A stretch of 64,000 nucleotides of DNA from Microcoleus sp. bin38.metabat.b11b12b14.051 (lineage in GTDB: Bacteria; Cyanobacteriota; Cyanobacteriia; Cyanobacteriales; Microcoleaceae). Below are positions 1 through 64,000 of the stretch, one piece after another. Every line of letters begins with the position of its first letter. Position 1 is the stretch's first letter. Under the pieces are notes generated by a model, which saw only the letters and a program-made list of their open reading frames with translations, did no database searches and was not told the DNA's origin. The stretch covers positions 1 through 64,000 of the forward strand of contig NZ_JAAFKD010000017.1 in the NCBI RefSeq assembly GCF_013299165.1, read 5' to 3'. Made by a program: the position numbers and the translations under genes.

Positions 1-679
1 GTTCGTCGCGTCTATATTTCGGCAATATCATGCCCTGACTATCGCCAAGAATAGGGAAGGTATCAAACACGATAGTTTTCTCTTCAGCTAAGGTGGCGAT
101 GTAGGCATTTACTTCTTTAATTGCCCGACTTATGTCATCAGACCAAAACACCTTGCGTTCTAGTGGCACTTCTCCGACGGGGAAAATAGTAGTCACGATT
201 ACTACTGCACCTAACTTCCTAGATTCTTCGACAATTCGTTTAATACTACCTTGACAATTGGCAACGATCGCATTTCTGCGTTCAGGAAACAAGGGAATTG
301 TTTTCAAATCGTTGACACCAACTTGGATGATGATGATTTTGGGTTTTAAGGAACTCACATGATAGGTAAATCTCTGGAGAGTTTGAACAGACGTTTGAGA
401 GCCAATTCCCCGGTTGATGAACTCATATTGATTGAGATTAGGTGCTATCCAACTGGCGGCCCTGGAGTCACCAAAGAAAACCACACGGGTTTGCTTGGTA
501 TTAGTAACTGGCTGGGCATCGATAGGATGGTCGTTCAATCCCAGAGGATCTAAACGAGTTTGATTCAGTTCGCGATAATACTGTTTGGCTCGACTGAACA
601 GCAGAATATTGAGAATAATTGAGCTTCCTAGCACTAATAAAAGAGCGATCGACAGCATAGTAGGTTTGCTCAATGTCAT
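1..679 (-). CDS. SGNH/GDSL-type hydrolase, 3' end cut by window edge
   Basis: A minus-strand frame opens at ATG 679 and runs without a stop to base 1, so the C-terminus lies outside the window. The N-terminus has one hydrophobic segment (residues about 8-28), giving a membrane-anchored or secreted protein. Two SGNH-family blocks are visible: VVFFGDSRA, carrying the nucleophile serine, and the GVNDL block carrying the conserved Asn. The catalytic Asp-His block near the C-terminus is not in the window. The family hydrolyses esters of lipids, polysaccharides or acyl groups; the substrate here is unknown. A second, unrelated-looking SGNH protein lies at 38076-38930. Confidence 0.8.
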   Translation of the reverse strand, partial: MTLSKPTMLSIALLLVLGSSIILNILLFSRAKQYYRELNQTRLDPLGLNDHPIDAQPVTNTKQTRVVFFGDSRAASWIAPNLNQYEFINRGIGSQTSVQTLQRFTYHVSSLKPKIIIIQVGVNDLKTIPLFPERRNAIVANCQGSIKRIVEESRKLGAVVIVTTIFPVGEVPLERKVFWSDDISRAIKEVNAYIATLAEEKTIVFDTFPILGDSQGMILPKYRRDE

Positions 680-769
680 GTTTTTGGGATTTGGGTGCAA
701 TTTAATGTCACATATTCTGAGAAATAAATATCGATATACTAGCGATATTTAGCTGCATAGCTATCTCAT

Positions 770-1111
770 TCATCCTAATGTTGATTCAAATTCTCCCATT
801 GCTCCCAGACGAATCGTGATTAATTCTACATCGGTTAACGCTTCGTGCGCTCCCTGTTTTGTTCCTTTCGGCGTTGTCCAAAAGCATCCCGCTTCACACA
901 CTCGATCGCCTGTTTTAAGACTACCCGAAACTACAAACACATACTCATCAGCCGGATGGGTATGAACTGGAATAATTGTACCTTGCTTCATCTTCAACCG
1001 ATGAATCGAGCCTTGCGGTACAGGCTCAGCTAACACAACCCAACTTGTCCCTGGAAACACCGGTAAGTCAGCGAATTGTTGTGTGGATAAGTCTTGAAAA
1101 GTTTGAGTCAT
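770..1111 (-). CDS. Small cupin-domain protein
   Basis: A single-domain cupin of about 113 residues. Motif 1 is PVHTHPADEYVFVVSG (two His and a Glu for metal binding); motif 2 follows around GCFWTTPKGTKQGAH. This resembles the cupin domains of ChrR-type anti-sigma factors and quercetinase-like proteins, but there is no N-terminal zinc-binding anti-sigma part. An in-frame ATG at 1120 lies only one base from the GAGG motif, so the ATG at 1111, nine bases downstream of it, is preferred. The metal and ligand cannot be told from sequence. It is divergent from the dehydrogenase gene at 1303. Confidence 0.7.
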   Translation of the reverse strand: MTQTFQDLSTQQFADLPVFPGTSWVVLAEPVPQGSIHRLKMKQGTIIPVHTHPADEYVFVVSGSLKTGDRVCEAGCFWTTPKGTKQGAHEALTDVELITIRLGAMGEFESTLG

Positions 1112-1302
1112 CGGTTTCATCCTCGCTTTGCCGTAAATTTATCATACCGATCGCCCTTCAACTCCCCCAGCCCATGCCCAACCACAATACTTAATAAAAA
1201 CTTTACAAAACTTACCCGATCGCCCAAGACGAGTTAGAGTTATTCTATAAAATCCAGCAATCCTGGTACAGTCAACCTTCCCGTCACTTATCCAGTGGTT
1301 CG

Positions 1303-2472
1303 ATGACTCACACCCAAAGCACCAAAACCGCCGCCCCTACTGCAATTTATTCCTTGACAATTGCTCCCGCCTGTGTATTGCGGGGTCAAAACGCCCTCGC
1401 ACAAGCCGGAGATGCGATCGCCCGTTTCGGAAAGCGGCCCTTAATTGTCGGCGGTAGCAACTCCCTCGCCGCCGCCCAACCCTACCTGCAACCAATCCTC
1501 GAAGGCGGGGCGAGGGCGAGCACGGGGGCATCGCCCCTACAATCCGCGTACACAGCCTACGGCAAGGATTGCAGCGAAACCAGCCTCGAAACCCTCCGCG
1601 AAGCTGTCCAAAGCCACAAAGCCGACTTCATCATCGGCGTCGGCGGCGGCAAAGCCTTAGATGCAGCCAAACTTGTCGCCCATCAGTGCAAAATGGCGAT
1701 CGTCACCATCCCCACATCAGCAGCCACCTGTGCTGCTTGGACAGCCCTTTCTAACATTTATTCCGAACAAGGTGCATTTCAATACGATGTCACATTAGCC
1801 AGATGTCCCGATTTATTAATCCTGGACTACGGCTTAATTCAAACTGCACCGCAGCGGACATTAGTAGCAGGAATCGGAGATGCGATCGCCAAATGGTACG
1901 AAGCATCAGTCAGCAGCGGACACTCCGAACAAACCATGATAATCGCCGCCGTCCAACAAGCTAGAATATTACGAGATATCCTGTTCCAAAAATCAGCCGC
2001 CGCCCTCAAAGAACCCGGTAGCGAAACCTGGCAAGAAGTCACAGATGCCGCCGTATTGCTAGCAGGAGTAATCGGAGGAATCGGCGGGGCCGGGTGTCGC
2101 ACCGTCGCCGCCCACGCCGTCCACAACGGCCTAACTCATCTATTAGCAAGTCACGGCACATTGCACGGCGAAAAAGTCGCCTACGGCATTTTAGTGCAAC
2201 TGCGACTAGAAGAAATGCTGCAAAACAATCAACTCGCAGCCACCGCCAGACAGCAACTACTAAAATTCTACACTGAGATTGGATTGCCTCAAACTTTAGA
2301 CAATTTAGGACTCGGAGACGTTAGCCTCACACAATTACAGCGCGCCGCCGAAATAGCTTGCAATCCCAATTCCGACATCCACAGACTGCCATTTAAAGTC
2401 GTTCCCGAACAATTAATGGCGGCGATGGTTTCTACTACCGCACCTGTGGGAGAATTGAAAATTAAGCATTAA
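1303..2472 (+). CDS. Iron-containing alcohol dehydrogenase, glycerol dehydrogenase-like
   Basis: The 389-residue product belongs to the group III (GldA-like) metal-dependent alcohol dehydrogenases. The NAD-binding loop GVGGGKALD is near residue 116. Metal-ligand regions are GIGDAIAKWYE (Asp), AHAVHNGLTHL (His) and LHGEKVAYG (His). The family oxidises glycerol or related polyols with NAD; the cyanobacterial substrate is uncertain. Residues around 67-82 form a Gly/Ala/Ser-rich stretch that looks inserted and is encoded by a dispersed intergenic repeat (see 1505-1545). Start ATG 1303 is the only clear one. A strong hairpin begins at the stop codon. Confidence 0.82.
   Translation: MTHTQSTKTAAPTAIYSLTIAPACVLRGQNALAQAGDAIARFGKRPLIVGGSNSLAAAQPYLQPILEGGARASTGASPLQSAYTAYGKDCSETSLETLREAVQSHKADFIIGVGGGKALDAAKLVAHQCKMAIVTIPTSAATCAAWTALSNIYSEQGAFQYDVTLARCPDLLILDYGLIQTAPQRTLVAGIGDAIAKWYEASVSSGHSEQTMIIAAVQQARILRDILFQKSAAALKEPGSETWQEVTDAAVLLAGVIGGIGGAGCRTVAAHAVHNGLTHLLASHGTLHGEKVAYGILVQLRLEEMLQNNQLAATARQQLLKFYTEIGLPQTLDNLGLGDVSLTQLQRAAEIACNPNSDIHRLPFKVVPEQLMAAMVSTTAPVGELKIKH
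1505..1545 (+). repeat. Dispersed repeat copy inside the dehydrogenase coding sequence
   Basis: The GC-rich stretch ends in CACGGGGGCATCGCCCCTAC. On the other strand it reads as TGTAGGGGC...CCCCGTG..GCCCT, the same consensus as the intergenic repeat at about 20417-20490. It encodes the Gly/Ala/Ser-rich residues that have no counterpart in the usual glycerol dehydrogenase pattern, so it is probably an in-frame insertion. Confidence 0.6.
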
Positions 2473-2516
2473 AACAGTTTGTAGTTAAGGACTAAAGTCC
2501 TGGCTACAAACTGTTT
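2471..2516 (+). terminator. Strong hairpin at the end of the dehydrogenase gene
   Basis: Perfect 14-bp arms AAAACAGTTTGTAG and CTACAAACTGTTTT enclose a GGACTAAAGTCC core. The hairpin starts in the stop codon of the upstream gene and ends in a short T run, so it may act as a terminator. It is also a member of the dispersed GGACTNNAGTCC hairpin family. A further partial copy lies at about 2733-2758. Confidence 0.55.
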
Positions 2517-2523
2517 TAGAAAG

Positions 2524-2727
2524 CAATACGGTTCCATTAAGACAGATCCCCCCTAGCCCCCCTTCTTAAGGGGGGGACAAGAGTATTCTCAAAGTCCCCT
2601 AAGACAGATCCCCCCTAGCCCCCCTTCTTAAGGGGGGGACAAGAGTATTCTCAAAGTCCCCCTTCTTAAGGGGGATTTAGGGGGATCTCCGGGGAATAAA
2701 CACTGTTAAATTAATTGAACCGTATTG
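2524..2727. repeat. Inverted-repeat element with CAATACGGTTC ends
   Basis: The left end is CAATACGGTTCCATTAA and the right end is its near-complement TTAATTGAACCGTATTG. The interior contains a 62-bp tandem duplication (2538-2599 and 2600-2661) of a block with GATCCCCCCTAGCCCCCC and TTAAGGGGG pairing arms. The same ends recur on the element at 58437-58567. Its size and terminal inverted repeats suggest a non-autonomous MITE. With the flanking hairpin repeats it fills the spacer 2473-2791, where no gene is seen. Confidence 0.6.
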
Positions 2728-2791
2728 TGTTAGAGAGGACTAAAGTCCTTACTACAAACCCGGAAAACAACTAATAACTGATACACAACAA

Positions 2792-3976
2792 ATGACATTG
2801 GATTGGATTAGCCCTGCTGACAGGTTGCAAAAACTACCGCCCTACGTATTTGCCCGTCTCGATGAACTCAAAGCCCGCGCCCGCGAACAAGGACTCGACC
2901 TGATAGACTTAGGAATGGGAAACCCCGACGGTGCGACTCCGCAACCGATAGTAGAAGCCGCCGTCGCAGCTATCCAAAATCCTGCAAATCATGGCTATCC
3001 ACCCTTTGAAGGAACTGCCAGTTTCCGCCGCACAATTACTAAATGGTACAGCCGCCGCTACAATGTTGAACTAGATCCAGAAGGCGAAGCATTGCCTTTA
3101 TTGGGTTCAAAAGAAGGTTTAGCACACTTTGCGATCGCCTATATCAATCCCGGCGACGTAGTATTAGTACCAAGTCCCGCTTATCCCGTATTATTTCGCG
3201 GCCCCATCATCGCCGGTGCCAAAGTTCACAACATCATCCTCAAGCCAGAGAATGGCTGGGTAATTGACTTAGGTTCTATTCCCGACAGCGTAGCCGAACA
3301 AGCAAAAATTCTCTACTTTAATTATCCCAGCAATCCGACCGGAGCAACTGCCCCCCGCGAATTTTATAAAGATATTGTTGCTTTCGCCCACAAACATCAA
3401 ATCTTGCTGGTTCATGACTTGTGTTACGCCGAATTAGCTTTTGACGGGTATCAACCGACAAGTTTGTTAGAAATTCCCGGCGGCAAAGAAATCGGCGTCG
3501 AATTTCACACCATGTCAAAAACCTATAATATGGCCGGCTGGCGAGTCGGTTTTGTGGTAGGAAATAGCAAGATAATTCAAGGTTTGCGTACCTTAAAAAC
3601 TAACTTAGATTACGGTATATTTTCCGCCTTGCAAGCAGCAGCAGAAACTGCACTGCAATTACCCGACAGTTACTTACACGAAGTGCAGGAACGCTACCGC
3701 ACTCGCCGCGATTTTATGGTTGAAGGATTAGCCCAATTGGGCTGGAATATTCCTAAACCTCTGGCTGCAATGTATCTTTGGGTTCCTTGTACTCCGGGCA
3801 TGAGTTCGACGGATTTTGCCTTGAATATTTTGCAGCAAACTGGTGTTGTTGTCACTCCTGGTAATGCTTTCGGCCCTGGCGGCGAAGGATATGTGAGGGT
3901 GAGTTTGATTGCAGATTGCGATCGGCTGGGAGAAGCTTTGAGACGCTTGAAACAAGCCAACATTCGCTATCAGTAG
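2792..3976 (+). CDS. PLP-dependent class I/II aminotransferase (Asp/Ala/LL-DAP type)
   Basis: The 394-residue fold-type I aminotransferase has the usual landmarks: substrate-side IDLGMGNPDG near residue 40, NYPSNPTGA with the PLP-contacting Asn, DLCYAEL with the PLP-nitrogen Asp, SKTYNMAGWR with the Schiff-base Lys near residue 242, and the C-terminal YVRVSL Arg that binds the substrate carboxylate. Cyanobacterial homologues are annotated variously as aspartate aminotransferase, AlaC-like or LL-diaminopimelate aminotransferase, and the sequence does not decide between them. The dapF gene 2 kb away would fit a lysine or cell-wall role, but they do not share an operon. Confidence 0.82.
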   Translation: MTLDWISPADRLQKLPPYVFARLDELKARAREQGLDLIDLGMGNPDGATPQPIVEAAVAAIQNPANHGYPPFEGTASFRRTITKWYSRRYNVELDPEGEALPLLGSKEGLAHFAIAYINPGDVVLVPSPAYPVLFRGPIIAGAKVHNIILKPENGWVIDLGSIPDSVAEQAKILYFNYPSNPTGATAPREFYKDIVAFAHKHQILLVHDLCYAELAFDGYQPTSLLEIPGGKEIGVEFHTMSKTYNMAGWRVGFVVGNSKIIQGLRTLKTNLDYGIFSALQAAAETALQLPDSYLHEVQERYRTRRDFMVEGLAQLGWNIPKPLAAMYLWVPCTPGMSSTDFALNILQQTGVVVTPGNAFGPGGEGYVRVSLIADCDRLGEALRRLKQANIRYQ

Positions 3977-4019
3977 TCGGCAGCCATCAGTCAGATCGTG
4001 TCCGGTCGATTACCACAAC

Positions 4020-4262
4020 AAAAACGGTTTGTAGTGCGGACTTTAGTCCGCATCCATAAAAGGACTAAGAAACGAAAATTTAATAACTTAAACACTTCCT
4101 ACAGTCCTCTCTCCTATAAGTCGGGAGTTAAAAAAATGCTCTTCCGACCGATTTCCCCTGATTTCGCAGAGCCTGGCAACAAGCAATTCCCCCTAATAAA
4201 AGTGGTTCTGTGAGGACTTTCGTCCTGGGATGGATGCGGACTAAAGTCCTCACTACAAACCC
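4020..4262. repeat. GGACTNNAGTCC hairpin repeats between convergent genes
   Basis: Two degenerate units lie at about 4024-4070 (GTTTGTAGTGCGGACTTTAGTCCGC) and 4200-4262 (ending GGACTAAAGTCCTCACTAC), between the convergent genes ending at 3976 and 4275. The sequence between them shows no recognisable gene or RNA. They may act as bidirectional terminators. Confidence 0.55.
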
Positions 4263-4274
4263 TACAAATGACGA

Positions 4275-5420
4275 CTATAAACTTTTGATTTTGTCAACTA
4301 CCCAGTTAAAAGTTTCCATAACTTGCTGGAGGGCAAATTCGTCTTCCAAAGTAGATAAAGCCAGACTCGGAGACCTTTTTTCTCCAGGTTCTTTAGGTAG
4401 TGAGAGACCGATCGAACTTAGCTTATTTCTCAATTCCAGCCAATTTTGCTCAGCATTAAACGGCGGCCCGGAACCGTAATTGTCAGCAGAAATTTCCATT
4501 CTGCCAGCAATATCTACAGTGAATAACTGATATGGCTTTCTTCCCTTATGATGCAATTGTGCTGCGAAACCGCCGTAAGCATCCCCCGTTCCCCAATGGA
4601 TTTGAATTTCGGGTTCTTGAGTTTTCGCCCAAAGGTAAATTGCTCTTGCGATTTGCGCCTCGTCTGCGCCCCGTCTAGCTTTGATTTCTGCAAAAAATGA
4701 CGATTCATCCCAGCGCCTTCTTTCGCGCGTGGCACTGGATTTTTTCTGCTGTGCTTCGGCGGTCTGACCGATTACTCTGGGAACCAATGTTTTCAAACCG
4801 TCTTCACTTACATACTGCTTAATTTCGAGTGCCAAAACTTCAACCGGGTCCATTTGTTCGTTGAGAAATTCCACAACGCGGCGCATTTCAGCCGAAATCT
4901 CGTCTGCTACAAATACTAAGCGAACTTTACCCGCTTGCAAATTAGTTTTAACCTTTTGCCAAAATAGGTCTTCATTAGCATCCGCACCGAGAAACTCTTC
5001 AAAAATGTGTTCTGGATCGCGTCCCCGATCGCGACAATTAGCTTCAAACAAAGCAATAATTGAATCGATCGGCCAATAAACCAACGCATTAGCAGCATAG
5101 TCGATCGACTGACCTAAAACTTTTTGCCGGAGTGCAGCATTAGGAGTGCGCCGGACATCCACTAAAGTAGGAACTGCATTTTGGTCTAGAAACAAATGAT
5201 CCAGCGACCACTGGACGGCACTTTCTTCATCGGTGGGCACTGCTGATTCCCGCGAAATTAACAGCCACTTCCGCGCCGTCGCGCGATCGATTTGGTCTCC
5301 CGCGATCAGATTAGGATAAGTTACAAGCAAGTCTTGTAACTGGTCTTCCGAGTCGTAGGGCTGCTCCATCATTTCTACCAGCCTGTCGTCGTCCTGAATC
5401 AGATAAATACCTCCAGCCAT
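4275..5420 (-). CDS. Unknown protein with PD-(D/E)XK nuclease-like features
   Basis: A 381-residue protein that I do not recognise. The N-terminal part resembles a PD-(D/E)XK core: an acidic residue before a beta strand, the strand PTLVDVRR in the position of the usual (D/E)xK, then a helix with QKVLGQSIDY like the QxxxY motif that often follows. A second strand, VLALEIKQY near residue 205, also reads like an ExK motif. A charged linker rich in K, R and E (about 225-245) joins a C-terminal domain with WGTGDAYGGF and YQLFTVD. The start is placed at ATG 5420 because AGGTGG sits 6 bases upstream; another ATG lies at 5426. No nuclease activity is claimed. Confidence 0.6.
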   Translation of the reverse strand: MAGGIYLIQDDDRLVEMMEQPYDSEDQLQDLLVTYPNLIAGDQIDRATARKWLLISRESAVPTDEESAVQWSLDHLFLDQNAVPTLVDVRRTPNAALRQKVLGQSIDYAANALVYWPIDSIIALFEANCRDRGRDPEHIFEEFLGADANEDLFWQKVKTNLQAGKVRLVFVADEISAEMRRVVEFLNEQMDPVEVLALEIKQYVSEDGLKTLVPRVIGQTAEAQQKKSSATRERRRWDESSFFAEIKARRGADEAQIARAIYLWAKTQEPEIQIHWGTGDAYGGFAAQLHHKGRKPYQLFTVDIAGRMEISADNYGSGPPFNAEQNWLELRNKLSSIGLSLPKEPGEKRSPSLALSTLEDEFALQQVMETFNWVVDKIKSL

Positions 5421-5436
5421 GCACATCCACCTAGTA

Positions 5437-5772
5437 AATTTTAGATTTTAGATTTTAGATTTTAGATTTTAGTCATTAGTCATTAGTCATTAGTCATCAG
5501 TCATTTGTCATTTGTCGTTTGTCATTTGTCATTAGTGTTCAGCCGATGACTTTTGAAGGTGCAAGCCATTAGTCATTCAGCATTATTCATAATTAAAGAA
5601 AAATTTTGAATTCAATACTTTTCCTTGTTTGTCAATTCCCCAAAAAACTCCTTCTGACCAATAACTAATGACCAATGACCATTGACTGATGACCACCCTT
5701 CGGCTTCGCAAGCGGGTAAAATGACTGATGACTGATCACCAATGACTAATGACTAATGACCAATGACCACTG
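5437..5772. repeat. Heptamer tandem repeats (GATTTTA, CATTAGT and variants)
   Basis: The spacer between the unknown gene and dapF consists mostly of short tandem arrays with a 7-base period: GATTTTA units, then CATTAGT/CATTTGT units, and further GACTAATGACC-type units near 5660-5765. The last array runs into the dapF stop codon. No gene is seen. Confidence 0.75.
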
Positions 5773-6624
5773 TCAACTGTCAACTGTCAACTGACAACCA
5801 GTAAATACTCGCTTGGCTGGCCCAGTCATGTAAATCCGCCCAGAAACTTCTGCCCATTCGATTTCCAAAACGCCGCCGGGGAGTTCAACAGCAGTTGTTC
5901 GATCGCACTTTCCGACCAACACTCCAGCCACCACAGAAGCACAAGCACCAGTCCCACAAGCTAGAGTAACACCTGCGCCCCTTTCCCACACCCGCATTTT
6001 TACATAGTCTCGTCGTATTACTTGAATAAATTCCGTATTTATACGCTGCGGGAAAGCTGGATTGTTCTCGAATTGAGGGCCGACAGTTTCTAAAGCAACA
6101 GCCGAAACATCGTCTACAAAGGTAATGCAGTGAGGATTTCCCATGCTGACGCAGGTAACAGACCAAGATTTATCAGCAACTTCGATCGGCACATCTATAA
6201 CTTTGGCATCAGGTGCGGCTAAAGTTGTCGGAATTTCCGCAGCCAGCAGCCGGGGAACTCCCATATCCACCTTAACTTGACCGTCAACAAGCAATTCAGG
6301 GCTAATCACACCCGCCAGAGTGTGGATGCGATACTCTGTTTTCGCCTTCTCACCTTCCAAATCGGCAATAAACTTAGCCAAACAGCGAATTCCGTTGCCG
6401 CACATTTCCGGTTCCGAACCGTCGGAGTTAAAAATCCGCATCGTATAGTCAGTGCCGTTTTGACCCGGTAGCGCAAAGATTACACCGTCTGCGCCAATCC
6501 CGAAATGTCGATCGCACACGGACACAGCTTGTTCTGGTGTTAAAACTGGTTCTGAGGAGTGGCGGTTGTCAATCAGAATAAAATCATTGCCCAATCCGTG
6601 ATACTTCGCAAACTCGATCGGCAT
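5773..6624 (-). CDS. dapF: Diaminopimelate epimerase
   Basis: DapF interconverts LL- and meso-diaminopimelate, the step feeding lysine and peptidoglycan synthesis in the cytoplasm. The conserved N-terminus [15 protein letters not shown] fixes the start at ATG 6624; an upstream in-frame ATG at 6666 would add a 14-residue tail untypical of the family. Both catalytic cysteines are present, in EMCGNGIRC and in LACGTGACA. The length, about 283 residues, is normal. The last seven residues (CQLTVDS) are encoded by a heptamer tandem repeat that has run into the end of the gene. It is divergent from hfq. Confidence 0.96.
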
Positions 6625-6689
6625 AAAAACAAACCTCTGTTGGTTAAAACTAATTAGTTGATACACTTGCGTAAGTCATTAATTCTTTA

Positions 6690-6900
6690 GTCATTTGCCC
6701 CTTGCGTCCCGCCCGGATGTCATTAGTCCTAAGTCCTCACTCCTCAGTTGGCCACCAAAGACTAATGACTAATGGCCAATGCCCAATGCCCCATGCCCTG
6801 TTTGGCCAATGCCCCATGCCCTGTTTGGCCAATGCCCCATGCCCCATGCCCCATGCCCCATGCCCCATGCCCTGTTTGCCCAATGACCAATTTACCCATT
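6690..6900. repeat. Heptamer tandem repeats (GCCCCAT units) upstream of hfq
   Basis: After a few GACTAATG/GCCAATG units the spacer becomes an array of GCCCCAT heptamers interrupted by GCCCTGTTTG. It occupies most of the dapF-hfq intergenic region, so the promoters of both genes must lie in or beside it. Confidence 0.75.
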
Positions 6901-6907
6901 TTCCACT

Positions 6908-7120
6908 ATGTCAGAATTTGAGACCGGATTGCCCAGTGTTCGACTAATACAAAGCTACATCAAAGACAAAGAACAGGTAGAAATTAAACTCATGACCGGC
7001 GACTCGCTAGCCGGCAGAATTTTTTGGCAGGATCATAGCTGCATTTGCCTCGTCGATGCCTCAGAAACACAAATTCTGATCTCGCGATCGGCAATTGCCT
7101 ATATCAAACCCAACGGGTGA
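6908..7120 (+). CDS. hfq: Hfq, cyanobacterial type
   Basis: The 70-residue protein matches the cyanobacterial Hfq pattern: N-terminal FETGLPSVR, Sm1 region EIKLMTGDSLAGRIFWQD, and Sm2 region ending SAIAYIKP. Hfq forms an Sm-like hexamer. The cyanobacterial form lacks several residues used by enterobacterial Hfq for RNA binding and, in Synechocystis, is linked to type IV pili and motility (family knowledge). The position beside dapF fits my recollection of cyanobacterial genomes. The gene is too short for general ORF statistics, but the whole length aligns to the family. Confidence 0.9.
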   Translation: MSEFETGLPSVRLIQSYIKDKEQVEIKLMTGDSLAGRIFWQDHSCICLVDASETQILISRSAIAYIKPNG

Positions 7121-7351
7121 GGAGAGGGGGAGACGGGGAGACAGGGAGAAGGGGAGACGGAAAAAATATTCCCTCTTCCTTCTGACCAATGACCTGTTTG
7201 GCCTGTTTGCCCCATGCCCCATGCCCCATGCCCCACCCTTCGACTTCGCTCAGGGCGAGATGCCCCATGCCCAATGCCCCATGCCCCATGCCCCATGCCC
7301 CACCCTTCGACTTCGCTCAGGGCGAGATGCCCCATGCCCCATGCCCCATAA
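7121..7351. repeat. Heptamer repeats and CTTCGACTTCGCTCAGGG repeats
   Basis: The spacer holds a GGGGAGAC-type purine tract, GCCCCAT heptamers, and two copies of CCCTTCGACTTCGCTCAGGG (at about 7236 and 7302). The last repeats abut the stop codon of the antiporter gene. No gene is seen. Confidence 0.7.
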
Positions 7352-9670
7352 CTAATCACTAAACAACTTTTCGCTGACTTGGGCGGTGACAAAAGGTAGC
7401 TTTAAGGCAGGTTGTGGCACCGGAGGCGAGGCCGCCGTCCGCTGCATCAAGCCGATCTCGTAGAAGCCGCCGCACAGCAGCAAACGATCGCCCTCTTGCA
7501 AATCAGTAGTTCCCTCGGGCCAGCGAGTAAACTTCCCTTCCCGGCGGATCGCCCGCACCTGCACCCCGTACTGAGTCAGCAAATCAACCTCTGAGAGTTT
7601 TTGACCCACCCAAGGGCTGTTTGCTGGCAGCCTCAGCCACTGACAAGAACTGTTGCCCTGCGGCACTGCAACTTCGCCCTTCGCCAGTAACTCAAAACTG
7701 ATTAGTTCTTCCGGTTCACCGACTACCAAAAGTCGATCGCCCGAGAGCAAAGCAGCCTTCCCGTTAGGATAATCAATTTCGTCGCCATCTTCGCGGACGA
7801 TCGCCATTACGCTGACCCCTGTCAACTGCCGCAAGTTAGTTTCTTCCAGAGTCATCCCGGCGAATGGAGAACCCTCCGGCAAGTTGTACCAATCGCTGTT
7901 GAGATCTCGAACCGCTACTTTCAAATCCCGCGAAACCGCCAAAGGTTCCCGCGCCGGCCGCAATTCCAGATAGCGGCTGCTGCGAATTTGCTGGATTTCT
8001 CGCCCAATCGCCATTGCTGACAAACCCATACCCGCCAGCAAGTGGGCTGACAGTTCTAAACTCGCCTCAAACTCCGGTTGCACAACTTCCCAAGCCCCCA
8101 GTTGGTAAAGCAGTTCGATATCTTTATCTTTGTTGGCGCGCACCACGATATCCAAATCCGGGACTAATTCTAAAGCCCGCTTCAGACACAAACGAGTGCT
8201 CATAGGATCGGGAAGCGTCACCGCCATTGCCTTGGCGCGTTCTACCCCAGCGGCTTCCAATACGTGCAAGCTGGCAGCATTCCCGTAAATGTAAGGAATT
8301 CCTAACACTCTGCACTCTTGAATTCTGCTTTCCGACTCATCGATCACGACAATTGAACAGTTGCGACTTTGCAGCATTTTGACTAAATTTCTGCCAACTC
8401 GCCCGTAGCCACAAACCACAACATGATTTTGTTCAGGCAAAGTTTCAGCTATTTCGACTGGTTGAGATGTTTCGTCAAAATAGCGCTGCAAAGGCCCGAA
8501 ATTTTCCGCCCATTTGAATAACTGCGGCACGCTTCTCAATACAAACGGCGTCAGTACCAAAGTGACTGCCGTTGTTCCTAAGATTAATAGGTAAACATTT
8601 CGCGAAACCAGTCCCATAGCTTGGCCGGAACTAGCTAGTACAAAGGAGAATTCTCCGATTTGAGCTAAGCCCAAACCTGTGATTAATGCTGTTTTTAGGG
8701 GATAGCCAAATAGTCGGACAATCGGCGTTATAATCAAGAATTTGCCGACAAATACTATAAATACCAGTCCCAGAATTAACTCTAGATGGTTCCAGAGAAA
8801 CACCGGGTCGATTAACATTCCGATGGTGACAAAAAATAGGGATGCAAAAATATCTCGCAAAGGCTCAACATAAGTTAGAGTTTGGTCGGCATATTCCACC
8901 TCAGAAATCATCAAGCCTGCTACAAATGCGCCCATTTCGATCGAGAAACCCAAATATTCTGTCAGCAGCGCAATGCTTAAAGCCAAAACCACAACTCCCA
9001 GCAAAAACAGTTCACGGCTTTCTGTTTGTGCGAGGTAGCGCAGCAATTGCGGGACAATCCAAATGCCCGCGACGACTGCACCGGCAGCAAATAACCCGAT
9101 CCGCAACAGTGCCCAGGCTACCGTCATGCCGATCGCCTCTGCGGGCTGATTGAGTGCCGGCAAAACTGCCAGCATTAGCCCCAAGGCCAAATCTTGCACT
9201 ACCAAGATTCCCAGCATGACTTGACCGTGGGAAGTACCGCCTTCGTTGCGTTCCATCAAGCACTTGAGTACAACTGCTGTCGAGGAAAGCGACAGAATCG
9301 CCCCTAAAAACACGCCTTGGGCGGGGGATTGTACCCAGCCTACACCCAAGGAAATTGCAGTAGTAAAGGCGATCGTCAGCACAATTTGCAAACCCCCGCC
9401 GCCCAAACTAATCGCTTTAACTTTTTGGAGTTCGGCAAAGGAAAACTCTACTCCCAAGGCAAACAACAGAAAGGCAACGCCGAATTCAGCTAGGGTATCT
9501 ACCTGAATTAATTCTTTGATCAACCCCAAACCAGCCGGCCCAACTACGATCCCTCCCAGAAGGTATCCGAGAATTACCGGTTGTCGCAATAGCGATGCAA
9601 AGAGTCCTCCTGCTGCGGCAGCAGCGAGAACTAGAACTAAGTCAACGATCAGTCGGAAGTCTTCTTGCAC
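7352..9670 (-). CDS. Kef-type (CPA2) cation:proton antiporter with TrkA-N and TrkA-C domains
   Basis: The N-terminal half has about twelve membrane segments of the Na+/H+ exchanger fold, with signature LLGYLLGGIVVGPAGLGL-like and LLFALGVEFSF segments. Next comes a Rossmann TrkA-N domain, VVVCGYGRVGRNL, near residue 430 of the shorter form, then two TrkA-C-like modules at the C-terminus. It probably exports K+ or Na+ in exchange for protons under nucleotide control. The start is set at GTG 9670, directly before QEDFRLIVDL where homologues begin; the upstream in-frame ATG at 9790 adds a polar 40-residue tail and overlaps a divergent ORF. It encodes 772 residues. Confidence 0.85.
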   Translation of the reverse strand: MQEDFRLIVDLVLVLAAAAAGGLFASLLRQPVILGYLLGGIVVGPAGLGLIKELIQVDTLAEFGVAFLLFALGVEFSFAELQKVKAISLGGGGLQIVLTIAFTTAISLGVGWVQSPAQGVFLGAILSLSSTAVVLKCLMERNEGGTSHGQVMLGILVVQDLALGLMLAVLPALNQPAEAIGMTVAWALLRIGLFAAGAVVAGIWIVPQLLRYLAQTESRELFLLGVVVLALSIALLTEYLGFSIEMGAFVAGLMISEVEYADQTLTYVEPLRDIFASLFFVTIGMLIDPVFLWNHLELILGLVFIVFVGKFLIITPIVRLFGYPLKTALITGLGLAQIGEFSFVLASSGQAMGLVSRNVYLLILGTTAVTLVLTPFVLRSVPQLFKWAENFGPLQRYFDETSQPVEIAETLPEQNHVVVCGYGRVGRNLVKMLQSRNCSIVVIDESESRIQECRVLGIPYIYGNAASLHVLEAAGVERAKAMAVTLPDPMSTRLCLKRALELVPDLDIVVRANKDKDIELLYQLGAWEVVQPEFEASLELSAHLLAGMGLSAMAIGREIQQIRSSRYLELRPAREPLAVSRDLKVAVRDLNSDWYNLPEGSPFAGMTLEETNLRQLTGVSVMAIVREDGDEIDYPNGKAALLSGDRLLVVGEPEELISFELLAKGEVAVPQGNSSCQWLRLPANSPWVGQKLSEVDLLTQYGVQVRAIRREGKFTRWPEGTTDLQEGDRLLLCGGFYEIGLMQRTAASPPVPQPALKLPFVTAQVSEKLFSD

Positions 9671-9788
9671 AACTTTATGAAAAAAGTGTAAAGTTATATT
9701 ATAGTGTTTAATGTGTTGACTAGGTTGAGAGTGTTGATTATAGTTGAGTAGCCAGCCCAACTGCCACTCTTGAACAAGGTATTTTCTC

Positions 9789-10031
9789 ATGACAAAGAGT
9801 TCAAATGCTCACAAAAAGCTTAATCTCTTGCAGGTTTATCGAGGGATTGCAGCTTTATTGGTGGTAATGTTTCACATCAACCAGATGAGTACGGAGAGAT
9901 TAAATCAAGTTACTTTTTTTAATCTATTTCAGGCTGGATGGAGTGGTGTTGATTACTTTTTTGTATTGAGCGGCTTTATCATGGTGTACGTTTATTGTCG
10001 TTTGTGTAGCGTGGGTCTCTCTGTGAGATGA
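9789..10031 (+). pseudogene. Acyltransferase family 3 (OafA/YrhL-like), N-terminal stub
   Basis: An 80-residue frame begins like membrane acyltransferase-3 proteins: LLQVYRGIAALLVVMFHIN with the family Arg and His, then GWSGVDYFFVLSGFIM. Complete family members are about 350 residues or more. Here homology stops at about base 9985 and the next codons run to a TGA through unrelated repeat-like sequence. The rest of the gene is absent, replaced by the FGE-like gene on the other strand, so this is a remnant of a deletion or insertion. Confidence 0.75.
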
Positions 10032-10089
10032 GAAATGGAATTTGAAGATTGTAGATAGCGACGCACATTCTATTGTGTGGAGAAATTAT

Positions 10090-11211
10090 TCATCCAAGGC
10101 CGACAACAACACGAAAACCAATGCCCATCTTCCCGCTGTCCCGCGAGAGATGGTGACGATACGAACTAGAGCACTGGCAGCTATTACTATTCCAAGAACC
10201 TCCACGCAACATCCGTTGATTCTCTTCTCCACCTATTTCCCAGGAACTTCCGTCAGAAGGGGCACCGTTATAGTTAGAGTGGTAGGGATCGCTGCACCAT
10301 TCCCAAACATTTCCGTGCATATCAAACAGCCCAAAACCATTAGGATAAAACTGCCCTACATCAAGTGTGTGTTCGCGATAATCTGTACAAGTATAGTAAT
10401 CAGGATGACCCCAACAAGTCTCCAGATAACACCACATATTTAAGTCAAATCCAGTGTTAACCAAATCATGTGTGATTTTATCACCAAAAAAGAAACGTGT
10501 CGTCGTTCCCGCACGACAAGCATATTCCCATTCTGCTTCAGAAGGTAAACGATAACTATTGCCTGTTTTTTTAGTAAGCCGATCGCAAAATTCCACAGAT
10601 TCATCCCATGATACTGATTCGGCTGGTCATTTACCTCCTTGAAAATAGTATGAACCCTTTTCCATTACCTTTTTCCACTGTTCTTGGGTAACGGTATATT
10701 TCCCCATAAAAAAAGGTTCGATCGTTACTCGCCGTTGTACGGAACGTGAGTCATCTGAGCCACCCATCTGGAATGTGTCACCCGGAATATAAACCATGTC
10801 GATCGCTGTTGAGTCACCTAAGTCTTCGATAAAAGATTGAGCCGACTTAACGCGACGGCTGATTGCTATGCCCTGCTTATCTACTCTGATGACCTCAAAC
10901 TTAAAGCTATAAAAAAAATCATTTAATTTCAATTTTGCCTTAAATTCAGCTTGAGCTTTCAGCAGATTATAGGCTGCAAATTTTACTTTCGGTGATTTAT
11001 CTTCCAGTCCTTGAAGGAAGATCAAATCTAAACCGTTTTCTCCGTATTTCAGCGCTTGGGACAGTCCAGCGATTCTCACTTCGATCGCGGGCGAGGCTAA
11101 GCGGCTTTTAACACCTGCAATTCCTCCTAGAACAGCCGCATCGATGGGAGTTGAATTTTGACTGCCGAGGACGGCATCATATTCTCTAGGTTGATTTGGC
11201 TCGTTTGGCAT
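10090..11211 (-). pseudogene. HEAT/FGE-sulfatase-fold protein interrupted by an in-frame TGA
   Basis: A single frame of 374 codons with one internal TGA at 10624-10626. The 194-residue N-terminal piece has a HEAT-like region (about 30-90) and the first FGE block (MVYIPGDTFQMGG, GKYTVTQEQWKK). Immediately after the TGA the frame continues PAESVSWDESVEFCDRL and then RLPSEAEWEYACRAG, FDMHGNVWEWC, LRGGSW and GFRVV. Homologues carry an ordinary residue at the stop. The motif order is that of SUMF1/EgtB/PvdO-family proteins. The C-terminal block lacks the two-cysteine pattern of true formylglycine-generating enzymes and looks more like the ligand-binding C-type-lectin version. ATG 11211 is the natural start. 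Confidence 0.8.
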
Positions 11212-11540
11212 GGCATTTTAACCTCTGTACGATTAACCAATGTGGCATTTACTGAATAGCTATGTCAAATATTCACAACTGACGCAGCCACCTAAAAAGC
11301 AGACAAATAATTCGTTATGCTTTGCGCTTTCATAAGCTACATTTATCTACTGTGTGTCAGCTTAATATTCCTTGACTTTTTAGGTCGAGAGCGTGATAAA
11401 CTTAGGAGCTTTGTGTAACATTAGCTGGACAAAGATTGAGGATCTCGGTGATGACAACGACTGTGAATCAAGCTAACTCCAAGTCAATTACGGAAATAGT
11501 TGTAGGTGCTATTTGGGAGTGTAAGCTGTTGAGAACAAGC
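11212..11540. other. Intergenic, divergent promoters expected
   Basis: This AT-rich spacer separates the FGE-like gene (minus) from the M23 peptidase (plus). An in-frame ATG at 11451, with GAGG eight bases upstream, could give the peptidase a 30-residue leader. No repeat or RNA is recognised. Confidence 0.4.
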
Positions 11541-12389
11541 ATGAAAAGGTCGATCGTCAGTGGGGGAATTATTGCCAGCATTCTCAGTCTGGTATCGCCC
11601 GTGCAAGCTTTGCAGGTGCAGGTGACACCGGCAAATCCCGAACTGGGAGATACGCTGTCAGTAATTATTCAGGTAAATAGTAGCAGCTCGACTCCCACGG
11701 TTTCTGTACTGCAAAAAAATTACCCAGCTTTTCCGATCGGCAATAATCGCTTTCGGGCCCTGCTACCGACAACTCCGCTAGAGAAGGCTGGTGCTCGCCT
11801 TCTGCAAGTCTCGGGTGACGGACAAGTGCAGAAGTTGAATGTGCAAGTGCGCGATCGAGATTTTCCCACTCAGTCAATCTGGCTACCTCCGGGTAAAGAC
11901 GGGGAAGGTACGGATGCCGAATTCGATCGCGTAGACGCCTTTAAAGCACTCGTGACACCCCAAAAATTCTGGGACGGCAAATTGTTGCGCCCCAACTCCG
12001 GCGAAATTACCACTATTTACGGCGTGCGCCGATACTATAATGGAGTATTTGCTAAAGACTACTACCACCGCGGCGTCGATTACGCTGGTGATTATGGTTC
12101 TCCTGTAGTCGCACCGGCGGCCGGTCGGGTGTCTCTGGTGGGACGCGAATCCCAAGGCTTTAAAATCCACGGGAATGTCGTAGGTATCGATCACGGTCAA
12201 GGGGTAGCAAGTATTTTGATGCACCTGAGTCGGATTGATGTTAGAGAGGGCGAATTCGTCAAAGCCGGTCAAGTAATCGGCGCTTTGGGGTCTACCGGGG
12301 CTTCGACAGGCCCTCACCTCCACTGGGGACTGTACGTGCACGGACAGTCCGTCGATCCGGTTCCTTGGCGGCTTCAGGGAGTTGAGTAG
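11541..12389 (+). CDS. M23-family metallopeptidase, secreted
   Basis: The product starts with a signal peptide (MKRSIVSGGIIASILSLVSPVQA) followed by an Ig-like beta domain (about 25-110). The C-terminal LytM/M23 domain has HRGVDYA (first zinc His and Asp) and HLHWG (last zinc His). These enzymes cut peptidoglycan cross-links or stem peptides, or act as activators of amidases. The start is placed at ATG 11541 because it begins the signal peptide; ATG 11451 has the better ribosome-binding site and is a real alternative. All metal ligands are present. Confidence 0.85.
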   Translation: MKRSIVSGGIIASILSLVSPVQALQVQVTPANPELGDTLSVIIQVNSSSSTPTVSVLQKNYPAFPIGNNRFRALLPTTPLEKAGARLLQVSGDGQVQKLNVQVRDRDFPTQSIWLPPGKDGEGTDAEFDRVDAFKALVTPQKFWDGKLLRPNSGEITTIYGVRRYYNGVFAKDYYHRGVDYAGDYGSPVVAPAAGRVSLVGRESQGFKIHGNVVGIDHGQGVASILMHLSRIDVREGEFVKAGQVIGALGSTGASTGPHLHWGLYVHGQSVDPVPWRLQGVE

Positions 12390-12601
12390 CAATTTTTACC
12401 TATTTTGACGAATAAAGCCGTCAATTATGGGGTAAGTTTGTGGCTGGGGTGGCCCGATAACTGTTGTAGGCGATCGATATTGAGTTAGGATTTGTATGAA
12501 AATGCTCAACTCTACCCTGAAAACTCGAATCTCAAGACGCCAGCAATCGCGTCTTTACAAAACAAAACTGTATTAATGATGCCGTTGAGCGGGAAGCATA
12601 T

Positions 12602-13138
12602 ATGAGTATTGAAAAAATTGTGGAACAGGCTTTGCAAGATGGCTATTTAACGCCGTCTATGGAAGCTGAGGTGGGACGAATCTGCAATACGGCTTCGGAA
12701 TTGTCGATCGAAGAGTACATGGCTCTCGATCGCCTGATGGGAGCTTTGTTGACCGGGGAAGTTGTGGTGTTGCCACGCAAACAGTTCATCAACGTCATGG
12801 AAGAGTTGGTGCTGAGCGATGCGATCGCTAGGGTTGCCGACATTGAGGCGACGAGCGACCTGAGTCTGGATGTGGGAGATATTGCGGCTTATGCTTTAAA
12901 TAGGCTGCCACCTTTGTACGCTACGACGGAAGAGGGAGCTCACTTTCAAAGGGCTAGGGCTAAAGAGCAACTTCACGATTTGATTTCCAAAGAAGTCAAC
13001 TCAGCGATCGCCCGCAACTTGGACAGGCCAGACACCCCAAACCCCACAGCTTTGGGCAAGTCTTCTGGAAACGAAGTTCTTTCACAGCTAAGCACTTGGC
13101 TGCAAGCTAACGCCACTAATTTTGAGCCGCAGCCTTAG
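12602..13138 (+). CDS. ComFB family (late competence development) protein
   Basis: The 178-residue protein has a ComFB-like domain, recognised by VMEELVLSDAI and, further on, DIAAYALNRLPPLYATTEEG. In Bacillus ComFB is of unknown role. In cyanobacteria ComFB-domain proteins have been linked to cyclic-dinucleotide binding and natural competence or motility (family knowledge). An N-terminal extension of about 50 residues and a polar C-terminal tail flank the domain. A clear hairpin terminator follows. Confidence 0.75.
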   Translation: MSIEKIVEQALQDGYLTPSMEAEVGRICNTASELSIEEYMALDRLMGALLTGEVVVLPRKQFINVMEELVLSDAIARVADIEATSDLSLDVGDIAAYALNRLPPLYATTEEGAHFQRARAKEQLHDLISKEVNSAIARNLDRPDTPNPTALGKSSGNEVLSQLSTWLQANATNFEPQP

Positions 13139-13175
13139 TACCGCCACCAACCGCTCACTTGGCTAGTTAAGTGAA

Positions 13176-13204
13176 TCCCGCTTTTTTGAAAAAGCGGGAC
13201 TTTT
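13176..13204 (+). terminator. Rho-independent terminator after the comFB-like gene
   Basis: An 11-bp perfect stem TCCCGCTTTTT / AAAAAGCGGGA with a two-base loop is followed by a short T run (ACTTTT). It lies 37 bases after the stop codon. Confidence 0.75.
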
Positions 13205-13334
13205 AGTTGTTGAGCCACCAACATTTATCTCAAGGCACAAGGCATCTGTCAGAGTTCAACAAAAAATTTAAATTTAAGAGTTTAATCTATTTGTTTTATA
13301 AAATAAATAAACTCTTGCTTTTGGCTGCCAACGA

Positions 13335-14048
13335 TTAATTGCTGCTGTCAGATGAGTCGGCAGTCGGGCTGGCGCTAACTTTGGTGTCTCGCTTTTCCCG
13401 TTTTTTGCGCTCCGCTTGGATGACATCTTGAAGCACTATTCGCGCTTGCACCATTTTTTCCAAATTGCTGCGGTACAAATCTAAATCTTTGCTAACTTTG
13501 TCTTCAGGCAGGTGCAAGGCAGCGCTGACTTTGGCGATCGCGTCGTTGCGAGTTTCTGGGTTTTTTACCATCTCGGCGTCAGCTTTTTCTAACAGCGAGA
13601 ACAAGCCGATCGCGAATAAGCGACTGTACTTAAATTGAGCGTTGCTGGCGATCGCCGCTAACGATGCTTGCAAATCTCCTGTATCTTCAAAGCTAGTGGA
13701 GCGATCGAGCCACGACACCAATTCTGGGCCCGAAAGTCGCTCTGCCAAGCTTTCCAAGCGGTGAGCGTCACGTTTGTAGCGATCGGGATCGTCTTCTAGG
13801 GATTTGCACAAAGCGTTAAAAATCGAAAGTCTGTCTGCTTCTGGGGCGTACCCAAGCATGAATTGATCGAAAGCTGTCACCACGCCCAAAGCATAAATCG
13901 GATCGTATTGAAAATCGACATTCGCCGAAAGCAAGTGCATTTCTACCATCAACTCTTCCACCACTCGACGGTAAATTGAGTTAATCGGTCGAGTGTGAAT
14001 CGTATAGAAACTTCGCTTAGTATCTGAAACAGTACGGTTATTGTTCAC
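13335..14048 (-). CDS. thf1: Thf1/Psb29, photosystem II biogenesis factor
   Basis: Thf1 (Psb29) helps assemble and repair photosystem II and stabilises FtsH proteases at the thylakoid. The characteristic start NNNRTVSDTKRSFYTIHTRPINSIYRRVVEELMVE is recognisable across its length and sits directly after a GTG codon at 14048, chosen as the start; frames extending to 14141 add residues not seen in the family. A C-terminal coiled-coil region (about 185-220) ends in a Lys/Arg-rich stretch and a Ser-rich tail. About 237 residues, normal for the family. Confidence 0.93.
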   Translation of the reverse strand: MNNNRTVSDTKRSFYTIHTRPINSIYRRVVEELMVEMHLLSANVDFQYDPIYALGVVTAFDQFMLGYAPEADRLSIFNALCKSLEDDPDRYKRDAHRLESLAERLSGPELVSWLDRSTSFEDTGDLQASLAAIASNAQFKYSRLFAIGLFSLLEKADAEMVKNPETRNDAIAKVSAALHLPEDKVSKDLDLYRSNLEKMVQARIVLQDVIQAERKKREKRDTKVSASPTADSSDSSN

Positions 14049-14384
14049 CTGAGTCTTATAGATAAATAATTTTGCAGCAGCGGCCTGGGACGGTGCGGCG
14101 TGAGTCAAGTCGGGGAGTCTATTGGGGAGCGCGCTGACCAAATGGCCAGTTTTTTAGCGGTGCGGCCGAGACAGCGAGGCTAAATTTTATCGATAAGATT
14201 TTACCTGCGATCGGCAGCAACAATTAATTTGTCGCGCTACCAGGGCAAAACCCAAGTACGTTTACAATCATAGCTTAGCTGGGATCGGTCAAACATCTAA
14301 TCTTCTGAGTCGATCGACCCCGCTCTTTTGATCACCACAATTTTTTGTAATTGTCAAGCTAAAACCCTCAAAAATCAAACAAAC
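14049..14384. other. Divergent promoter region thf1 / CpeT-like gene
   Basis: No coding sequence or recognisable repeat. It contains several GATCG-type fragments of HIP1-like sequence. It should hold promoters for both divergent genes. Confidence 0.4.
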
Positions 14385-15035
14385 ATGACAATTTCTCCTG
14401 AATTAAAAGCTTTAGCCCAGTACATGGCGGGCGAATTTGACAATCGGGAACAAGCGCTAGCAGACCCAGCGTGGTACGTCCACCTTCGTTTTTGGCAAAG
14501 ACCCCTGCCGGTGCGTCTATTCGACGAACCCAGCATTGCGCTGTTTGCCGAACAAGCGAACATTCTGGAACTAGACAAGCCCTACCGCCCGCGCATCGTG
14601 CAACTGAGACCCGTGAAGACAGCGCCCGGAGAGATAGAAGCTCAGTATTATATGTTTAAGGACATTGCAGCCGTCAAGGGAGCTGGGAGCAATCGGGAAT
14701 TGCTCGAAAAGCTAACTAGCGAGCAAATCCAACTGCTCCCGGGCTGCACCCTCTCGGTTGCGGTGCAAAATTTAGGTTCAAACCGCTATCGCTTTCGAGC
14801 ATCTCTGCCGGAGGGCACTCGCTGCGGCTTTGCCTACGAGGGGCAAAATTACCAAGTAGACTTGGGATTTGAAGCCGCAGACGAGGAATTTCTCAGCTAC
14901 GACAAAGGAATAAGCCCCACGACAGGCAAGGCTATCTGGGGAGCTTTAATGGGCCCTTTTAGATTTATCAAGCGTCAGGATTTTGCTTCTGAGATATTGG
15001 CCAATACGCTTGGGAGCAGATCGGACGGGGGTTGA
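14385..15035 (+). CDS. CpeT/CpcT-family bilin lyase
   Basis: This family attaches phycocyanobilin or phycoerythrobilin to cysteines of phycobiliprotein beta subunits. Family marks are LAQYMAGEFDNREQA at the N-terminus, PVRLFDEPSIALFAEQ, the Arg-rich PYRPRIVQL strand, and the C-terminal KAIWGALMGPFRF. The start is ATG 14385; the frame extends upstream but without similarity. The length, 216 residues, is normal. The last residues (SRSDGG) are encoded by a repeat whose second copy follows 40 bases on, so the natural C-terminus may have been altered by repeat insertion. No phycobiliprotein genes are in the window. Confidence 0.85.
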   Translation: MTISPELKALAQYMAGEFDNREQALADPAWYVHLRFWQRPLPVRLFDEPSIALFAEQANILELDKPYRPRIVQLRPVKTAPGEIEAQYYMFKDIAAVKGAGSNRELLEKLTSEQIQLLPGCTLSVAVQNLGSNRYRFRASLPEGTRCGFAYEGQNYQVDLGFEAADEEFLSYDKGISPTTGKAIWGALMGPFRFIKRQDFASEILANTLGSRSDGG

Positions 15036-15508
15036 AACCGCCTCTAGACAAACAAAGATCGGACGGCGGTTGAAACCGCGCCTACAAAAACAAAGTCCGC
15101 CTCCGCGGACTAAAGAAGAAGTTGACATTCTCACCGCCCTAAAAGTGCGGCGATTCCCAAACATCGCTATTTGGGTTCCTGTTTCATTGCAACTGCCTCC
15201 ACCTCCCGAAGGGTTTTCCGGTCTTATGCTCGCTCCACAGGCTTTGGCTATTGCCTCCCGCAAGCCCTGCGGTAGACTTTTAATTATAGACTAAAAGTCC
15301 CCCTAAAAGGGGGGAGGTTTCAACCCTCCGCTACGCTCCGCCCAATTTTTCGATGACGTAATTTTCACCGCCCGGTCTTTAACCTGCGGAGGCAGGTGAA
15401 AGTTTGTGTAGACGCGATTTCAATCGCCCGGTCTTCTTCAACCTGCGGAGGCGGGTGAAAGTTTGACTTAAATTGTCCTTACACCGAAATCGATGTCAGC
15501 AAGAGCCA
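15018..15508. repeat. Repeat-rich spacer with an IS200/IS605-like end
   Basis: Two copies of GATCGGACGG(G/C)GGTTGAAACCGC start at about 15019 and 15058. Then comes GTTGACATTCTCACCGCCC, where TTGAC lies just before a CCGC/GCGG hairpin (about 15120-15155), the arrangement of IS200/IS605 left ends. Beyond are AAAAGTCCCCC repeats (15290-15320) and two copies of CGCCCGGTCTTnnnAACCTGCGGAGGC (15369 and 15426). No transposase frame remains. Confidence 0.5.
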
Positions 15509-15871
15509 TCAACTTGCGCGCGGCACCCCCTCTAGAGCTTCTTCTTCCGTTTCAAATATTTCAAAGACAGAATCCATCATGGTGACTTCAAACACCAGTT
15601 TGGCTTCTGGATGAACATTGCAAATGCGGAAACTGCCCTTAACTTTATCCGCATCGCGCATACCGGCTACCAACGAGGTCAGGCCAGAACTATCGATAAA
15701 GTTTACCTGACCAAGATTCACGACGACATGACGGCTGAGTTTGGAAATACACTCTTGCAACTTGAGGCGGAATTGCCAAGCTGTCGTGATGTCCAACCGT
15801 CCTGTCGGTGCTAAGACGATAACTGTTGTACCGTCAGATAGCGTGTGGGTTTTTTGATCAATATGAATCAC
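15509..15871 (-). CDS. STAS-domain anti-sigma factor antagonist-like protein
   Basis: A single STAS domain of about 120 residues. The strand ending VNFIDSSGLTSLVAG carries the serine that is phosphorylated by partner switching kinases in SpoIIAA/RsbV proteins, and GRLDITTAWQFR is the usual N-terminal block. Such proteins bind anti-sigma kinases and release the target when dephosphorylated. GTG 15871, with GGGAAGGG five bases upstream, is taken as start; a TTG at 15886 is less likely. No kinase or phosphatase gene is adjacent. Confidence 0.85.
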   Translation of the reverse strand: MIHIDQKTHTLSDGTTVIVLAPTGRLDITTAWQFRLKLQECISKLSRHVVVNLGQVNFIDSSGLTSLVAGMRDADKVKGSFRICNVHPEAKLVFEVTMMDSVFEIFETEEEALEGVPRAS

Positions 15872-15931
15872 TGACCCTTCCCTCAAATTTATTACTATTT
15901 ATCGCGGTGGTTACTTTCTCAGTAGTTTAAC

Positions 15932-16975
15932 TCAGGTCGGTGACTGCTGAGGCAACCAATTCGCCCAATCTTGCGGTTTTAAGAACTTTGAGTAGAGTTC
16001 GGCTTCTGGAGAGTTGGGTTCTGGCTCGAAACAATATTCCCAGCGTACCAGAGGTGGCAGGGACATCAGAATCGATTCGGTACGTCCGTTGGTCTGTAAG
16101 CCAAAGGTCGTGCCCCGATCGTACACTAAGTTAAATTCAACGTAACGGCCGCGGCGGTAAAGTTGAAAATCGCGCTCGCGATCACCGTATGCTTTCGATC
16201 GATGTTTGTCAACAATTGGGGTGTAAGCCGGCAAAAATGCGCGGCCGCAGTCCTGTACGAAGGCGAACAGCGACTCCCAGCTTCTGGGTTCTGGGTGGCC
16301 GGCATTCTTGCTGTACTCAGCAGCTTTCCCCTTGACATTCTGGTCGCGGTAAATCGGGCCTTGAGCGTTTTGGTAGTCAAAAAACAGGCCGCCGATGCCG
16401 CGGGTTTCTTGGCGGTGCGGGAGGTAGAAATATTCGTCGCACCAGAGTTTAAATGTCGGATAATAGTCTGAGTGGTGTTTGTCGCAAGCTGATTTCAGAG
16501 TTTTGTGGAAATGAGCAGCATCCTCATCCAACAGGTAATAAGGAGTCAAATCGACTCCACCACCAAACCACCAAATCGGGCCAGCCTCAAAATAGCGGTA
16601 ATTCAGGTGCACCGTAGGCAAGTACGGATTGCGGGGGTGTAGCACCATCGAAGTACCAGTGGCGTAAAAATCGTGACCGGCAGCTTCTGGGTGCTTAGCA
16701 AGAATCAAGGCCGGCAAACTTTCGCCCCAAACTTGGGAAAAATTGACTCCACCTTGTTCAAACACATCACCTTCGCGCATCACGCGAGAACGTCCGCCCC
16801 CGCCTTCGGAGCGTTCCCAAGAGTCTTCTTTAAATTTGCCACCGCCATCGAGCTGTTCGAGGGCTTGACAAATTTCGTCTTGTAGGCTTTTCATAAATTG
16901 GCTGACTCTAGCTCTAGAGTCAGCGGGTGGCAAAAACGGGGAAGTCGCGGTTTTAAGTGTTGTAGAAACTGTCAT
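15932..16975 (-). CDS. hemF: Oxygen-dependent coproporphyrinogen III oxidase
   Basis: HemF oxidatively decarboxylates coproporphyrinogen III to protoporphyrinogen IX in haem and chlorophyll synthesis. The 347-residue sequence has the family motifs [40 protein letters not shown], and [17 protein letters not shown]...[14 protein letters not shown]. It is full length with a short N-terminal extension (about 25 residues). A heptamer GATTTTA array lies directly upstream at 16981-17008. Confidence 0.97.
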
Positions 16976-17256
16976 CCGATTTTAGATTTTAGATTTTAGA
17001 TTTTAGATTGAAGAATTGCGACCACGGATCAATTCGGGGATTGTGACCAAATTGCTTTCAGTCGTAGAAGTTCTTAGCGATCGGATGTGAGTTTGAGATG
17101 TACGATAGTTCCCAAATCCTGTCGCCATATAATTATGCCACCGCAGGTCTGCAAATGATCGCTATGAAGTTACATTAAAAAATAGCAATAAAAATATACT
17201 TAAACTTGCGATCGATAATTCGTTGACCAAATTGCAGAGCTATGGTGGAGAACACA

Positions 17257-18327
17257 ATGCCCAATACACTCGATATTAGTTCAGTCTTAGAAATCCTGCG
17301 ACCTGTGCAAGACCCCGAACTGCAAAAGAGTTTGGTGGAATTGAACATGATTCGTAACATTAAAATTGACGGCGGTGTCGTCAGTTTTACTTTAGTGCTG
17401 ACAACGCCTGCTTGCCCGCTGCGAGAATTTATTGTCGATGATTGCAAAAAAGCGGTCAAACAGTTGCCAGGAGTGGAAAAAGTGACCGTAGAGGTCACAG
17501 CCGAGACTCCGCAGCAGAAAGGAATGGTCGATCGCCAAGGCATAGAAGGCGTTAAAAATATTATCGCAATTTCCAGCGGCAAAGGTGGCGTCGGCAAAAG
17601 CACGGTAGCGGTAAACGTGGCCGTAGCCCTGGCGCAAACTGGCGCGAAGGTAGGTTTGCTAGATGCCGATATCTATGGGCCCAACGACCCAAATATGTTG
17701 GGTTTGGGGGATGCGAAAGTGATGGTGAGGGACGGAAAAAGCGGAGAAACCCTCGAACCCGCTTTCAACTACGGCGTCAAATTAGTCTCGATGGCGTTTT
17801 TAATTGACAAAGACCAGCCTGTAATTTGGCGCGGCCCAATGTTGAACGGAATCATCCGACAGTTCCTCTACCAGGCGAATTGGGGCGATTTAGACTATCT
17901 GATTGTCGATATGCCTCCGGGTACGGGAGACGCGCAGTTGACAATGGCGCAAGCGGTACCGATGGCCGGTGTGGTGATTGTGACGACGCCGCAGACGGTG
18001 GCTTTGTTGGACTCCCGCAAGGGTTTAAAGATGTTCCAGCAGTTGGGAGTCTCGGTATTGGGAATTGTGGAAAACATGAGCTATTTTGTGCCGCCGGATA
18101 TGCCTGACAAGCAGTACGATATTTTCGGTTCCGGGGGCGGGGAAAGAACGGCGGCTGAGTTGGGAGTGCCGCTGTTAGGCCGCATTCCGCTGGAAATTCC
18201 GTTGCGGGAAGGTGGCGATTCGGGCGTGCCGATTGTCGTGGGTCAACCGGATTCTGCTTCGGCGAGGGAGTTGCGGGCGATCGCGGGTCGGATTGCTGGT
18301 AAGGTTTCTGTAGCAGCCCTAGCTTGA
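17257..18327 (+). CDS. mrp: Mrp/NBP35-family Fe-S carrier P-loop ATPase
   Basis: The N-terminal MIP18-like domain (about 1-85, with TTPACPLRE) is followed by the ATPase domain with the deviant Walker A GKGGVGKST (about residue 105), switch DADIYGPN and PPGTGDAQ. These proteins carry or assemble iron-sulphur clusters. The typical C-terminal CxxC of the family is not apparent; the nearest region reads MSYFVPPDMPDKQYDIFG, where many bacterial homologues have cysteines. The start is ATG 17257, six bases after GGTGGAG; ATG 17242 is also in frame. The gene is divergent from hemF. Confidence 0.88.
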   Translation: MPNTLDISSVLEILRPVQDPELQKSLVELNMIRNIKIDGGVVSFTLVLTTPACPLREFIVDDCKKAVKQLPGVEKVTVEVTAETPQQKGMVDRQGIEGVKNIIAISSGKGGVGKSTVAVNVAVALAQTGAKVGLLDADIYGPNDPNMLGLGDAKVMVRDGKSGETLEPAFNYGVKLVSMAFLIDKDQPVIWRGPMLNGIIRQFLYQANWGDLDYLIVDMPPGTGDAQLTMAQAVPMAGVVIVTTPQTVALLDSRKGLKMFQQLGVSVLGIVENMSYFVPPDMPDKQYDIFGSGGGERTAAELGVPLLGRIPLEIPLREGGDSGVPIVVGQPDSASARELRAIAGRIAGKVSVAALA

Positions 18328-18329
18328 GT

Positions 18330-18546
18330 TGACTGTTGACTGTTGACTGTTGACTGTTGACTGTTGACAGCTACCTCTACCTCCACGTGGAAGTCCGTGA
18401 GTGAGTGTGGAACAGGCATCTTGCCTGTGTGTGTGTGAGTGGGTGTGGAACAGGCATCTTGCCTGTGTGTGTGGAACAGGCATCTTGCCTGTGTGTGTGG
18501 AACAGGCATCTTGCCTGTGTGTGTGGAACAGGCATCTTGCCTGTTC
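18330..18546. repeat. GACTGTT heptamers and five GGAACAGGCATCTTGCCTGT units
   Basis: A GACTGTT heptamer array (18330-18368) is followed, from about 18406, by five copies of GTGTGGAACAGGCATCTTGCCTGT separated by GTGTGT stretches. Each unit contains the palindrome ACAGGC/GCCTGT. The lack of unique spacers of constant length excludes a CRISPR array. Confidence 0.8.
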
Positions 18547-18588
18547 TAGCGTTAAACTATCAACAGCAAACACAACATTCAAACAATT

Positions 18589-18780
18589 ATGATTTTTCCT
18601 GGTTCGGCAGTTCGAGTTAAAGATAAGGGCGAGATTTACTACGGCTTTCAAGGACTTGTCCAGCGAGTTACCGATGGCAAAGTCGCGGTACTGTTTGAAG
18701 GTGGCAATTGGGACAAGCTGATTACTTTCCGCCTGTCGCAGTTGGATCTAGTGGATGCTACGGCTGGCCGCGCGAAATAG
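18589..18780 (+). CDS. ndhS: NAD(P)H-quinone oxidoreductase subunit S
   Basis: The 63-residue protein has the NdhS pattern along its length: [41 protein letters not shown] and FRLSQLDLV. NdhS is the SH3-like subunit that forms the ferredoxin-binding site of the photosynthetic NDH-1 complex, which drives cyclic electron flow and CO2 uptake at the thylakoid. It is monocistronic, between repeat clusters. Confidence 0.93.
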
Positions 18781-18803
18781 TCAGTTGACAATAAGATTGG
18801 TTT

Positions 18804-18930
18804 GATCGTTCGGACTTTAGTCCTTGATGAATGCGGACTAAAGTCCGAACGATCAAACCGTTTTTATTGTGAGGACTTTAGTCCTTGATGAATGCGGACT
18901 AAAGTCCGAACGATCAAACCGTTTTTATTA
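18804..18930. repeat. Two tandem GGACTTTAGTCC hairpin units
   Basis: Two nearly identical units, each GGACTTTAGTCCTTGATGAATGCGGACTAAAGTCCGAACGATCAAACCG in outline, follow ndhS. The GGACTTTAGTCC and GGACTAAAGTCC arms pair. They could terminate ndhS transcription. Confidence 0.75.
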
Positions 18931-19053
18931 TGCAGAATTGACCGTAAATGATGTAATTGATAATTTATAATTGGTAAAAAGACCAAGACAAGGCAACTGA
19001 GTCAATAGCATTGAAAACAACACAAAACAAATGACAAATGACTAACTAAAATT

Positions 19054-19722
19054 ATGCGTTTACCTTTACCCCAATTTACAACAAAAGAGCGCCATCCCGA
19101 TCGCATTGCCGAAGTCATCGAGACAGCAACTACGGAGTTTTTGGCTCAATGTTTAGAACCGGATGACTTGAGTTTTCCGGTGATGCCGCCTTTTGGGAGT
19201 TGGGTGAAGGCGGAAGATGAAGAATCAAAAAATCAAATCTACGGCGTGGTTTACCATGCTACCACTAGCCCGATCGACTCTGTGCACAGAGCTCGCGCCT
19301 TGGGTTTGTCGCTGGAAGAGTTGCGGGAAGAACAACCGCAGATTTTTGCGATGCTCAAAACCGAGTTTAGAGTGGCGATTGTGGGGTTTGAGAAGCCACC
19401 GGAAAGGTTCAACGGCCACGGCCCATCTAGGGGTACAATTTATCAGTATTTGCCGCCACGCCCGCCACAAATTCACCAAGCAGTTTATCGCTGCGAACCG
19501 GATGAGGTGATTGATTTTACGGTACAGTTGGATTTTTTGAGGACGCTGCTGGGAGTGACAAATGCGCCTGTGGATGCACTGGCGGCGGCGACGATTCGGG
19601 AGATTTATCAGTTGCGAATGCGCGATCGATCTTGGTTGGTAGAAGCCGGGAGAAATTTAAGTGTTTTGTTGAAAGATGATTATGACAGATTGCGGGTGAT
19701 TTTGAGCCAGATTCATCCGTAG
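19054..19722 (+). CDS. HAS-barrel domain protein
   Basis: The 222-residue protein starts with a HAS-barrel-like region (PPFGSWVKAEDEESKNQIYGVVYHATTSPID), the beta-barrel also found at the N-terminus of HerA helicases and ATP-synthase subunits. The rest (RARALGLSLEELREEQPQIF, LLGVTNAPVDALAAATIREIYQLR) is helical. No ATPase domain is present. Stand-alone proteins of this kind are widespread in cyanobacteria and have no assigned function. It is a single gene. Confidence 0.7.
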   Translation: MRLPLPQFTTKERHPDRIAEVIETATTEFLAQCLEPDDLSFPVMPPFGSWVKAEDEESKNQIYGVVYHATTSPIDSVHRARALGLSLEELREEQPQIFAMLKTEFRVAIVGFEKPPERFNGHGPSRGTIYQYLPPRPPQIHQAVYRCEPDEVIDFTVQLDFLRTLLGVTNAPVDALAAATIREIYQLRMRDRSWLVEAGRNLSVLLKDDYDRLRVILSQIHP

Positions 19723-19792
19723 GAGACATTGGACAGTTTGTCGATCGGGAAAGAGGATTGTTAATCTTATTTGTCCTCTTTATTGATCGCGC

Positions 19793-19993
19793 TTATTCCG
19801 CTACTTTTTCTTGCACTCGCCGATATTTGCCCTCTAAACGTTCCTGTCGCTGACGGCGGTTATCAGCTTCTAACATTGCGAGGACTTCATCTAATTTTAG
19901 CGTCCAAACATCAAGCAGGCGACAAGATTCTCGCATCCTAGCAACATTTTGCTGTCTTGTCTCTAAATCTGGTATTCTCGGCTGTTGAGTCAT
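19793..19993 (-). CDS. Small coiled-coil protein of unknown function (second gene of a pair)
   Basis: A 66-residue, charged, helical protein (QQNVARMRESCRLLDVWTLKLDEVLAMLEADNRRQRQERLEGKYRRVQ) with heptad-like leucines. The start ATG 19993 overlaps the TGA of the upstream gene (ATGA), so the two are translationally coupled. I do not recognise the family. Size and pairing allow a toxin-antitoxin or DNA-binding accessory unit, but no motif supports this. Confidence 0.55.
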   Translation of the reverse strand: MTQQPRIPDLETRQQNVARMRESCRLLDVWTLKLDEVLAMLEADNRRQRQERLEGKYRRVQEKVAE

Positions 19994-20334
19994 GGCAGGT
20001 TCCAACTCCTTTTAATTTCTTGAATACTGGCTTCTGAGGCATCGGCGATTGCCTCTCCCTGGTCTATCGTCCTATACAAAAAGTCTAGCACATCGGCTGT
20101 TGCTGCTGGTTGAGATTCTGCCACCTGTTGCAAGATTCTGTGCAAACGGTTGTAGGGAATTCTCAGACGTTCTTTCACATGATCAATTGCTTCTAACTCA
20201 GGCATTGTTTCCTCTGTTTCTCCAAATTGCTGTAAGAGGGAATATTCTGCTGTTGTTGCTATATCCAGAAGTGCGACTAACCGCTGTTGCAATATGAAAA
20301 TAGTGCTAATAGTCTGGTTTGGTAATTTTGCCAT
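19990..20334 (-). CDS. Small helical protein of unknown function (first gene of a pair)
   Basis: A 114-residue acidic, all-helical protein with no signal peptide or membrane segment. It is coupled to the following small gene by an ATGA overlap. An inverted-repeat element starts 36 bases upstream of its start codon (20370-20518). No family is recognised. Confidence 0.55.
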   Translation of the reverse strand: MAKLPNQTISTIFILQQRLVALLDIATTAEYSLLQQFGETEETMPELEAIDHVKERLRIPYNRLHRILQQVAESQPAATADVLDFLYRTIDQGEAIADASEASIQEIKRSWNLP

Positions 20335-20369
20335 GACTTTGAATTTTGAGTGACAAATTATCAGTATAA

Positions 20370-20518
20370 TATAGCAATCCTAAATCATTATCCAGTCCGT
20401 TCATCAGTGTAATTCTTGTAGGGGCAACCCCCCGTGGTTGCCCTCTTTAGTTGACGCTGGGGGTAGGCACGGGGGCACTACCCCTACAAATATGTACAAA
20501 TCATTTAGGATTGCTATA
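20370..20518. repeat. 149-bp element with 20-bp terminal inverted repeats
   Basis: The left end TATAGCAATCCTAAATCATT is complementary to the right end AAATCATTTAGGATTGCTATA apart from one base. The interior carries TGTAGGGGCaaCCCCCCGTGG and GGCACGGGGGCactACCCCTACA, two copies of the repeat also found inside the dehydrogenase gene. No clear target-site duplication is visible. It has the structure of a MITE. Confidence 0.6.
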
Positions 20519-20572
20519 GCACTTCAGAATCGCCAATCAATCCGTCATAATTTATTTAAGCCTAAAAATCAT

Positions 20573-20878
20573 ATGTGGGTAGAAATAACAGCGCTAAATC
20601 AGATTCCCGAATCGGATATTTTGAAGGTAAAAGTTGAGGAAACTTCACTAATTTTGAATCGCCAAGGTGCGAATGTCACTTGTTACCGCAATGCTTGCAC
20701 TCATTTGGAATATCCGATCGATATGGGTAGGGTAAGTGACGGCATTATTACCTGTCCTTTTCACAAATATCGGTACAAATTAGATACGGGTAAATGTTTG
20801 AATGCACCCAGTGATTCGCTAGAGTCTTATCCGGTGAAGATTGAGGGCGAGATCGTTTTTGTAGAAATTGGTTCGTAG
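20573..20878 (+). CDS. Rieske [2Fe-2S] ferredoxin-like protein
   Basis: The 101-residue Rieske domain has the two cluster-binding boxes: CTHLEYPID (Cys, His) and CPFHKYRYKLDTGKC (Cys, His), separated by 17 residues. Small soluble Rieske proteins transfer electrons to oxygenases or act as regulatory subunits (as in nitrite reductase NirD-like proteins). ATG 20573 begins the domain; the longer frame from 20438 runs through the repeat element and is rejected. The Rieske boxes lack the extra disulphide cysteines of cytochrome b6f/bc1 Rieske proteins, so this is the dioxygenase-ferredoxin type. Confidence 0.8.
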   Translation: MWVEITALNQIPESDILKVKVEETSLILNRQGANVTCYRNACTHLEYPIDMGRVSDGIITCPFHKYRYKLDTGKCLNAPSDSLESYPVKIEGEIVFVEIGS

Positions 20879-21092
20879 TAAGGACTTTAGTCCTGATTTG
20901 TCAAAATCATTAAGGAGGACTGAAGTCCTCACTACAAACTTATAAGTGGTTTGTAGTAAGGACTTTAGTCCTAATTTCCTAAAATGGATGCGGATTGAAG
21001 TCCTCACTACAAACTTGTAAATGGTTTTTAGTAAAAACTTTAGTCCTGATTTCCTAAAATGGATGCGGACTGAAGTCCTCACTACAAACTTC
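20873..21092. repeat. Three GGACTTTAGTCC hairpin units
   Basis: Three consecutive units, each TTNGTAGTAAGGACTTTAGTCC ... GGACTGAAGTCCTCACTACAAAC, with a more diverged third copy (TTTTAGTAAAAACTTTAGTCC). They begin at the stop codon of the Rieske gene, between two convergent genes. Confidence 0.75.
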
Positions 21093-21096
21093 TAAG

Positions 21097-21143
21097 AGTG
21101 CGATGGTTGTTGAAATTTGTAGGATTTCAACAACCATCGCACT
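21097..21143 (-). terminator. 20-bp perfect hairpin between convergent genes
   Basis: The arms at 21097-21116 and 21124-21143 are perfectly complementary, with a 7-base loop (TTGTAGG). The hairpin lies nine bases beyond the stop codon of the PEP-CTERM gene on the minus strand. No T run follows on either strand, so it may block 3' exonucleases rather than be a simple terminator. Confidence 0.6.
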
Positions 21144-21151
21144 TCTCACTT

Positions 21152-24019
21152 TCAACCTACAATTTTCGCCCGCTGCTGACGGATGAAAACCCCCAAAAGC
21201 CCGATCGCCCCAAAAATCAAAAGCAGCCATTCTTCCGGCTCAGGCACCCCAGAAACATTCAAAGGATTGCTAGGTTTCGTCAACTCCTCCTTACCCGATT
21301 CTACCTTTCTTTCAAATCGATCGCTCTTAGCTTCCGCCGCCTTTAGCTGTGCCCTTTGCGCGTCATTAACCAACACAATCATCGAAGAATAGGGCGTCAC
21401 CACTTTAAAGGTTTTAGCCAACGAGTGCATCGCATCCAACTGAGTCAACTGATTAGCAGTTTTCTGCTTGCTAAGTGCAGTTATCAACTGCCGCGCAGCT
21501 ATCGGTTTAAAACCTTCATTATCACCATCTGTAATTTTTGCAACCGCTGTCGTCGCCTTCGGCGTTTTGCTGTAACTCCAAACATAACCATCAACAACAC
21601 TGATTACAGACTTACCCGATGCTGTTGTCGTCGCCACTCGCTGCATCGCCTCTTTGATATCCGTAGAAACTCCGCCGCCACTATCTTGAATCAGCTTTAA
21701 AGTTGCGTCGTCATAACCGGGGGGCAAACCTCCCAAATGCACTGTCCATAGGGGCGAGGCTATAGAAACGGTGGTTTTGCGATCGTCCGCTAACTCGTAA
21801 CTGTGGCGATCGCTCACCAAGAATACAGTATCGTAAGTCTTATCACCGCGCAACTGTGCAAACTGTTGCAGAATATTCTTAAGTTGGAGCGTACCATAAA
21901 ACGTCAACTTTCCCACATCAAAACTCCGCAAATCTTCCACCAACTTCGGCGGCATCCCCGCAGCACTCGCCACATACAAATCAACCGAATTTGCTTTTAA
22001 ACTATTCGCTTTCAACCATTCAAAAGTCTCCTTAACCTCCTTATTTTCCCCCGCCATGCTGCGGGAAGTATCGAGAATCACTGCAAACTTTTTGCCCTGG
22101 GGTAGCGAGTAATTTGCATCAACCAGTGGCTTAGCCGAAATTGTATTTTCCCCGGGCAAATTCGCTAAACGCGGTATTGGTTGCTGCTGCGAAGCTGATG
22201 GCACAAATTCCGGCAGCCAAATTTCTTTAGCCTCTTTCGGGCTGTATTTAATCTCCTTTCCGCCTATGACTCGGCGAGTATTTTGATTCCAAAAAATATT
22301 GCGTTTTTCAGCCAAAACAGGCATAGCCCAACCCTGCGGCTGTCGCATAACTTTGTAAGTCAGCCACATATTCATTTCCGTTGGCGCGTTAGTTTGCGTG
22401 CGCGAAAACTCTCGTTTAGCTGGAATTGGAAAAGCTCGCAAGCGGTATTGTTTCGGGCCAATTTGTTCAAGCAAAGCCGGATCTACATTTTCTCTCACCT
22501 GCTGGTTATAAACTTGCTGTGCGGCACCTCTGGGCGACACAGTAAATGCAAAACGCTTGTTCAAATTGCCAGTATCACCCAACCAAACTCCTGTAACTGT
22601 GGCACTTTCCGGCAGGGAAAAGTAGTAAAATACTTCTTGCAAGTTGGGCGTTTGATTTTTGTAAACTTCGTAGAGTTGAACGTCAGCCCAATCGCCCTTT
22701 TCTGTGACTGTCACTTCTTGCGATTCTAGCCATACTTTTTCCTGATTGACATTCAGCAAACCAGCTTTGGCTTCTTCGCGGTTAGATGTTGACTGTACCG
22801 CGTACTTGACTGCTGCTGCGTCACCTTTTTGGATTTCGGTATCGAAGAATTCGCCGTAAAGTTTTTCGGCTTTTTTGACATCGGAAGTTGAGCCTTGATA
22901 CAAAAACGGCGACATTATAAAATTGTAGCTGTTCTGCACATTGCGAGCCGCTGCGTCAGACAAACTGAAAGTATTTTTGTATATCTGATAAATGTGATTG
23001 TTTTCTCCCACAGTGCTGAGATAGCGGTACGGAGATAAATAAGCGTTAACTAAGCCCGATCGAATCATATCAGACTTGGCTAATAAAGTTTGACGGGCAG
23101 TCTCATTGGCTGCGGGAGTCGCCAGCATTTTCATCGCTTGAATTTGGGGCTGCTGTAGCAAAGCTGCGAAAATCGCCAGCCAAGCCGCCATAACTCCCAA
23201 GCTGCCTATGATTGCTTGATTTTTCCCGTATTGGGAAGCGAAACTGTTTAATATTTTTCGTCCAGATTGGATGTAGAGAAATCCGTAAAGCGAAGGCATT
23301 AGGACGAATAAGCTCGAAGTAAGACCAAACAGAATCAAGGATAATGGCACCCACCAAATTATCGCAAATGAACTGTACTTTAGAGACTCTATAAGTGGTG
23401 TCACCCAGGTAAAACTAAAAAATCCAACTATTATCACAAGTGCGACAGGTAGAGCGTAAAACATCAGCAATGTTGCTGCCCAAGTTCCCACTAACAACAT
23501 TAAGCTGTGCAATGCTAACTGTATCCACGCACTTCGCTGGTTTCCCATGAATCCAATCGAGCGGGGCTTTCTGTTGCCATCATCTTGAGAGGTTGAAATA
23601 TCTTGAACGTTTTCTTTTTTTCCCAGATATCCGTACAGCATCTCTACAAAAAATGCTGCGATGCACAAAGCGATTGTTGCGATAATTAGCGAGCTGGCTG
23701 GATTCAGTTCTCGCAGCATGAACAGCCTGATTAAGCAGAGTAAAAATAACGGTGCTTCTACTCCGTAAAATAACCGCATTAGCTGTAGCGGTTGCTTTTG
23801 AAAACGCTTTGCCCCAACTATGGTAAATACTGTCGGTACTGCTATCAGTGCTGTTAGGGTTAAGGAAAATTCTAGGGGAATTATTCCATCTATTGTGGCT
23901 TGGATTAACGGGATTGCCAGGTAGGGCAAAATCCCGAGATAGACTATTGACAAAAATGTCAGGTTCCACACCCAAAAAATGATTTTAAAAATTGCATCAA
24001 ATACCTGCTTGGCTTTCAT
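21152..24019 (-). CDS. PEP-CTERM integral membrane protein with VIT and vWA domains (TIGR02921-like)
   Basis: A 955-residue protein. About eight hydrophobic segments lie in the first 300 residues. A VIT domain follows (about 420-560, EEAKAGLLNVNQEKVWLE, then FYYFSLPESATVTGVWL), then a von Willebrand A domain with the MIDAS motif DTSRS (near residue 655). The C-terminus is a PEP-CTERM sorting tail: VPEPEEW, a hydrophobic stretch LLLIFGAIGLLGVFI, and basic RQQR. The gene starts inside the end of the exosortase gene (23-bp overlap), so they are co-translated and this is probably the dedicated substrate. No other PEP-CTERM protein was noticed in the window. Confidence 0.85.
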   Translation of the reverse strand: MKAKQVFDAIFKIIFWVWNLTFLSIVYLGILPYLAIPLIQATIDGIIPLEFSLTLTALIAVPTVFTIVGAKRFQKQPLQLMRLFYGVEAPLFLLCLIRLFMLRELNPASSLIIATIALCIAAFFVEMLYGYLGKKENVQDISTSQDDGNRKPRSIGFMGNQRSAWIQLALHSLMLLVGTWAATLLMFYALPVALVIIVGFFSFTWVTPLIESLKYSSFAIIWWVPLSLILFGLTSSLFVLMPSLYGFLYIQSGRKILNSFASQYGKNQAIIGSLGVMAAWLAIFAALLQQPQIQAMKMLATPAANETARQTLLAKSDMIRSGLVNAYLSPYRYLSTVGENNHIYQIYKNTFSLSDAAARNVQNSYNFIMSPFLYQGSTSDVKKAEKLYGEFFDTEIQKGDAAAVKYAVQSTSNREEAKAGLLNVNQEKVWLESQEVTVTEKGDWADVQLYEVYKNQTPNLQEVFYYFSLPESATVTGVWLGDTGNLNKRFAFTVSPRGAAQQVYNQQVRENVDPALLEQIGPKQYRLRAFPIPAKREFSRTQTNAPTEMNMWLTYKVMRQPQGWAMPVLAEKRNIFWNQNTRRVIGGKEIKYSPKEAKEIWLPEFVPSASQQQPIPRLANLPGENTISAKPLVDANYSLPQGKKFAVILDTSRSMAGENKEVKETFEWLKANSLKANSVDLYVASAAGMPPKLVEDLRSFDVGKLTFYGTLQLKNILQQFAQLRGDKTYDTVFLVSDRHSYELADDRKTTVSIASPLWTVHLGGLPPGYDDATLKLIQDSGGGVSTDIKEAMQRVATTTASGKSVISVVDGYVWSYSKTPKATTAVAKITDGDNEGFKPIAARQLITALSKQKTANQLTQLDAMHSLAKTFKVVTPYSSMIVLVNDAQRAQLKAAEAKSDRFERKVESGKEELTKPSNPLNVSGVPEPEEWLLLIFGAIGLLGVFIRQQRAKIVG

Positions 24020-25562
24020 GTTTTCCTCCTTTTAAGCTTTGTTTAACAGCATTATGTACGTTAGCAGTAAACTCTTCTACATCGGGATTTTCAGGATTTA
24101 CGGAACTGTCAAAAAGAATGGAAACTAGCACCCAAGTCTGATTGCGATGGGTGATGTCGCTGCCGATGCGCGATAAGAAGTTATCGGTTGTTTGCTGCGA
24201 AGATTGCAGCCAGTATGTAGCGGATAGTTGGTTGTCCTTCAGAGACAGCCAGCGAGCGGTTACGGCAGGAGTTAGCTGTTTTTGTTCTATCCGATTGACG
24301 GAGATGCCACTGGTTACAAAGCATAACTCGGGTGCGTGATAAGTCTGCCAAGATGTGCTGGCGACTGCGAGCATGGAACCGCGCAAGTTACCTGACACAA
24401 ATCTCTTTTTTTCGGCTTTTGTGTCTGGGTAATTGCCAAAAAATCTTTGTTCGCTGGGATTTAGGGGAATTGATTCGGATACGATTTGTTTGGAAAGTGT
24501 CAGGGGGGCGATCGCTATTTTTGTACTTTCTACATGATACAATTGAGAAATCACTGCAAGAACAGCCACCGTCGCAATTACTCCGGCTTTTGCCTGAGGC
24601 TGATTTTTCAGTATTTCAGGATCTCGTTGCGAGTCAAAATCAATTTGTTGTGTTATCCGAAATTTGGGAACTTGTTGCAGCATCAACCAACTCAAAAAAC
24701 AAGCGCAGACTAAACCGACAATTCCCAGAGGTACGTGGAGGATTTCTGCATAGGTTGGCTGTTGCCAAACTTGGGCAACCAGCACTAACACGACAACCCG
24801 CAAAGCGTTAGCAGACAACAACATTAACAAGTTAGCAGCACATACTGCCAGCCATTTAAAACTCAATTTTCGGCTTTCTAACCAAGTAGCGAATAGCAAA
24901 AATAGCGTCCCGACTAACAGGGTTTTAATGCCGCTGCAAGGTACATCAACGTGAGCAATGCCGTTTTCCAAAATCAGGATATCGTAAGAAGAAATAGCTC
25001 CCACGTGCAGGATTGAGAGCAACTGTTCTACTAGATGAGCAGTCATCACTCGCGCTGGTAAGCCCAGGCCGCTATTAAACTGATTGCTGAAGGATAAAAG
25101 ACAACCCACCAAGCCGGCAATTGGCAAGTTTTTTTGCCAAAAATTCGGTTCCGCAAAGAAGCCGCACAGCCCGTAAGTTCCGAGGATAAATAGCATTACG
25201 CTAACTTGCGGGATATTAATTGTGCACCCTGCGGCGATCGACAAAACGCCTGCACCCAACATTAACAGCAGCGGATTGCGCCTCAAAACGAAGTTTGTCG
25301 AAAATGCCCGCGGCCGATCGCCCGAATTGAGCGATCGCACTACTAATGCTACAATCAGAAAACCAATTGCTATCTTGTACAGTGTCGGTATCTCAACAAA
25401 CGACGATAACAGCCACTTAACAGCAGAGATATTGGCCCAAAACCAAGCAAGCGCTAGCAAAAAAGGAGCCAGCCAAACCAAATTAACCCCCTGAGTGGGA
25501 CTAACAGAATCTGAAATTCCCGAATTTGGAACATTGGTGCGCTGCATGATATCGCTTGACAT
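23997..25562 (-). CDS. Exosortase (XrtO-like) with C-terminal EpsI-type domain
   Basis: Exosortases are membrane cysteine transpeptidases that process PEP-CTERM proteins. The 521-residue protein has about ten membrane segments and the three catalytic marks: Cys in VPCSGIKTLLVG, Arg in SANALRVVVLV, and His in AEILHVPLGIVG. The C-terminal 200 residues after the last membrane segment resemble the EpsI/DUF3485 domain (HAPELCFVTSG). From memory, an exosortase O subfamily of cyanobacteria is encoded next to TIGR02921-type proteins, as here. ATG 25562 is used; ATG 25547 is an alternative. Confidence 0.85.
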   Translation of the reverse strand: MSSDIMQRTNVPNSGISDSVSPTQGVNLVWLAPFLLALAWFWANISAVKWLLSSFVEIPTLYKIAIGFLIVALVVRSLNSGDRPRAFSTNFVLRRNPLLLMLGAGVLSIAAGCTINIPQVSVMLFILGTYGLCGFFAEPNFWQKNLPIAGLVGCLLSFSNQFNSGLGLPARVMTAHLVEQLLSILHVGAISSYDILILENGIAHVDVPCSGIKTLLVGTLFLLFATWLESRKLSFKWLAVCAANLLMLLSANALRVVVLVLVAQVWQQPTYAEILHVPLGIVGLVCACFLSWLMLQQVPKFRITQQIDFDSQRDPEILKNQPQAKAGVIATVAVLAVISQLYHVESTKIAIAPLTLSKQIVSESIPLNPSEQRFFGNYPDTKAEKKRFVSGNLRGSMLAVASTSWQTYHAPELCFVTSGISVNRIEQKQLTPAVTARWLSLKDNQLSATYWLQSSQQTTDNFLSRIGSDITHRNQTWVLVSILFDSSVNPENPDVEEFTANVHNAVKQSLKGGKHESQAGI

Positions 25563-25685
25563 TCACATTGATGAAATCTTAGCTCAGCAAAATTGGGAAT
25601 GCCTAGACCTGTAAATTAAGTTTTGTCAAGCTGCTATTTTCTATACATAAATGTTAGCCTTATAATAATTTTATCGGAGGTAAAA

Positions 25686-26153
25686 ATGAGCGAAAAAACT
25701 ACAGGATACAAAATTCTTAGCGACAACCGACAAGCGCGCCATCTGTATGAAATTATAGATACATATCAGGTTGGGATTGAGCTAAAGGGAACCGAAGTCA
25801 AATCAATTCGGGAAGGAAAAGCCAATTTGCGGGACGGATACGCTTTGGTGAAGAATGGCGAAATATGGCTGCTCAACGTTCATATCTCGCCCTGGAGAAG
25901 TGCTAGCAACTATTTTAATCACGAGCCTCGCCGCACCCGCAAATTGCTGATGCACAAGCAAGAAATTCGCAAATTAATCGGCAAAGTGGAAGAAAAAGGC
26001 TTAACTTTAGTGCCGTTAAAAATGTATTTGAAAGGTGGTTGGGTAAAACTTGATATCGGTTTGGGGAAAGGCAAAAAACTGCACGACAAGCGCGAAGATT
26101 TGAAAAAACGCGAAGACAAGCGCGATATGGAACGCGCGATGAAGCAATTTTAG
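25686..26153 (+). CDS. smpB: SsrA-binding protein SmpB
   Basis: SmpB brings tmRNA to stalled ribosomes for trans-translation. The 155-residue sequence has the family blocks NRQARHLYEI, GIELKGTEVKSIREGKANLRDGY, HISPW, RRTRKLLMHK and a C-terminal basic tail (KKLHDKREDLKKREDKRD). The start ATG 25686 is preceded at six bases by GGAGG. The tmRNA gene is not in the window. A heptamer CATTGGT array starts directly after the stop. Confidence 0.97.
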   Translation: MSEKTTGYKILSDNRQARHLYEIIDTYQVGIELKGTEVKSIREGKANLRDGYALVKNGEIWLLNVHISPWRSASNYFNHEPRRTRKLLMHKQEIRKLIGKVEEKGLTLVPLKMYLKGGWVKLDIGLGKGKKLHDKREDLKKREDKRDMERAMKQF

Positions 26154-26290
26154 TTATTGGTCATTGGTCATTGGTCATTGGTCATCTCGCCCGCTCGCGA
26201 AGCCGAAGGGTGGTCATTGGTCATTGGTCATTGCTCATTGGTCATTGGTCATTGGTCATTGGTCAACTGCCAACTGCCAACTGCCAACTG
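26154..26290. repeat. CATTGGT and CCAACTG heptamer tandem arrays
   Basis: A seven-base period runs from the smpB stop to about 26290, interrupted by CTCGCGAAGCCGAAGGGTGG. It changes unit from CATTGGT to CCAACTG. Confidence 0.8.
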
Positions 26291-26349
26291 TCCCACTTCA
26301 ATCTTCTTGAAAATATCCGGATAGCTTGTCGAGCCGCACGAAGCTGTAG

Positions 26350-26406
26350 GGTGCGTCGCCATTAAAAATACCTCAATAAAAATCGACAATCTCATGGCGA
26401 CGCACC
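26350..26406. repeat. 57-bp palindromic element GGTGCGTCGCCAT ... ATGGCGACGCACC
   Basis: Perfect 13-bp arms surround an AT-rich centre. A diverged second copy lies at 26808-26864. Both sit in the 1-kb gene-free region between smpB and the TPR gene. Confidence 0.65.
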
Positions 26407-27190
26407 TGGGTTCTTCAAAGGCCCCTGTAAACAATCCTTAGTTTCAATCCGCACCAACATTATGTTGTAGCAAGACTTGAGAGAAATGGTATAAATCAGA
26501 GGCGATTATCTGTAGGGAAACGGCAATGCTGTGTCCGGTGCGGGACAGGCGCGAATGAAAGATAATTTGGATCGGATTGAGGATTGTAGCAATACTTTTT
26601 AAAATTGGTATTATTTTAGATTTATTCTGGTCAATTAGCCATCATAAAATTGTTCGATATCCCCATTTATGATTTTGAGGACGGATGTCTTCAGTATAAA
26701 GTTAATTAGAGTTATTTCACCGCAATCGATTTTAGATATTATACCAGTTATAAAATATTGGCTATAAAATAATAGTTTGGTTTGTTTAGGAGGCCGAGAG
26801 TTGGTCAGGTGCGTCGCTGTAAGACTGTTGATATTTGTTTGGGGATTTTTGATGGCGACGCACCCTACAACTGATACAGTCACATATTGTCGATCGCCTG
26901 CCCCAGACTAAGTATTATTACTTGTTTTCGTAACAGTCCTGCCTTCTTCCCGCTTCCCGCTTCAATCTTCCTGAAAATATCCGGATGGCTTGTGAAAACG
27001 GATGAAGAATCGACCTATGCTCGAATACATATAGGTAGTGGCAGCATTACACAAGCATTCGGCTGTGGAGTTGCAAACTAGAGATCAGAGGAAATCGGCT
27101 CAAGTATGAGTCATTTCCTCAGATGATGATGCCGTGAGGCTGGCAATTAAATATTGTCCACCAAAGATCGCCCAACTCTCAAGTTTAAAT
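26407..27190. other. Gene-poor spacer with repeat debris
   Basis: No convincing gene is seen. Contents: a weak palindromic block around 26504-26566 (GATTATCtgtaggg ... gaaaGATAAT); the element copy at 26808-26864 with 10-bp arms GGTGCGTCGC/GCGACGCACC; a 34-base near-duplicate of 26296-26329 at 26960-26993 (two mismatches); and a two-tier hairpin at 27091-27122 (GAGGAAAT/ATTTCCTC with an inner GCTCA/TGAGT) just before the TPR gene. Short frames here have no similarity to known proteins. Confidence 0.5.
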
Positions 27191-27916
27191 ATGCTAAAAA
27201 CGACACCATTAGCTAACCTTTTCAATATCATGAAACAGCCGGGAAAAAAGCATCAAAACTCTAAGTGGGCAGCCTTCCTGCTGATGCTAACCGTAGGCAT
27301 TGGCGGTTGGCAACTTGGGTTGCCGGAACTCGCATCATTTTTTAACAATAAGGGGTTTGAAAACTACAAAGCCAATCGATTAGCTGATACTCAACAAGCA
27401 TACGAGCTAGCCCTGTCTGTAGACCCAAAAAGTCGCACGGCTCTTTACAATTTGGGCTGGCTTTGCGAAGAAGTGCAAGATTTTGAATGCGCTAAAGCAA
27501 AATACCTGCAAGCTGCCAAACTCGGTCTGCCTGCTGCCTACAGCAATTTAGCTAGATTATATATAGTAGAGAAAAAAAACTATGCTGCCGCCGTTCACTT
27601 GCTGTGGCAAGGTTTGAAATTCGCGGAGGACGATCGAGTAAAATATTCTTTACTCAAAAACTTGGGATGGGCTCGGCTAAAACAAGCTAGATATTCCGAA
27701 GCATTGCAACATTTGGATGCAGCGATTAAGCTTGATAGTGAAACAGCCGGAACTTACTGCTTAAAAGCGCAAGTCCTGGAAGGGATGAAAAAGACTAAGG
27801 AAGCGCTGCCGCAGTGGAAAAGTTGTCTAAAGTATGCGGATTCCCAAGAATTCGATGAGGATATATGGATAGGAATGGCACGTCAACGATTAAAAGAGGA
27901 AAAAACAAATAAATGA
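27191..27916 (+). CDS. Tetratricopeptide-repeat protein with N-terminal membrane anchor
   Basis: One hydrophobic segment (AAFLLMLTVGIGGWQLGLPELA) precedes a run of TPR-like repeats: YKANRLADTQQAYELALSVDPKSRTALYNLGW, then AAYSNLARLYIVEKKNY and LGWARLKQARYSEALQHLDAAIKLDS. The TPRs would face the periplasm or lumen and hold protein partners. The start is uncertain between GTG 27134, ATG 27191 and ATG 27230. Its stop overlaps the next gene's start (ATGA), so the two are coupled. Confidence 0.65.
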   Translation: MLKTTPLANLFNIMKQPGKKHQNSKWAAFLLMLTVGIGGWQLGLPELASFFNNKGFENYKANRLADTQQAYELALSVDPKSRTALYNLGWLCEEVQDFECAKAKYLQAAKLGLPAAYSNLARLYIVEKKNYAAAVHLLWQGLKFAEDDRVKYSLLKNLGWARLKQARYSEALQHLDAAIKLDSETAGTYCLKAQVLEGMKKTKEALPQWKSCLKYADSQEFDEDIWIGMARQRLKEEKTNK

Positions 27917-28140
27917 AACGCACACTTTTGCTTTCATCAACCATACTGGCAATCATAACGGTACTGGAGCTCAGTCAAGCCTCACAAGCGGTGCCAACTT
28001 CTGTGGATGTTAAACCCACAGTCAATGAATCAGTGGAAACGCCCTTCAACTCGAATCAGTCAACGTGGCGGCGGTGTACCGATAGAGGTAGAGATTATGC
28101 GTGCCCGAGATTCGTCACGCCTACCGACAGCGAAGAATAA
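27913..28140 (+). CDS. Small secreted cysteine-containing peptide of unknown function
   Basis: A 75-residue protein with a clear signal peptide (MKRTLLLSSTILAIITVLELSQASQA) and a mature part of about 50 residues ending in WRRCTDRGRDYACPRFVTPTDSEE, with two cysteines 9 residues apart. It is translationally coupled to the upstream TPR gene. No family is recognised. It could be the ligand or partner of the TPR protein. Confidence 0.55.
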   Translation: MKRTLLLSSTILAIITVLELSQASQAVPTSVDVKPTVNESVETPFNSNQSTWRRCTDRGRDYACPRFVTPTDSEE

Positions 28141-28548
28141 GAATTATTTTGAAATAATTTTGTACAGTGCGCCATCAGCACTTGACACCAACAGGTATGT
28201 AGTATGTAGTAGTGTTATGTAGGTGCGCGGGGCGCACCTTATACCATTTGAGATTTGAGATTAAAGCATTAAAGAATTGGAAATGACTGATGACGATTTT
28301 GGTTTGCAGCTTGTCTCAAGTTGCATTTTTTTTTGAACTCGTTCCTACAGCCACCACGTATAGCAGTGGACAGTTGACAGCTTGCGCGCTGAGCGAAGTC
28401 GAAGAGTGGACCTGGGACAGTTGCTTCGTCAAGGAAATCAAATGGTTTCTGCTATGGGCTATAGGCTCTATTCATGAGGTTATTTATGTCCTCACCGCTG
28501 TGGCGATTGCTGTACAACCATTTACCAAGAAGAATGGGTTTAAAGCCT
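28141..28548. other. Intergenic with a hairpin, no convincing gene
   Basis: A GC-rich hairpin AGGTGCGC/GCGCACCT with a three-base loop at 28221-28239 may terminate the TPR/peptide unit. A frame at 28290-28559 lacks family features and contains a GCGCTGAGCGAAGTCGAAGAG repeat fragment, so it is not called. Confidence 0.5.
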
Positions 28549-28559
28549 GCTCCTTCTAG

Positions 28560-28712
28560 CTACTGTGTACACACAAGTCCTGAGATCCCCCCTAGCCCCC
28601 CTTAAAAAGGGGGGAACCGGACAAAAATCTCTCAAAGTCCCCCTTTTTAAGGGGGATTTAGGGGGATCGAAAGGCTCTGACGTTAGTTTTTAAAGTTGTG
28701 TGTACACCGTAG
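28560..28712. mobile_element. 153-bp MITE with 17-bp terminal inverted repeats and 11-bp target duplication
   Basis: The ends CTACTGTGTACACACAA and TTGTGTGTACACCGTAG match as inverted repeats at 16 of 17 positions. The element is flanked on both sides by GCTCCTTCTAG (28549-28559 and 28713-28723), a perfect 11-bp direct repeat as left by a transposition event. The interior holds the pairing arms GATCCCCCCTAGCCCCCC and GGGGGATTTAGGGGGATC. It has no coding capacity, so it must be mobilised in trans. Confidence 0.75.
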
Positions 28713-28878
28713 GCTCCTTCTAGGGGGAAAGAAAACTAAATTATTCAGTGTTTCAATCCTGTGCCTTTTAGCCAGAGGTAGCCCTCATCCCAACTACTGC
28801 GCGGTAGCTGAACTTCGCCGAAGCTGGGGGATCTTCTTTCAACTGAATGAAAGCATCTTTCACGCCTCGCGCCGACAA

Positions 28879-28896
28879 GCGGGGAAAAAACCCCGC
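28879..28896 (-). terminator. GCGGGG/CCCCGC hairpin downstream of the IctB-family gene
   Basis: A 6-bp GC stem with an A6 loop lies 16 bases beyond the stop codon of the minus-strand gene. There is no strong T run on the minus strand. Confidence 0.4.
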
Positions 28897-28911
28897 CGAT
28901 ACTTCTATTAT

Positions 28912-30372
28912 CTACTCGCCCTCTGTCAAAGGTGAATCTTGCTGCTGCTGGGAGTTGTTGTAAAAACTAGCAATAATCGCCACCATCAACCACCAAAGCA
29001 TATTAACTTCCGGCCGGTACCAAACGGTATCGAAAAAACCGTGAGCCATCATTCCGGCTAAAGTTGCGATCGCCCCAATCAGCCAAAACGCTTGATTCGA
29101 TTTGAGATTTCGGATTTGGGATTTGAGATTTGGGGATTTTTCCTCTAAATTAGAGGTGTTAAATTGTGAATCCCGCAAACTTTTTATCTGCACTAAACCT
29201 TGATTGACGGTGACTGTCAGCAGCCACAGAAAACACATTAAACCGATAAAACCAGTTTCTACAGCAATTTCTAGCAGCACGGAATAAGCGCTCAAAGCAG
29301 TAAATTTCGGTTTCATGTAAAGCGGATAAACTTTATTAAAAGCCGTGTTTCCCGGGCCAATGCCGATAATTGGCCGATCGCGAATCATGTCAATCACCGC
29401 CGTCCAAACAGTAATCCGAAAATTGTTGCTGCTGTCGCCGCGGCCGACAAACATACTCGAAACTCGATCGCGCAAGGCTGGCACCAAAAGCACTCCCAAA
29501 ATTAACGCTCCCGCCAAACCTCCTAACCCTAGCGGCAGGGCCAAAGTCCGCCAGAACTTAGGCATCAAAGGGCTGTACCAGTACCAAAGCAGCACTAAAA
29601 ACACCACAAGCAGAGCCACAAAACCGATCCAAGCACCCCGGCTGTCGGTGTAGCGCAAACACGCGCAATTCACCACCAACATCGTCAGTGCTAAAAATTT
29701 AGTTCCCCATCCTTGCCACACAAAAAGTGCAGCAGCGCTCAAGGCAATGGCCGGAAGCAAATAGGAACCCAGCAAGTTGGGATTGCCCAAAAAACTGTAA
29801 ACTCGCGTGAGATCGGCTTGACTAGAAGTCGGATCGTTCCAAGTAGCTAATGGTGGCACTTTATCAATCCACTGCCGCACGCCGTAGAAACTGACAACTA
29901 GAGCGACATTTAAATATACGGCTATTAACCAGGAGCGCCAGCGGGGATCTCGCAAAATCCGCGCCATCAGGGCAAAAAACAGCAAATACAGCGTTAGCTT
30001 GCTCCAACCGGTAAAAGCGGCGGCTTTCACCGGCGACATCGCCGTGGCGACGGTAGCAATGCCCCAGTACAAAAGTACCAGTAAGTGAATGGGTGTCAGG
30101 GCGATCGCGCGATCGTCAGAAACAGTCAGCAGCACCCAAAATGCAGCGCCAGCCGTCATCAACACCCCCACCAGGGCATTGTTCACAAACGGGCCCATAC
30201 CAAAAGTCAAGGCCAGCAAAGCAAAACCCAGGGGTTCAGCCCACTGCATCAGCCAGCTACTCTGCCGCCAACTGCGCGCATTGCCGATCGCCCAATTCAA
30301 TAAATAACTAGCATTTTGCCACTGAGAGAGCGACAAATTTGCCAGAGTTAACTGTTGCCAAACTGAATTCAT
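28912..30372 (-). CDS. ictB: IctB-family membrane protein (O-antigen-ligase-like)
   Basis: The 486-residue protein has about ten membrane segments and the Wzy_C/O-antigen-ligase region with FLGNPNLLGSYLLPA, TDSRGAWIGF and RITVWTAVIDMIRDRPIIGIGPGNTAFNKVYP. This pattern identifies the cyanobacterial IctB family, first described as a putative bicarbonate transporter. The transport role is disputed, and the ligase-like fold suggests a glycan or polymer ligase. Length and motifs are normal for the family. The upstream spacer is entirely heptamer repeats. Confidence 0.85.
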   Translation of the reverse strand: MNSVWQQLTLANLSLSQWQNASYLLNWAIGNARSWRQSSWLMQWAEPLGFALLALTFGMGPFVNNALVGVLMTAGAAFWVLLTVSDDRAIALTPIHLLVLLYWGIATVATAMSPVKAAAFTGWSKLTLYLLFFALMARILRDPRWRSWLIAVYLNVALVVSFYGVRQWIDKVPPLATWNDPTSSQADLTRVYSFLGNPNLLGSYLLPAIALSAAALFVWQGWGTKFLALTMLVVNCACLRYTDSRGAWIGFVALLVVFLVLLWYWYSPLMPKFWRTLALPLGLGGLAGALILGVLLVPALRDRVSSMFVGRGDSSNNFRITVWTAVIDMIRDRPIIGIGPGNTAFNKVYPLYMKPKFTALSAYSVLLEIAVETGFIGLMCFLWLLTVTVNQGLVQIKSLRDSQFNTSNLEEKSPNLKSQIRNLKSNQAFWLIGAIATLAGMMAHGFFDTVWYRPEVNMLWWLMVAIIASFYNNSQQQQDSPLTEGE

Positions 30373-30394
30373 TTCTATTTGAGATTTGTAGTTA

Positions 30395-30612
30395 ATAACC
30401 GGGAATTGGTAATCGGTAATCAGTAATCGGTAATCGGTAATTTATTACTACTTTCGGAGTCAACTGTCAACTACTTTCGGAGTCAACAGTCAACAGTCAA
30501 CTGCCAACAGTCAACTGCCAACTGCCAACTGTCAACTGTCAACTGCCAACTGCCAACTGCCAACTGCCAACTGCCAACTGCCAACTGTCAACTGTCAACT
30601 GTCAACTATCAA
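30395..30612. repeat. GGTAATC and CCAACTG heptamer tandem arrays
   Basis: GGTAATC-type units (30409-30440) pass through ACTTTCGGAGTCAAC repeats to a long array of CAACTGC/CAACTGT units reaching the histidine kinase stop. The period is seven throughout. Confidence 0.85.
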
Positions 30613-30618
30613 CTATTT

Positions 30619-31512
30619 TTACCCTTCCAACAACTCCGTAGCATTGGTGCAGGGTAGCCAGAGCACGTAGCGATATCCAGAGTCCCCAGTGCCCTGAATC
30701 GAGAGTTGGCCGCCTTGAATTTCCACCAACTGGCAGCAAAGCAGCAACCCCAAGCGTTCCCTGTCCCCGTAGCCAGCTAACACCGGTGCGGTATCCGCGG
30801 CATTCTCGGCCACCAACGCCGCCAACTCAGAAAACTCCAGCGTTAACCGCTGGGATCTCTGTGTCTGTGTCGCCAGTTGCGGTTCGAGTTCGAGGAAGCA
30901 GGCTTCGGAATTCGATCGCCCACCGCTAGCCGATCCCACCTTTAGCAAGTAGTCGGAGTAGAGTTTAGCATGGGGCAAACTTTCTCCCAACCAAGGATGA
31001 AAAACCCAAACTCCGATGTTGATACCCTCTTCTTTCCGAGAAACGTGGATGCGAATCACGCTGCCTGCCCCAGCCGATTGAATAATGCTAAAAATTAAGT
31101 GGTGGAGCATTTGCTGAACTTTATCCTTATCGGCCAACCAGATGCGCGGCCCGGGCCCCATGGACAAGTTAATTTCTTGCTCTCGCTTGCTTGCTGCCGG
31201 CAACAGGATTGTCACAACTTGCTGGCACAAACTTTCTATATCGACTGCGGTTCGCTTCAAGGTGAAACTTGAATCATCTAATTCTGCAAGTTCCAAAATT
31301 TCTTCAACTAGCGATCGCAAAGAACGGCTGCTGTCTTGGATTACGTCGATATATTCTTTTTGCTTGCTGGTTAAGGGGCCGTAAATTTCTTGGTTCAAAA
31401 CGCTTGCCATGCCGATCACCGAAGTGAGCGGGGTGAGCAATTCTTGCGCTAAATGATTTAGCAGTTTTATCTTAATTGAGTTACTAGATAAATCGATAGG
31501 TTTGTTATTCAT
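30619..31512 (-). CDS. Histidine-kinase-like protein with a degenerate phospho-acceptor site
   Basis: The 297-residue cytoplasmic protein has a HisKA-like helical pair (LLNHLAQELLTPLTSVIGMASVL ... YIDVIQDSSRSLRSLVEEILELAELDD) and a C-terminal region like HATPase (DKDKVQQMLHHLIFSIIQSAGAGSVIRIHV). In place of the canonical HELRTPL the sequence is QELLTPL, so the phosphorylatable His is missing. The N-box asparagine and the G1 box are also not evident. It has no sensor domain. It is therefore probably a pseudokinase or scaffold, although it has kept an intact frame. Confidence 0.75.
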   Translation of the reverse strand: MNNKPIDLSSNSIKIKLLNHLAQELLTPLTSVIGMASVLNQEIYGPLTSKQKEYIDVIQDSSRSLRSLVEEILELAELDDSSFTLKRTAVDIESLCQQVVTILLPAASKREQEINLSMGPGPRIWLADKDKVQQMLHHLIFSIIQSAGAGSVIRIHVSRKEEGINIGVWVFHPWLGESLPHAKLYSDYLLKVGSASGGRSNSEACFLELEPQLATQTQRSQRLTLEFSELAALVAENAADTAPVLAGYGDRERLGLLLCCQLVEIQGGQLSIQGTGDSGYRYVLWLPCTNATELLEG

Positions 31513-31864
31513 CGGTTATTTTTTTTGCTTGATTATGGAGAGTATTTTGTTAGATAGAGTTTAGTTAAACCCTTGTAATTAATCTGGCAGTTAGGACTTT
31601 TGTCCTCAAACTCCTCCAGGGGCGAGAGGGAATAACTTTATTATCAGCGAACGTTCGGCACTTGATATTAGGGGTTTATTATACCTCTTCCCCCAATTTA
31701 TAACAACGTGTTTGCTTCGCGATCCATCAAAAACGGAGCGGGAACGGAAAGGCAAAATATCTTCCTTATTCCTGCTTTTCGATTTCTACTTCTTCTTTCC
31801 TGCTTCTCTCTTGCTTTTTCTCTCTGCTTCCCTCGAACCTCTTCCGGCTGCGCGATGTGACTAA
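31513..31864. other. Intergenic, no feature seen
   Basis: AT-rich spacer with one weak GGACTTTTGTCC fragment (31593) and a pyrimidine-rich tract at 31770-31840. No gene, hairpin or tandem repeat stands out. Confidence 0.4.
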
Positions 31865-33310
31865 TTAAGATTTAATCATTCCTTCTAAAGCTGATTGCAA
31901 GTCTTGAGTGAGTTCGGCAACGGCTAATCTGCGGCTGGTTTGATATCCCTGCCAGCGATCGCCCACTGAGATTGGTTCGCCCACGGTCATTTGTACCTGC
32001 TGTTTCCCCAAAGAAGGGCGGCCGAAAGGATTTCCGCCTTTGATGCGAGTCAGTACGTCCCACAGCAGTAAAGTTGTTTCTGCCAAACGTTCGGCTGTCA
32101 GCTTTTCTTGGACGTACCTGCCGGTGACGGAGACGAAACTTTCGACAAGTCTCATGTGCCACATTCGCAGACTTGCTTCTTCAGCGAGGCGATCGGCTAA
32201 TCCTCGTTCTAAGGGACAAAGTGCTGCAATATCTTTGATATCTTCTCGATAAATATAGTCCCAGCCTGCTTGTTCCAGACGGCGGCAGCGGTCGATTAAA
32301 CTGCCTTTTGGCTTTAAGTTAAAATATTCTTCTGCTACTTGCAAAGCCACGTCTAACAGTGCTGTAAGTCGAGGAATTATCTGCTCGTTGCCCCCATCAT
32401 TTGCAGTTGGTTCTGGAAGTGATAATGAGGTTACAGCAGATGATGCGGGCTGTAAACCTCTATGATAAAAACGGGTATAAAATGCTTCCATAACAGCTAG
32501 CAAATGGCTGCCAAGGCGAATCAGGCGCAGATATTGGAATTTGTTGTTGTGGTTTTTGGTAGCGGAATTCTGGGTTTCTAAATTGGTGATCTCTGTGGGT
32601 TCTAATGCTGGGAGCCCGCAATCTATTTCTAATTGAGTTAAAAGCTTTTCTAGGGGTAGCCAAGGCGGATTGACATAGCGATATTGAATGCCGATCGGCA
32701 CAATTAACACTTTTTCATCAGTGCGTCCGGCTTTTAGCAAGTCTTCGACGCACCAGAAGCCCATTTGAGCGATTCCCGGTTCCAGGGGGCTGACTATTTC
32801 ATTGTGACCGTTGGTGGCGCCTTCTGGGGCGGCGGCGATGGGGAATTGGCTGTTGGCGAATAAATCGCGGGCCGATCGCAATCCAGCGCGATCGATCTTG
32901 CCGCGTACAATCGGAGTACCGCCGAGGCGAGAATACAGCCAACCGACGCCAGAACCGGCCCACAGGGGAATTCCGCGATCGTAGATAAAGTGGGAATGTA
33001 CCGGAAATTGAAGGGGAATCCCCTTAGCCCGGGCCGCTTGGGGAACGAGTTTCCAAATTAGTTGTCCCAAACAGTAGGGATCTTCGGAGTTGGGGTGGCG
33101 GAAAGCTAATAAGAAGCGAACTTTCTGATTTTGAAATTGGTGGAATAGTTCGGCGAGGGTATCGACATTTTCGGCTTGAATATCGCTAATATTCGTCTTA
33201 AATCGCAGCCACCAAGGAAGTATTTGCTGACAACCTTGCACGATTAGGGGATTGTAGGCTGGCGGTATGAATTCCAGCGGCGGCTGAACTTGGTTAATAG
33301 AATTGGGCAT
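31865..33310 (-). CDS. Glycerol-3-phosphate/1-acylglycerol-3-phosphate acyltransferase-like protein
   Basis: The first 210 residues form a PlsC-type domain. Block I is RHPNSED (the His-x4-Asp catalytic pair), block II GGTPIVRGK and block III APEGATNG (Glu-Gly), followed by LIVPIGIQYRYVNPP. The C-terminal 250 residues are a mostly helical extension of unknown role seen in cyanobacterial homologues. The enzyme would acylate lysophosphatidic acid or a related lipid at the membrane; there is no membrane segment. Length 481. Confidence 0.8.
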   Translation of the reverse strand: MPNSINQVQPPLEFIPPAYNPLIVQGCQQILPWWLRFKTNISDIQAENVDTLAELFHQFQNQKVRFLLAFRHPNSEDPYCLGQLIWKLVPQAARAKGIPLQFPVHSHFIYDRGIPLWAGSGVGWLYSRLGGTPIVRGKIDRAGLRSARDLFANSQFPIAAAPEGATNGHNEIVSPLEPGIAQMGFWCVEDLLKAGRTDEKVLIVPIGIQYRYVNPPWLPLEKLLTQLEIDCGLPALEPTEITNLETQNSATKNHNNKFQYLRLIRLGSHLLAVMEAFYTRFYHRGLQPASSAVTSLSLPEPTANDGGNEQIIPRLTALLDVALQVAEEYFNLKPKGSLIDRCRRLEQAGWDYIYREDIKDIAALCPLERGLADRLAEEASLRMWHMRLVESFVSVTGRYVQEKLTAERLAETTLLLWDVLTRIKGGNPFGRPSLGKQQVQMTVGEPISVGDRWQGYQTSRRLAVAELTQDLQSALEGMIKS

Positions 33311-33377
33311 TTGGCGATTTTAAATTTTAGATTTTAGTTCATATCATGTCCGATCGATTGACCGCAATCAGATTCGT

Positions 33378-33554
33378 TCGTAGTGCGGACTTTAGTCCGC
33401 AGCCTGAAAGCGGACTAAAGTCCGCACTACAAACCGTTCGTAGTGCGGACTTCAGTCCGCAGCCTGAAAGCGGACTGAAGTCCGCACTACAAACCTTTGG
33501 TAGTGCGGACTTCAGTCCGCAGCCTGAAAGCGGACTGAAGTCCGCACTACAAAG
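33378..33554. repeat. Three tandem 60-bp GCGGACTNNAGTCCGC hairpin units
   Basis: Units start at 33378, 33435 and 33495, each with GTAGTGCGGACTTNAGTCCGCAGCC then GCGGACTNAAGTCCGCACTAC. Unit 1 has TTTA paired with TAAA; units 2 and 3 have TTCA paired with TGAA, so pairing is kept. They lie between the acyltransferase start and the RNase gene end. Confidence 0.85.
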
Positions 33555-33668
33555 AGAAACAAAACCCACTTCAATGAGATTGGTAACTTAAGCTTATTCG
33601 TTTCTACCCACAAGCGCATAACTCCTGTTACTAAGATTTTGGCGATCCAAAATCCAAAATCTAAAATC

Positions 33669-35678
33669 CTATTGTGCAGCTTCGAGAATGACTTCTTGGA
33701 AGTTAATCACGTCCGATCGCGGATCGCAGTGTGTGACTTTGACTTCTAGCCGATCGCCAATTTCGACCGATCGACCAAATCGCATCGCCAACTCCAAACC
33801 CAACTCTTCCAACAAAATCAAGGCCAGATTACTATCTTCCCTCAACCAGCGCAGCATCAAAGCTTCCCAAACCTCATCGGGATTGCGCCGCAAATATTCC
33901 AATCCCCAATAACGGTTTGTTTGGCGTTCCACACTAGAAGCTTCTCTAACTGCGGTACCGAGACACATCACAATATCCTGTATTTCTTGGGCCGAAAAAG
34001 GCAGGGGCTCATCGCGCAGATGGGCTTTAATTTGGAAGTGAGTCAGCAAGTCGGTATAGCGGCGGATGGGAGACGTAACTTGGGTGTAGGATTCCAAACC
34101 CAAGCCTGCATGGCGTCCGGGGGTCAAACCCATCTCGCTGCGCGGCATACAGCGGCGCACGGCGCAGGCGCGGGCTGGGCCTGCGGGTACGGCTAGGAGT
34201 TCTTCTTCTGGGGGGAGTTCCGGCTGTGGCTGATAGCGGTAGGGAATTGGTAGGCTGTGGGTTTGACCGTAGCGGGCTGCGACTTCGCCAGCTAAAATCA
34301 TCATTTCAGCTACTAACAGTCTGGCTGTGGAGTCGTCTATGACGTGAATTTTGATGTCATCGCCGTTGACTTTGATGACGGATTCGGGCATGAAAATGCT
34401 GATTGCGCCTTGGGTTTCCCGCCATTTTTGACGCAGTTTCGCTAAAGTGGCGATCGCGCTTATTTCCGGTTCTGCTTCAATTCCCAACTCCAGCATTTCA
34501 TCTACATCATCGTAGGTTAAGCGATAGGTAGGTCTGATCTTGCTGATATAGATGTTGTAATCTTCGACTGCGCCAACTTCATCTAAGGTGACGCTAAAGC
34601 TGAGAGCGCTGCACTCTTTACCTTGAATTAAACTCATCGGCCCAGTTGCCAAAGCTGGGGGAAACATCGGAATCATGCCCGTGGGCAGATAAACTGTAGT
34701 GGTGCGCTTTCTGGCTTCGAGGTCGAGTTCGTCTCCGGGGGAAAGCAAGCGGGTGGGATCGGCTATGTGTATCCACAGGCGCTGCTGGCCGTTGTCGAGG
34801 AATTCTAAGCTGAGTCCGTCGTCGATTTCCGTGGTGCTCTCGTCGTCGATCGTGTAAACCTTGAGGTGAGTTAAATCGAGACGATCTGTGTCCGATTCGG
34901 TTAAGGGTTCTTCTAAGCAGCTTTGCGCCACTTCTAATACCTTTGCCGATAGTTGTAGAGGAATTTGGCTGCGTCGCAAAAACAGGTTTTCGTGGGGACT
35001 CCACAGGCCGAGATCGACTAGGAGCCCAAATGCTGCTTCGGGGTTTTCGGGACGTTGTAAGCTGGCTAAAGTTTCTAAAGCCGGGGTGCGATGAGTTGCT
35101 TCTTCTCCGAGGGTAGCAAAGCGTTCTAGGGCATCAAGGCGAGTTCGATCGCTAGGAAGCCAATCTACATTATTTTCTCCAGCTAGTCGCTGTTTGACTC
35201 GATCCCAAAATCCTTGAGACTCTTGGTGTCGCTGCTGTTCTACTTCTTGCTGGTGTTTGATTTCTGCTACTTGGGCGGTCGATCGCGGTTCGTAGCGATC
35301 GCCCTTTTGTTTGAAATACAGTTTATCTCCCGATAGCAAACAATAAGCTGCATAACATTGCGCCGGAGTGCGATCGGAAAATAGCAAAACGGCGAGGCCT
35401 TCTGGATCTGTATTTTCTCCGTCGTCCACTAGGAGTTCCCAAGCTACTTCTAGACTTGACGGATCTGAGTAAGCTTCTACTTCTTTAAGAAATTTGGAAA
35501 TGTCGGAGGGTTTGTAAGTTTCTCCGACTGCTTCGTAGCTGATTTGTTTGGGCGGTATGCTGTGCGCTTGACCGTTTTCGTCTACCACGACCCAGTTTTT
35601 CTTGCCATCGGGGCGATCGGCAACGGCCAGACGGCGGTCGCCGTGCACTCTAAATTCTACTAACGTTCCCTTCTCCAC
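33669..35678 (-). CDS. RNase II/RNB-family exoribonuclease (Zam/VacB-like)
   Basis: The 669-residue protein has an N-terminal region with an SH3-like start and a coiled middle, then the RNB catalytic domain: IDDESTTEIDDGLSLEF with the metal-binding aspartates, HIADPTRLL, RTTTVYLPTGMIPMFPPAL, then YTQVTSPIRRYTDLLTH and a C-terminal S1-like barrel. It degrades RNA 3' to 5'. The Synechocystis homologue Zam affects acetazolamide resistance (from memory). The start is GTG 35678. It lies downstream of rpmG and rpsR on the same strand, as in other cyanobacteria. Confidence 0.88.
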   Translation of the reverse strand: MEKGTLVEFRVHGDRRLAVADRPDGKKNWVVVDENGQAHSIPPKQISYEAVGETYKPSDISKFLKEVEAYSDPSSLEVAWELLVDDGENTDPEGLAVLLFSDRTPAQCYAAYCLLSGDKLYFKQKGDRYEPRSTAQVAEIKHQQEVEQQRHQESQGFWDRVKQRLAGENNVDWLPSDRTRLDALERFATLGEEATHRTPALETLASLQRPENPEAAFGLLVDLGLWSPHENLFLRRSQIPLQLSAKVLEVAQSCLEEPLTESDTDRLDLTHLKVYTIDDESTTEIDDGLSLEFLDNGQQRLWIHIADPTRLLSPGDELDLEARKRTTTVYLPTGMIPMFPPALATGPMSLIQGKECSALSFSVTLDEVGAVEDYNIYISKIRPTYRLTYDDVDEMLELGIEAEPEISAIATLAKLRQKWRETQGAISIFMPESVIKVNGDDIKIHVIDDSTARLLVAEMMILAGEVAARYGQTHSLPIPYRYQPQPELPPEEELLAVPAGPARACAVRRCMPRSEMGLTPGRHAGLGLESYTQVTSPIRRYTDLLTHFQIKAHLRDEPLPFSAQEIQDIVMCLGTAVREASSVERQTNRYWGLEYLRRNPDEVWEALMLRWLREDSNLALILLEELGLELAMRFGRSVEIGDRLEVKVTHCDPRSDVINFQEVILEAAQ

Positions 35679-35848
35679 TTGCCAGCTTTTTGTTTGAGAT
35701 TTTGGATTTTAACAGTTGTCACTTTATCGAGTTTCTTTGCTTCCGATTTTAGATTTTGGATGTTTACATTTTTTAAATCAATTGTCAAAACTAACATCTA
35801 AAAAGTTGTGCTTTTTGTGCTTTAATTTTTAACTCTTGAGATTTTGAT

Positions 35849-35942
35849 TAAGACTTACGCACTAGCGACTCAATATCAAATATTGCCAGCTATTAGCTAC
35901 CATCGCTTACGACTAAAAGACGTTGTTTTCGCGTAAGTCTTA
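35849..35942. repeat. 94-bp palindromic element TAAGACTTACGC ... GCGTAAGTCTTA
   Basis: Perfect 12-bp terminal inverted repeats surround an unremarkable centre. Fragments of the same end (GCGTAAGTC) occur at 6672, 37360 and 63890. It occupies much of the 310-base spacer between the RNase gene and rpsR, where nothing else is seen. Confidence 0.55.
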
Positions 35943-35988
35943 TTTTTGTCCAAAATCTAAAATCTAAAATCTAAAATCCAAAATCTAG

Positions 35989-36204
35989 TTAGCCTTCTTG
36001 GTTTACGAAGGGCATCAAAGCTACGATTCTTGCTCTTTTGATGCTACGGGTTAGGTCGCGCTGTTGTTTTGCGGTCAAACCTGTAATCCGGCGGGGCAAG
36101 ATTTTACCACGTTCTGTGACGTATTTTTTGAGCAAATCGACATCTTTATAGTCGATCGGGTCTCCTGGTTTGATTGGCGAAACGCGCCGGCGAAAGTAAG
36201 TCAT
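35989..36204 (-). CDS. rpsR: 30S ribosomal protein S18
   Basis: The 71-residue sequence [21 protein letters not shown], then [42 protein letters not shown], is full-length cyanobacterial S18. The start is ATG 36204. The open frame upstream is only the translation of a GGTAATC heptamer array (LPITNY repeated), which begins immediately before the start codon and leaves no room for a normal ribosome-binding site beyond GGTTCTTTGG. Confidence 0.96.
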
Positions 36205-36290
36205 GGTTCTTTGGTAATTGGTAATCGGTAATCGGTAATTGGTAATTGGTAATCGGTAATCGGTAATCGGTAATTGGTAATTGGTAATTG
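36205..36290. repeat. GGTAATC heptamer array directly upstream of rpsR
   Basis: About a dozen GGTAATT/GGTAATC units lie within the rpmG-rpsR spacer, ending about 10 bases before the rpsR start codon. Confidence 0.8.
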
Positions 36291-36408
36291 GTAGTTCTTG
36301 AAAGATTCTTGAATGACTGCGATAGTAGAAACTATTGGTCATTCATCTTTAAACACTACTTATTCTCTATTTTCCATTCTCCATTGGTATCAACTTAAGC
36401 CCGATAGA

Positions 36409-36523
36409 CCGCCAGGGACTCAAGTCCCTGGCTAATAGCGAAAGTCCTCTAAAGAGGACTAATGAGTTATTTAGTCCTCTTTAGAGGACTTTCGCTATGA
36501 GGCAGGGGTTTAAACCCCTGCCG
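36409..36523. repeat. 115-bp element with nested palindromes, between rpmG and rpsR
   Basis: The inner arms, from ATAGCGAAAGTCCTCT onward, are perfectly complementary over 26 bp (36434-36459 with 36472-36497). Outer palindromes GCCAGGGACTCAAGTCCCTGGC and GGCAGGGGTTTAAACCCCTGCC cap each side. A sibling copy is inserted in the coding sequence at 62812-62937. Transcribed within an operon, it would fold into a very stable structure. Confidence 0.75.
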
Positions 36524-36577
36524 GAATAAGGGTTTGACCTTAAGTTGACACCATTGCCATTACTCATTACCCATTCC

Positions 36578-36766
36578 CTACTTGATCTCTTTGTGAGCAG
36601 TGTGCTTGTTGCAATGGGGGCAGAACTTTTTGAGTTCTAGCCGCGCCGTCGTGTTGCGACGGTTCTTGGTCGTGGTGTACCGAGACACGCCTTTCGAGCG
36701 TTTGCTCGCGTTTGTTCGGCACTCAGTACACTCTAGGGTAATTATGATGCGGACGCCTTTAGCCAT
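36578..36766 (-). CDS. rpmG: 50S ribosomal protein L33
   Basis: The 62-residue L33 has the four zinc-ribbon cysteines as CTEC near residue 13 and CPHC near residue 50, and the family block [21 protein letters not shown]. It is followed on the same strand by rpsR, the usual cyanobacterial pairing. Confidence 0.96.
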
Positions 36767-36804
36767 AATTCTAAATAAATTTCGACTAATTTAAACACAA
36801 TTTA

Positions 36805-37338
36805 TTATCGTCTCACATTTGTCTGCACTTGGTCAAGCAATCTTCTAACTTTGATGTCGAGGGAGTAGCCGCGCCGGGCTCCGATGACGATCGTCTCGCC
36901 GAGTCGATCGTGAAAAGCTTGGGGAAACCGGGCGGTATCGGTGAAAGCAACGCTACAGTCGATCGCCAGTGGTAACATCAGCAGCAAGACGCCCGCGTTG
37001 CTTGATGTGAGGCCACCTACACCTGCGAAGGCTAGGGCGGCGCAAAAGCCCAGCAATGCCTCACGCTTGCAGAGTTCTTGCACTCCAGGAATCCGTTGGA
37101 ACCTGGTATCGGCAATTTTCATGTCCAAGGCCCAGCGCCCGAGACTTTGACCTTGGTTTTTCCTGACGGCGGGTACCCGCAGGATCATCCACAGTAGGAT
37201 AAAAAGGATGGTTTGGGCGATCGGATTTGTGGCGAGAATCAAACTGGGTATCCAAACGGCAATGCCGTCGATGCAGAAGGCACCGGCGCGGCGGGCGATC
37301 GATACTTTCGGAATCAGGGGAACTAGATCGGAACTCAT
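36805..37338 (-). CDS. RDD-family membrane protein
   Basis: The 177-residue protein has three or four hydrophobic segments and the RDD pattern: RRAGAFCIDGIAVW (the conserved Arg, Asp) and QSLGRWALDMKI in the middle. RDD proteins are implicated in Na+ or small-solute transport in a few bacteria; the role here is not known. It lies 38 bases upstream of rpmG and could be co-transcribed. Confidence 0.75.
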   Translation of the reverse strand: MSSDLVPLIPKVSIARRAGAFCIDGIAVWIPSLILATNPIAQTILFILLWMILRVPAVRKNQGQSLGRWALDMKIADTRFQRIPGVQELCKREALLGFCAALAFAGVGGLTSSNAGVLLLMLPLAIDCSVAFTDTARFPQAFHDRLGETIVIGARRGYSLDIKVRRLLDQVQTNVRR

Positions 37339-37442
37339 GGGCTAAAAAAGAATTACTTTAAAATGCGTAAGTCCTGTTTCTATGGTAATCGAAATCAAGG
37401 GGCTTGGAGCCGTAGGGCATAGGGTCAAGGCGCAGCTACATA

Positions 37443-37724
37443 TTAATAAACCTCATCATGGCTTCCAACATCAACCAATAGAATCACCATTTCTAACAAT
37501 TCCTCATCTTCAGAGAAATTAAAAATTATTCTGCAATCATATGTAACAGAACAAGACCATAATCCGGCTAACTCCCCTCCTAACTTGTGAGACTTCAAAG
37601 ATGGCGTAAATGGATCATCTGCCAATAGCCTTAACACCTTAGCAATTTGATCCTTTAATTGTGGATTTTTCTTTGCGATCTTCCTAAAAGACCGATTAAA
37701 TCCACTACTCCAGACAACTTCCAT
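37443..37724 (-). CDS. RelE/YafQ-type toxin
   Basis: The 93-residue protein has the RelE/ParE fold pattern: FNRSFRKIAKKNPQLKDQIAKVLRLLADDPF, SHKLGGELAGLWSCSV, YDCRIIFNF, and the C-terminal LLVDVGSHDEVY. Such toxins cut mRNA on the ribosome. Start ATG 37724 is preceded at six bases by AGGAG and lies inside the end of the antitoxin gene (20-bp overlap), the usual antitoxin-toxin order. The C-terminal His-Asp-x-Val-Tyr matches the active-site end of YafQ/RelE-type toxins. Confidence 0.85.
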   Translation of the reverse strand: MEVVWSSGFNRSFRKIAKKNPQLKDQIAKVLRLLADDPFTPSLKSHKLGGELAGLWSCSVTYDCRIIFNFSEDEELLEMVILLVDVGSHDEVY

Positions 37725-37935
37725 CATCATCTCCTAGTAAATCTGCAATCAAATCATCAACGCTTCCTCTCTTTGCTGTCCCCTTCTTAAAAGCTTCCAT
37801 CACTTCCTGAGCATTCGCCAAAATTTCATCCCGCCGATTTTCAATCCGTCGCTTGCGGATTAACTCAAACAACTGATCCTGATCTTCTATTGATAAACTT
37901 TCGACTTGAGCGATAATTTCTTGCAAAGTCATCAT
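37705..37935 (-). CDS. Antitoxin of the RelE-type pair
   Basis: A 76-residue acidic protein: an N-terminal helix (TLQEIIAQVESLSIEDQDQLFELIRKRRIENRR) with the LSIEDQDQLFELI pattern common in cyanobacterial antitoxins, and a C-terminal tail (DDLIADLLGDDDG) that would wrap the toxin. AAGGAG precedes ATG 37935 by five bases. The start codon overlaps the TGA of the nucleotidyltransferase remnant upstream, which supplies this ribosome-binding site. Confidence 0.8.
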   Translation of the reverse strand: MMTLQEIIAQVESLSIEDQDQLFELIRKRRIENRRDEILANAQEVMEAFKKGTAKRGSVDDLIADLLGDDDGSCLE

Positions 37936-38063
37936 GTAAGCTCCTTTTGACTAAAATTGACTAAATATTTCGCCTCCGCCAAAACCCGATCCTGAATCAA
38001 ACGGCTTAATCCTTGTTCTGTCATAATATCTACCTTACAACCTAGTATATCTTGCAAATTCAT
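37932..38063 (-). pseudogene. C-terminal remnant of a MNT-type nucleotidyltransferase antitoxin
   Basis: The 43 codons from ATG 38063 (NLQDILGCKVDIMTEQGLSRLIQDRVLAEAKYL) match the end of minimal nucleotidyltransferase domains, typically DLEDLLGRKVDLVT...IRDRVLREA. The catalytic GSxxxG and DxD part is missing; upstream is the divergent SGNH hydrolase gene. No HEPN partner gene is present. Its stop overlaps the antitoxin start. Confidence 0.65.
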
Positions 38064-38075
38064 AAAAACTGCGTC

Positions 38076-38930
38076 ATGTCTCCAAATGTGAAATCGCCCC
38101 GTCCCAAATCCCCGAAACAGCAAGTTTTAATCAGACTTGTCCTCGCTGTAATTGCTGCTGTAATCGCCTTCAACATTCCTCACTCCTTAAGTCCCATGTT
38201 TAAAGAACCCGTATCCGAAGCCTCGCCGCCGCCCGAAATCCAAAACCTGCTCGCAGGGAAGCGCAGAATTGTGACTGTGGGCGACAGCATCACTGAAGCC
38301 GCAAAGTACCCCGGAGGTTACGTTTGGCTGCTGCAACGCTATCTGAATGCGCTTTATCCCGATCGCCAAATCGAGATCCTCAACGCCGGCATCTCCGGTA
38401 ATAAGGCGAGTGATATGCAGGTGCGTTTTCAGAAAGATGCGATCGACAAAAAGCCAGATTTAATCACAATTAACGCCGGAGTCAACGACGTTTGGCACGC
38501 TTTCTTCGACTTCCAAAACCTTCAATTTCATCCCCAAGGCAACTTAGCTGCGGGAGTACCGCTAGCAGAATATATAGACAAAATAACTCAAATGGTGCTA
38601 GCAGCCAAAGCCGCAAGAATTCGAGTTGTGCTGCTTTCTCCTACTCCCATCCGCGAGATTCTCGACGGCCCAGAAAATCTCAGGTTGCAAGAATATGTTG
38701 CTGCGATGCGAGAAATTGCCAAGCAAAATCAGTGTTTATTTATCGATTTAAATGCACCCTTTCGGGAAGTAATCGGCACCTATCAAAAACACGCGGGAAA
38801 AACTCTAAATTTGTTGGCCGCCGATGGAGTTCACCCGAATCCGTCGGGATATCGAATCATTGCTTTTACTATCTTGCGCGGTTTGGGCGTACCCGCTAAG
38901 GATATTGAGAATTTACAGGTAAAAAATTGA
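38076..38930 (+). CDS. SGNH/GDSL hydrolase, membrane-anchored
   Basis: An N-terminal hydrophobic anchor (VLIRLVLAVIAAVIAFNIP) precedes an SGNH domain with all four blocks: VTVGDSIT (Ser), NAGISGNK (Gly), INAGVNDVW (Asn) and AADGVHPNPSGY (Asp-x-x-His catalytic pair). It resembles TesA-like esterases or acyl/acetyl-xylan esterases; the substrate is unknown. ATG 38076 is preferred over ATG 38052. Length 284. Confidence 0.85.
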   Translation: MSPNVKSPRPKSPKQQVLIRLVLAVIAAVIAFNIPHSLSPMFKEPVSEASPPPEIQNLLAGKRRIVTVGDSITEAAKYPGGYVWLLQRYLNALYPDRQIEILNAGISGNKASDMQVRFQKDAIDKKPDLITINAGVNDVWHAFFDFQNLQFHPQGNLAAGVPLAEYIDKITQMVLAAKAARIRVVLLSPTPIREILDGPENLRLQEYVAAMREIAKQNQCLFIDLNAPFREVIGTYQKHAGKTLNLLAADGVHPNPSGYRIIAFTILRGLGVPAKDIENLQVKN

Positions 38931-38932
38931 CA

Positions 38933-38991
38933 GTTTGTAGTGCGGACTTCAGTCCGCTGCATGAAAGCGGACTGAAGTCCGCACTACAAAC
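38933..38991. repeat. GCGGACTTCAGTCCGC hairpin unit between convergent genes
   Basis: A single unit, GTAGTGCGGACTTCAGTCCGC ... GCGGACTGAAGTCCGCACTAC, fills the 65 bases between two convergent genes. It probably serves as a bidirectional terminator. Confidence 0.75.
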
Positions 38992-38995
38992 AATG

Positions 38996-39898
38996 TTACT
39001 TATCAATGGGCGGATGATAACGCTTCAACCAACAGCTACCGATAATTACTAACGCTACTACTACAATAATTTCCGTCCAAAAAAACGAAAGGAAATCACT
39101 CGCAGTTCCCACTGGCGGAACTCCCGGTTGAGAATTGCGAATGGCTGGAAAAGCAAACAGCATCACACCCGTCCAACTCAGCATTCCAACTTCCGGCAAC
39201 TTCCCCGATTTCATCACTTTTAATGCTAGCAACAGCGCCATACTTGACAGCACCCACATGATGACAATAATCACTATTGCAAAGAATTTCACCGGGAGTG
39301 ACCGGGTTGCAGAAACATCGATATAAATAAAGATAGACGAATTCTCTTCCATCGGCTTGTAACTGATGTCGAAGCCGGGAACATCGGCATTAAACTTAAA
39401 TTCCAGTGGCACGGGATTTAGCTCAAATGGAGCAAACTTTTTGCCAATAGAAGCCAGCGGATCGATCGAAATAGCTACTTTAGCAATGTGCGTGTCAAAT
39501 GGATAATTGTTGATTTTGCCCTTGACTAAGTTAAACTTTAATGCCGGGACAATCATCGGCTTGCCTTCTTTAAAGATAATTTCCGAATCCTCGACATTAG
39601 CACCGTTAACTGTCATTAACAAATCTTGAGCCGGATAAGTTGGCCCTTTTTTATAAATACCTTTGAGATCGAACCGCAAGCGAGTTTCAAATTCATTTTT
39701 AACCGGGTCTACCCCAATAACCGTCATTTTGACCTCAACCAAGCCTTTGGGGGCTACAGTAGTATCGGGAGAAGCATTGTAGGGTTCTTGAGCATTCGCA
39801 TTGTGAGAGTAAATAGATAGTATAATTGCAAAAACTACGGTGACGCTGCAAATTGAAATAAGTATTTTTTTGAGATTTATTTTGTTGACAGTTTGCAT
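38996..39898 (-). CDS. DUF4436-family membrane protein
   Basis: The 300-residue protein has an N-terminal membrane segment (about 11-32), a periplasmic beta-rich domain (LVEVKMTVIGVDPVKNEFETRLRFDLKG, NNYPFDTHIAKV) and three C-terminal membrane segments with SWTGVMLFAFPAIRNSQPGVPPVG and FFWTEIIVV. This matches DUF4436. The Y/N-PFD motif and topology loosely recall ligand-gated channel-like beta domains. The function is unknown. Confidence 0.75.
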   Translation of the reverse strand: MQTVNKINLKKILISICSVTVVFAIILSIYSHNANAQEPYNASPDTTVAPKGLVEVKMTVIGVDPVKNEFETRLRFDLKGIYKKGPTYPAQDLLMTVNGANVEDSEIIFKEGKPMIVPALKFNLVKGKINNYPFDTHIAKVAISIDPLASIGKKFAPFELNPVPLEFKFNADVPGFDISYKPMEENSSIFIYIDVSATRSLPVKFFAIVIIVIMWVLSSMALLLALKVMKSGKLPEVGMLSWTGVMLFAFPAIRNSQPGVPPVGTASDFLSFFWTEIIVVVALVIIGSCWLKRYHPPIDK

Positions 39899-39970
39899 TA
39901 ATTATGAGTGTTTGATAATTTGAATTTCAATTGTTCTTAGCATTCCCACAGCCCACCATTAACCAAGCAG

Positions 39971-40260
39971 GTTCGTAGTGAGGACTTTAGTCCGCATAAA
40001 TCACAGGACTAAAGTCCTCACTACAAACCTGTTCGTAATTAGGACTTTAGTCCGCATAAATCACAGGACTAAAGTCCAGGTTCGTAGTGAGGACTTTAGT
40101 CCGCATAAATCACAGGACTAAAGTCCTCACTACAAACCTGTTCGTAATTAGGACTTTAGTCCGCATAAATCACAGGACTAAAGTCCTCACTACAAGCCTG
40201 TTCGTAATTAGGACTTTAGTCAAGCGTCATGGATGCGGACTAAAGTCCTCACTACGAACC
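39971..40260. repeat. Five GGACTTTAGTCC hairpin units
   Basis: Five consecutive 58-60-bp units GTTCGTAGTGAGGACTTTAGTCCGCATAAATCACAGGACTAAAGTCC..., with alternating GTAGTGAGG and GTAATTAGG versions, occupy the whole spacer between DUF4436 and the carotenoid oxygenase stop. Tandem copies differ by few bases, so amplification is recent. The region 39899-39970 has no feature. Confidence 0.85.
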
Positions 40261-40264
40261 TTTT

Positions 40265-41761
40265 TTACGAACCGACAGGAAGCAGTACGTTTGGTGTAAA
40301 ACTGCCGTGCAAACCGTAGGGAATGTGCTGTTTTAAATGCAGGTGCGCTAGGGGGCCTTTGGTGATATCGCTGGCATCTAGAATCGCTAAGGTCGATCGA
40401 TGATTAGCTGCATCATACATCAAAACCAACAGCCAACCGTCATCTTCAGCAACAGCATCGGGGCGAGGAACAAACACTGGTTCCCCCGCAAACCCGCGCG
40501 GCGCGACACTCCAAAGTTGCCTCTCATCCGTTAGGAAATCTATTTTAAGAATAGCTTGCAAAGGAGCATTCCCGGTGGCAGAATCGGCAGCGCCGATATA
40601 AAGATATCGGTAAGATTGTCCGACATTATTCGGATGCAAAGTCGGAAACTCGCAACACCGAGTCTCAACAACTTGATGCTGCACAGTTTTATCTTGCAGA
40701 TTTAGCTTAAACCGCCACAATTCGCCTGCTGGAATGGTGTCAAAATCAATTTCCAGAAAATCGCCATCATGTTCTACAGTTGGAAATGATTCGTAGCAAA
40801 CTGAATCAACAAAAACTTGACCGTCTTCTTCCCATGCGTTGCAGTGGTGAAAGACAAAACAAGGTTCCGTTTCTAATACTTTTACTTCGTCAGTGCCGTT
40901 GCGGGGAATTAAAATTGCTTGGGTGGGCTTGTTTGGTGAAAATTGAATGCACTGGGCTGCACTCCGAAATCCTAAGAGGAAAAGTAGGGGATTGAAGCTG
41001 ACGGGATTTTGGAAGAATATGCAGTAATTCGGGGTAATTACCATGTCGTGCAAAAAGGCAAAACCCGGGATTGCATGGGCGTGTTTTTGTAACAGTTTGC
41101 CGCTTTCGTCGAATTCGTAAATGGTGATTGTACTCGACAAACCGGGCTTGACGGAAAAGTTGATTAGTCTGTCTCCGGCTCCATTTTTGCCTTTTTCAAT
41201 TCTCGGGTGGGCGGCGAAGGCTTCACCGGGTTCTAAGATGCCGTCTAGGGTGTCTAATCCGATGGTTTCTAGGGTGCGGGGGTCGAGTCTGTAGGGCTGT
41301 GCTGCTTCCCAGAGTGCTAGCAGTTTGTCGCCCCAATAAATGATGTTGGTGTTGGCGATGTTTTTGATTTTGACATCGAAGATGTTGGCTAACCAGCCGC
41401 CGGGTTTCTGTGTGCCGAATACGCCTCGATGCAGGATTTTTCCGGCTTTTTGTTCGGCGAGGTAGCCTTCGGTACGCACGAATCGGTTGCGGAAGTGGGC
41501 GCGTTTGTCGGAAATTACGATCGCACAAACCATCCCGTCGCCGTCAAAGGGGTGATGAATGCGTGAACCGTTGACATCCAATAATCCGGGCCCGTTGCGA
41601 AAGAATGTGCCTTGCAAGCCTGCGGGGATTTCGCCTTCTATGTCGTCAATCCAGTAGTCGGATTCGTTGGGTTGGGATTCGTAGCCGCGCTGCCAGTCTT
41701 TGCGATCGTATGATGGTTTTTCGGCTGTTGTTTGAGGTTGGGGAATTTGTAGTTTTTGCAT
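40265..41761 (-). CDS. Carotenoid cleavage oxygenase
   Basis: The 498-residue beta-propeller enzyme has the four iron-binding histidines in AAHPRIEKG (near 183), FLHDMVITPNY (near 237), VFHHCNAWEED (near 305) and GLHGSFTPN (near 483), and the N-terminal IPAGLQGTFFRNGPGLLD. The family cleaves carotenoids or apocarotenals with O2; cyanobacterial members include apocarotenal oxygenases (retinal-forming Diox1). The exact substrate is not clear. The gene is full length and flanked by repeats on its 3' side. Confidence 0.9.
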   Translation of the reverse strand: MQKLQIPQPQTTAEKPSYDRKDWQRGYESQPNESDYWIDDIEGEIPAGLQGTFFRNGPGLLDVNGSRIHHPFDGDGMVCAIVISDKRAHFRNRFVRTEGYLAEQKAGKILHRGVFGTQKPGGWLANIFDVKIKNIANTNIIYWGDKLLALWEAAQPYRLDPRTLETIGLDTLDGILEPGEAFAAHPRIEKGKNGAGDRLINFSVKPGLSSTITIYEFDESGKLLQKHAHAIPGFAFLHDMVITPNYCIFFQNPVSFNPLLFLLGFRSAAQCIQFSPNKPTQAILIPRNGTDEVKVLETEPCFVFHHCNAWEEDGQVFVDSVCYESFPTVEHDGDFLEIDFDTIPAGELWRFKLNLQDKTVQHQVVETRCCEFPTLHPNNVGQSYRYLYIGAADSATGNAPLQAILKIDFLTDERQLWSVAPRGFAGEPVFVPRPDAVAEDDGWLLVLMYDAANHRSTLAILDASDITKGPLAHLHLKQHIPYGLHGSFTPNVLLPVGS

Positions 41762-41914
41762 GGGTGGAATAAGCTTTTTTTGTTTAACCGCAGAGGGCGC
41801 AGAGAGCGCAGAGAGAGGAGAAGATGGGAAGAGGGGGATTTTTTTGTTCTTCTTTATTCCTTATAGCTGATGACAACTAACAATTGAAAACTATCAACTG
41901 CTAACTGCCAACTG

Positions 41915-43366
41915 TCAACTATCAACTCTGCGGCTTTCGGGAATTGATGTCGGTACTAAGTCGGGAAAGTATTCGGGCATGAAATGCTGTCCGCCCGGTT
42001 TGGCACAGCCGAGTTCTGGTTCTAATACTGGGAGAGATTGTTGGTAGTTTGGATCGCCACTTTCTGCACTGTCAGCGGGTAGCCAATTTAAGAAGGGGAG
42101 GGGTAGAAGTGTGGAGAGGTTGGTGATGACTACTAGCAGCCAGAGGTAGTCGAAATTGCGATCGGTAATTCCCAGCCAGTGAGTTAAAATTGCACCGCCT
42201 TCGTAGGAAATAAGTCCTGCTAAATTGCTGACTGACATCAATACTGCAAATAGTGTTGCTTCGACGCCGGGGGGACACAACCGTGCGGAGAGTACCAGCA
42301 CCGGCATATAGGCAATTTGTCCGATTACTGTTAGGATGAGGCTGTCTCCAATGCTGAACCACTGGTCGTCAATTCCTAATGCTCGGTTGGCATGAGTTAC
42401 TAATAGTAACGTTGTCATGCCTAAAGCTGTGGCAATGACTGTTGACCAACCAAAAATTACTCGAAATGGAATTGCTTTGAGGTAGCGTTGAAACAGCCAG
42501 ATTCCTACTAGCGCGGCTATGCTGGTGACAAGGCGCACTCGACCGAGAAATTCTGGTTGAAAGCCTAATTCGTTGGTGGTGAAAAAGAAGAAGGCGGAGT
42601 CTGAGCTTGGGGTGGCTTGCCACAGGAATAGAAAGGCGGTGGGCAGCCAGATGGTTTTTTGGGTAACAGCTTCCCGCAGTTTTTTTACTTGGTCTTTGAC
42701 TGTGGCAAAGTCAGTTTTTTTGTAGATTTTCTCTTCGGTAATTAACCAGGCTGTTGCTGATACAATGAGCGGAAAAGATGCGGTGATCAAAAAGATGGTG
42801 TGGGTGCTGAAGTGTTGCAGCAGGGAACCACTGAGGTAGGCGGTGATTAGTCCGCCGATCGCAGATGCACCCCAAGATAATGATTGCAGGGAACCGGCAT
42901 CGGTAACGGTTTCTTTTCTCGCTCTCTCTACCACTAGGGAGTCGGCGATTACGTCGCTGACTGCGAGGGATAGGGAACTAAGGGCGATCGCCCCTGTAGC
43001 GGCTAACGGTGTGTGTACAATTGTTGCGAGGCTCACCCATGCTGCGGTTCCTAACAGCCCGGAGAGGACGATGTAAGGCCGTCTCCGATAGCCGAATATG
43101 GGCAAGCCATCGGACATGAAGCCAAATAGGGGCTTGATAATCCAAGGTAGGGCGACGACGCCCAGCATTGCTGAGACTTCGGCGGGACTCATGCCGAGTT
43201 CGTCTTTCAGGAAGAAGCTGACGGCTAAGCGGGCTAGTCCGAGAATGCCTTGGACGAAGTAAATCAGTAAGATGGCTATGAGTTCCGGGGTTGGCTCATT
43301 CCCGAAGAATACTTTTTCTTTTAAAGATTCTTTGAGTTTGCTGGCGCCAGAGGGGGAAAGGAGCAT
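41915..43366 (-). CDS. Folate-biopterin transporter (FBT/BT1) family MFS protein
   Basis: The 483-residue protein has about twelve membrane segments. FBT marks are PELIAILLIYFVQGILGLARLAVSFFLKDELGMSPAE at the N-terminus, WIIKPLFGFMSDGLPIFGYRRRPYIVLSG, and DVIADSLVVERAR. The Synechocystis member transports folates (established for slr0642). It is monocistronic here, with an unusual RNA element upstream on the other strand. Confidence 0.85.
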   Translation of the reverse strand: MLLSPSGASKLKESLKEKVFFGNEPTPELIAILLIYFVQGILGLARLAVSFFLKDELGMSPAEVSAMLGVVALPWIIKPLFGFMSDGLPIFGYRRRPYIVLSGLLGTAAWVSLATIVHTPLAATGAIALSSLSLAVSDVIADSLVVERARKETVTDAGSLQSLSWGASAIGGLITAYLSGSLLQHFSTHTIFLITASFPLIVSATAWLITEEKIYKKTDFATVKDQVKKLREAVTQKTIWLPTAFLFLWQATPSSDSAFFFFTTNELGFQPEFLGRVRLVTSIAALVGIWLFQRYLKAIPFRVIFGWSTVIATALGMTTLLLVTHANRALGIDDQWFSIGDSLILTVIGQIAYMPVLVLSARLCPPGVEATLFAVLMSVSNLAGLISYEGGAILTHWLGITDRNFDYLWLLVVITNLSTLLPLPFLNWLPADSAESGDPNYQQSLPVLEPELGCAKPGGQHFMPEYFPDLVPTSIPESRRVDS

Positions 43367-43518
43367 TTGAGCAATATTTCTTAATGAATCTCAATATTTA
43401 TAACACATTCTTTAATGATTTGCCCGGGCTGTGGCTGGTGAGATGCCAGAGTAGCGGGGAACTGGCAGCGGGTATACAATAATTGTGGTTAGCTGAAATT
43501 AAACTATGTTTTGTAGCC

Positions 43519-43755
43519 GTCAGGAACTCAGGTCTAAAGACACTGAGCTTGCAAGAGTAATCGAGTAAGCTATTCTGACCAGCCTAAGACTTTCGAGGTC
43601 TACGTTATTCGGGTCACGATACCGGAGAATGCGACGCTAGTTTTCCGCTCTATCGCCAGTAGTTAAACAGTCTTAAAGTCACTGAGACAGTGCTCCTAGC
43701 CTAACAAGCCCTTATAACATTGACCGACAAGCGAACATTACCCGCAAGGGAGGCC
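43519..43755 (+). ncRNA. Structured RNA resembling HEARO / IscB omega-RNA, nuclease gene missing
   Basis: The stretch opens with a three-way junction: GTCAG (43519-43523) pairs with CTGAC (43575-43579) around a CTCAG/CTGAG hairpin and a GCTTGC/GTAAGC hairpin. Next come CAGCCTAAGACTTTCGAGG, a CGG/CCG helix, a CACTGAGACAGTG hairpin (43680-43692) and finally CGCAAGGGAGG (43743-43753). The segment AGCCTAAGACTTTCG and the closing GGAGG before an ATG (43773) resemble the IscB omega-RNA I remember from OgeuIscB. No IscB frame follows; the short frame from 43773 has no RRXRR, RuvC or HNH feature. Identity is inferred, not searched. Confidence 0.5.
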
Positions 43756-43956
43756 CAACAAAGGCAACCATTATGCGATCGCGGATTGTGAAGCTTGAAA
43801 TGGTAATTGTCCCATTGAGAGTACATTACAAAAGTACACGAGAGCCAAGCAATCCCAAGGCGGTAATGGAAAGATTCACGGTGGTTAAAACCACCCGTGT
43901 CGTTTCCCTCTCCGAGGCTCAAGCCACGCTCGTTTCCCACTTACCGAGTTTTTTTT

Positions 43957-44430
43957 ATGAAAGCAGAAATTAGAATTATTTCTCTGGCAGTTGCTTGGAT
44001 TTTAGGATTGGGGGCTAATGTAGCGTTAGCTTTACCTGTTGCTAATCCGCAAGGTGATTATCCTGGGCCAGTGAGACAGCGGGGGAACAGACAAGTGAAT
44101 TGGGTGGTTGTTGACTCGGATTCTAGGTTGAACTGTCGGATGGCTGAGAGATTTCAATCCGTTTCTGTGGATGCCCTTGATGCACCGGATGAGTTGTTTG
44201 AAAGGAATAAACACAATGTTTCTCAGTGGCCTGTGGTGACGACTTTTCGCCGGGGAAAACGCTTGCAAGCGGTGACTGGAAATAATGCCAATCAAATTAT
44301 GATTGCTGATTCTCAGGGTAAACCTTGGTTGCCGATTTCCACAGATAAGGGTAATTGTTTTGTGCGGGCTAACAGCCGTTTTATTAAGCCGATTCGGGAA
44401 AATCCTACTACTTTAGAACCTTTGGAATAA
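43957..44430 (+). CDS. Secreted protein of unknown function
   Basis: The 157-residue protein has a signal peptide (MKAEIRIISLAVAWILGLGANVALA) followed by a beta-rich domain with VNWVVVDSDSRLNCRMA, WPVVTTFRRGKRLQAVTGN and GKPWLPISTDKGNCFVRANSRFIKP, the pattern of a bacterial SH3-like secreted domain with two cysteines. Similar small secreted proteins are common in cyanobacteria and uncharacterised. The start is ATG 43957. Confidence 0.7.
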   Translation: MKAEIRIISLAVAWILGLGANVALALPVANPQGDYPGPVRQRGNRQVNWVVVDSDSRLNCRMAERFQSVSVDALDAPDELFERNKHNVSQWPVVTTFRRGKRLQAVTGNNANQIMIADSQGKPWLPISTDKGNCFVRANSRFIKPIRENPTTLEPLE

Positions 44431-44495
44431 CTAACTGCGAAAATAATGTGAAGCAATAAAAGAGACTATGCCACAACTAATGAAAGGAGTATTTG

Positions 44496-44951
44496 ATGAT
44501 TATCAATCCTGAAAATGTGCCGAACAGTACGGGATCGAATTATCCCGAACAATTTAAATCTGCGGTGGCGGGAAGGGTTAAAAAACGCTTGGGTAATGCT
44601 GCGGGTTTGCAGAATTTTGGGGTAAATTTGGTGCGGCTGGCGCCGGGAAGTTGTTCTGCTCTGAGACATTGGCACTCTCGTCAAGATGAGTTAGTCTATG
44701 TTCTAGAAGGGAGGGTTACTTTGATTTCTAATGCCGGTGACGAAGTGCTGGAATCTGGTATGGTGGCTGGTTTTCGGGCGGGTGATGCTGATGGGCATCA
44801 TTTGGTGAATCGATCGAATGCTGATGTTGTTTATCTGGAAATTGGCGATCGCACTCCTGATGATTCAGCGAATTATCCAGATGACGATTTAATTGCTAAA
44901 GCTGACGGCAATAGCTGGATTTTTACGCATAAAAATGGTGATATTTACTAA
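44496..44951 (+). CDS. Cupin-domain protein
   Basis: The 151-residue protein has a central cupin barrel: LAPGSCSALRHWHSRQDELVYVLEGRVTL (His, His, Glu) and the second motif GDADGHHLVNRS (His). The C-terminal 30 residues (DDDLIAKADGNSWIFTHKNG) match the family of cyanobacterial and proteobacterial cupins annotated as transcriptional-regulator-like or mannose-6-phosphate isomerase-like. AGGAGT lies nine bases before ATG 44496. It is close behind the secreted-protein gene (65 bases) and may be co-transcribed. Confidence 0.75.
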   Translation: MIINPENVPNSTGSNYPEQFKSAVAGRVKKRLGNAAGLQNFGVNLVRLAPGSCSALRHWHSRQDELVYVLEGRVTLISNAGDEVLESGMVAGFRAGDADGHHLVNRSNADVVYLEIGDRTPDDSANYPDDDLIAKADGNSWIFTHKNGDIY

Positions 44952-45086
44952 ACATCAATGGTTATTAGCCACCTTCAGGTGCGGGCGGATTGTGTTTATC
45001 GATCGGTTTAAATCCCCGTCTGAAAAACCTCGCCCTCATCTGTCCACTGTCAACTGTCAACTGTCAACTATCAACTATCAACTGTT

Positions 45087-45737
45087 ATGAGTCAAGTCAA
45101 TCTTTGGAGTTCAGCGGAACACGCTTTGTGGTATCTGGCGAAGGCTGATGGTATTCCTCACCGCACTGAGGGTGAGGCGGTTTTGTTGGAGGAAGTACCG
45201 CAAACTGTGCGCCGGATTCTGGATGTGGGCACGGGTGATGGACGGTTGTTGGGTTTGCTTAAGTGCGATCGCCCGAATGTTGAGTGTGTGGCGATCGACT
45301 TTTCGCCGACAATGCTGGAAAAAGCCCGCATTCGCTTTGCTGACGACAAAACTGTCACGGTAATCGAGCACAATTTTGACGCACCTCTGCCGGATTTGGG
45401 CAAGTTTGATGCAGTGGTTTCGAGTTTTGCTATCCATCACGTTGAGGACGATCGCAAACGTTCGCTTTACGCCGAGATTTTCGAGCTTTTGGAACCCCGA
45501 GGCATTTTTTGCAATTTGGAGCACGTAGCGTCCCCAACAGAGGCTTTACATGAGAAGTTTCGAGTGGCGCTGGGTATTAGCAAAGAGTCCGAAGATCCGT
45601 CTAATAAATTGCTGGATGTGGAGACACAATTGCGTTGGTTTAGAGACATTGGTTTTGGTGAGGTAGATTGTTATTGGAAGTGGCGGGAACTTGCTTTATT
45701 AGTTGGGGTGAAACCCATCGCAGCGCCATCAGATTAG
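45087..45737 (+). CDS. SAM-dependent class I methyltransferase
   Basis: The 216-residue protein has a Rossmann methyltransferase fold: motif I ILDVGTGDGRLLGLL, acidic end of strand 2 CVAIDFSP, motif near FDAVVSSFAIHHVEDD, and LLEPRGIFCNLEHV after it. This belongs to the UbiE/TrmA-like group with unknown substrate. CAACTGT heptamers (45043-45083) run up to its start codon. Confidence 0.8.
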   Translation: MSQVNLWSSAEHALWYLAKADGIPHRTEGEAVLLEEVPQTVRRILDVGTGDGRLLGLLKCDRPNVECVAIDFSPTMLEKARIRFADDKTVTVIEHNFDAPLPDLGKFDAVVSSFAIHHVEDDRKRSLYAEIFELLEPRGIFCNLEHVASPTEALHEKFRVALGISKESEDPSNKLLDVETQLRWFRDIGFGEVDCYWKWRELALLVGVKPIAAPSD

Positions 45738-45866
45738 TTCGATCTTTCGGGCTTTAGTCCTCTCTTGGATGCGGACTAAAGTCCTCACTACAAACCGTTT
45801 AGATTAGTTCAATCGTTCGGGCTTTAGTCCTCTAGATATGCGGACTAAAGTCCTCACTACAAACTG
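45735..45866. repeat. Two GGACTAAAGTCC hairpin units
   Basis: Two degenerate units begin at the methyltransferase stop. The second supplies an ATG (45838) in frame with the AraC gene. Confidence 0.75.
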
Positions 45867-45894
45867 TTTTTGTCGATCGCAGTCGAGACTCGCC

Positions 45895-46779
45895 GTGTCT
45901 GATAATCAACCCGCACCGCATTTGCACCTCCTTTCTAGCTTTGAATCGGGATGGGATGGTTTGAATCTCATTTATGAGCTAGAACCTGCTGACGAAATGC
46001 CGGAAACTGATTTAGAACATCACTTTATCATCATCGCTGAAAATGATTTTCGCGCGAGTTTTATGTTTAATGGCAGTTGGCAAGAGGTAGATTATGCTAG
46101 GGGCGATATTGCGATTATTCCTGCTACTGAAACTTTTCCGAGAACATTTGTCGATCGCGAAGTTCCATTAATTGAGCTGTTTCTCGCGCCTGCAATGCTT
46201 GCTCGTGCTGCTTTTGACTCTGTGGATGCAGATAAAATTGAGTTAGTGCCGCAGTTGCACCTGTGCGATCCGTTAATTCAGCATATGGGGCTGGCTTTGA
46301 AGCAAGAATTAGCAGCCGGAGGTGCAGACAGTCGCCTGTATGCAGAGTCAATGGGGACAGCCCTTGCTGTGCATTTGCTGAGGCGCTACTGTTCTTTTAC
46401 TCCTCAGATTAAAAACTACACGGGCGGATTGTCGAAGTATCAGCTCCAGCAAGTATTCAATTATATCGAGCAAAATTTAGATGGTAATTTGAGTTTGGAA
46501 AATATGAGCAGTGCTGTGCAGATTAGTCCGCATTATTTTGCTACTTTGTTCAAGCAATCTACAGGTGTTACACCCCATCAGTATGTGATAAAATGTCGTA
46601 TCGACAGAGCAAAGCAGTTGCTAGGGCGGCGGGAGTTGACTCTTGTGGAAATCTGTCTCGCAGTCGGCTTTCAAAGTCAGAGTCATTTTACTAGAGTGTT
46701 TCGCCAACAGGTGAAAACTACGCCCAAGGCTTATAGAAATGATTTGGCAGGTACTCCCATAGATGAGGCAAAATTTTGA
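45895..46779 (+). CDS. AraC-family transcriptional regulator
   Basis: The N-terminal domain (about 1-170) is a cupin-like sensor with FIIIAENDFRASFMFNG and ARGDIAIIPATETFP. The C-terminal double helix-turn-helix has NLSLENMSSAVQISPHYFATLFKQSTGVTPHQYVIKCRIDRAKQLL and LTLVEICLAVGFQSQSHFTRVFRQQVKTTPKAYR. A longer frame starts at ATG 45838 within the hairpin repeat and would add MRTKVLTTNCFCRSQ-type residues. The GTG at 45895 is taken as start because similarity begins there. The regulated genes are not evident; it lies just upstream of the Septu-like pair. Confidence 0.85.
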   Translation: MSDNQPAPHLHLLSSFESGWDGLNLIYELEPADEMPETDLEHHFIIIAENDFRASFMFNGSWQEVDYARGDIAIIPATETFPRTFVDREVPLIELFLAPAMLARAAFDSVDADKIELVPQLHLCDPLIQHMGLALKQELAAGGADSRLYAESMGTALAVHLLRRYCSFTPQIKNYTGGLSKYQLQQVFNYIEQNLDGNLSLENMSSAVQISPHYFATLFKQSTGVTPHQYVIKCRIDRAKQLLGRRELTLVEICLAVGFQSQSHFTRVFRQQVKTTPKAYRNDLAGTPIDEAKF

Positions 46780-46827
46780 GCAGATTCAGCTTCAAATACA
46801 TACCCTAGAGGATTGAAGTTTACCGAT

Positions 46828-48192
46828 ATGGAAATCAAACGGGTTACTTTAAATAATATCGGGCCATTTGGAACCGAAGAAATTCCCATAGCCCCCACCG
46901 AGCAAAATCGTAGTAACGTCACCGTCTTTGTCGGTAACAACGGCACTGGCAAAACATCGATACTAGAAGCATTAGCTACTTCCCTCAGTTGGTTTATTGC
47001 CCGTTTACGTACAGAAAAAGGCAACGGCAGCCTGATTCGCGAAGATGTCATCCTCAACGCCGCGAATGCTGCTGCTATAGAAATAGAAATCTATGACTCC
47101 TTTGGGGCATCAGCTCATCAAAATGAAAGTGAGAATCGCTTTCATTGGACTGTCGCAAAAAACCGCACAGGGCGTAAATCCCCATACGCCAGTAACCTCA
47201 ATAACTGCACCCGACTAGCAAATCGCTATCGCGATGTTCTTACCTACGATGACAACACTAGCCTACCTCTGATTGCGTTTTATCCTGTCGAGCGCAGCGT
47301 CATCGATATTCCGCTAAAAATTAGGACTAAGCATACATTCTTGCAACTAAATGGTTACGACAATGCCCTGAGTCATGGTGTAGACTTTCGTCGCTTTTTC
47401 GAGTGGTTTCGGGAACGGGAAGATGCCGAAAATGAATCGGGAATTTCTGAAGATATGTTTAGTGAATTGAGAACACGATTGGGAACAAATCAAAATGTAT
47501 GGCAACAATTAAAAGAATTACAAGCCTCAGCCAAAGATCGACAATTAACCGCTGTTCGCGCCGCTATTCATCATTTTATGCCCCACATGGATCGTCTCAG
47601 AGTCCGCCGTAAACCTCGTCTCCATATGGCGATCGACAAAAATGGTGAAACTTTGAATGTAGCCCAACTTTCGCAAGGCGAAAAATCCCTCATGGCTCTC
47701 GTCGGTGATATTGCCCGCCGTTTAGCCATGCTCAATCCCGCTCTAGATAATCCCCTCACGGGTGATGGCATCGTCTTGATTGATGAAGTGGATCTGCACT
47801 TGCATCCCTCTTGGCAACGCAGCTTGTGCGATCGCCTAGTCGAAACTTTTCCAAATTGTCAATTTGTGCTTACAACTCATTCGCCCTTGGTAATTAGTGA
47901 CTGTCAGAATGTTTTGGTTTACAGCTTAACTGATGGTGAATTGCAAGAACTGCCATCCCAATACGGGCAAGATGTCAATACCGTCTTATTAGATGTCATG
48001 AATACTAGCATCCGCAACCAAGAAATTGACAGCAGACTCAATGATTTGCTCGATGCGATCCAAGAATCAAACCTGCCTCAGGCTCAACACTTACTAGCAG
48101 AATTGACGGCTGAACTACCTGCCAACCATCTAGAACTGATGAAAGCCAAACTATTACTTCGGAAACAAGAATTGCGTCATGCGAAACATTAG
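46828..48192 (+). CDS. ptuA: AAA-family ATPase of a Septu-like (PtuA) defence system
   Basis: The 454-residue protein begins MEIKRVTLNNIGPFG, as ABC/SMC-type ATPases do. Walker A is VGNNGTGKTSILEAL, the signature motif LSQGEKSLMALVGD and Walker B GDGIVLIDEVDLHLHPSWQ, followed by the H-loop VLTTHSPLVIS. This is the OLD-like/PtuA group seen in Septu systems and retron-associated ATPase/HNH pairs. Its start overlaps nothing upstream; TTG 46813 is also in frame. The HNH gene overlaps its end by 14 bases. No reverse transcriptase or retron ncRNA was found nearby, which favours Septu over a retron. Confidence 0.82.
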   Translation: MEIKRVTLNNIGPFGTEEIPIAPTEQNRSNVTVFVGNNGTGKTSILEALATSLSWFIARLRTEKGNGSLIREDVILNAANAAAIEIEIYDSFGASAHQNESENRFHWTVAKNRTGRKSPYASNLNNCTRLANRYRDVLTYDDNTSLPLIAFYPVERSVIDIPLKIRTKHTFLQLNGYDNALSHGVDFRRFFEWFREREDAENESGISEDMFSELRTRLGTNQNVWQQLKELQASAKDRQLTAVRAAIHHFMPHMDRLRVRRKPRLHMAIDKNGETLNVAQLSQGEKSLMALVGDIARRLAMLNPALDNPLTGDGIVLIDEVDLHLHPSWQRSLCDRLVETFPNCQFVLTTHSPLVISDCQNVLVYSLTDGELQELPSQYGQDVNTVLLDVMNTSIRNQEIDSRLNDLLDAIQESNLPQAQHLLAELTAELPANHLELMKAKLLLRKQELRHAKH

Positions 48193-48835
48193 TAAAAAGA
48201 CTGAACCACCTAGTTTTACAGCCTGGAAACGGAAAAACTCACAGGGGCAATACACCGATTTAGACGCAGATATTCGTCGAGAGATTCGAGACTATACCCT
48301 ACAATAACAGTTCGATCTTTGTGCTTATTGTTGCCAGCAAATAGAAGGCATTGACGCTTGCCATAACGAGCATCTAGAAGCTCAACATCTGAATCCCAAA
48401 CGTTCCCTTGATTTTACAAATATTGTTGCTAGTTGTAACACCTATGATCGATGTGGCAAGGCCCATAAATCCCAACCATTACCTCTCACGCCATTGATGG
48501 CGGAATGTGAAACAGAACTTCGATTCAAAATTAGCGGTAGGGTAGAAGGATTGAGCGATCGGGCAACCACAACGATTCAAGTATTAAACTTGGGAGACAA
48601 CGAAAAAAATAACCGCGCCTTGATTGAAAAACGCAAACAATTATCCAATGCTTTATTGTGGAAATATTATGGCGATCCCAACCAAGGGCTAGAGGACGAC
48701 ACAGAACTGCTGGAACTGTTGATTAAAGACCTGGAACAACCCCAAAATGGTCAACTGGAATCCTTTGCTCCTGTAGTAATCAATATCCTGCGAAGTTGGC
48801 TTCAACAGCTCAATTTAGAAGGTGAAACATCATAA
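48179..48835 (+). pseudogene. ptuB: HNH endonuclease (PtuB-like), interrupted by an in-frame TAA
   Basis: From ATG 48179 (overlapping the ATPase gene by 14 bases) the frame reads MRNISKKTEPPSFTAWKRKN and runs to TAA at 48305-48307. It then continues in the same frame through FDLCAYCCQQIE, the HNH core CHNEHLEAQHLNPKRSLDFTNIVASCNTYDRCG, and to TAA 48833. The 219-codon length fits the PtuB/TIGR02646 family. A single nonsense change (perhaps GAA or CAA to TAA) has inactivated it, or the downstream part restarts. The HNH residues are all kept, so the mutation is recent. Confidence 0.82.
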
Positions 48836-49015
48836 CGCGATCGCAAACCATGACGATAAATCAAGGCAGCGACAACAATTCACAACTCTCCCTCTCTGAT
48901 TGAAGGTTGGGAAGATTAGGACATTTTTGAGGAGATTGGGCAAGACGGTGGCCACGGGCGATCGCTAAATTTAGTACGTACTGAGCTCGTGTCCTGTCAA
49001 TTACCCGCATTCAAA

Positions 49016-49145
49016 AGGTTCGTAGTAAGGACTTTAGTCCTCGGGAAGAAGGACTGAAGTCCTCACTACGAACCTATTTTTTCGTGAGGTTCGTAGTGAG
49101 GGCTTTAGTCCTCGGGAAGAAGGACTGAAGTCCTCACTACGAACC
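49016..49145. repeat. Two 72-bp GGACTTTAGTCC units
   Basis: Two near-identical 72-bp tandem units AGGTTCGTAGTNAGGNCTTTAGTCC...GGACTGAAGTCCTCACTACGAACCTATTTTTTCGTG lie in the spacer 48836-49203. A third partial AGGTTAG follows. Before them (48836-49015) no feature is seen. Confidence 0.8.
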
Positions 49146-49203
49146 TATTTTTTCGTGAGGTTAGATGGGCAGGATATGAGAATTTATTGTCAGGATTCAT
49201 CAG

Positions 49204-49800
49204 ATGAAAGGTTCTAAATTTGCTTGTGAAGGATGGAGCATTGTTGGTTTTTTTGCGCTGATAATTGGCGTGATGTTGGCTGGGATTTGGCTAGTTTATG
49301 GTGTTGATGAACTAGGGATGCGGTTGGCGATTCGAGCAACTGCTCGTACTTCGTGTGTCTTATTTCTCGGTGCTTTTGTTGCTTCATCAGTTCGCAGGTT
49401 GTGGCCAAATACTTTTACACTGTGGCTGTTAAAAAATCGCCGCTATTTCGGGCTATCGATGGCGGTGTCGCATACCTATCACGCGATCGCCTGGATCGGC
49501 TTGTGGTTTGCAACTTCTGGCGCGTCGCCTGGGTTTGACCCTCTGGGGATCTTGGGCTATGTCTTCTTGTTTGCGATGGCTGTAACATCTTTTGAGCGAT
49601 CGGCAGCATGGATAGGTCAACGGGCCTGGAAAATATTGCACAATGCTGGAATGCACTATTTTTGGCTGGCTTTTACCTTTGAATTTGGTACTAAGATTGT
49701 CAAATCGGCGATCGTATATTTACCTTTGACAGTGTTACTCGTTGCAGCAATGATGCTGCGCCTAGTTTCTCCGAGAATACAGAGAAGATTAGTTAGTTAG
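49204..49800 (+). CDS. Ferric-reductase-like transmembrane (MsrQ-type haem-binding) protein
   Basis: The 198-residue protein has about six membrane segments with the pattern of ferric-reductase-like transmembrane domains: RRYFGLSMAVSHTYHAIAWIGLW with two histidines and WKILHNAGMHYFWLAFTFEF with two more, placed to bind haem across the membrane. It resembles the cytochrome-b-like subunit MsrQ of methionine sulfoxide reductase systems. No partner flavin reductase or MsrP is adjacent. Confidence 0.75.
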   Translation: MKGSKFACEGWSIVGFFALIIGVMLAGIWLVYGVDELGMRLAIRATARTSCVLFLGAFVASSVRRLWPNTFTLWLLKNRRYFGLSMAVSHTYHAIAWIGLWFATSGASPGFDPLGILGYVFLFAMAVTSFERSAAWIGQRAWKILHNAGMHYFWLAFTFEFGTKIVKSAIVYLPLTVLLVAAMMLRLVSPRIQRRLVS

Positions 49801-49844
49801 TTCGGACTTGTATATTGTTGGCTAAAATACGGTCGATCCACAAC

Positions 49845-49904
49845 GTTCGTAGTGAGGACTTTAGTCCTTATGAAAGAGCGGACTGAAGTCCTCACTACGA
49901 ACCT
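49845..49904. repeat. GGACTTTAGTCC hairpin unit between convergent genes
   Basis: One unit, GTTCGTAGTGAGGACTTTAGTCC...GGACTGAAGTCCTCACTACGAAC, lies between the genes ending at 49800 and 49937. The arms pair with one T-G wobble. Confidence 0.75.
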
Positions 49905-49936
49905 GTTTGTATGACCTTGTGGGTGAGTTCTGTGAA

Positions 49937-51175
49937 TTAAATTAAATCTGGGACTTTTGGTTTAATTCGGCGATCGTACCAGTTCATTAATGGGGTGGCG
50001 CTAATGCCGTGGACAATCACAGAAATGACGATGGTTGTAAAGGTTATCCAGGCAATCTTTTCGCCGAGTTCGCCTTTCAATCCGTGACCAAAAGCATAGG
50101 TAAGATAATAAATTGAACCGACGCCACGAATCCCGAACCAACCGCACAGCAAGCGGCTGGCGGGATGCAAGCGACCACCTATCGTACTGAGCCAAGCTCC
50201 CACAGGCCGGATGAAAAAGATTAATAATCCAGCTATTAACAGGGCGTAGCTGCTATGTGCTACCAGAGCTTCTAGGCGTAAAATGGAACCCAATATTAAA
50301 ATTGTTGCTACTTCCATTAACTTTTCTATGCGCTCGGTAAAGTGCAGTTGGGAAAGCGGTTTTTCTGGGTCATGGTAACTGCGCTGCACTACAATTCCTG
50401 CTACAAAAACAGCGAGAAATCCGTAGCCGTTGACTACTTCTGTGAGGGAATAGGTGAGTAGAATTGTGCTGAGAGCGATAAAATCTTCCATTAATTCGTC
50501 GGCCGGTGTGTAGCGTTGGAGTCTTAAATCGATCCAAGTCACTGCTTTAGCTACTAAAATGCCCATGACGATACCTGCGGCCCCGGCCCAAAGCAAGTCA
50601 ATTGCGGCCCACTGCGAAAACCAGTTCGGCCAGTTGTTATCTTTGAGCGCATAAATGCCAAAATAAACAAAGGGAAAAGCTAAAGCATCGTTTAATCCCC
50701 CTTCCGAGGTTAAGCCAAAGCGCAATTCATCGCGATCTTCTATATCAGCTATCTGAACTTCTGAGGCTAAAACTGGATCGGTGGGCGCCAGAATTGCTCC
50801 CAGTAAAATCGCAGGGCCCCAATCTAATTTGACAAACCAATGAGCGATCGCAGCAACAGCAAAAATCGAAATCGGCATTAAAAAACCAAGCAGTCGCGCG
50901 GTGGAATTCCACGCCCAAAGTTGTAGCGGGCGATTCATTTTTAAGCCACAACTGAACAGGGAAACAAGAACTACAAATTCTGTGAGTTTTTCGAGAACTT
51001 GAGCTTCGGGCCGCAATTCAATCAGCTTGACGCCGTAGGGCCCCAATGCGATACCGACAATTAGATAAATTAAGGCATAAGATACAGGTAATCGCGAAAT
51101 CCATCCCGAGCCCAAGGTGACTGTGAGCAGGAGGATGCCAATTACTAGCAAGTTAAGAATGTAATGATCTACCAT
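49937..51175 (-). CDS. CPA1/NhaP-type cation:proton antiporter
   Basis: The 412-residue protein has about twelve membrane segments. NhaP-type marks are LAPTDPVLASEVQ (the TDPV motif) and the ion-binding SEGGLNDALAFPFVYF. The C-terminal GWFGIRGVGSIYYL matches the CPA1 pattern. It exchanges Na+ or K+ for protons. The TTG-initiated extension to 51205 is rejected; ATG 51175 begins MVDHYILNLLVIG. It lies upstream of the kdp genes but in its own unit. Confidence 0.85.
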   Translation of the reverse strand: MVDHYILNLLVIGILLLTVTLGSGWISRLPVSYALIYLIVGIALGPYGVKLIELRPEAQVLEKLTEFVVLVSLFSCGLKMNRPLQLWAWNSTARLLGFLMPISIFAVAAIAHWFVKLDWGPAILLGAILAPTDPVLASEVQIADIEDRDELRFGLTSEGGLNDALAFPFVYFGIYALKDNNWPNWFSQWAAIDLLWAGAAGIVMGILVAKAVTWIDLRLQRYTPADELMEDFIALSTILLTYSLTEVVNGYGFLAVFVAGIVVQRSYHDPEKPLSQLHFTERIEKLMEVATILILGSILRLEALVAHSSYALLIAGLLIFFIRPVGAWLSTIGGRLHPASRLLCGWFGIRGVGSIYYLTYAFGHGLKGELGEKIAWITFTTIVISVIVHGISATPLMNWYDRRIKPKVPDLI

Positions 51176-51306
51176 AGCGATCGCACTTTTAATCAGGCGT
51201 GACAAGTGCGATCGTGACAGATAAAAGCTTCTGGCACATCCGCCGTCAGCTAGAGTCTGCTATCTTCCGAAAGTTGCAGTTGTTAAGTAGAAGGAAGAAG
51301 ATATCC

Positions 51307-51560
51307 ATAGCAACCTGTCAACTGTTAGCTGTCAACTGTTAGCTGTTAACTGTTAACTGTTAACTGTTAACTGTTAACTGTTAACTGTTAGCTGTTAGCT
51401 GTCAACTGTTAGCTGTCAACTGTTAACTGCTAACTGTCAACTGCCAACTGTCAACTCTTCGACTCCCCTCGACTTCGCGGGCGGGCAAGTCGCTCAGCGC
51501 AAGCTGTCAACCCCTCGACTCCGCGGGCGGGCTCTTCTGTCAACTGTCAACTGTCAACTG
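51307..51560. repeat. AACTGTT heptamer array
   Basis: A long run of AACTGTT/AGCTGTT and CAACTGC heptamers occupies 51307-51455. It is followed by TTCGACTCCCCTCGACTTCGCGGGCGGGC-type repeats and further CAACTGT units up to the KdpD stop codon. No gene is seen. Confidence 0.85.
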
Positions 51561-51561
51561 A

Positions 51562-52713
51562 CTAATTAGGAACCCCACTTTTATCGGTAGCGATGATGTG
51601 CAAATCTACGTGTTTGAGCGATCGCACTAACTGTTGAGTCAAGGAGCCACGCAGCAGCAAATTCCAGCGGGATTGCTGGCTTTCCCCGATCACAATTTGA
51701 GTAATTCGATACTGTTTAGCTACATCCGAAATCGCTTTTGCTATCTTAGTGCCGTTTACTCGCAAAAAATTCCCGTTAAATTCTTTACAAAGTTTCTGAC
51801 AAGTTTCAACGTGCAAGCTTTCTGATTTTGTTAAAAATCGGTCTGGATCATCGACAAACACAGCATAAAACGGGGCATTCATATAGTTAGCAAGCCTCGC
51901 GCCTCGCCGCAGCAATTGCAAGGAATTAGGATAAGTCGAAACGCAGACTAAAACTCGTTCGTGAATGTTGCAAACTTGACCTTTTAAAGTTGCTGCGTCG
52001 TCTTCAACACTGTCTGCAACTTCTCGCAATGCTAGTTCTCGCAATGCAATTAAATGACGGCGCTGAAAAAAGTTTTTTAATGATTGTTCTATTTTTTCTG
52101 GAGCATAAATCTTGCCTTCTAGCAACCTTTCTTCGAGAGTTTCGGGAGTGACATCAACCACTACTATTTCGTCAGCTTTTTCCAAAATGCGATCGGGTAC
52201 TCGCTCTCGGACTACAACTCCGGTAATTCGTGCTACTAAATCGTTGAGACTTTCTATGTGCTGAATGTTGAGGGTAGAGAAAACATCAATTCCAGCATTA
52301 AGAATTTCTTCGACATCTTGATATCGCTTTTCTCGCAGAGAACCTGGGACATTTGTATGAGCCAGTTCGTCTACTAATGCTAGTTGAGGGCGGCGTGCTA
52401 TCACCGCCTCTGTATCCATTTCGGTCATCGTTTTTTCGCCGCGCAGCATTTGTTTTCGCGGCACTATTTCCAGTCCTTCAGCTTTAGCTGCCGTCTCTTT
52501 CCGCCCGTGGGTTTCTAATAGTCCGACAGCAACATCAATGCCTTGAGATTTGAGTGTATGTCCTTCTTCTAGCATTCGGAAGGTTTTGCCGACACCGGGG
52601 GCCATCCCAATAAAGATTTTGTGCTTTCCCCGGCGGCGGGTGCGATCGTAAGTGTGATTTGGTTGGACGTAAACAGCGTCTGGATTGTTTGGGAGTTCGC
52701 TAGAGTGAATCAT
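51562..52713 (-). CDS. kdpD: Short KdpD: N-terminal KdpD domain plus universal-stress-like domain
   Basis: The 383-residue protein has the KdpD sensor domain: Walker A GMAPGVGKTFRML, DVAVGLLETHGR, Walker B ALVDELAHTN, and NIQHIESLND. A USP-like domain follows (about 250-375, ERVLVCVSTYPNSLQLLRRGARLA). The four membrane helices and histidine kinase domain of E. coli KdpD are absent. Short KdpD is known in Anabaena kdp operons. Without a kinase domain it cannot phosphorylate KdpE; no kdpE is in the window. It ends the operon. Confidence 0.9.
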   Translation of the reverse strand: MIHSSELPNNPDAVYVQPNHTYDRTRRRGKHKIFIGMAPGVGKTFRMLEEGHTLKSQGIDVAVGLLETHGRKETAAKAEGLEIVPRKQMLRGEKTMTEMDTEAVIARRPQLALVDELAHTNVPGSLREKRYQDVEEILNAGIDVFSTLNIQHIESLNDLVARITGVVVRERVPDRILEKADEIVVVDVTPETLEERLLEGKIYAPEKIEQSLKNFFQRRHLIALRELALREVADSVEDDAATLKGQVCNIHERVLVCVSTYPNSLQLLRRGARLANYMNAPFYAVFVDDPDRFLTKSESLHVETCQKLCKEFNGNFLRVNGTKIAKAISDVAKQYRITQIVIGESQQSRWNLLLRGSLTQQLVRSLKHVDLHIIATDKSGVPN

Positions 52714-52727
52714 AGCTTAATACTCAG

Positions 52728-52922
52728 TTGACAGTTGACAGTTGACAGTTGACAGTTGACAGTTGACAGTTGGAAGTTGGCAGTTGGCAGTTGGCAGTTG
52801 GCAGTTGGCAGTTGCTAAAAATAACAACTAACTAATGACTAATGACCAATGACCAATGACTAATGACCAATGACCAATGACTAATGACCACTGACCAATG
52901 ACTAATGACCACTGACTAATGA
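52728..52922. repeat. GACAGTT and TGACCAA heptamer arrays inside the kdp operon
   Basis: A GACAGTT array (52728-52815) passes into GGCAGTT units and then, after 52830, into a TGACTAA/TGACCAA array that reaches the kdpC stop codon. Both have a period of seven. Confidence 0.8.
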
Positions 52923-53552
52923 CTATTGTAAACCGTCGAGAGCCAAATTCAATTTGAGGACGTTAACTCCAGGTTCGCCGAAAACCCCCAGAAACCTGCC
53001 GTCTGTATTGTTGGCTACGAGCATTTCTACTTGATTGAGATTGAGCGATCGCACTTTGGCTACCCGCTCAATTTGCGCCCTAGCTGATTCTACACTAATG
53101 TGGGGGTCGAGGCTGGAACCAGAAGTGTAGACTAAATCGGCAGTCGGTTTGATTCCAGCTTGGCTGAGGCGGGCTACTTCCACTTGCACGCCTTGAAAAC
53201 CATCTTTTTCATTGCCTCGTTTCAGCAAATCCGAGTTGCTGGGAGCGAGGTTGCTCGCTCCCGAAACCCCTGTTCTCTGAGTGGTATTTTCGGCTTTGCT
53301 AGGGTCGTAATCAGTAGCTGCAAAGCTGCTGTAGTTTGTGGTGCTGGGGCGACCCCAAAAATACTTTTCTGAGGCGAATGGTTGACCGATTAACGATGAA
53401 CCGACAACAATTCCTTGCTTGGTAATTAAGCTGCCGTTTGCTTGGGAGTTGAAGGCAAGTTGACCGATCGCTAGCAGGATTAAGGGATAGATAATTGCGG
53501 TGATTCCCCACAAAACTAAAGTCACTCGGATGGCTCTGATTAATTCTCTCAT
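52923..53552 (-). CDS. kdpC: Potassium-transporting ATPase subunit C
   Basis: KdpC is the single-span chaperone-like subunit of the Kdp complex. The 209-residue protein has an N-terminal membrane segment (VTLVLWGITAIIYPLILLAIGQLAF) and the family blocks ASEKYFWGRPS, SGASNLAPSN and GVNVLKLNLALD. A segment around PSKAENTTQRTGV is longer than in enterobacterial KdpC. It lies between kdpF and kdpD. Confidence 0.93.
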   Translation of the reverse strand: MRELIRAIRVTLVLWGITAIIYPLILLAIGQLAFNSQANGSLITKQGIVVGSSLIGQPFASEKYFWGRPSTTNYSSFAATDYDPSKAENTTQRTGVSGASNLAPSNSDLLKRGNEKDGFQGVQVEVARLSQAGIKPTADLVYTSGSSLDPHISVESARAQIERVAKVRSLNLNQVEMLVANNTDGRFLGVFGEPGVNVLKLNLALDGLQ

Positions 53553-53570
53553 AAATTACCTCAATTATTA

Positions 53571-53790
53571 ATGAAGGAAGGAAGAAGGAAGAGGGAAGAA
53601 GGAAGAAGGAAGAAGGAAGAGGGAAGAAGGAAGAAGGAAGAAGGATTTATGAACCGCGAAGGCGCGAAGGGCGCGAAGGAACAAAAAAGAAGGAAGAAGG
53701 ATTTAGACGCGGGGGTAAGAAACCGGGTTTTTCGCGAAATCTTTCGTTTGAGCGGGCAGATTTGGTAAAAAACCTGGTTTCTGCGAGTCG
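53571..53790. repeat. GGAAGAA heptamer array and dispersed repeat fragments
   Basis: GGAAGAA/GGAAGAG heptamers run from 53571 to 53645. Then follow GAACCGCGAAGGCGCGAAGGGCGCGAAGG-type repeat and a fragment of the AAACCGGGTTTTT repeat found at 63812-63878. No gene is seen in this kdp-operon spacer. Confidence 0.75.
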
Positions 53791-53810
53791 GCGCGCCCTA
53801 CACGCTAAAC

Positions 53811-54080
53811 CTAAAATCTTTCGGGTTGAAAAATTACGACAAACAAATAAACTGCAAGTCCGATGATTACTAAACCTAAAAGACTTAAACCCCAGGCAGC
53901 TTTTTTAGTTAAACCTTCATCTGTAGCCGCATAAACTGCGGGGGCAATTATCAAGTTAAAGCACATTACTAGAAATAGCTGCACCGGGATTGGGTGGCGC
54001 TGCCACAGCATTTGTCCTAACTCAATGGTTTCTTGAAAATCTCTCGGTAAAACATCATTCAGCAAATCGTTGCGTTTCAT
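53811..54080 (-). CDS. kdpF: KdpF-like subunit with N-terminal extension
   Basis: The 89-residue protein ends with the KdpF pattern: one membrane segment GLSLLGLVIIGLAVYLFVVIFQPERF. An extra N-terminal region (MKRNDLLNDVLPRDFQETIELGQMLWQRHPIPVQ) and a first hydrophobic segment (LFLVMCFNLIIAPAVYA) precede it. From memory the Anabaena kdp operon has an extra gene, called kdpG, in this position between kdpB and kdpC. Start ATG 54080 is used; ATG 54173 would add a basic 31-residue leader. Confidence 0.7.
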   Translation of the reverse strand: MKRNDLLNDVLPRDFQETIELGQMLWQRHPIPVQLFLVMCFNLIIAPAVYAATDEGLTKKAAWGLSLLGLVIIGLAVYLFVVIFQPERF

Positions 54081-54204
54081 AATTACTCTTGTTTTTCTAA
54101 TTGAGTTTTTTTGAGAAGTTGCAGCAAGGATTTTTTGATTAACCTTCATTCTGTCGCTTTTCTTTCTATCCATTAAATCTCGTATTCTGCTCGCGACTGA
54201 ACCT

Positions 54205-56307
54205 CTATGCTAGCCCGACGGCGGTAATCAAAACATCGATAACTTTGATGGCAATAAACGGTGCAACTGCTCCACCCAATCCGTAGATTAAAATGTTTCG
54301 CTGCAACAGTTGATTGGCGCTCAATGGTCGAAATTTAACTCCGGTTAATGCTAGGGGAATTAAAGCGGGAATAATCAACGCATTGTAAACTAATGCAGAT
54401 AGAACTGCTGATTGACCGCTACTTAAACCCATCACATTCAATGTGCCAACGGGGGCAAACATGGCGGGAATAATTGCAAAATATTTGGCGATGTCGTTGG
54501 CTAGGGAAAATGTGGTGAGGGCGCCGCGAGTAATCAGCAATTGTTTGCCGATTGTTACTAAGTCGATGAGTTTGGTGGGATCGGAATCTAAGTCCACCAT
54601 GTTTGCTGCTTCTTTGGCGGCTTGGGTGCCGGAATTCATCGCGAGTCCGACGTTTGCTTGGGCTAGGGCGGGTGCGTCGTTGGTGCCGTCTCCCGTCATT
54701 GCTACTAATTTGCCTTCTGCTTGTTGCTTGCGAATTACTTCGATTTTGTCTTCGGGAGTTGCTTCGGCGATGAAGTCGTCAACTCCCGCTTCGTCGGCAA
54801 TTACTGATGCTGTAATCCGGTTATCTCCGGTGAGCATTATGGTGCGAATTCCCATTTTTCGCAGTTGGTCAAATCGATCGCGAATTCCGGGTTTAATCAC
54901 ATCTTTCAAATAGATAATCCCGTAGGTGTCGTTGCCTTGACAAACGCCTAATGGTGTGCCTCCTAATCGCGAAACTCGCTCGTAAGCTTCATCGAGATCG
55001 GGGCCGATATTGCCGCCGCGCGATCGCACAAAACCCTTCACTGCCTCCACCGCACCCTTGCGCGCCTCGGTACCATCGGGAAAATCGGTGCCAGACATCC
55101 GCGTTTTAGCAGAGAAATCAAGTCCGATCGCTCCTTCTGCATTTTCTCGATCGAAGTTCGCCTGTGCGCCCAGGTTTTGAGCCAAACGGACGATCGACTT
55201 TCCCTCTGGAGTATCGTCAAATACGCTCGCCGTCAGCGCCACCTGCGCCACTTCTTGCAGCGTATGACCGTTTACGGGAATGAATTCCTCGGCTAAACGG
55301 TTCCCCAGCGTGATCGTCCCCGTTTTGTCCAAAATCAATGTATTTACGTCGCCGCAAGCCTCCACGGCGCGCCCGGAGGTCGCTATCACGTTAAATTGAG
55401 CGACGCGATCCATCCCCGCAATGCCGATCGCACTCAGCAAACCGCCGATCGTTGTCGGGATCAGCGCTACCAGCAGCGAAATCAGCGTTACTACGCCTAC
55501 AGGAGTTTTGACATAATTGCCGATCGGCGGAATCGTCGATACCACAATCAAAAATACCAGAGTCAGCACCGCTAACAGCACCGTCAGCGCGATCTCGTTC
55601 GGCGTTTTCGTGCGTTCAGCGCCCTCTACCAGCGCGATCATCCTGTCCAAAAACCCCTTACCGGGGTCGGCCATCACCCGCAGCGTCAGCTCGTCAGAAA
55701 GGATGCGTGTCCCGCCGGTGACTGAACTGGCGATGTCCGAACCAGGTTCTTTGAGTACGGGCGCCGATTCGCCAGTGATTGCAGATTCATCCACCGACGC
55801 CACGCCTGCGATCACTTCGCCGTCAGAAGGAATGACATCGCCTGCGATCACTTTAATTTGGTCGCCGCGTCTGAGAGATGTTGAACTAACTTCTTGAATT
55901 GTACCATCTGGCAAGAGTTTGCGGGCTGTGGTGTCAGCTTTAGTCGATCGCAGGGCATCTGCTTGCGCTTTCCCGCGGCCTTCCGCCACCGCTTCGGCAA
56001 AATTAGCAAATACCAAAGTGAAAAACAAAATTAACGTTACCAGGCCGTTAAAAAGAACTTGATTCTTGCCGGGAACCGGGCCAAACAGCGTCGGATCGAC
56101 GGTCAAAAGTGCAGTTACAATTGTCCCCACCCACACCACAAACATCACCGGATTTTTTAGCATGATCCGGGGGTCTAGCTTGAGAAAAGCTTCTTTAAAA
56201 GCTCTTTGATAAAGCCCTTTAGTATTTGCTTTTGGTGTATGTTTTCGAGACTCACGAGAGCCTCTGCGGGGGGATTTTTCGGAATCAGGGGTATTGGAGG
56301 AAGCCAT
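54205..56307 (-). CDS. kdpB: Potassium-transporting P-type ATPase subunit B
   Basis: KdpB is the catalytic P-type ATPase. The 700-residue protein shows TGES ([12 protein letters not shown]), the phosphorylation site DKTGTITLG, and the hinge [16 protein letters not shown]. About seven membrane segments are present, with [19 protein letters not shown] in the pump pathway. An N-terminal extension of about 40 residues is Lys/Ser/Arg-rich. It lies 75 bases after kdpA. Confidence 0.97.
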
Positions 56308-56382
56308 AATTTGGATTTTTAATGAACCACAGAGGACGCAGAGAGCACAGAGAAAGAGAAGGGTGAGGTTGATGTTTTTTCG

Positions 56383-58140
56383 CTACTGAGATGGAGGAGT
56401 TGGTGTTCCCAGAGGCGATGGCGCAGTTATTGGTGCGGGTTCAAATTTGCCGCTCCTGATTTCGTATCCTTCAGCAATTGGCCCCAAAGCTAGCACGGGG
56501 AAGAATGTTAGCGCACCCAGAATGATGATTACTCCTGCGGTTACACTGGTGAACAAAACGGAATCTGTTCTGAGAGTTCCTGTGGTTTCGGGAACCAGTT
56601 GTTTGTTTGTCATGCTGTCAGCTAATAGCAGCAAGGCAATAATTGGAACGTAGCGCCCCATCAGCAAGCTAAAACAGGTGCTTAAATTCCACCAAAGTCC
56701 GGTAGGTGCGGGTTGAGAATCGGCCAATCCTTCAAAACCAGAACCGTTGTTAGCCGCCGCCGAAGCGTATTCGTACATCACCTGCGAAATGCCGTGAAAT
56801 CCTGAATTACTGATGCCACTTAAGCTATCGGTAAAGGCGAGGGTGATCGCGCCAGGAATCAAAACTGCGATCGGGTGAATCAACAAAACCACACTCGCTA
56901 AAACAATTTCCCGTTTTTCAATTTTGCGCCCTAAAAATTCCGGCGTTCTCCCCACCATCAATCCGGTGAGAAACACGCTCAAAATTAGGTAAATAAATAA
57001 GTAAGCCGTTCCCGTTCCTTGTCCGCCCCAAACAATTTGCAGAAACAAGTTAAACAAAGTAGCAAAACCGCCGGGAGCCATTAAAGAATCGTGCATTCCG
57101 TTGACAGCGCCGCACATTGTGCCAGTCGTAGTTACCGCCCACAGGATAGTTTGGGCCCAGCCGAATCTAACTTCTTTTCCTTCTAAATTTGGCTGTACCG
57201 AACCCAGCAAACTATTAACTTGCGGATTGCCTTGAAACTCGCCAACTGCCGCAATGCCAATCAAGACAACATAAATTACAAACACCATCCCAAAAATCAG
57301 CCAGCCCTGCTTTTTGTTATTGGCAAATCTGCCGTAGGTGTGAATTAGAGCAGCGGGAATCGAAACCATTGCTAGGGTTGCCAGCAGGTTGCTAAAAGCG
57401 TTGGGATTTTCAAAGGGATGAGCCGAGTTAATGGCGAAAAATCCGCCACCGTTTTCTCCGAGTTGTTTGATGCTTTCAAAGTGAGCGACAGGCCCACGAG
57501 CAATTACTTGAGTGCCACCTTCTAAGGTGCGGGCAACTGCCGGCCCAGCCAAGGTTTCCGGCACTCCTGAAATTAGCAAAAGCAAGCCAATTATCAAAGA
57601 AAGAGGTAGCAGAATCCGGGTGATTGATTGAATTAAATCGATGTAAAAGTTGCCCAGCGGGCGACCAGTCAATCCCCGAATAAAGGCAATCCCTACTGCT
57701 AAACCGGTGGCGGCGGAGGTAAACATTAAAAAACCCAGGGTTAGCTGGGATAGATAACTGAATGTTGTCTCGCCGGAGTAATGCTGTTGGTCGGTATTTG
57801 TGAGGAATGAAATAGTCGTGTGCAGGGCGGTATCCCAGGTGGGCGCGCTGAGGCTGGTGGGATTTAAAGGCAGCAGTCCCTGAAGCATGAAAATCAGGAA
57901 TACAAATATCCCCATTGCTAGGTTGCTGTAGAGCAACGATCGCGCATATTGCCAACCTGTCATGGAATCTCCAGACCGGATATTGCTGGCTTTGTAGATC
58001 AGTTGTTCTACTGGTTTAATGGCGGGGTCGAGAAGGGTTTTTTCTCCCATGTACACCAGCGCCATGTAGTTGCCGAACACGGGGGCGATCGCTATTAAAA
58101 TGATTAGCGTTAATGTGACTTGAATTAATCCTTCGAGCAT
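56383..58140 (-). CDS. kdpA: Potassium-transporting ATPase subunit A
   Basis: KdpA is the K+-selective channel-like subunit. The 585-residue protein has about ten membrane segments and the four selectivity-filter regions: [50 protein letters not shown] and [13 protein letters not shown]. The C-terminal tail ([19 protein letters not shown]) is a Pro-rich extension. The gene starts the kdp operon; kdp genes are usually induced by K+ limitation, and the controlling regulator is not in the window. Confidence 0.97.
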
Positions 58141-58436
58141 AACTGAGTTAAAAATTTCTCATTTAGTGATTACTCTACAGAAGTTTGGTTTTTTTTATAA
58201 TCTGTCTTCAGGTATAAGTTACTGTTTAGAATTTATGTTGGTCTGCCATATACTTTAATGGATAGGCAAATGTTTAGCTCTTATTGATAATCTATACTTG
58301 CAGATATAGATGCTATCTAAACACTGTTTTTGGCGCCACAATGCGATCGATGCTTTAACAAACACGATTTACCCGATCGCATAGTTGGACGCGCAATTTA
58401 TAGTAGTAGGCTACGCACTGCACACCGTACATATAG
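58141..58436. other. Promoter region of the kdp operon
   Basis: AT-rich, with no gene. It must contain the kdpA promoter on the minus strand, but no regulator binding site could be recognised. Confidence 0.35.
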
Positions 58437-58567
58437 CAATACGGTTCACTTAAGACCGCTCCTCCCTAACCCCCCTTAAAAGGGGAAGAATGCTCTTAAA
58501 GTCCCCCTTAAGAAGGGGGATGCGAGGGGGAAATCCGAGTATAAGGAGTCTTAAGTGAACCGTATTG
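58437..58567. mobile_element. 131-bp MITE with 20-bp perfect inverted ends and an 8-bp target duplication
   Basis: The ends CAATACGGTTCACTTAAGAC and GTCTTAAGTGAACCGTATTG are perfect 20-bp inverted repeats. The flanks ACATATAG (58429-58436) and ACATACAG (58568-58575) differ at one base, as an aged target-site duplication would. The interior has CCCCCCTTAAAAGGGG- and CCCCCTTAAGAAGGGGG-type palindromes. Ends agree with those of the element at 2524-2727. It lacks coding capacity. Confidence 0.7.
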
Positions 58568-58596
58568 ACATACAGAATAGCTTCGTCCGGGACTGT

Positions 58597-61500
58597 CTAA
58601 GCTATGTTGAAATTGGCAGCACTTATCAAGCTGGCAGACACTCCATTGAGAGAGGCTAAAATTTCACCGCTTGCTGACAAACGGATGAAAGTTGAACTGT
58701 TTTCTTGAGTAATTGACAATTGGGCAAAAGTGAGATTGTTACCCAATACTAACAAGTCTTTACCAACTTCAAAGTCAGTAATAGTATCAGTGCCGGCATT
58801 GGTAGCAACCAAGAATTTATCATTGCCATTACCTCCCGTCAAAACATCACTTCCCAAACCGCCAGTCAGCAAATCATCACCCTTACCTCCCAGCAGAATA
58901 TCGTTACCATCACCGCCATTCAAAATGTCAGCACCGCGACTGCCAAACAAAACATCATTACCGCTACCTCCCAGCATAATATCATTACCTTTCCCTCCGA
59001 AAAGAGAGTCATTTCCGATCGCGCCGTCGAGGTAATCGTTGCCCCTGATGCCCATCAAAACATCATTTCCACTGCCACCAGTCAGGATATCGTCGTCATT
59101 TGTACCAAGAATGCGATCGGGGGAATTGCTGCCAAAATCCGCGTCACCAGTAACAACAGGAACCGCAAGCCCAGCCCCAGGCGATGTTGTGTCTTTAATT
59201 TTGCTATCTAAAGCAGCACCAGTATTCTCAGTAACTAACTGGGAAATTGGCTTGCTTCCCGCACCAACTGCTTTAAAGTCTTGAGTAGTTACGCCCAAGG
59301 TTACTTTTTGGACGCGGGCGACTGCTTCGGGAATTGAAGTTGTTGTGCTGGAGACAGCGGCATCAATGCGTTGATTTGCTGTTGCCATTACAGTCGCAGC
59401 TTGCGAGGCCATCTGGGTGAAGTTTTGACTGTTAAAATTGGGGTCAACTTGCTTGATTCTACTGACAGATTGCTGAATAATTGGCTCTAAATCTGCTGCA
59501 TTGCTGAGGTTTAAAGCTGTATTGGATTGAATTCGAGTCGTAATTGAACTGACAACAGCCTTGACAATATCCTTAGTTAATGCACTCGAAGCACCGTCAA
59601 TCAAAGCGGTAGTTTGAGTGATGATGTTTTGGACTTTAACCATTGCGGATAAGACTTGGACTCCCCCTGGCTCGTTGTTGTTGGTTGCCTTGATCGGATC
59701 TAAGCTAATCAGCTCAACATCAGCGGGGATGGAAAGGGATTTTTTGACTAAAGATTGTGCTTCTGCTGATGTAACTCCTTTGTCGATTAAGTCAGCTACT
59801 AAACTGGTTAAGAGGGTGACAACAGTAGCATCTGGTGGTGCCGTAACTGGTGTTTCTAGCGGTAAACCAGTGGCGGTATCGGTGCCACCTATGGCAACTA
59901 TATTGCCTTCTTCTGGGTCAATTTCCCCGTTTTCATTTTTGTCAAAAATGTCGGTGGGGAAATTCAGATTGAATTCACCATTAGAGCTAGTTATGGCAGA
60001 TGGTTCGTTAGGATCGAGTATGCCGTTTTTGTTGGCATCTAAGAAGACAGTAGAACCAGCAATGTAATTGTCAATCACAAAACCGCCGAAATTGTTACTC
60101 TTGAACCGAACGAGTTCGCTAACACTGGCACCAGACGCATCCTTTCCCGTTACCTTCAGCCAATAGTTGAAAGATTTTGGGCGACTCGCATCTAAATTGA
60201 TAGTACGGGTTTCGGGATTGAAAGTTAACCATGAGGGGAGAGGAATTTGAGGAAAACTTAACCCATCTACCGGCTGGCGATAGGAACTGCCGTTGAGAGA
60301 TCTCTCCAAAGTGAATGCAGACGAATTCAAAGCATTGTAATCGGCCAGACAGATCGTATAACTAATGCGATCGCCCGGATCGGGGTCAGTATCGGTGTTT
60401 GCAGCAAAGGTCAACTCATTGGTTTTATAACCTCCTTGCGACAAGACAGGACGATTTACCACTGGTGGGCGATTATCCGTTGGTGTCGGTGTTGGTGGCG
60501 GTGTTCGTATCGGCGTTGGCGTTGGCGGTGTTGGCGTTGGCGGTGGTGTTGGCGTTGGTGGTGTTGGCGTTGGTGGTGTTGGCGTTGGTGGTGTTGGTGT
60601 TGGCGGTGTTGGTGTTGGTGGTGTTGGTGTTGGTGGTGTTGGCGTTGGTGGTGTTGGTGTTGGCGGTGTTGGTGTTGGCGGTGTTGGCGTTGGTGGTGGT
60701 GTCGGTGTTGGTATTGGTGGTGGTGTCGGCGTTGGTGCTTCTGGTATGGGCAGTGGTGTCGGTGCAGTGTAATTAATAATAGTTGTGGTAGCCGTATCAG
60801 CGGTAATTATCGGTGTTGCCGCTGCGATACCTGTGGCATTTGACAAGGTGACGGTAATAGTTTCATCAGGTTCAACTACGGTGTCGCCCAACACATCCAG
60901 AGTAATGGTTTTCGATGTTTCACCGGTGAGAAAATTAATCGTGCCAGCAGTAGTTCGTGCGCCAGAAGTGCCGCCGATATTGTTATAATCGCTGACGTTG
61001 GTAGCAGTTCCGGCGATCGCATATTTGACACTACTTGCCCCGTTAGTGACGTTGCTGCGAGTCACAGTGAAAGTTAGAGGTTTTTTGCCGCTATTGCCTT
61101 CCTCAATGGTGGCAGTATCGGTCGCAATGGCATAAGCAACAGAAACCTGATCGGCGATAGTTAGTGTGGTTTGTTTTGTGGGGCCCGCAATCGCACCAGT
61201 AATTGTACCCAAGTTGAAAATTGCGGTTTCGGGGTTTTCAGAGATACTGTCAGCCTTGATAGTAACTGCAATATTTTTGGTGAGTGCGGCACCTGTTGAA
61301 CCAGCGGGGAAGGTAATCGAAGTAGGGGAAAAGGTGTAGTCTAAATTTTGGGTGGCTGTGCTAGTGGGGTCGAGGACAATTGGGACAACTATCTCGTTTA
61401 AGGGAGTGCCGCCGGTAATGGTGACGGGAATATTAACTACTGTGTCTGTTGTTCCTTCGACACTATTGTAAGTGACCGCACCGAAATTAACTGTATTCGA

Positions 61501-63300
61501 TGTATTCAGCAGAACCGAGACATCGTTAGACCATCTGTTCGTATTAGCTAAATCTAACTTGCCGTCACGATTAAAATCTGCCGCAATGATAGCAGTAGGA
61601 GCTCCCGGATTCCCGATTTTAAAGTTGCTGAGATTACCAAATTTACCCGTACCATCTCCTAACAAGACTGATGTTTGGTCAGAATCATTAGGCGCGGCTA
61701 AATCGAGTTTGCCGTCGCCGTTAAAGTCGCCTGCAACCACAGATTGAGGACGGCCTGCGACAGTAAAGTTGGTAACAGTACCAAAATTACCCGTACCATC
61801 TCCCAAAAAAACTGAGATATGTCGATCGACTTGATTGTTATTATTGGTAGCAAGGTCGAGTTTGCCGTCGCCATTAAAATCGCCTGTGGCGAAAACATGT
61901 GACCCTAATCCGGCGGTAAGGTTAACCGGGGAGTTAAAGTTGCCATTACCATCTCCTAAGAAAACGGAAATGTTATCAGTTCTTTGATTACCTGACGAGG
62001 TGATTAAATCTAGTTTGCCGTCGCCGTTAAAGTCGGCTGTGGCAACATTATCCTGGGTTCTTTCTGTATTAATGTAAACGGGCTTAGCAAAGCTACCTGT
62101 ACCCGATCCGAAAAGTATTGAAATGTATTTTCCATTCAGCCCAGGGGTTGTGGCTAAATCTAACTTGCCATCTCCATTAAAGTCGCCTGCTGCGATCGAC
62201 TCAGGATTTAGCGGCTTCAGCTCTTTTGGATCGGAAAAGAAGTTGGTAGGATTGCCAAAACTGCCAGTACCTGTCCCCAGCCGGATGGAAACGAAATTGC
62301 CTTTAGCATAATTCTGAGTATTCGCTATAGCTAAATCGAGTTTGCCGTCTCCATTAAAGTCGCGCACTACAATGGCATAGGGATTCTCATTACCTGGGTC
62401 CAATAAGGTGGTAGCAGTACCAAAGCTGCCCGTAGTACCCGTCCCCAACAATATGGAAATATTCTGGGATTGCCAGTTGACCACGGCTAAGTCAAGGAAA
62501 CTGTCGCCGTTAAAGTCGCCCGTACCCATGTCAAAAGGCTGCCTGTTGACACTATAGTTCCTGGCTTCACTGAAGGTGGAGAGAACGTGGCTGTATGCTG
62601 CTAGAACTTCGGGCCGAAATGCTAAAGAGGTTGCTATTTTCCCGGTTGTTGTTTCCAGTTTCCAGTCGCCACCTTTTGCTGCACTTCCGGTGAGGTTTTT
62701 GGAGGCGGCAACGTTGGTATTTGTGAGTTGGGCGATGCGCTGGATGAAGGTTAAATCGATCGCATATTCATTATCGATCGCGCGTCGATCGTTTGTGGCG
62801 TATTCCTCTGATCCGCCGGGGGTTTCAACCCCCGTCTCATAGCGAAAGTCCTCTGAAGAGGACTGAATAGCCACCTTGTTTTCAGTCGGTTTCAACCGAC
62901 TTTCGCTATGAGACGGGGAATTAATTCCCCGGCGGAATTGCGGACAAATGCGAGGCCCTGAGGCGACATTACAACCATAAATCAGAATGTCCGCACTAGG
63001 AGTTAAAGCACTCCGCCACTGCTGCAATTTCTCGGAATAAGCATCTAGATTGTCTAAACTCAAGCCACCGCTACCCAGTTGCAAGCGGCCGGGAGTGCCG
63101 TGAGAAATGATGTGAATGCTATCAATATTGGTACGAAGAGCTAAAATTTCAGTGATTTGGTCGATCGCATCCCTTGTGGCATCCAAAACCACTACTTCCG
63201 TACCCGGTGTTACCCCGGCCATCAAACTTTGATAATCTGCAACTTGACGATCGATAAAGGCGATCGCACTTCCTGAAACTTGACAATTAAAGTTTGGCAT
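58597..63300 (-). CDS. Large secreted DUF4347 / FG-GAP / Calx-beta / RTX protein
   Basis: A 1567-residue multidomain protein. Residues 1-240 are a DUF4347 domain (VVVLDATRDAIDQI, HIISHGTPGRLQLG, ILIYGCNVASG, then VAASKNLTGSAAKGGDWKLE), split by an inserted segment at about 122-163. Next are about eight FG-GAP/VCBS-type repeats (GDFNGDGKLDLA), two Calx-beta-like domains (EGNSGKKPLTFTVTRS, TITVTLSNATG), a long Pro-Thr linker (about 852-940), a cadherin-like region, a dockerin-like DANKNGILDPNEP segment, and a C-terminal RTX nonapeptide array (GGSGNDVLMGIRGNDYLDG). It is probably exported by a type I system as an adhesin or surface protein. GTG 63303 is also possible. Confidence 0.85.
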   Translation of the reverse strand: MPNFNCQVSGSAIAFIDRQVADYQSLMAGVTPGTEVVVLDATRDAIDQITEILALRTNIDSIHIISHGTPGRLQLGSGGLSLDNLDAYSEKLQQWRSALTPSADILIYGCNVASGPRICPQFRRGINSPSHSESRLKPTENKVAIQSSSEDFRYETGVETPGGSEEYATNDRRAIDNEYAIDLTFIQRIAQLTNTNVAASKNLTGSAAKGGDWKLETTTGKIATSLAFRPEVLAAYSHVLSTFSEARNYSVNRQPFDMGTGDFNGDSFLDLAVVNWQSQNISILLGTGTTGSFGTATTLLDPGNENPYAIVVRDFNGDGKLDLAIANTQNYAKGNFVSIRLGTGTGSFGNPTNFFSDPKELKPLNPESIAAGDFNGDGKLDLATTPGLNGKYISILFGSGTGSFAKPVYINTERTQDNVATADFNGDGKLDLITSSGNQRTDNISVFLGDGNGNFNSPVNLTAGLGSHVFATGDFNGDGKLDLATNNNNQVDRHISVFLGDGTGNFGTVTNFTVAGRPQSVVAGDFNGDGKLDLAAPNDSDQTSVLLGDGTGKFGNLSNFKIGNPGAPTAIIAADFNRDGKLDLANTNRWSNDVSVLLNTSNTVNFGAVTYNSVEGTTDTVVNIPVTITGGTPLNEIVVPIVLDPTSTATQNLDYTFSPTSITFPAGSTGAALTKNIAVTIKADSISENPETAIFNLGTITGAIAGPTKQTTLTIADQVSVAYAIATDTATIEEGNSGKKPLTFTVTRSNVTNGASSVKYAIAGTATNVSDYNNIGGTSGARTTAGTINFLTGETSKTITLDVLGDTVVEPDETITVTLSNATGIAAATPIITADTATTTIINYTAPTPLPIPEAPTPTPPPIPTPTPPPTPTPPTPTPPTPTPPTPTPPTPTPPTPTPPTPTPPTPTPPTPTPPTPTPPPTPTPPTPTPIRTPPPTPTPTDNRPPVVNRPVLSQGGYKTNELTFAANTDTDPDPGDRISYTICLADYNALNSSAFTLERSLNGSSYRQPVDGLSFPQIPLPSWLTFNPETRTINLDASRPKSFNYWLKVTGKDASGASVSELVRFKSNNFGGFVIDNYIAGSTVFLDANKNGILDPNEPSAITSSNGEFNLNFPTDIFDKNENGEIDPEEGNIVAIGGTDTATGLPLETPVTAPPDATVVTLLTSLVADLIDKGVTSAEAQSLVKKSLSIPADVELISLDPIKATNNNEPGGVQVLSAMVKVQNIITQTTALIDGASSALTKDIVKAVVSSITTRIQSNTALNLSNAADLEPIIQQSVSRIKQVDPNFNSQNFTQMASQAATVMATANQRIDAAVSSTTTSIPEAVARVQKVTLGVTTQDFKAVGAGSKPISQLVTENTGAALDSKIKDTTSPGAGLAVPVVTGDADFGSNSPDRILGTNDDDILTGGSGNDVLMGIRGNDYLDGAIGNDSLFGGKGNDIMLGGSGNDVLFGSRGADILNGGDGNDILLGGKGDDLLTGGLGSDVLTGGNGNDKFLVATNAGTDTITDFEVGKDLLVLGNNLTFAQLSITQENSSTFIRLSASGEILASLNGVSASLISAANFNIA
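62812..62937. repeat. 126-bp palindromic element inserted in frame in the DUF4347 coding sequence
   Basis: The ends TCCGCCGGGG...CCCCCGTCTCATAGCGAAAGTC and GACTTTCGCTATGAGACGGGG...CCCCGGCGGA form nested inverted repeats. It is 126 bp long, exactly 42 codons, and open in the host frame. The sibling at 36409-36523 shares the ATAGCGAAAGTCCTCT core. The encoded residues (about 122-163) interrupt the DUF4347 domain after the YGCNVASG block. Confidence 0.8.
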
Positions 63301-64000
63301 CACACACCTATTCCTGATTTAAAAAGAGTGAGAACTTCTAGCATCGACTGTAACCGCTTATTCCAGAAAACTCTGTAAATCTTTGATAAAGATGTACGCT
63401 GTTTTATACAGGCATAGTTTCTAACGGAGCGAGTACGCCCGTGCTTGCTTTCTTGCCCGCGAGGACAACCATGATTCAACTTTGCACACACCTACTAAGT
63501 AGGTAGATCCAATTAAACCAAACTACATAAAAGTATGGAAATAGGGCTGAATTACCCACCTAGAGTTAAAATACCCACTTTTAAGGGATTTGCATACTTT
63601 ACAATCCTTTACTTTACATAGTTACGTTTTACAGCAGTTTGTTGCTTGCGGATCGAGAATGCTGCAAGATATTAAGTCGATCGCACTTTGTACCGTGTTT
63701 TTATTAAATCAGGTGGCTATTTGAGAACGTGAGTAAGTTCTCATCGACTTCTCATCGACTTTTTATTAGACCTCTTGCATAATTAGGTCAGTCCTGGACG
63801 CACTCCGACAAAGAAACCGGGTTTTTTACCTAATCTTCGAGTACGAACGAAGTATTGTCGTAAAAAAACCCGGTTTCTGGGCCCCAATGCGTAAGTCCTA
63901 TAGATTAGATCTCTTGCAAAAGTCTTTTTGCTCAATTTTTGGAACGGGCTCTCCGGCCCATTCCACAAAATTTTTTTTCTGTGGAACGGGCCGGAGAGCC
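63301..64000. repeat. Gene-free end of the window with two inverted-repeat elements
   Basis: No gene is supported. At 63812-63829 and 63860-63878 lie the arms AGAAACCGGGTTTTTTAC and GTAAAAAAACCCGGTTTCT. At 63947-63967 and 63980-64000 lie 21-bp arms containing GGCTCTCCGGCCC and GGGCCGGAGAGCC, cut by the window end. A fragment of the first element also occurs near 53715-53785. The region 63301-63780 shows no recognisable feature. Confidence 0.65.

Follow-up and report, generated by a model that had tools for sequence, protein, structure and literature searches.

The window, a 64,000-nucleotide stretch of the Microcoleus contig C17, carries a solo HEARO insertion that we read, with a probability of roughly two in three, as a non-autonomous, guide-bearing IscB-type mobile element served in trans by the IscB of its own genome. 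About 33 such solo copies probably borrow a nuclease that is encoded elsewhere in the genome. The parts of the window element and its surroundings are collected in Table 1.

Table 1. The solo element, its parts and its insertion site (window coordinates)
Feature	Position	Strand	Basis
Complete solo element, 438 bp, without target-site duplication	43519..43956	+	empty site in relatives
Host flank, 16 nt directly 5' of the scaffold, in guide position, ACTATGTTTTGTAGCC	43503..43518	+	relatives
HEARO / IscB omega-RNA scaffold, the left end of the element	43519..43741	+	RF02033, 135.4 bits; compensatory pairs
Internal module AATGGTAATTGTCCCATTGAGAGTACATTACAAAAGTACAC..., in place of iscB	43742..43876	+	blastn, subset of solo elements
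Right-end hairpin CACGGTGGTTAAAACCACCCGTG	43877..43899	+	DNA fold of 43870-43956, z -2.34
Right-end motif TTTCCCACTTACCG (43933-43946) and T-rich terminus	43933..43956	+	29 genome matches
ATGA: target-adjacent motif (TAM) position and start codon of the downstream gene	43957..43960	+	copy junctions, empty places
Host gene, 157 aa	43957..44430	+	homologues in relatives

The identity of the scaffold was settled by the covariance model that defines the family. In a cmscan search with all Rfam families, RF02033 (HEARO) matched 43519-43741 on the plus strand over the full model (positions 1-211) with 135.4 bits, against a cut-off of 83, and E 5.7e-28; this was the sole match above the gathering score in the 64-kb window. 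By this test the segment belongs to the HEARO / IscB omega-RNA family, so that the preliminary description, which had recognised the RNA from short sequence blocks and proposed this model as a check, was right about its nature. A MAFFT alignment of the 35 over-cut-off copies of the genome displays compensatory changes at 25 of the 62 predicted pairs, a count made without phylogenetic control. Folding energy was dropped as a proof of RNA, the value for the scaffold being unexceptional (z -1.24; 20 of 200 shuffles fold equally well). Despite this ordinary energy the scaffold RNA is taken as real, on the strength of its score against the covariance model and its compensated pairs.

The RNA had originally been drawn from 43503 to 43772, with a terminal GGGAGG and a following ATG (about 43749-43775) as its end and with no IscB frame 3' of it. 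The absence of IscB is confirmed: a whole-genome search placed no RRXRR match on contig C17, tblastn with the genome's own IscB matched 0 residues at the window locus (L017, with 1.5 kb of downstream sequence), and the adjacent iscB ORF (RRXRR, RuvC, HNH) that distinguishes an IscB-encoding element is lacking. The extent has to be redrawn in part; 43503-43518 is flank in the place of a guide, the scaffold itself covers 43519-43741, and the element does not stop at the GGGAGG and ATG but continues to 43956.

These boundaries were defined by comparison with sites that lack the insertion. Among nine relatives examined, the window site is uninterrupted in eight, all of which are placeable at the gene start; the ninth (L069) gave a partial protein match only, which could not be positioned at the start of the gene, and showed no element motif. 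The site is likewise uninterrupted in 13 of 14 named records, a set that overlaps partly with the genomes of the nine relatives, several flanks being identical between the two sets, and the fourteenth could not be placed at the start. In the relatives the counterpart of the left flank, e.g. ...TTTTTTGTAGCA, leads directly into ATGAAA. Since their site is uninterrupted, 43519-43956 was inserted immediately 5' of ATGA, with no duplication of the target site, and the element sits between host flank and an ATGA that here is a start codon. Judged by the relatives, in which the corresponding bases run straight into ATGA, 43503..43518 is flank and not element; it adjoins the scaffold start at 43519 and thus occupies the guide position that the preliminary description had assigned to it. 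The guide of an IscB omega-RNA consists of the bases 5' of the scaffold, and the putative guide role of 43503..43518 rests on this general property. The window guide agrees with the relatives' flank at the same site in 6-12 of 16 positions only, so no live target for it is at hand. Allowing up to three mismatches, a genome-wide search for guide plus ATGA gave a single match, the guide beside the scaffold. The 157-aa gene that follows has closest homologues in the relatives that are 75-92% identical, and no Pfam match at E 0.001.

The genome (7.07 Mb in 64 contigs, 99.85% complete) contains 37 HEARO matches, 35 of them over the cut-off, and four RRXRR matches. Two of the latter are intact and lie on C16 and C11, where a HEARO precedes each at a distance of about 35 bases, while the third (C26) has four stops and the fourth (C29) encodes 326 aa beside a weak HEARO. 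An intact IscB is therefore adjacent to only two of the over-cut-off HEAROs, and the other 33 of 35 are solo copies. With 470 bits against a cut-off of 175, the C16 IscB matches NCBIfam guided_IscB; it carries RRXRR and HNH, and has IscB proteins as its best solved relatives. The IscB-bearing elements, at C16:18803-20400 and C11:24480-26075, are about 1.6 kb in length. Both further copies of the RNA and an IscB elsewhere in the genome, for which the preliminary description had proposed to search, are thus present, as its picture of a solitary omega-RNA with a distant IscB had anticipated; with the HEARO match and these copies, two of the three conditions that it had named for its own refutation are excluded. 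It had overlooked the right end, the junction at the start codon and the family of copies. Across 24 genomes of the same genus, this one included, at least 343 HEARO matches (a lower bound; 2 to 42 per genome) stand against 106 RRXRR matches, counted at E 0.001 or better with fragments and short relatives included. As side observations, group II intron matches occur near the stop-bearing IscB copy on C26 (L033:2248-2327) and downstream of a relative's HEARO (L169:160-237), and two genomes (L183 and L179) have the same guide and flank together with IscB, the similarity breaking off early in one and the frame being whole in the other.

Solo and IscB-bearing elements have their right end and ATGA in common. 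The motif TTTCCCACTTACCG was matched 29 times in the genome with at most one mismatch, against once for the reversed control pattern, and 28 of these matches fall at HEARO copies, among them the two IscB-bearing elements (the exception is C8:222547). A recognised right end is followed directly by ATGA in 33 of the 35 over-cut-off copies, 31 of them solo and two with IscB; L002 is without a recognisable right end and L025 reads ACGA. A second right-end type, type B (GGACGGGGTTTC...CCCATTTTTCTG and similar), is found in four solos (L009, L011, L027, L038), for which the genome holds no full-length type-B IscB; by eye, the 326-aa relative on C29 is the only one with such an end. Copies in relatives were sampled as the best-scoring 80 of at least about 307 same-genus matches, a set that is not random. 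IscB similarity is present in 16 of these 80 and absent in 64, and a regular expression found a right end with ATGA in 50 of the 64 solos, the other 14 being short contigs, GTGA ends or ends that the expression missed. It overlooks ATGA or GTGA ends visible by eye at L119, L126, L138, L150, L162 and L170, and puts the junction of L178 about 20 nt too far. An end at GTGA instead of ATGA was seen by eye in the IscB-bearing L118, L136, L155 and L158 and in the solos L119 and L162. Because the ends are common to both forms and iscB is absent, the window element is a non-autonomous derivative of an IscB-encoding element. By blastn its filler module occurs in 41 of 98 loci classed as solo, some of which end at a contig edge, versus none of 19 with IscB similarity, which makes it a possible additional functional component of the solo elements. 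By eye the filler at 43742-43876 (GGTAATTGTCCC...AAAGTAC...) is also seen in a Dolichospermum plasmid solo element (L261:1740-1870).

The boundaries and the mobility of the solo elements are shown by two lines of evidence, precise insertion at sites that are empty elsewhere and near-identical copies at unrelated sites. The joined flanks of the 33 sites were matched to relatives across the junction, with 12 candidates scored per genome, and among the matches listed 20 empty places (19 other sites, 8 genomes) were fetched; as these were chosen from the top matches that span a junction, some of the contiguity results from the choice itself. ATGA stands directly after the junction in every one of the 20, and the 16-nt guide is present at 16 of 16 positions in 15 places and at 13-15 of 16 in five. 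Un-inserted sites recognisable by these guides thus exist in sister species. Ten solos (L013-L016, L018, L019, L023, L026, L028, L029) are 95.5-99.2% identical to one another, with a mean of 97.4%, yet their upstream flanks are unrelated (26% on average). As these near-identical copies all measure 374-375 bp, the solo form was amplified as such, and their spread over unrelated sites means that solos multiply without a nuclease of their own. A second group, linked at 90% or more, has seven members; the window copy is one of them and is 90-94% identical to the six others. At the start codon of a gene identified by eye as trigger factor, different solos, 81% identical, are present in three species (L035, L175, L168) with guides alike at 15-16 of 16 positions, and the site is empty in a fourth species (L197); this suggests recurrent insertion or replacement of one element by another.

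The alternative that survives best is an inert remnant, in which iscB was lost, the sequence is passively inherited and the omega-RNA is out of use. The window copy has indeed diverged by 6-10% from its six nearest copies, and a published Limnospira transcriptome study sets its HEARO RNAs aside as post-mobility remnants (PMC8400943). We nevertheless consider inert remnants unlikely: 31 of 33 solos retain both the right end and the ATGA junction, the pairing of the scaffold has been kept by compensation, and the ten solos that are 95-99% identical at unrelated sites argue for recent multiplication. The preliminary description had itself offered a decayed element as a second option. With both ends, a precise ATGA junction and a base-paired scaffold all kept, a solitary omega-RNA used in trans is the better fit.

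Most of the junctions coincide with the beginning of a gene. At 27 of 33 junctions the ATG begins a frame of 60 codons or more; the frames at L001, L003, L005, L011, L012 and L039 are shorter. We take the frames at L005 and L011, by eye, to be small photosynthesis subunits; the downstream genes at the junctions presumably include those for trigger factor, ribosomal L18 and lysyl-tRNA synthetase as well as gatB. A null expectation was drawn from this window alone with simple ORF picks: ATGA falls at first starts 18 times versus 114 times outside genes (13.6%), or 29 times on a lenient count (20.3%). Against these rates the observed 27 of 33 has a binomial P of 2e-18 and 6e-14, respectively, with copies treated as independent, and the start-codon excess is therefore strong. 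In the relatives, among the best 80 of at least about 307 copies, 39 of the 50 solos with a junction reach 60 codons. Outside the order, the end of an IscB element on Trichormus plasmid C coincides precisely with the start annotated for parB, and a Dolichospermum plasmid carries a solo of the same build whose right end meets an ATGA some 60 nt ahead of the annotated start and not on it.

Such an excess over the expected 13.6-20.3% is also what would be seen if the element were a domesticated 5'-UTR, whose RNA regulates the downstream gene as a riboregulator or promoter donor and whose position at the start codon is explained by selection. This reading is improbable, as the window site is unoccupied in every relative placed, 19 other sites are empty in at least one relative, and the downstream genes are unrelated. 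Element and downstream gene start are held in common at only three of the 33 mapped sites, and at one more by flank alone, in comparison with the best 80 relatives' copies. In addition, the bias is explained equally well by the purging of harmful insertions together with a need for transcription through the guide. An Rfam false positive or some other structured RNA, with which the ordinary folding energy would agree, has a negligible chance of being correct and is counted as refuted by the whole-model score of 135.4 bits, the 35 over-cut-off copies and the two of them that lie directly upstream of intact iscB.

IscB and TnpB work with a 5' guide and a 3' TAM, and their cleavage of the empty site is followed by repair. 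For the mobile element that we favour, we infer that a host promoter drives transcription, that IscB is loaded in trans, that DNA is cleaved and repaired, and that a transposase takes part. The element is built from an IscB omega-RNA left end, a short filler in the position of iscB, and the right end of IscB-bearing elements. Transcription from the host gene's own promoter would yield one RNA that runs from the guide flank through the scaffold into the mRNA. Because no sigma-70-like promoter was found in 43360-44000 (0 versus 1.0 expected in shuffles), this read-through is something we infer; an alignment of the copies' upstream regions, with unrelated flanks mixed in, gave only a weakly conserved A/T-rich stretch. 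IscB from C16 or C11 would take up the solo omega-RNA in trans, and the complex would target only the un-inserted form of the site (guide plus ATGA), because insertion parts the guide from ATGA. The targets cut would be empty copies left after excision and un-inserted alleles, either on a sister chromosome or on DNA entering the cell, where repair would copy the element back, so that it would be both kept and spread in the manner of a gene drive. To reach new sites, the element would use a Y1 transposase that an IS200/IS605 element supplies, again in trans. Two reports describe activity of DtIsrB, an IscB relative, on TTGA and ATGA TAMs (PMC9581776) and a gene drive on plasmids by the TnpB of IS200/605 (PMC11870625). 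More tentatively, and at somewhat less than even odds, one or two IscBs in these cyanobacteria would serve the approximately 33 dispersed solos, mostly docked at host start codons where the guide would be written by the host promoter, as a distributed, trans-acting RNA-guided gene-drive network in which ATGA steers insertion into 5'-UTRs in the orientation that transcribes the guide.

A transposase was sought among the 10 Y1 matches in the genome. No Y1 (TnpA) match lies on contig C17, no exact end motifs occur at the 10 Y1 loci, and none of these loci holds an element with both HEARO-element ends and TnpA. By blastn, the Y1 gene at C7:197006 (L042) adjoins a 58-nt stretch resembling the right end of L158, an IscB element from a relative (88% identity, E 3e-15), and L003, L012, L022 and other right ends have a 26-29-nt hairpin stretch in common with it at 92-93%. 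This right-end-like stretch is antiparallel to tnpA and, by eye, is flanked by GTCA, not ATGA; a tnpB-like frame apparently lies 3' of tnpA, again by eye. At C6:177517 (L046) the tnpA contains a stop, and a type-B-like end (E about 1e-6) with the flank GTAA comes after it. Neither place has the omega-RNA left end in common with the HEARO elements, and at C7:197006 the similarity is to one end only. Three weak tblastn matches at Y1 loci were to L143, L158 and L169. As controls, reversed ends gave 0 matches and 18 window pieces gave 8 short matches, the best with E 3.9e-4; control matches of 18-32 nt were set aside, as were the matches to L047, which are short and lie in common palindromes. The Y1 genes at C7:197006 and C6:177517 are possible candidates for transposases acting in trans, a lead and not a proof. 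In general, TnpA is linked to no more than a few of the HEARO nucleases (PMC9755519).

A 21-bp repeat (ACTAAAGTCCTCACTACGAAC and variants) occurs at 21 places in the window between 2739 and 49902, several of them in inverted pairs, with 0 expected in shuffles; examples are 39971-39991 (-), 40008-40028 (+), 49018-49038 (-) and 49053-49073 (+), and the repeats form an interspersed palindromic family. Microcoleus phage My-WqHQDG (OR578707.1, L263) has a HEARO of 129 bits just upstream of an unnamed CDS, and IscB relatives are encoded at 29 viral-contig loci (L232-L260); phages may carry the nuclease between hosts.

Like the HEARO RNA (RF02033), which is the IscB omega-RNA, the window copy gives a full-length model match and has a 5' flank in guide position and an ATGA beside the insertion; unlike it, there is no HNH/IscB ORF 3' of the RNA. 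With the C16 and C11 elements it shares the omega-RNA left end and the right-end motif followed by ATGA, but those contain iscB, whereas the window element measures 438 bp and has a filler that is absent from IscB-bearing copies. Non-autonomous IS200/IS605 derivatives, which are MITE-like and associated with palindromes, are also short and multi-copy, with a terminal hairpin and no target-site duplication, and they too are without a transposase or nuclease gene. What sets the window element apart from them is its guide RNA, for which the insertion flank would supply the guide. The TnpB gene drive of IS200/605 (PMC11870625) would be comparable in its insertion-site-recorded guide and its attack on un-inserted copies, and would differ in that the nuclease for the window element would act in trans.

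The number of solos in one genome, the 20 empty places with guides retained at 13-16 of 16 positions, the amplification of the solo form and the start-codon excess are documented here. The case is mainly a well-documented further example, since solitary HEAROs and insertion at ATGA or GTGA have already been reported: ORF-less HEAROs, standalone omega-RNAs and ATGA/GTGA integration are reportedly described in Weinberg 2009, Altae-Tran 2021 and Meers 2023. The start-codon excess is unusual, and a literature search covering work other than the original HEARO and omega-RNA papers found no published description of solo omega-RNAs at start codons. Guide RNAs outnumber intact nuclease genes by more than 10:1 in this genome and sit apart from them, providing a natural, countable system in which a possible trans action of IscB omega-RNAs is therefore directly testable. 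The same system makes it directly testable whether guide-recorded cleavage of empty sites keeps non-autonomous elements alive, and the overlap of TAM and start codon would account for the way in which such elements get their guide transcribed and yet spare coding sequence.
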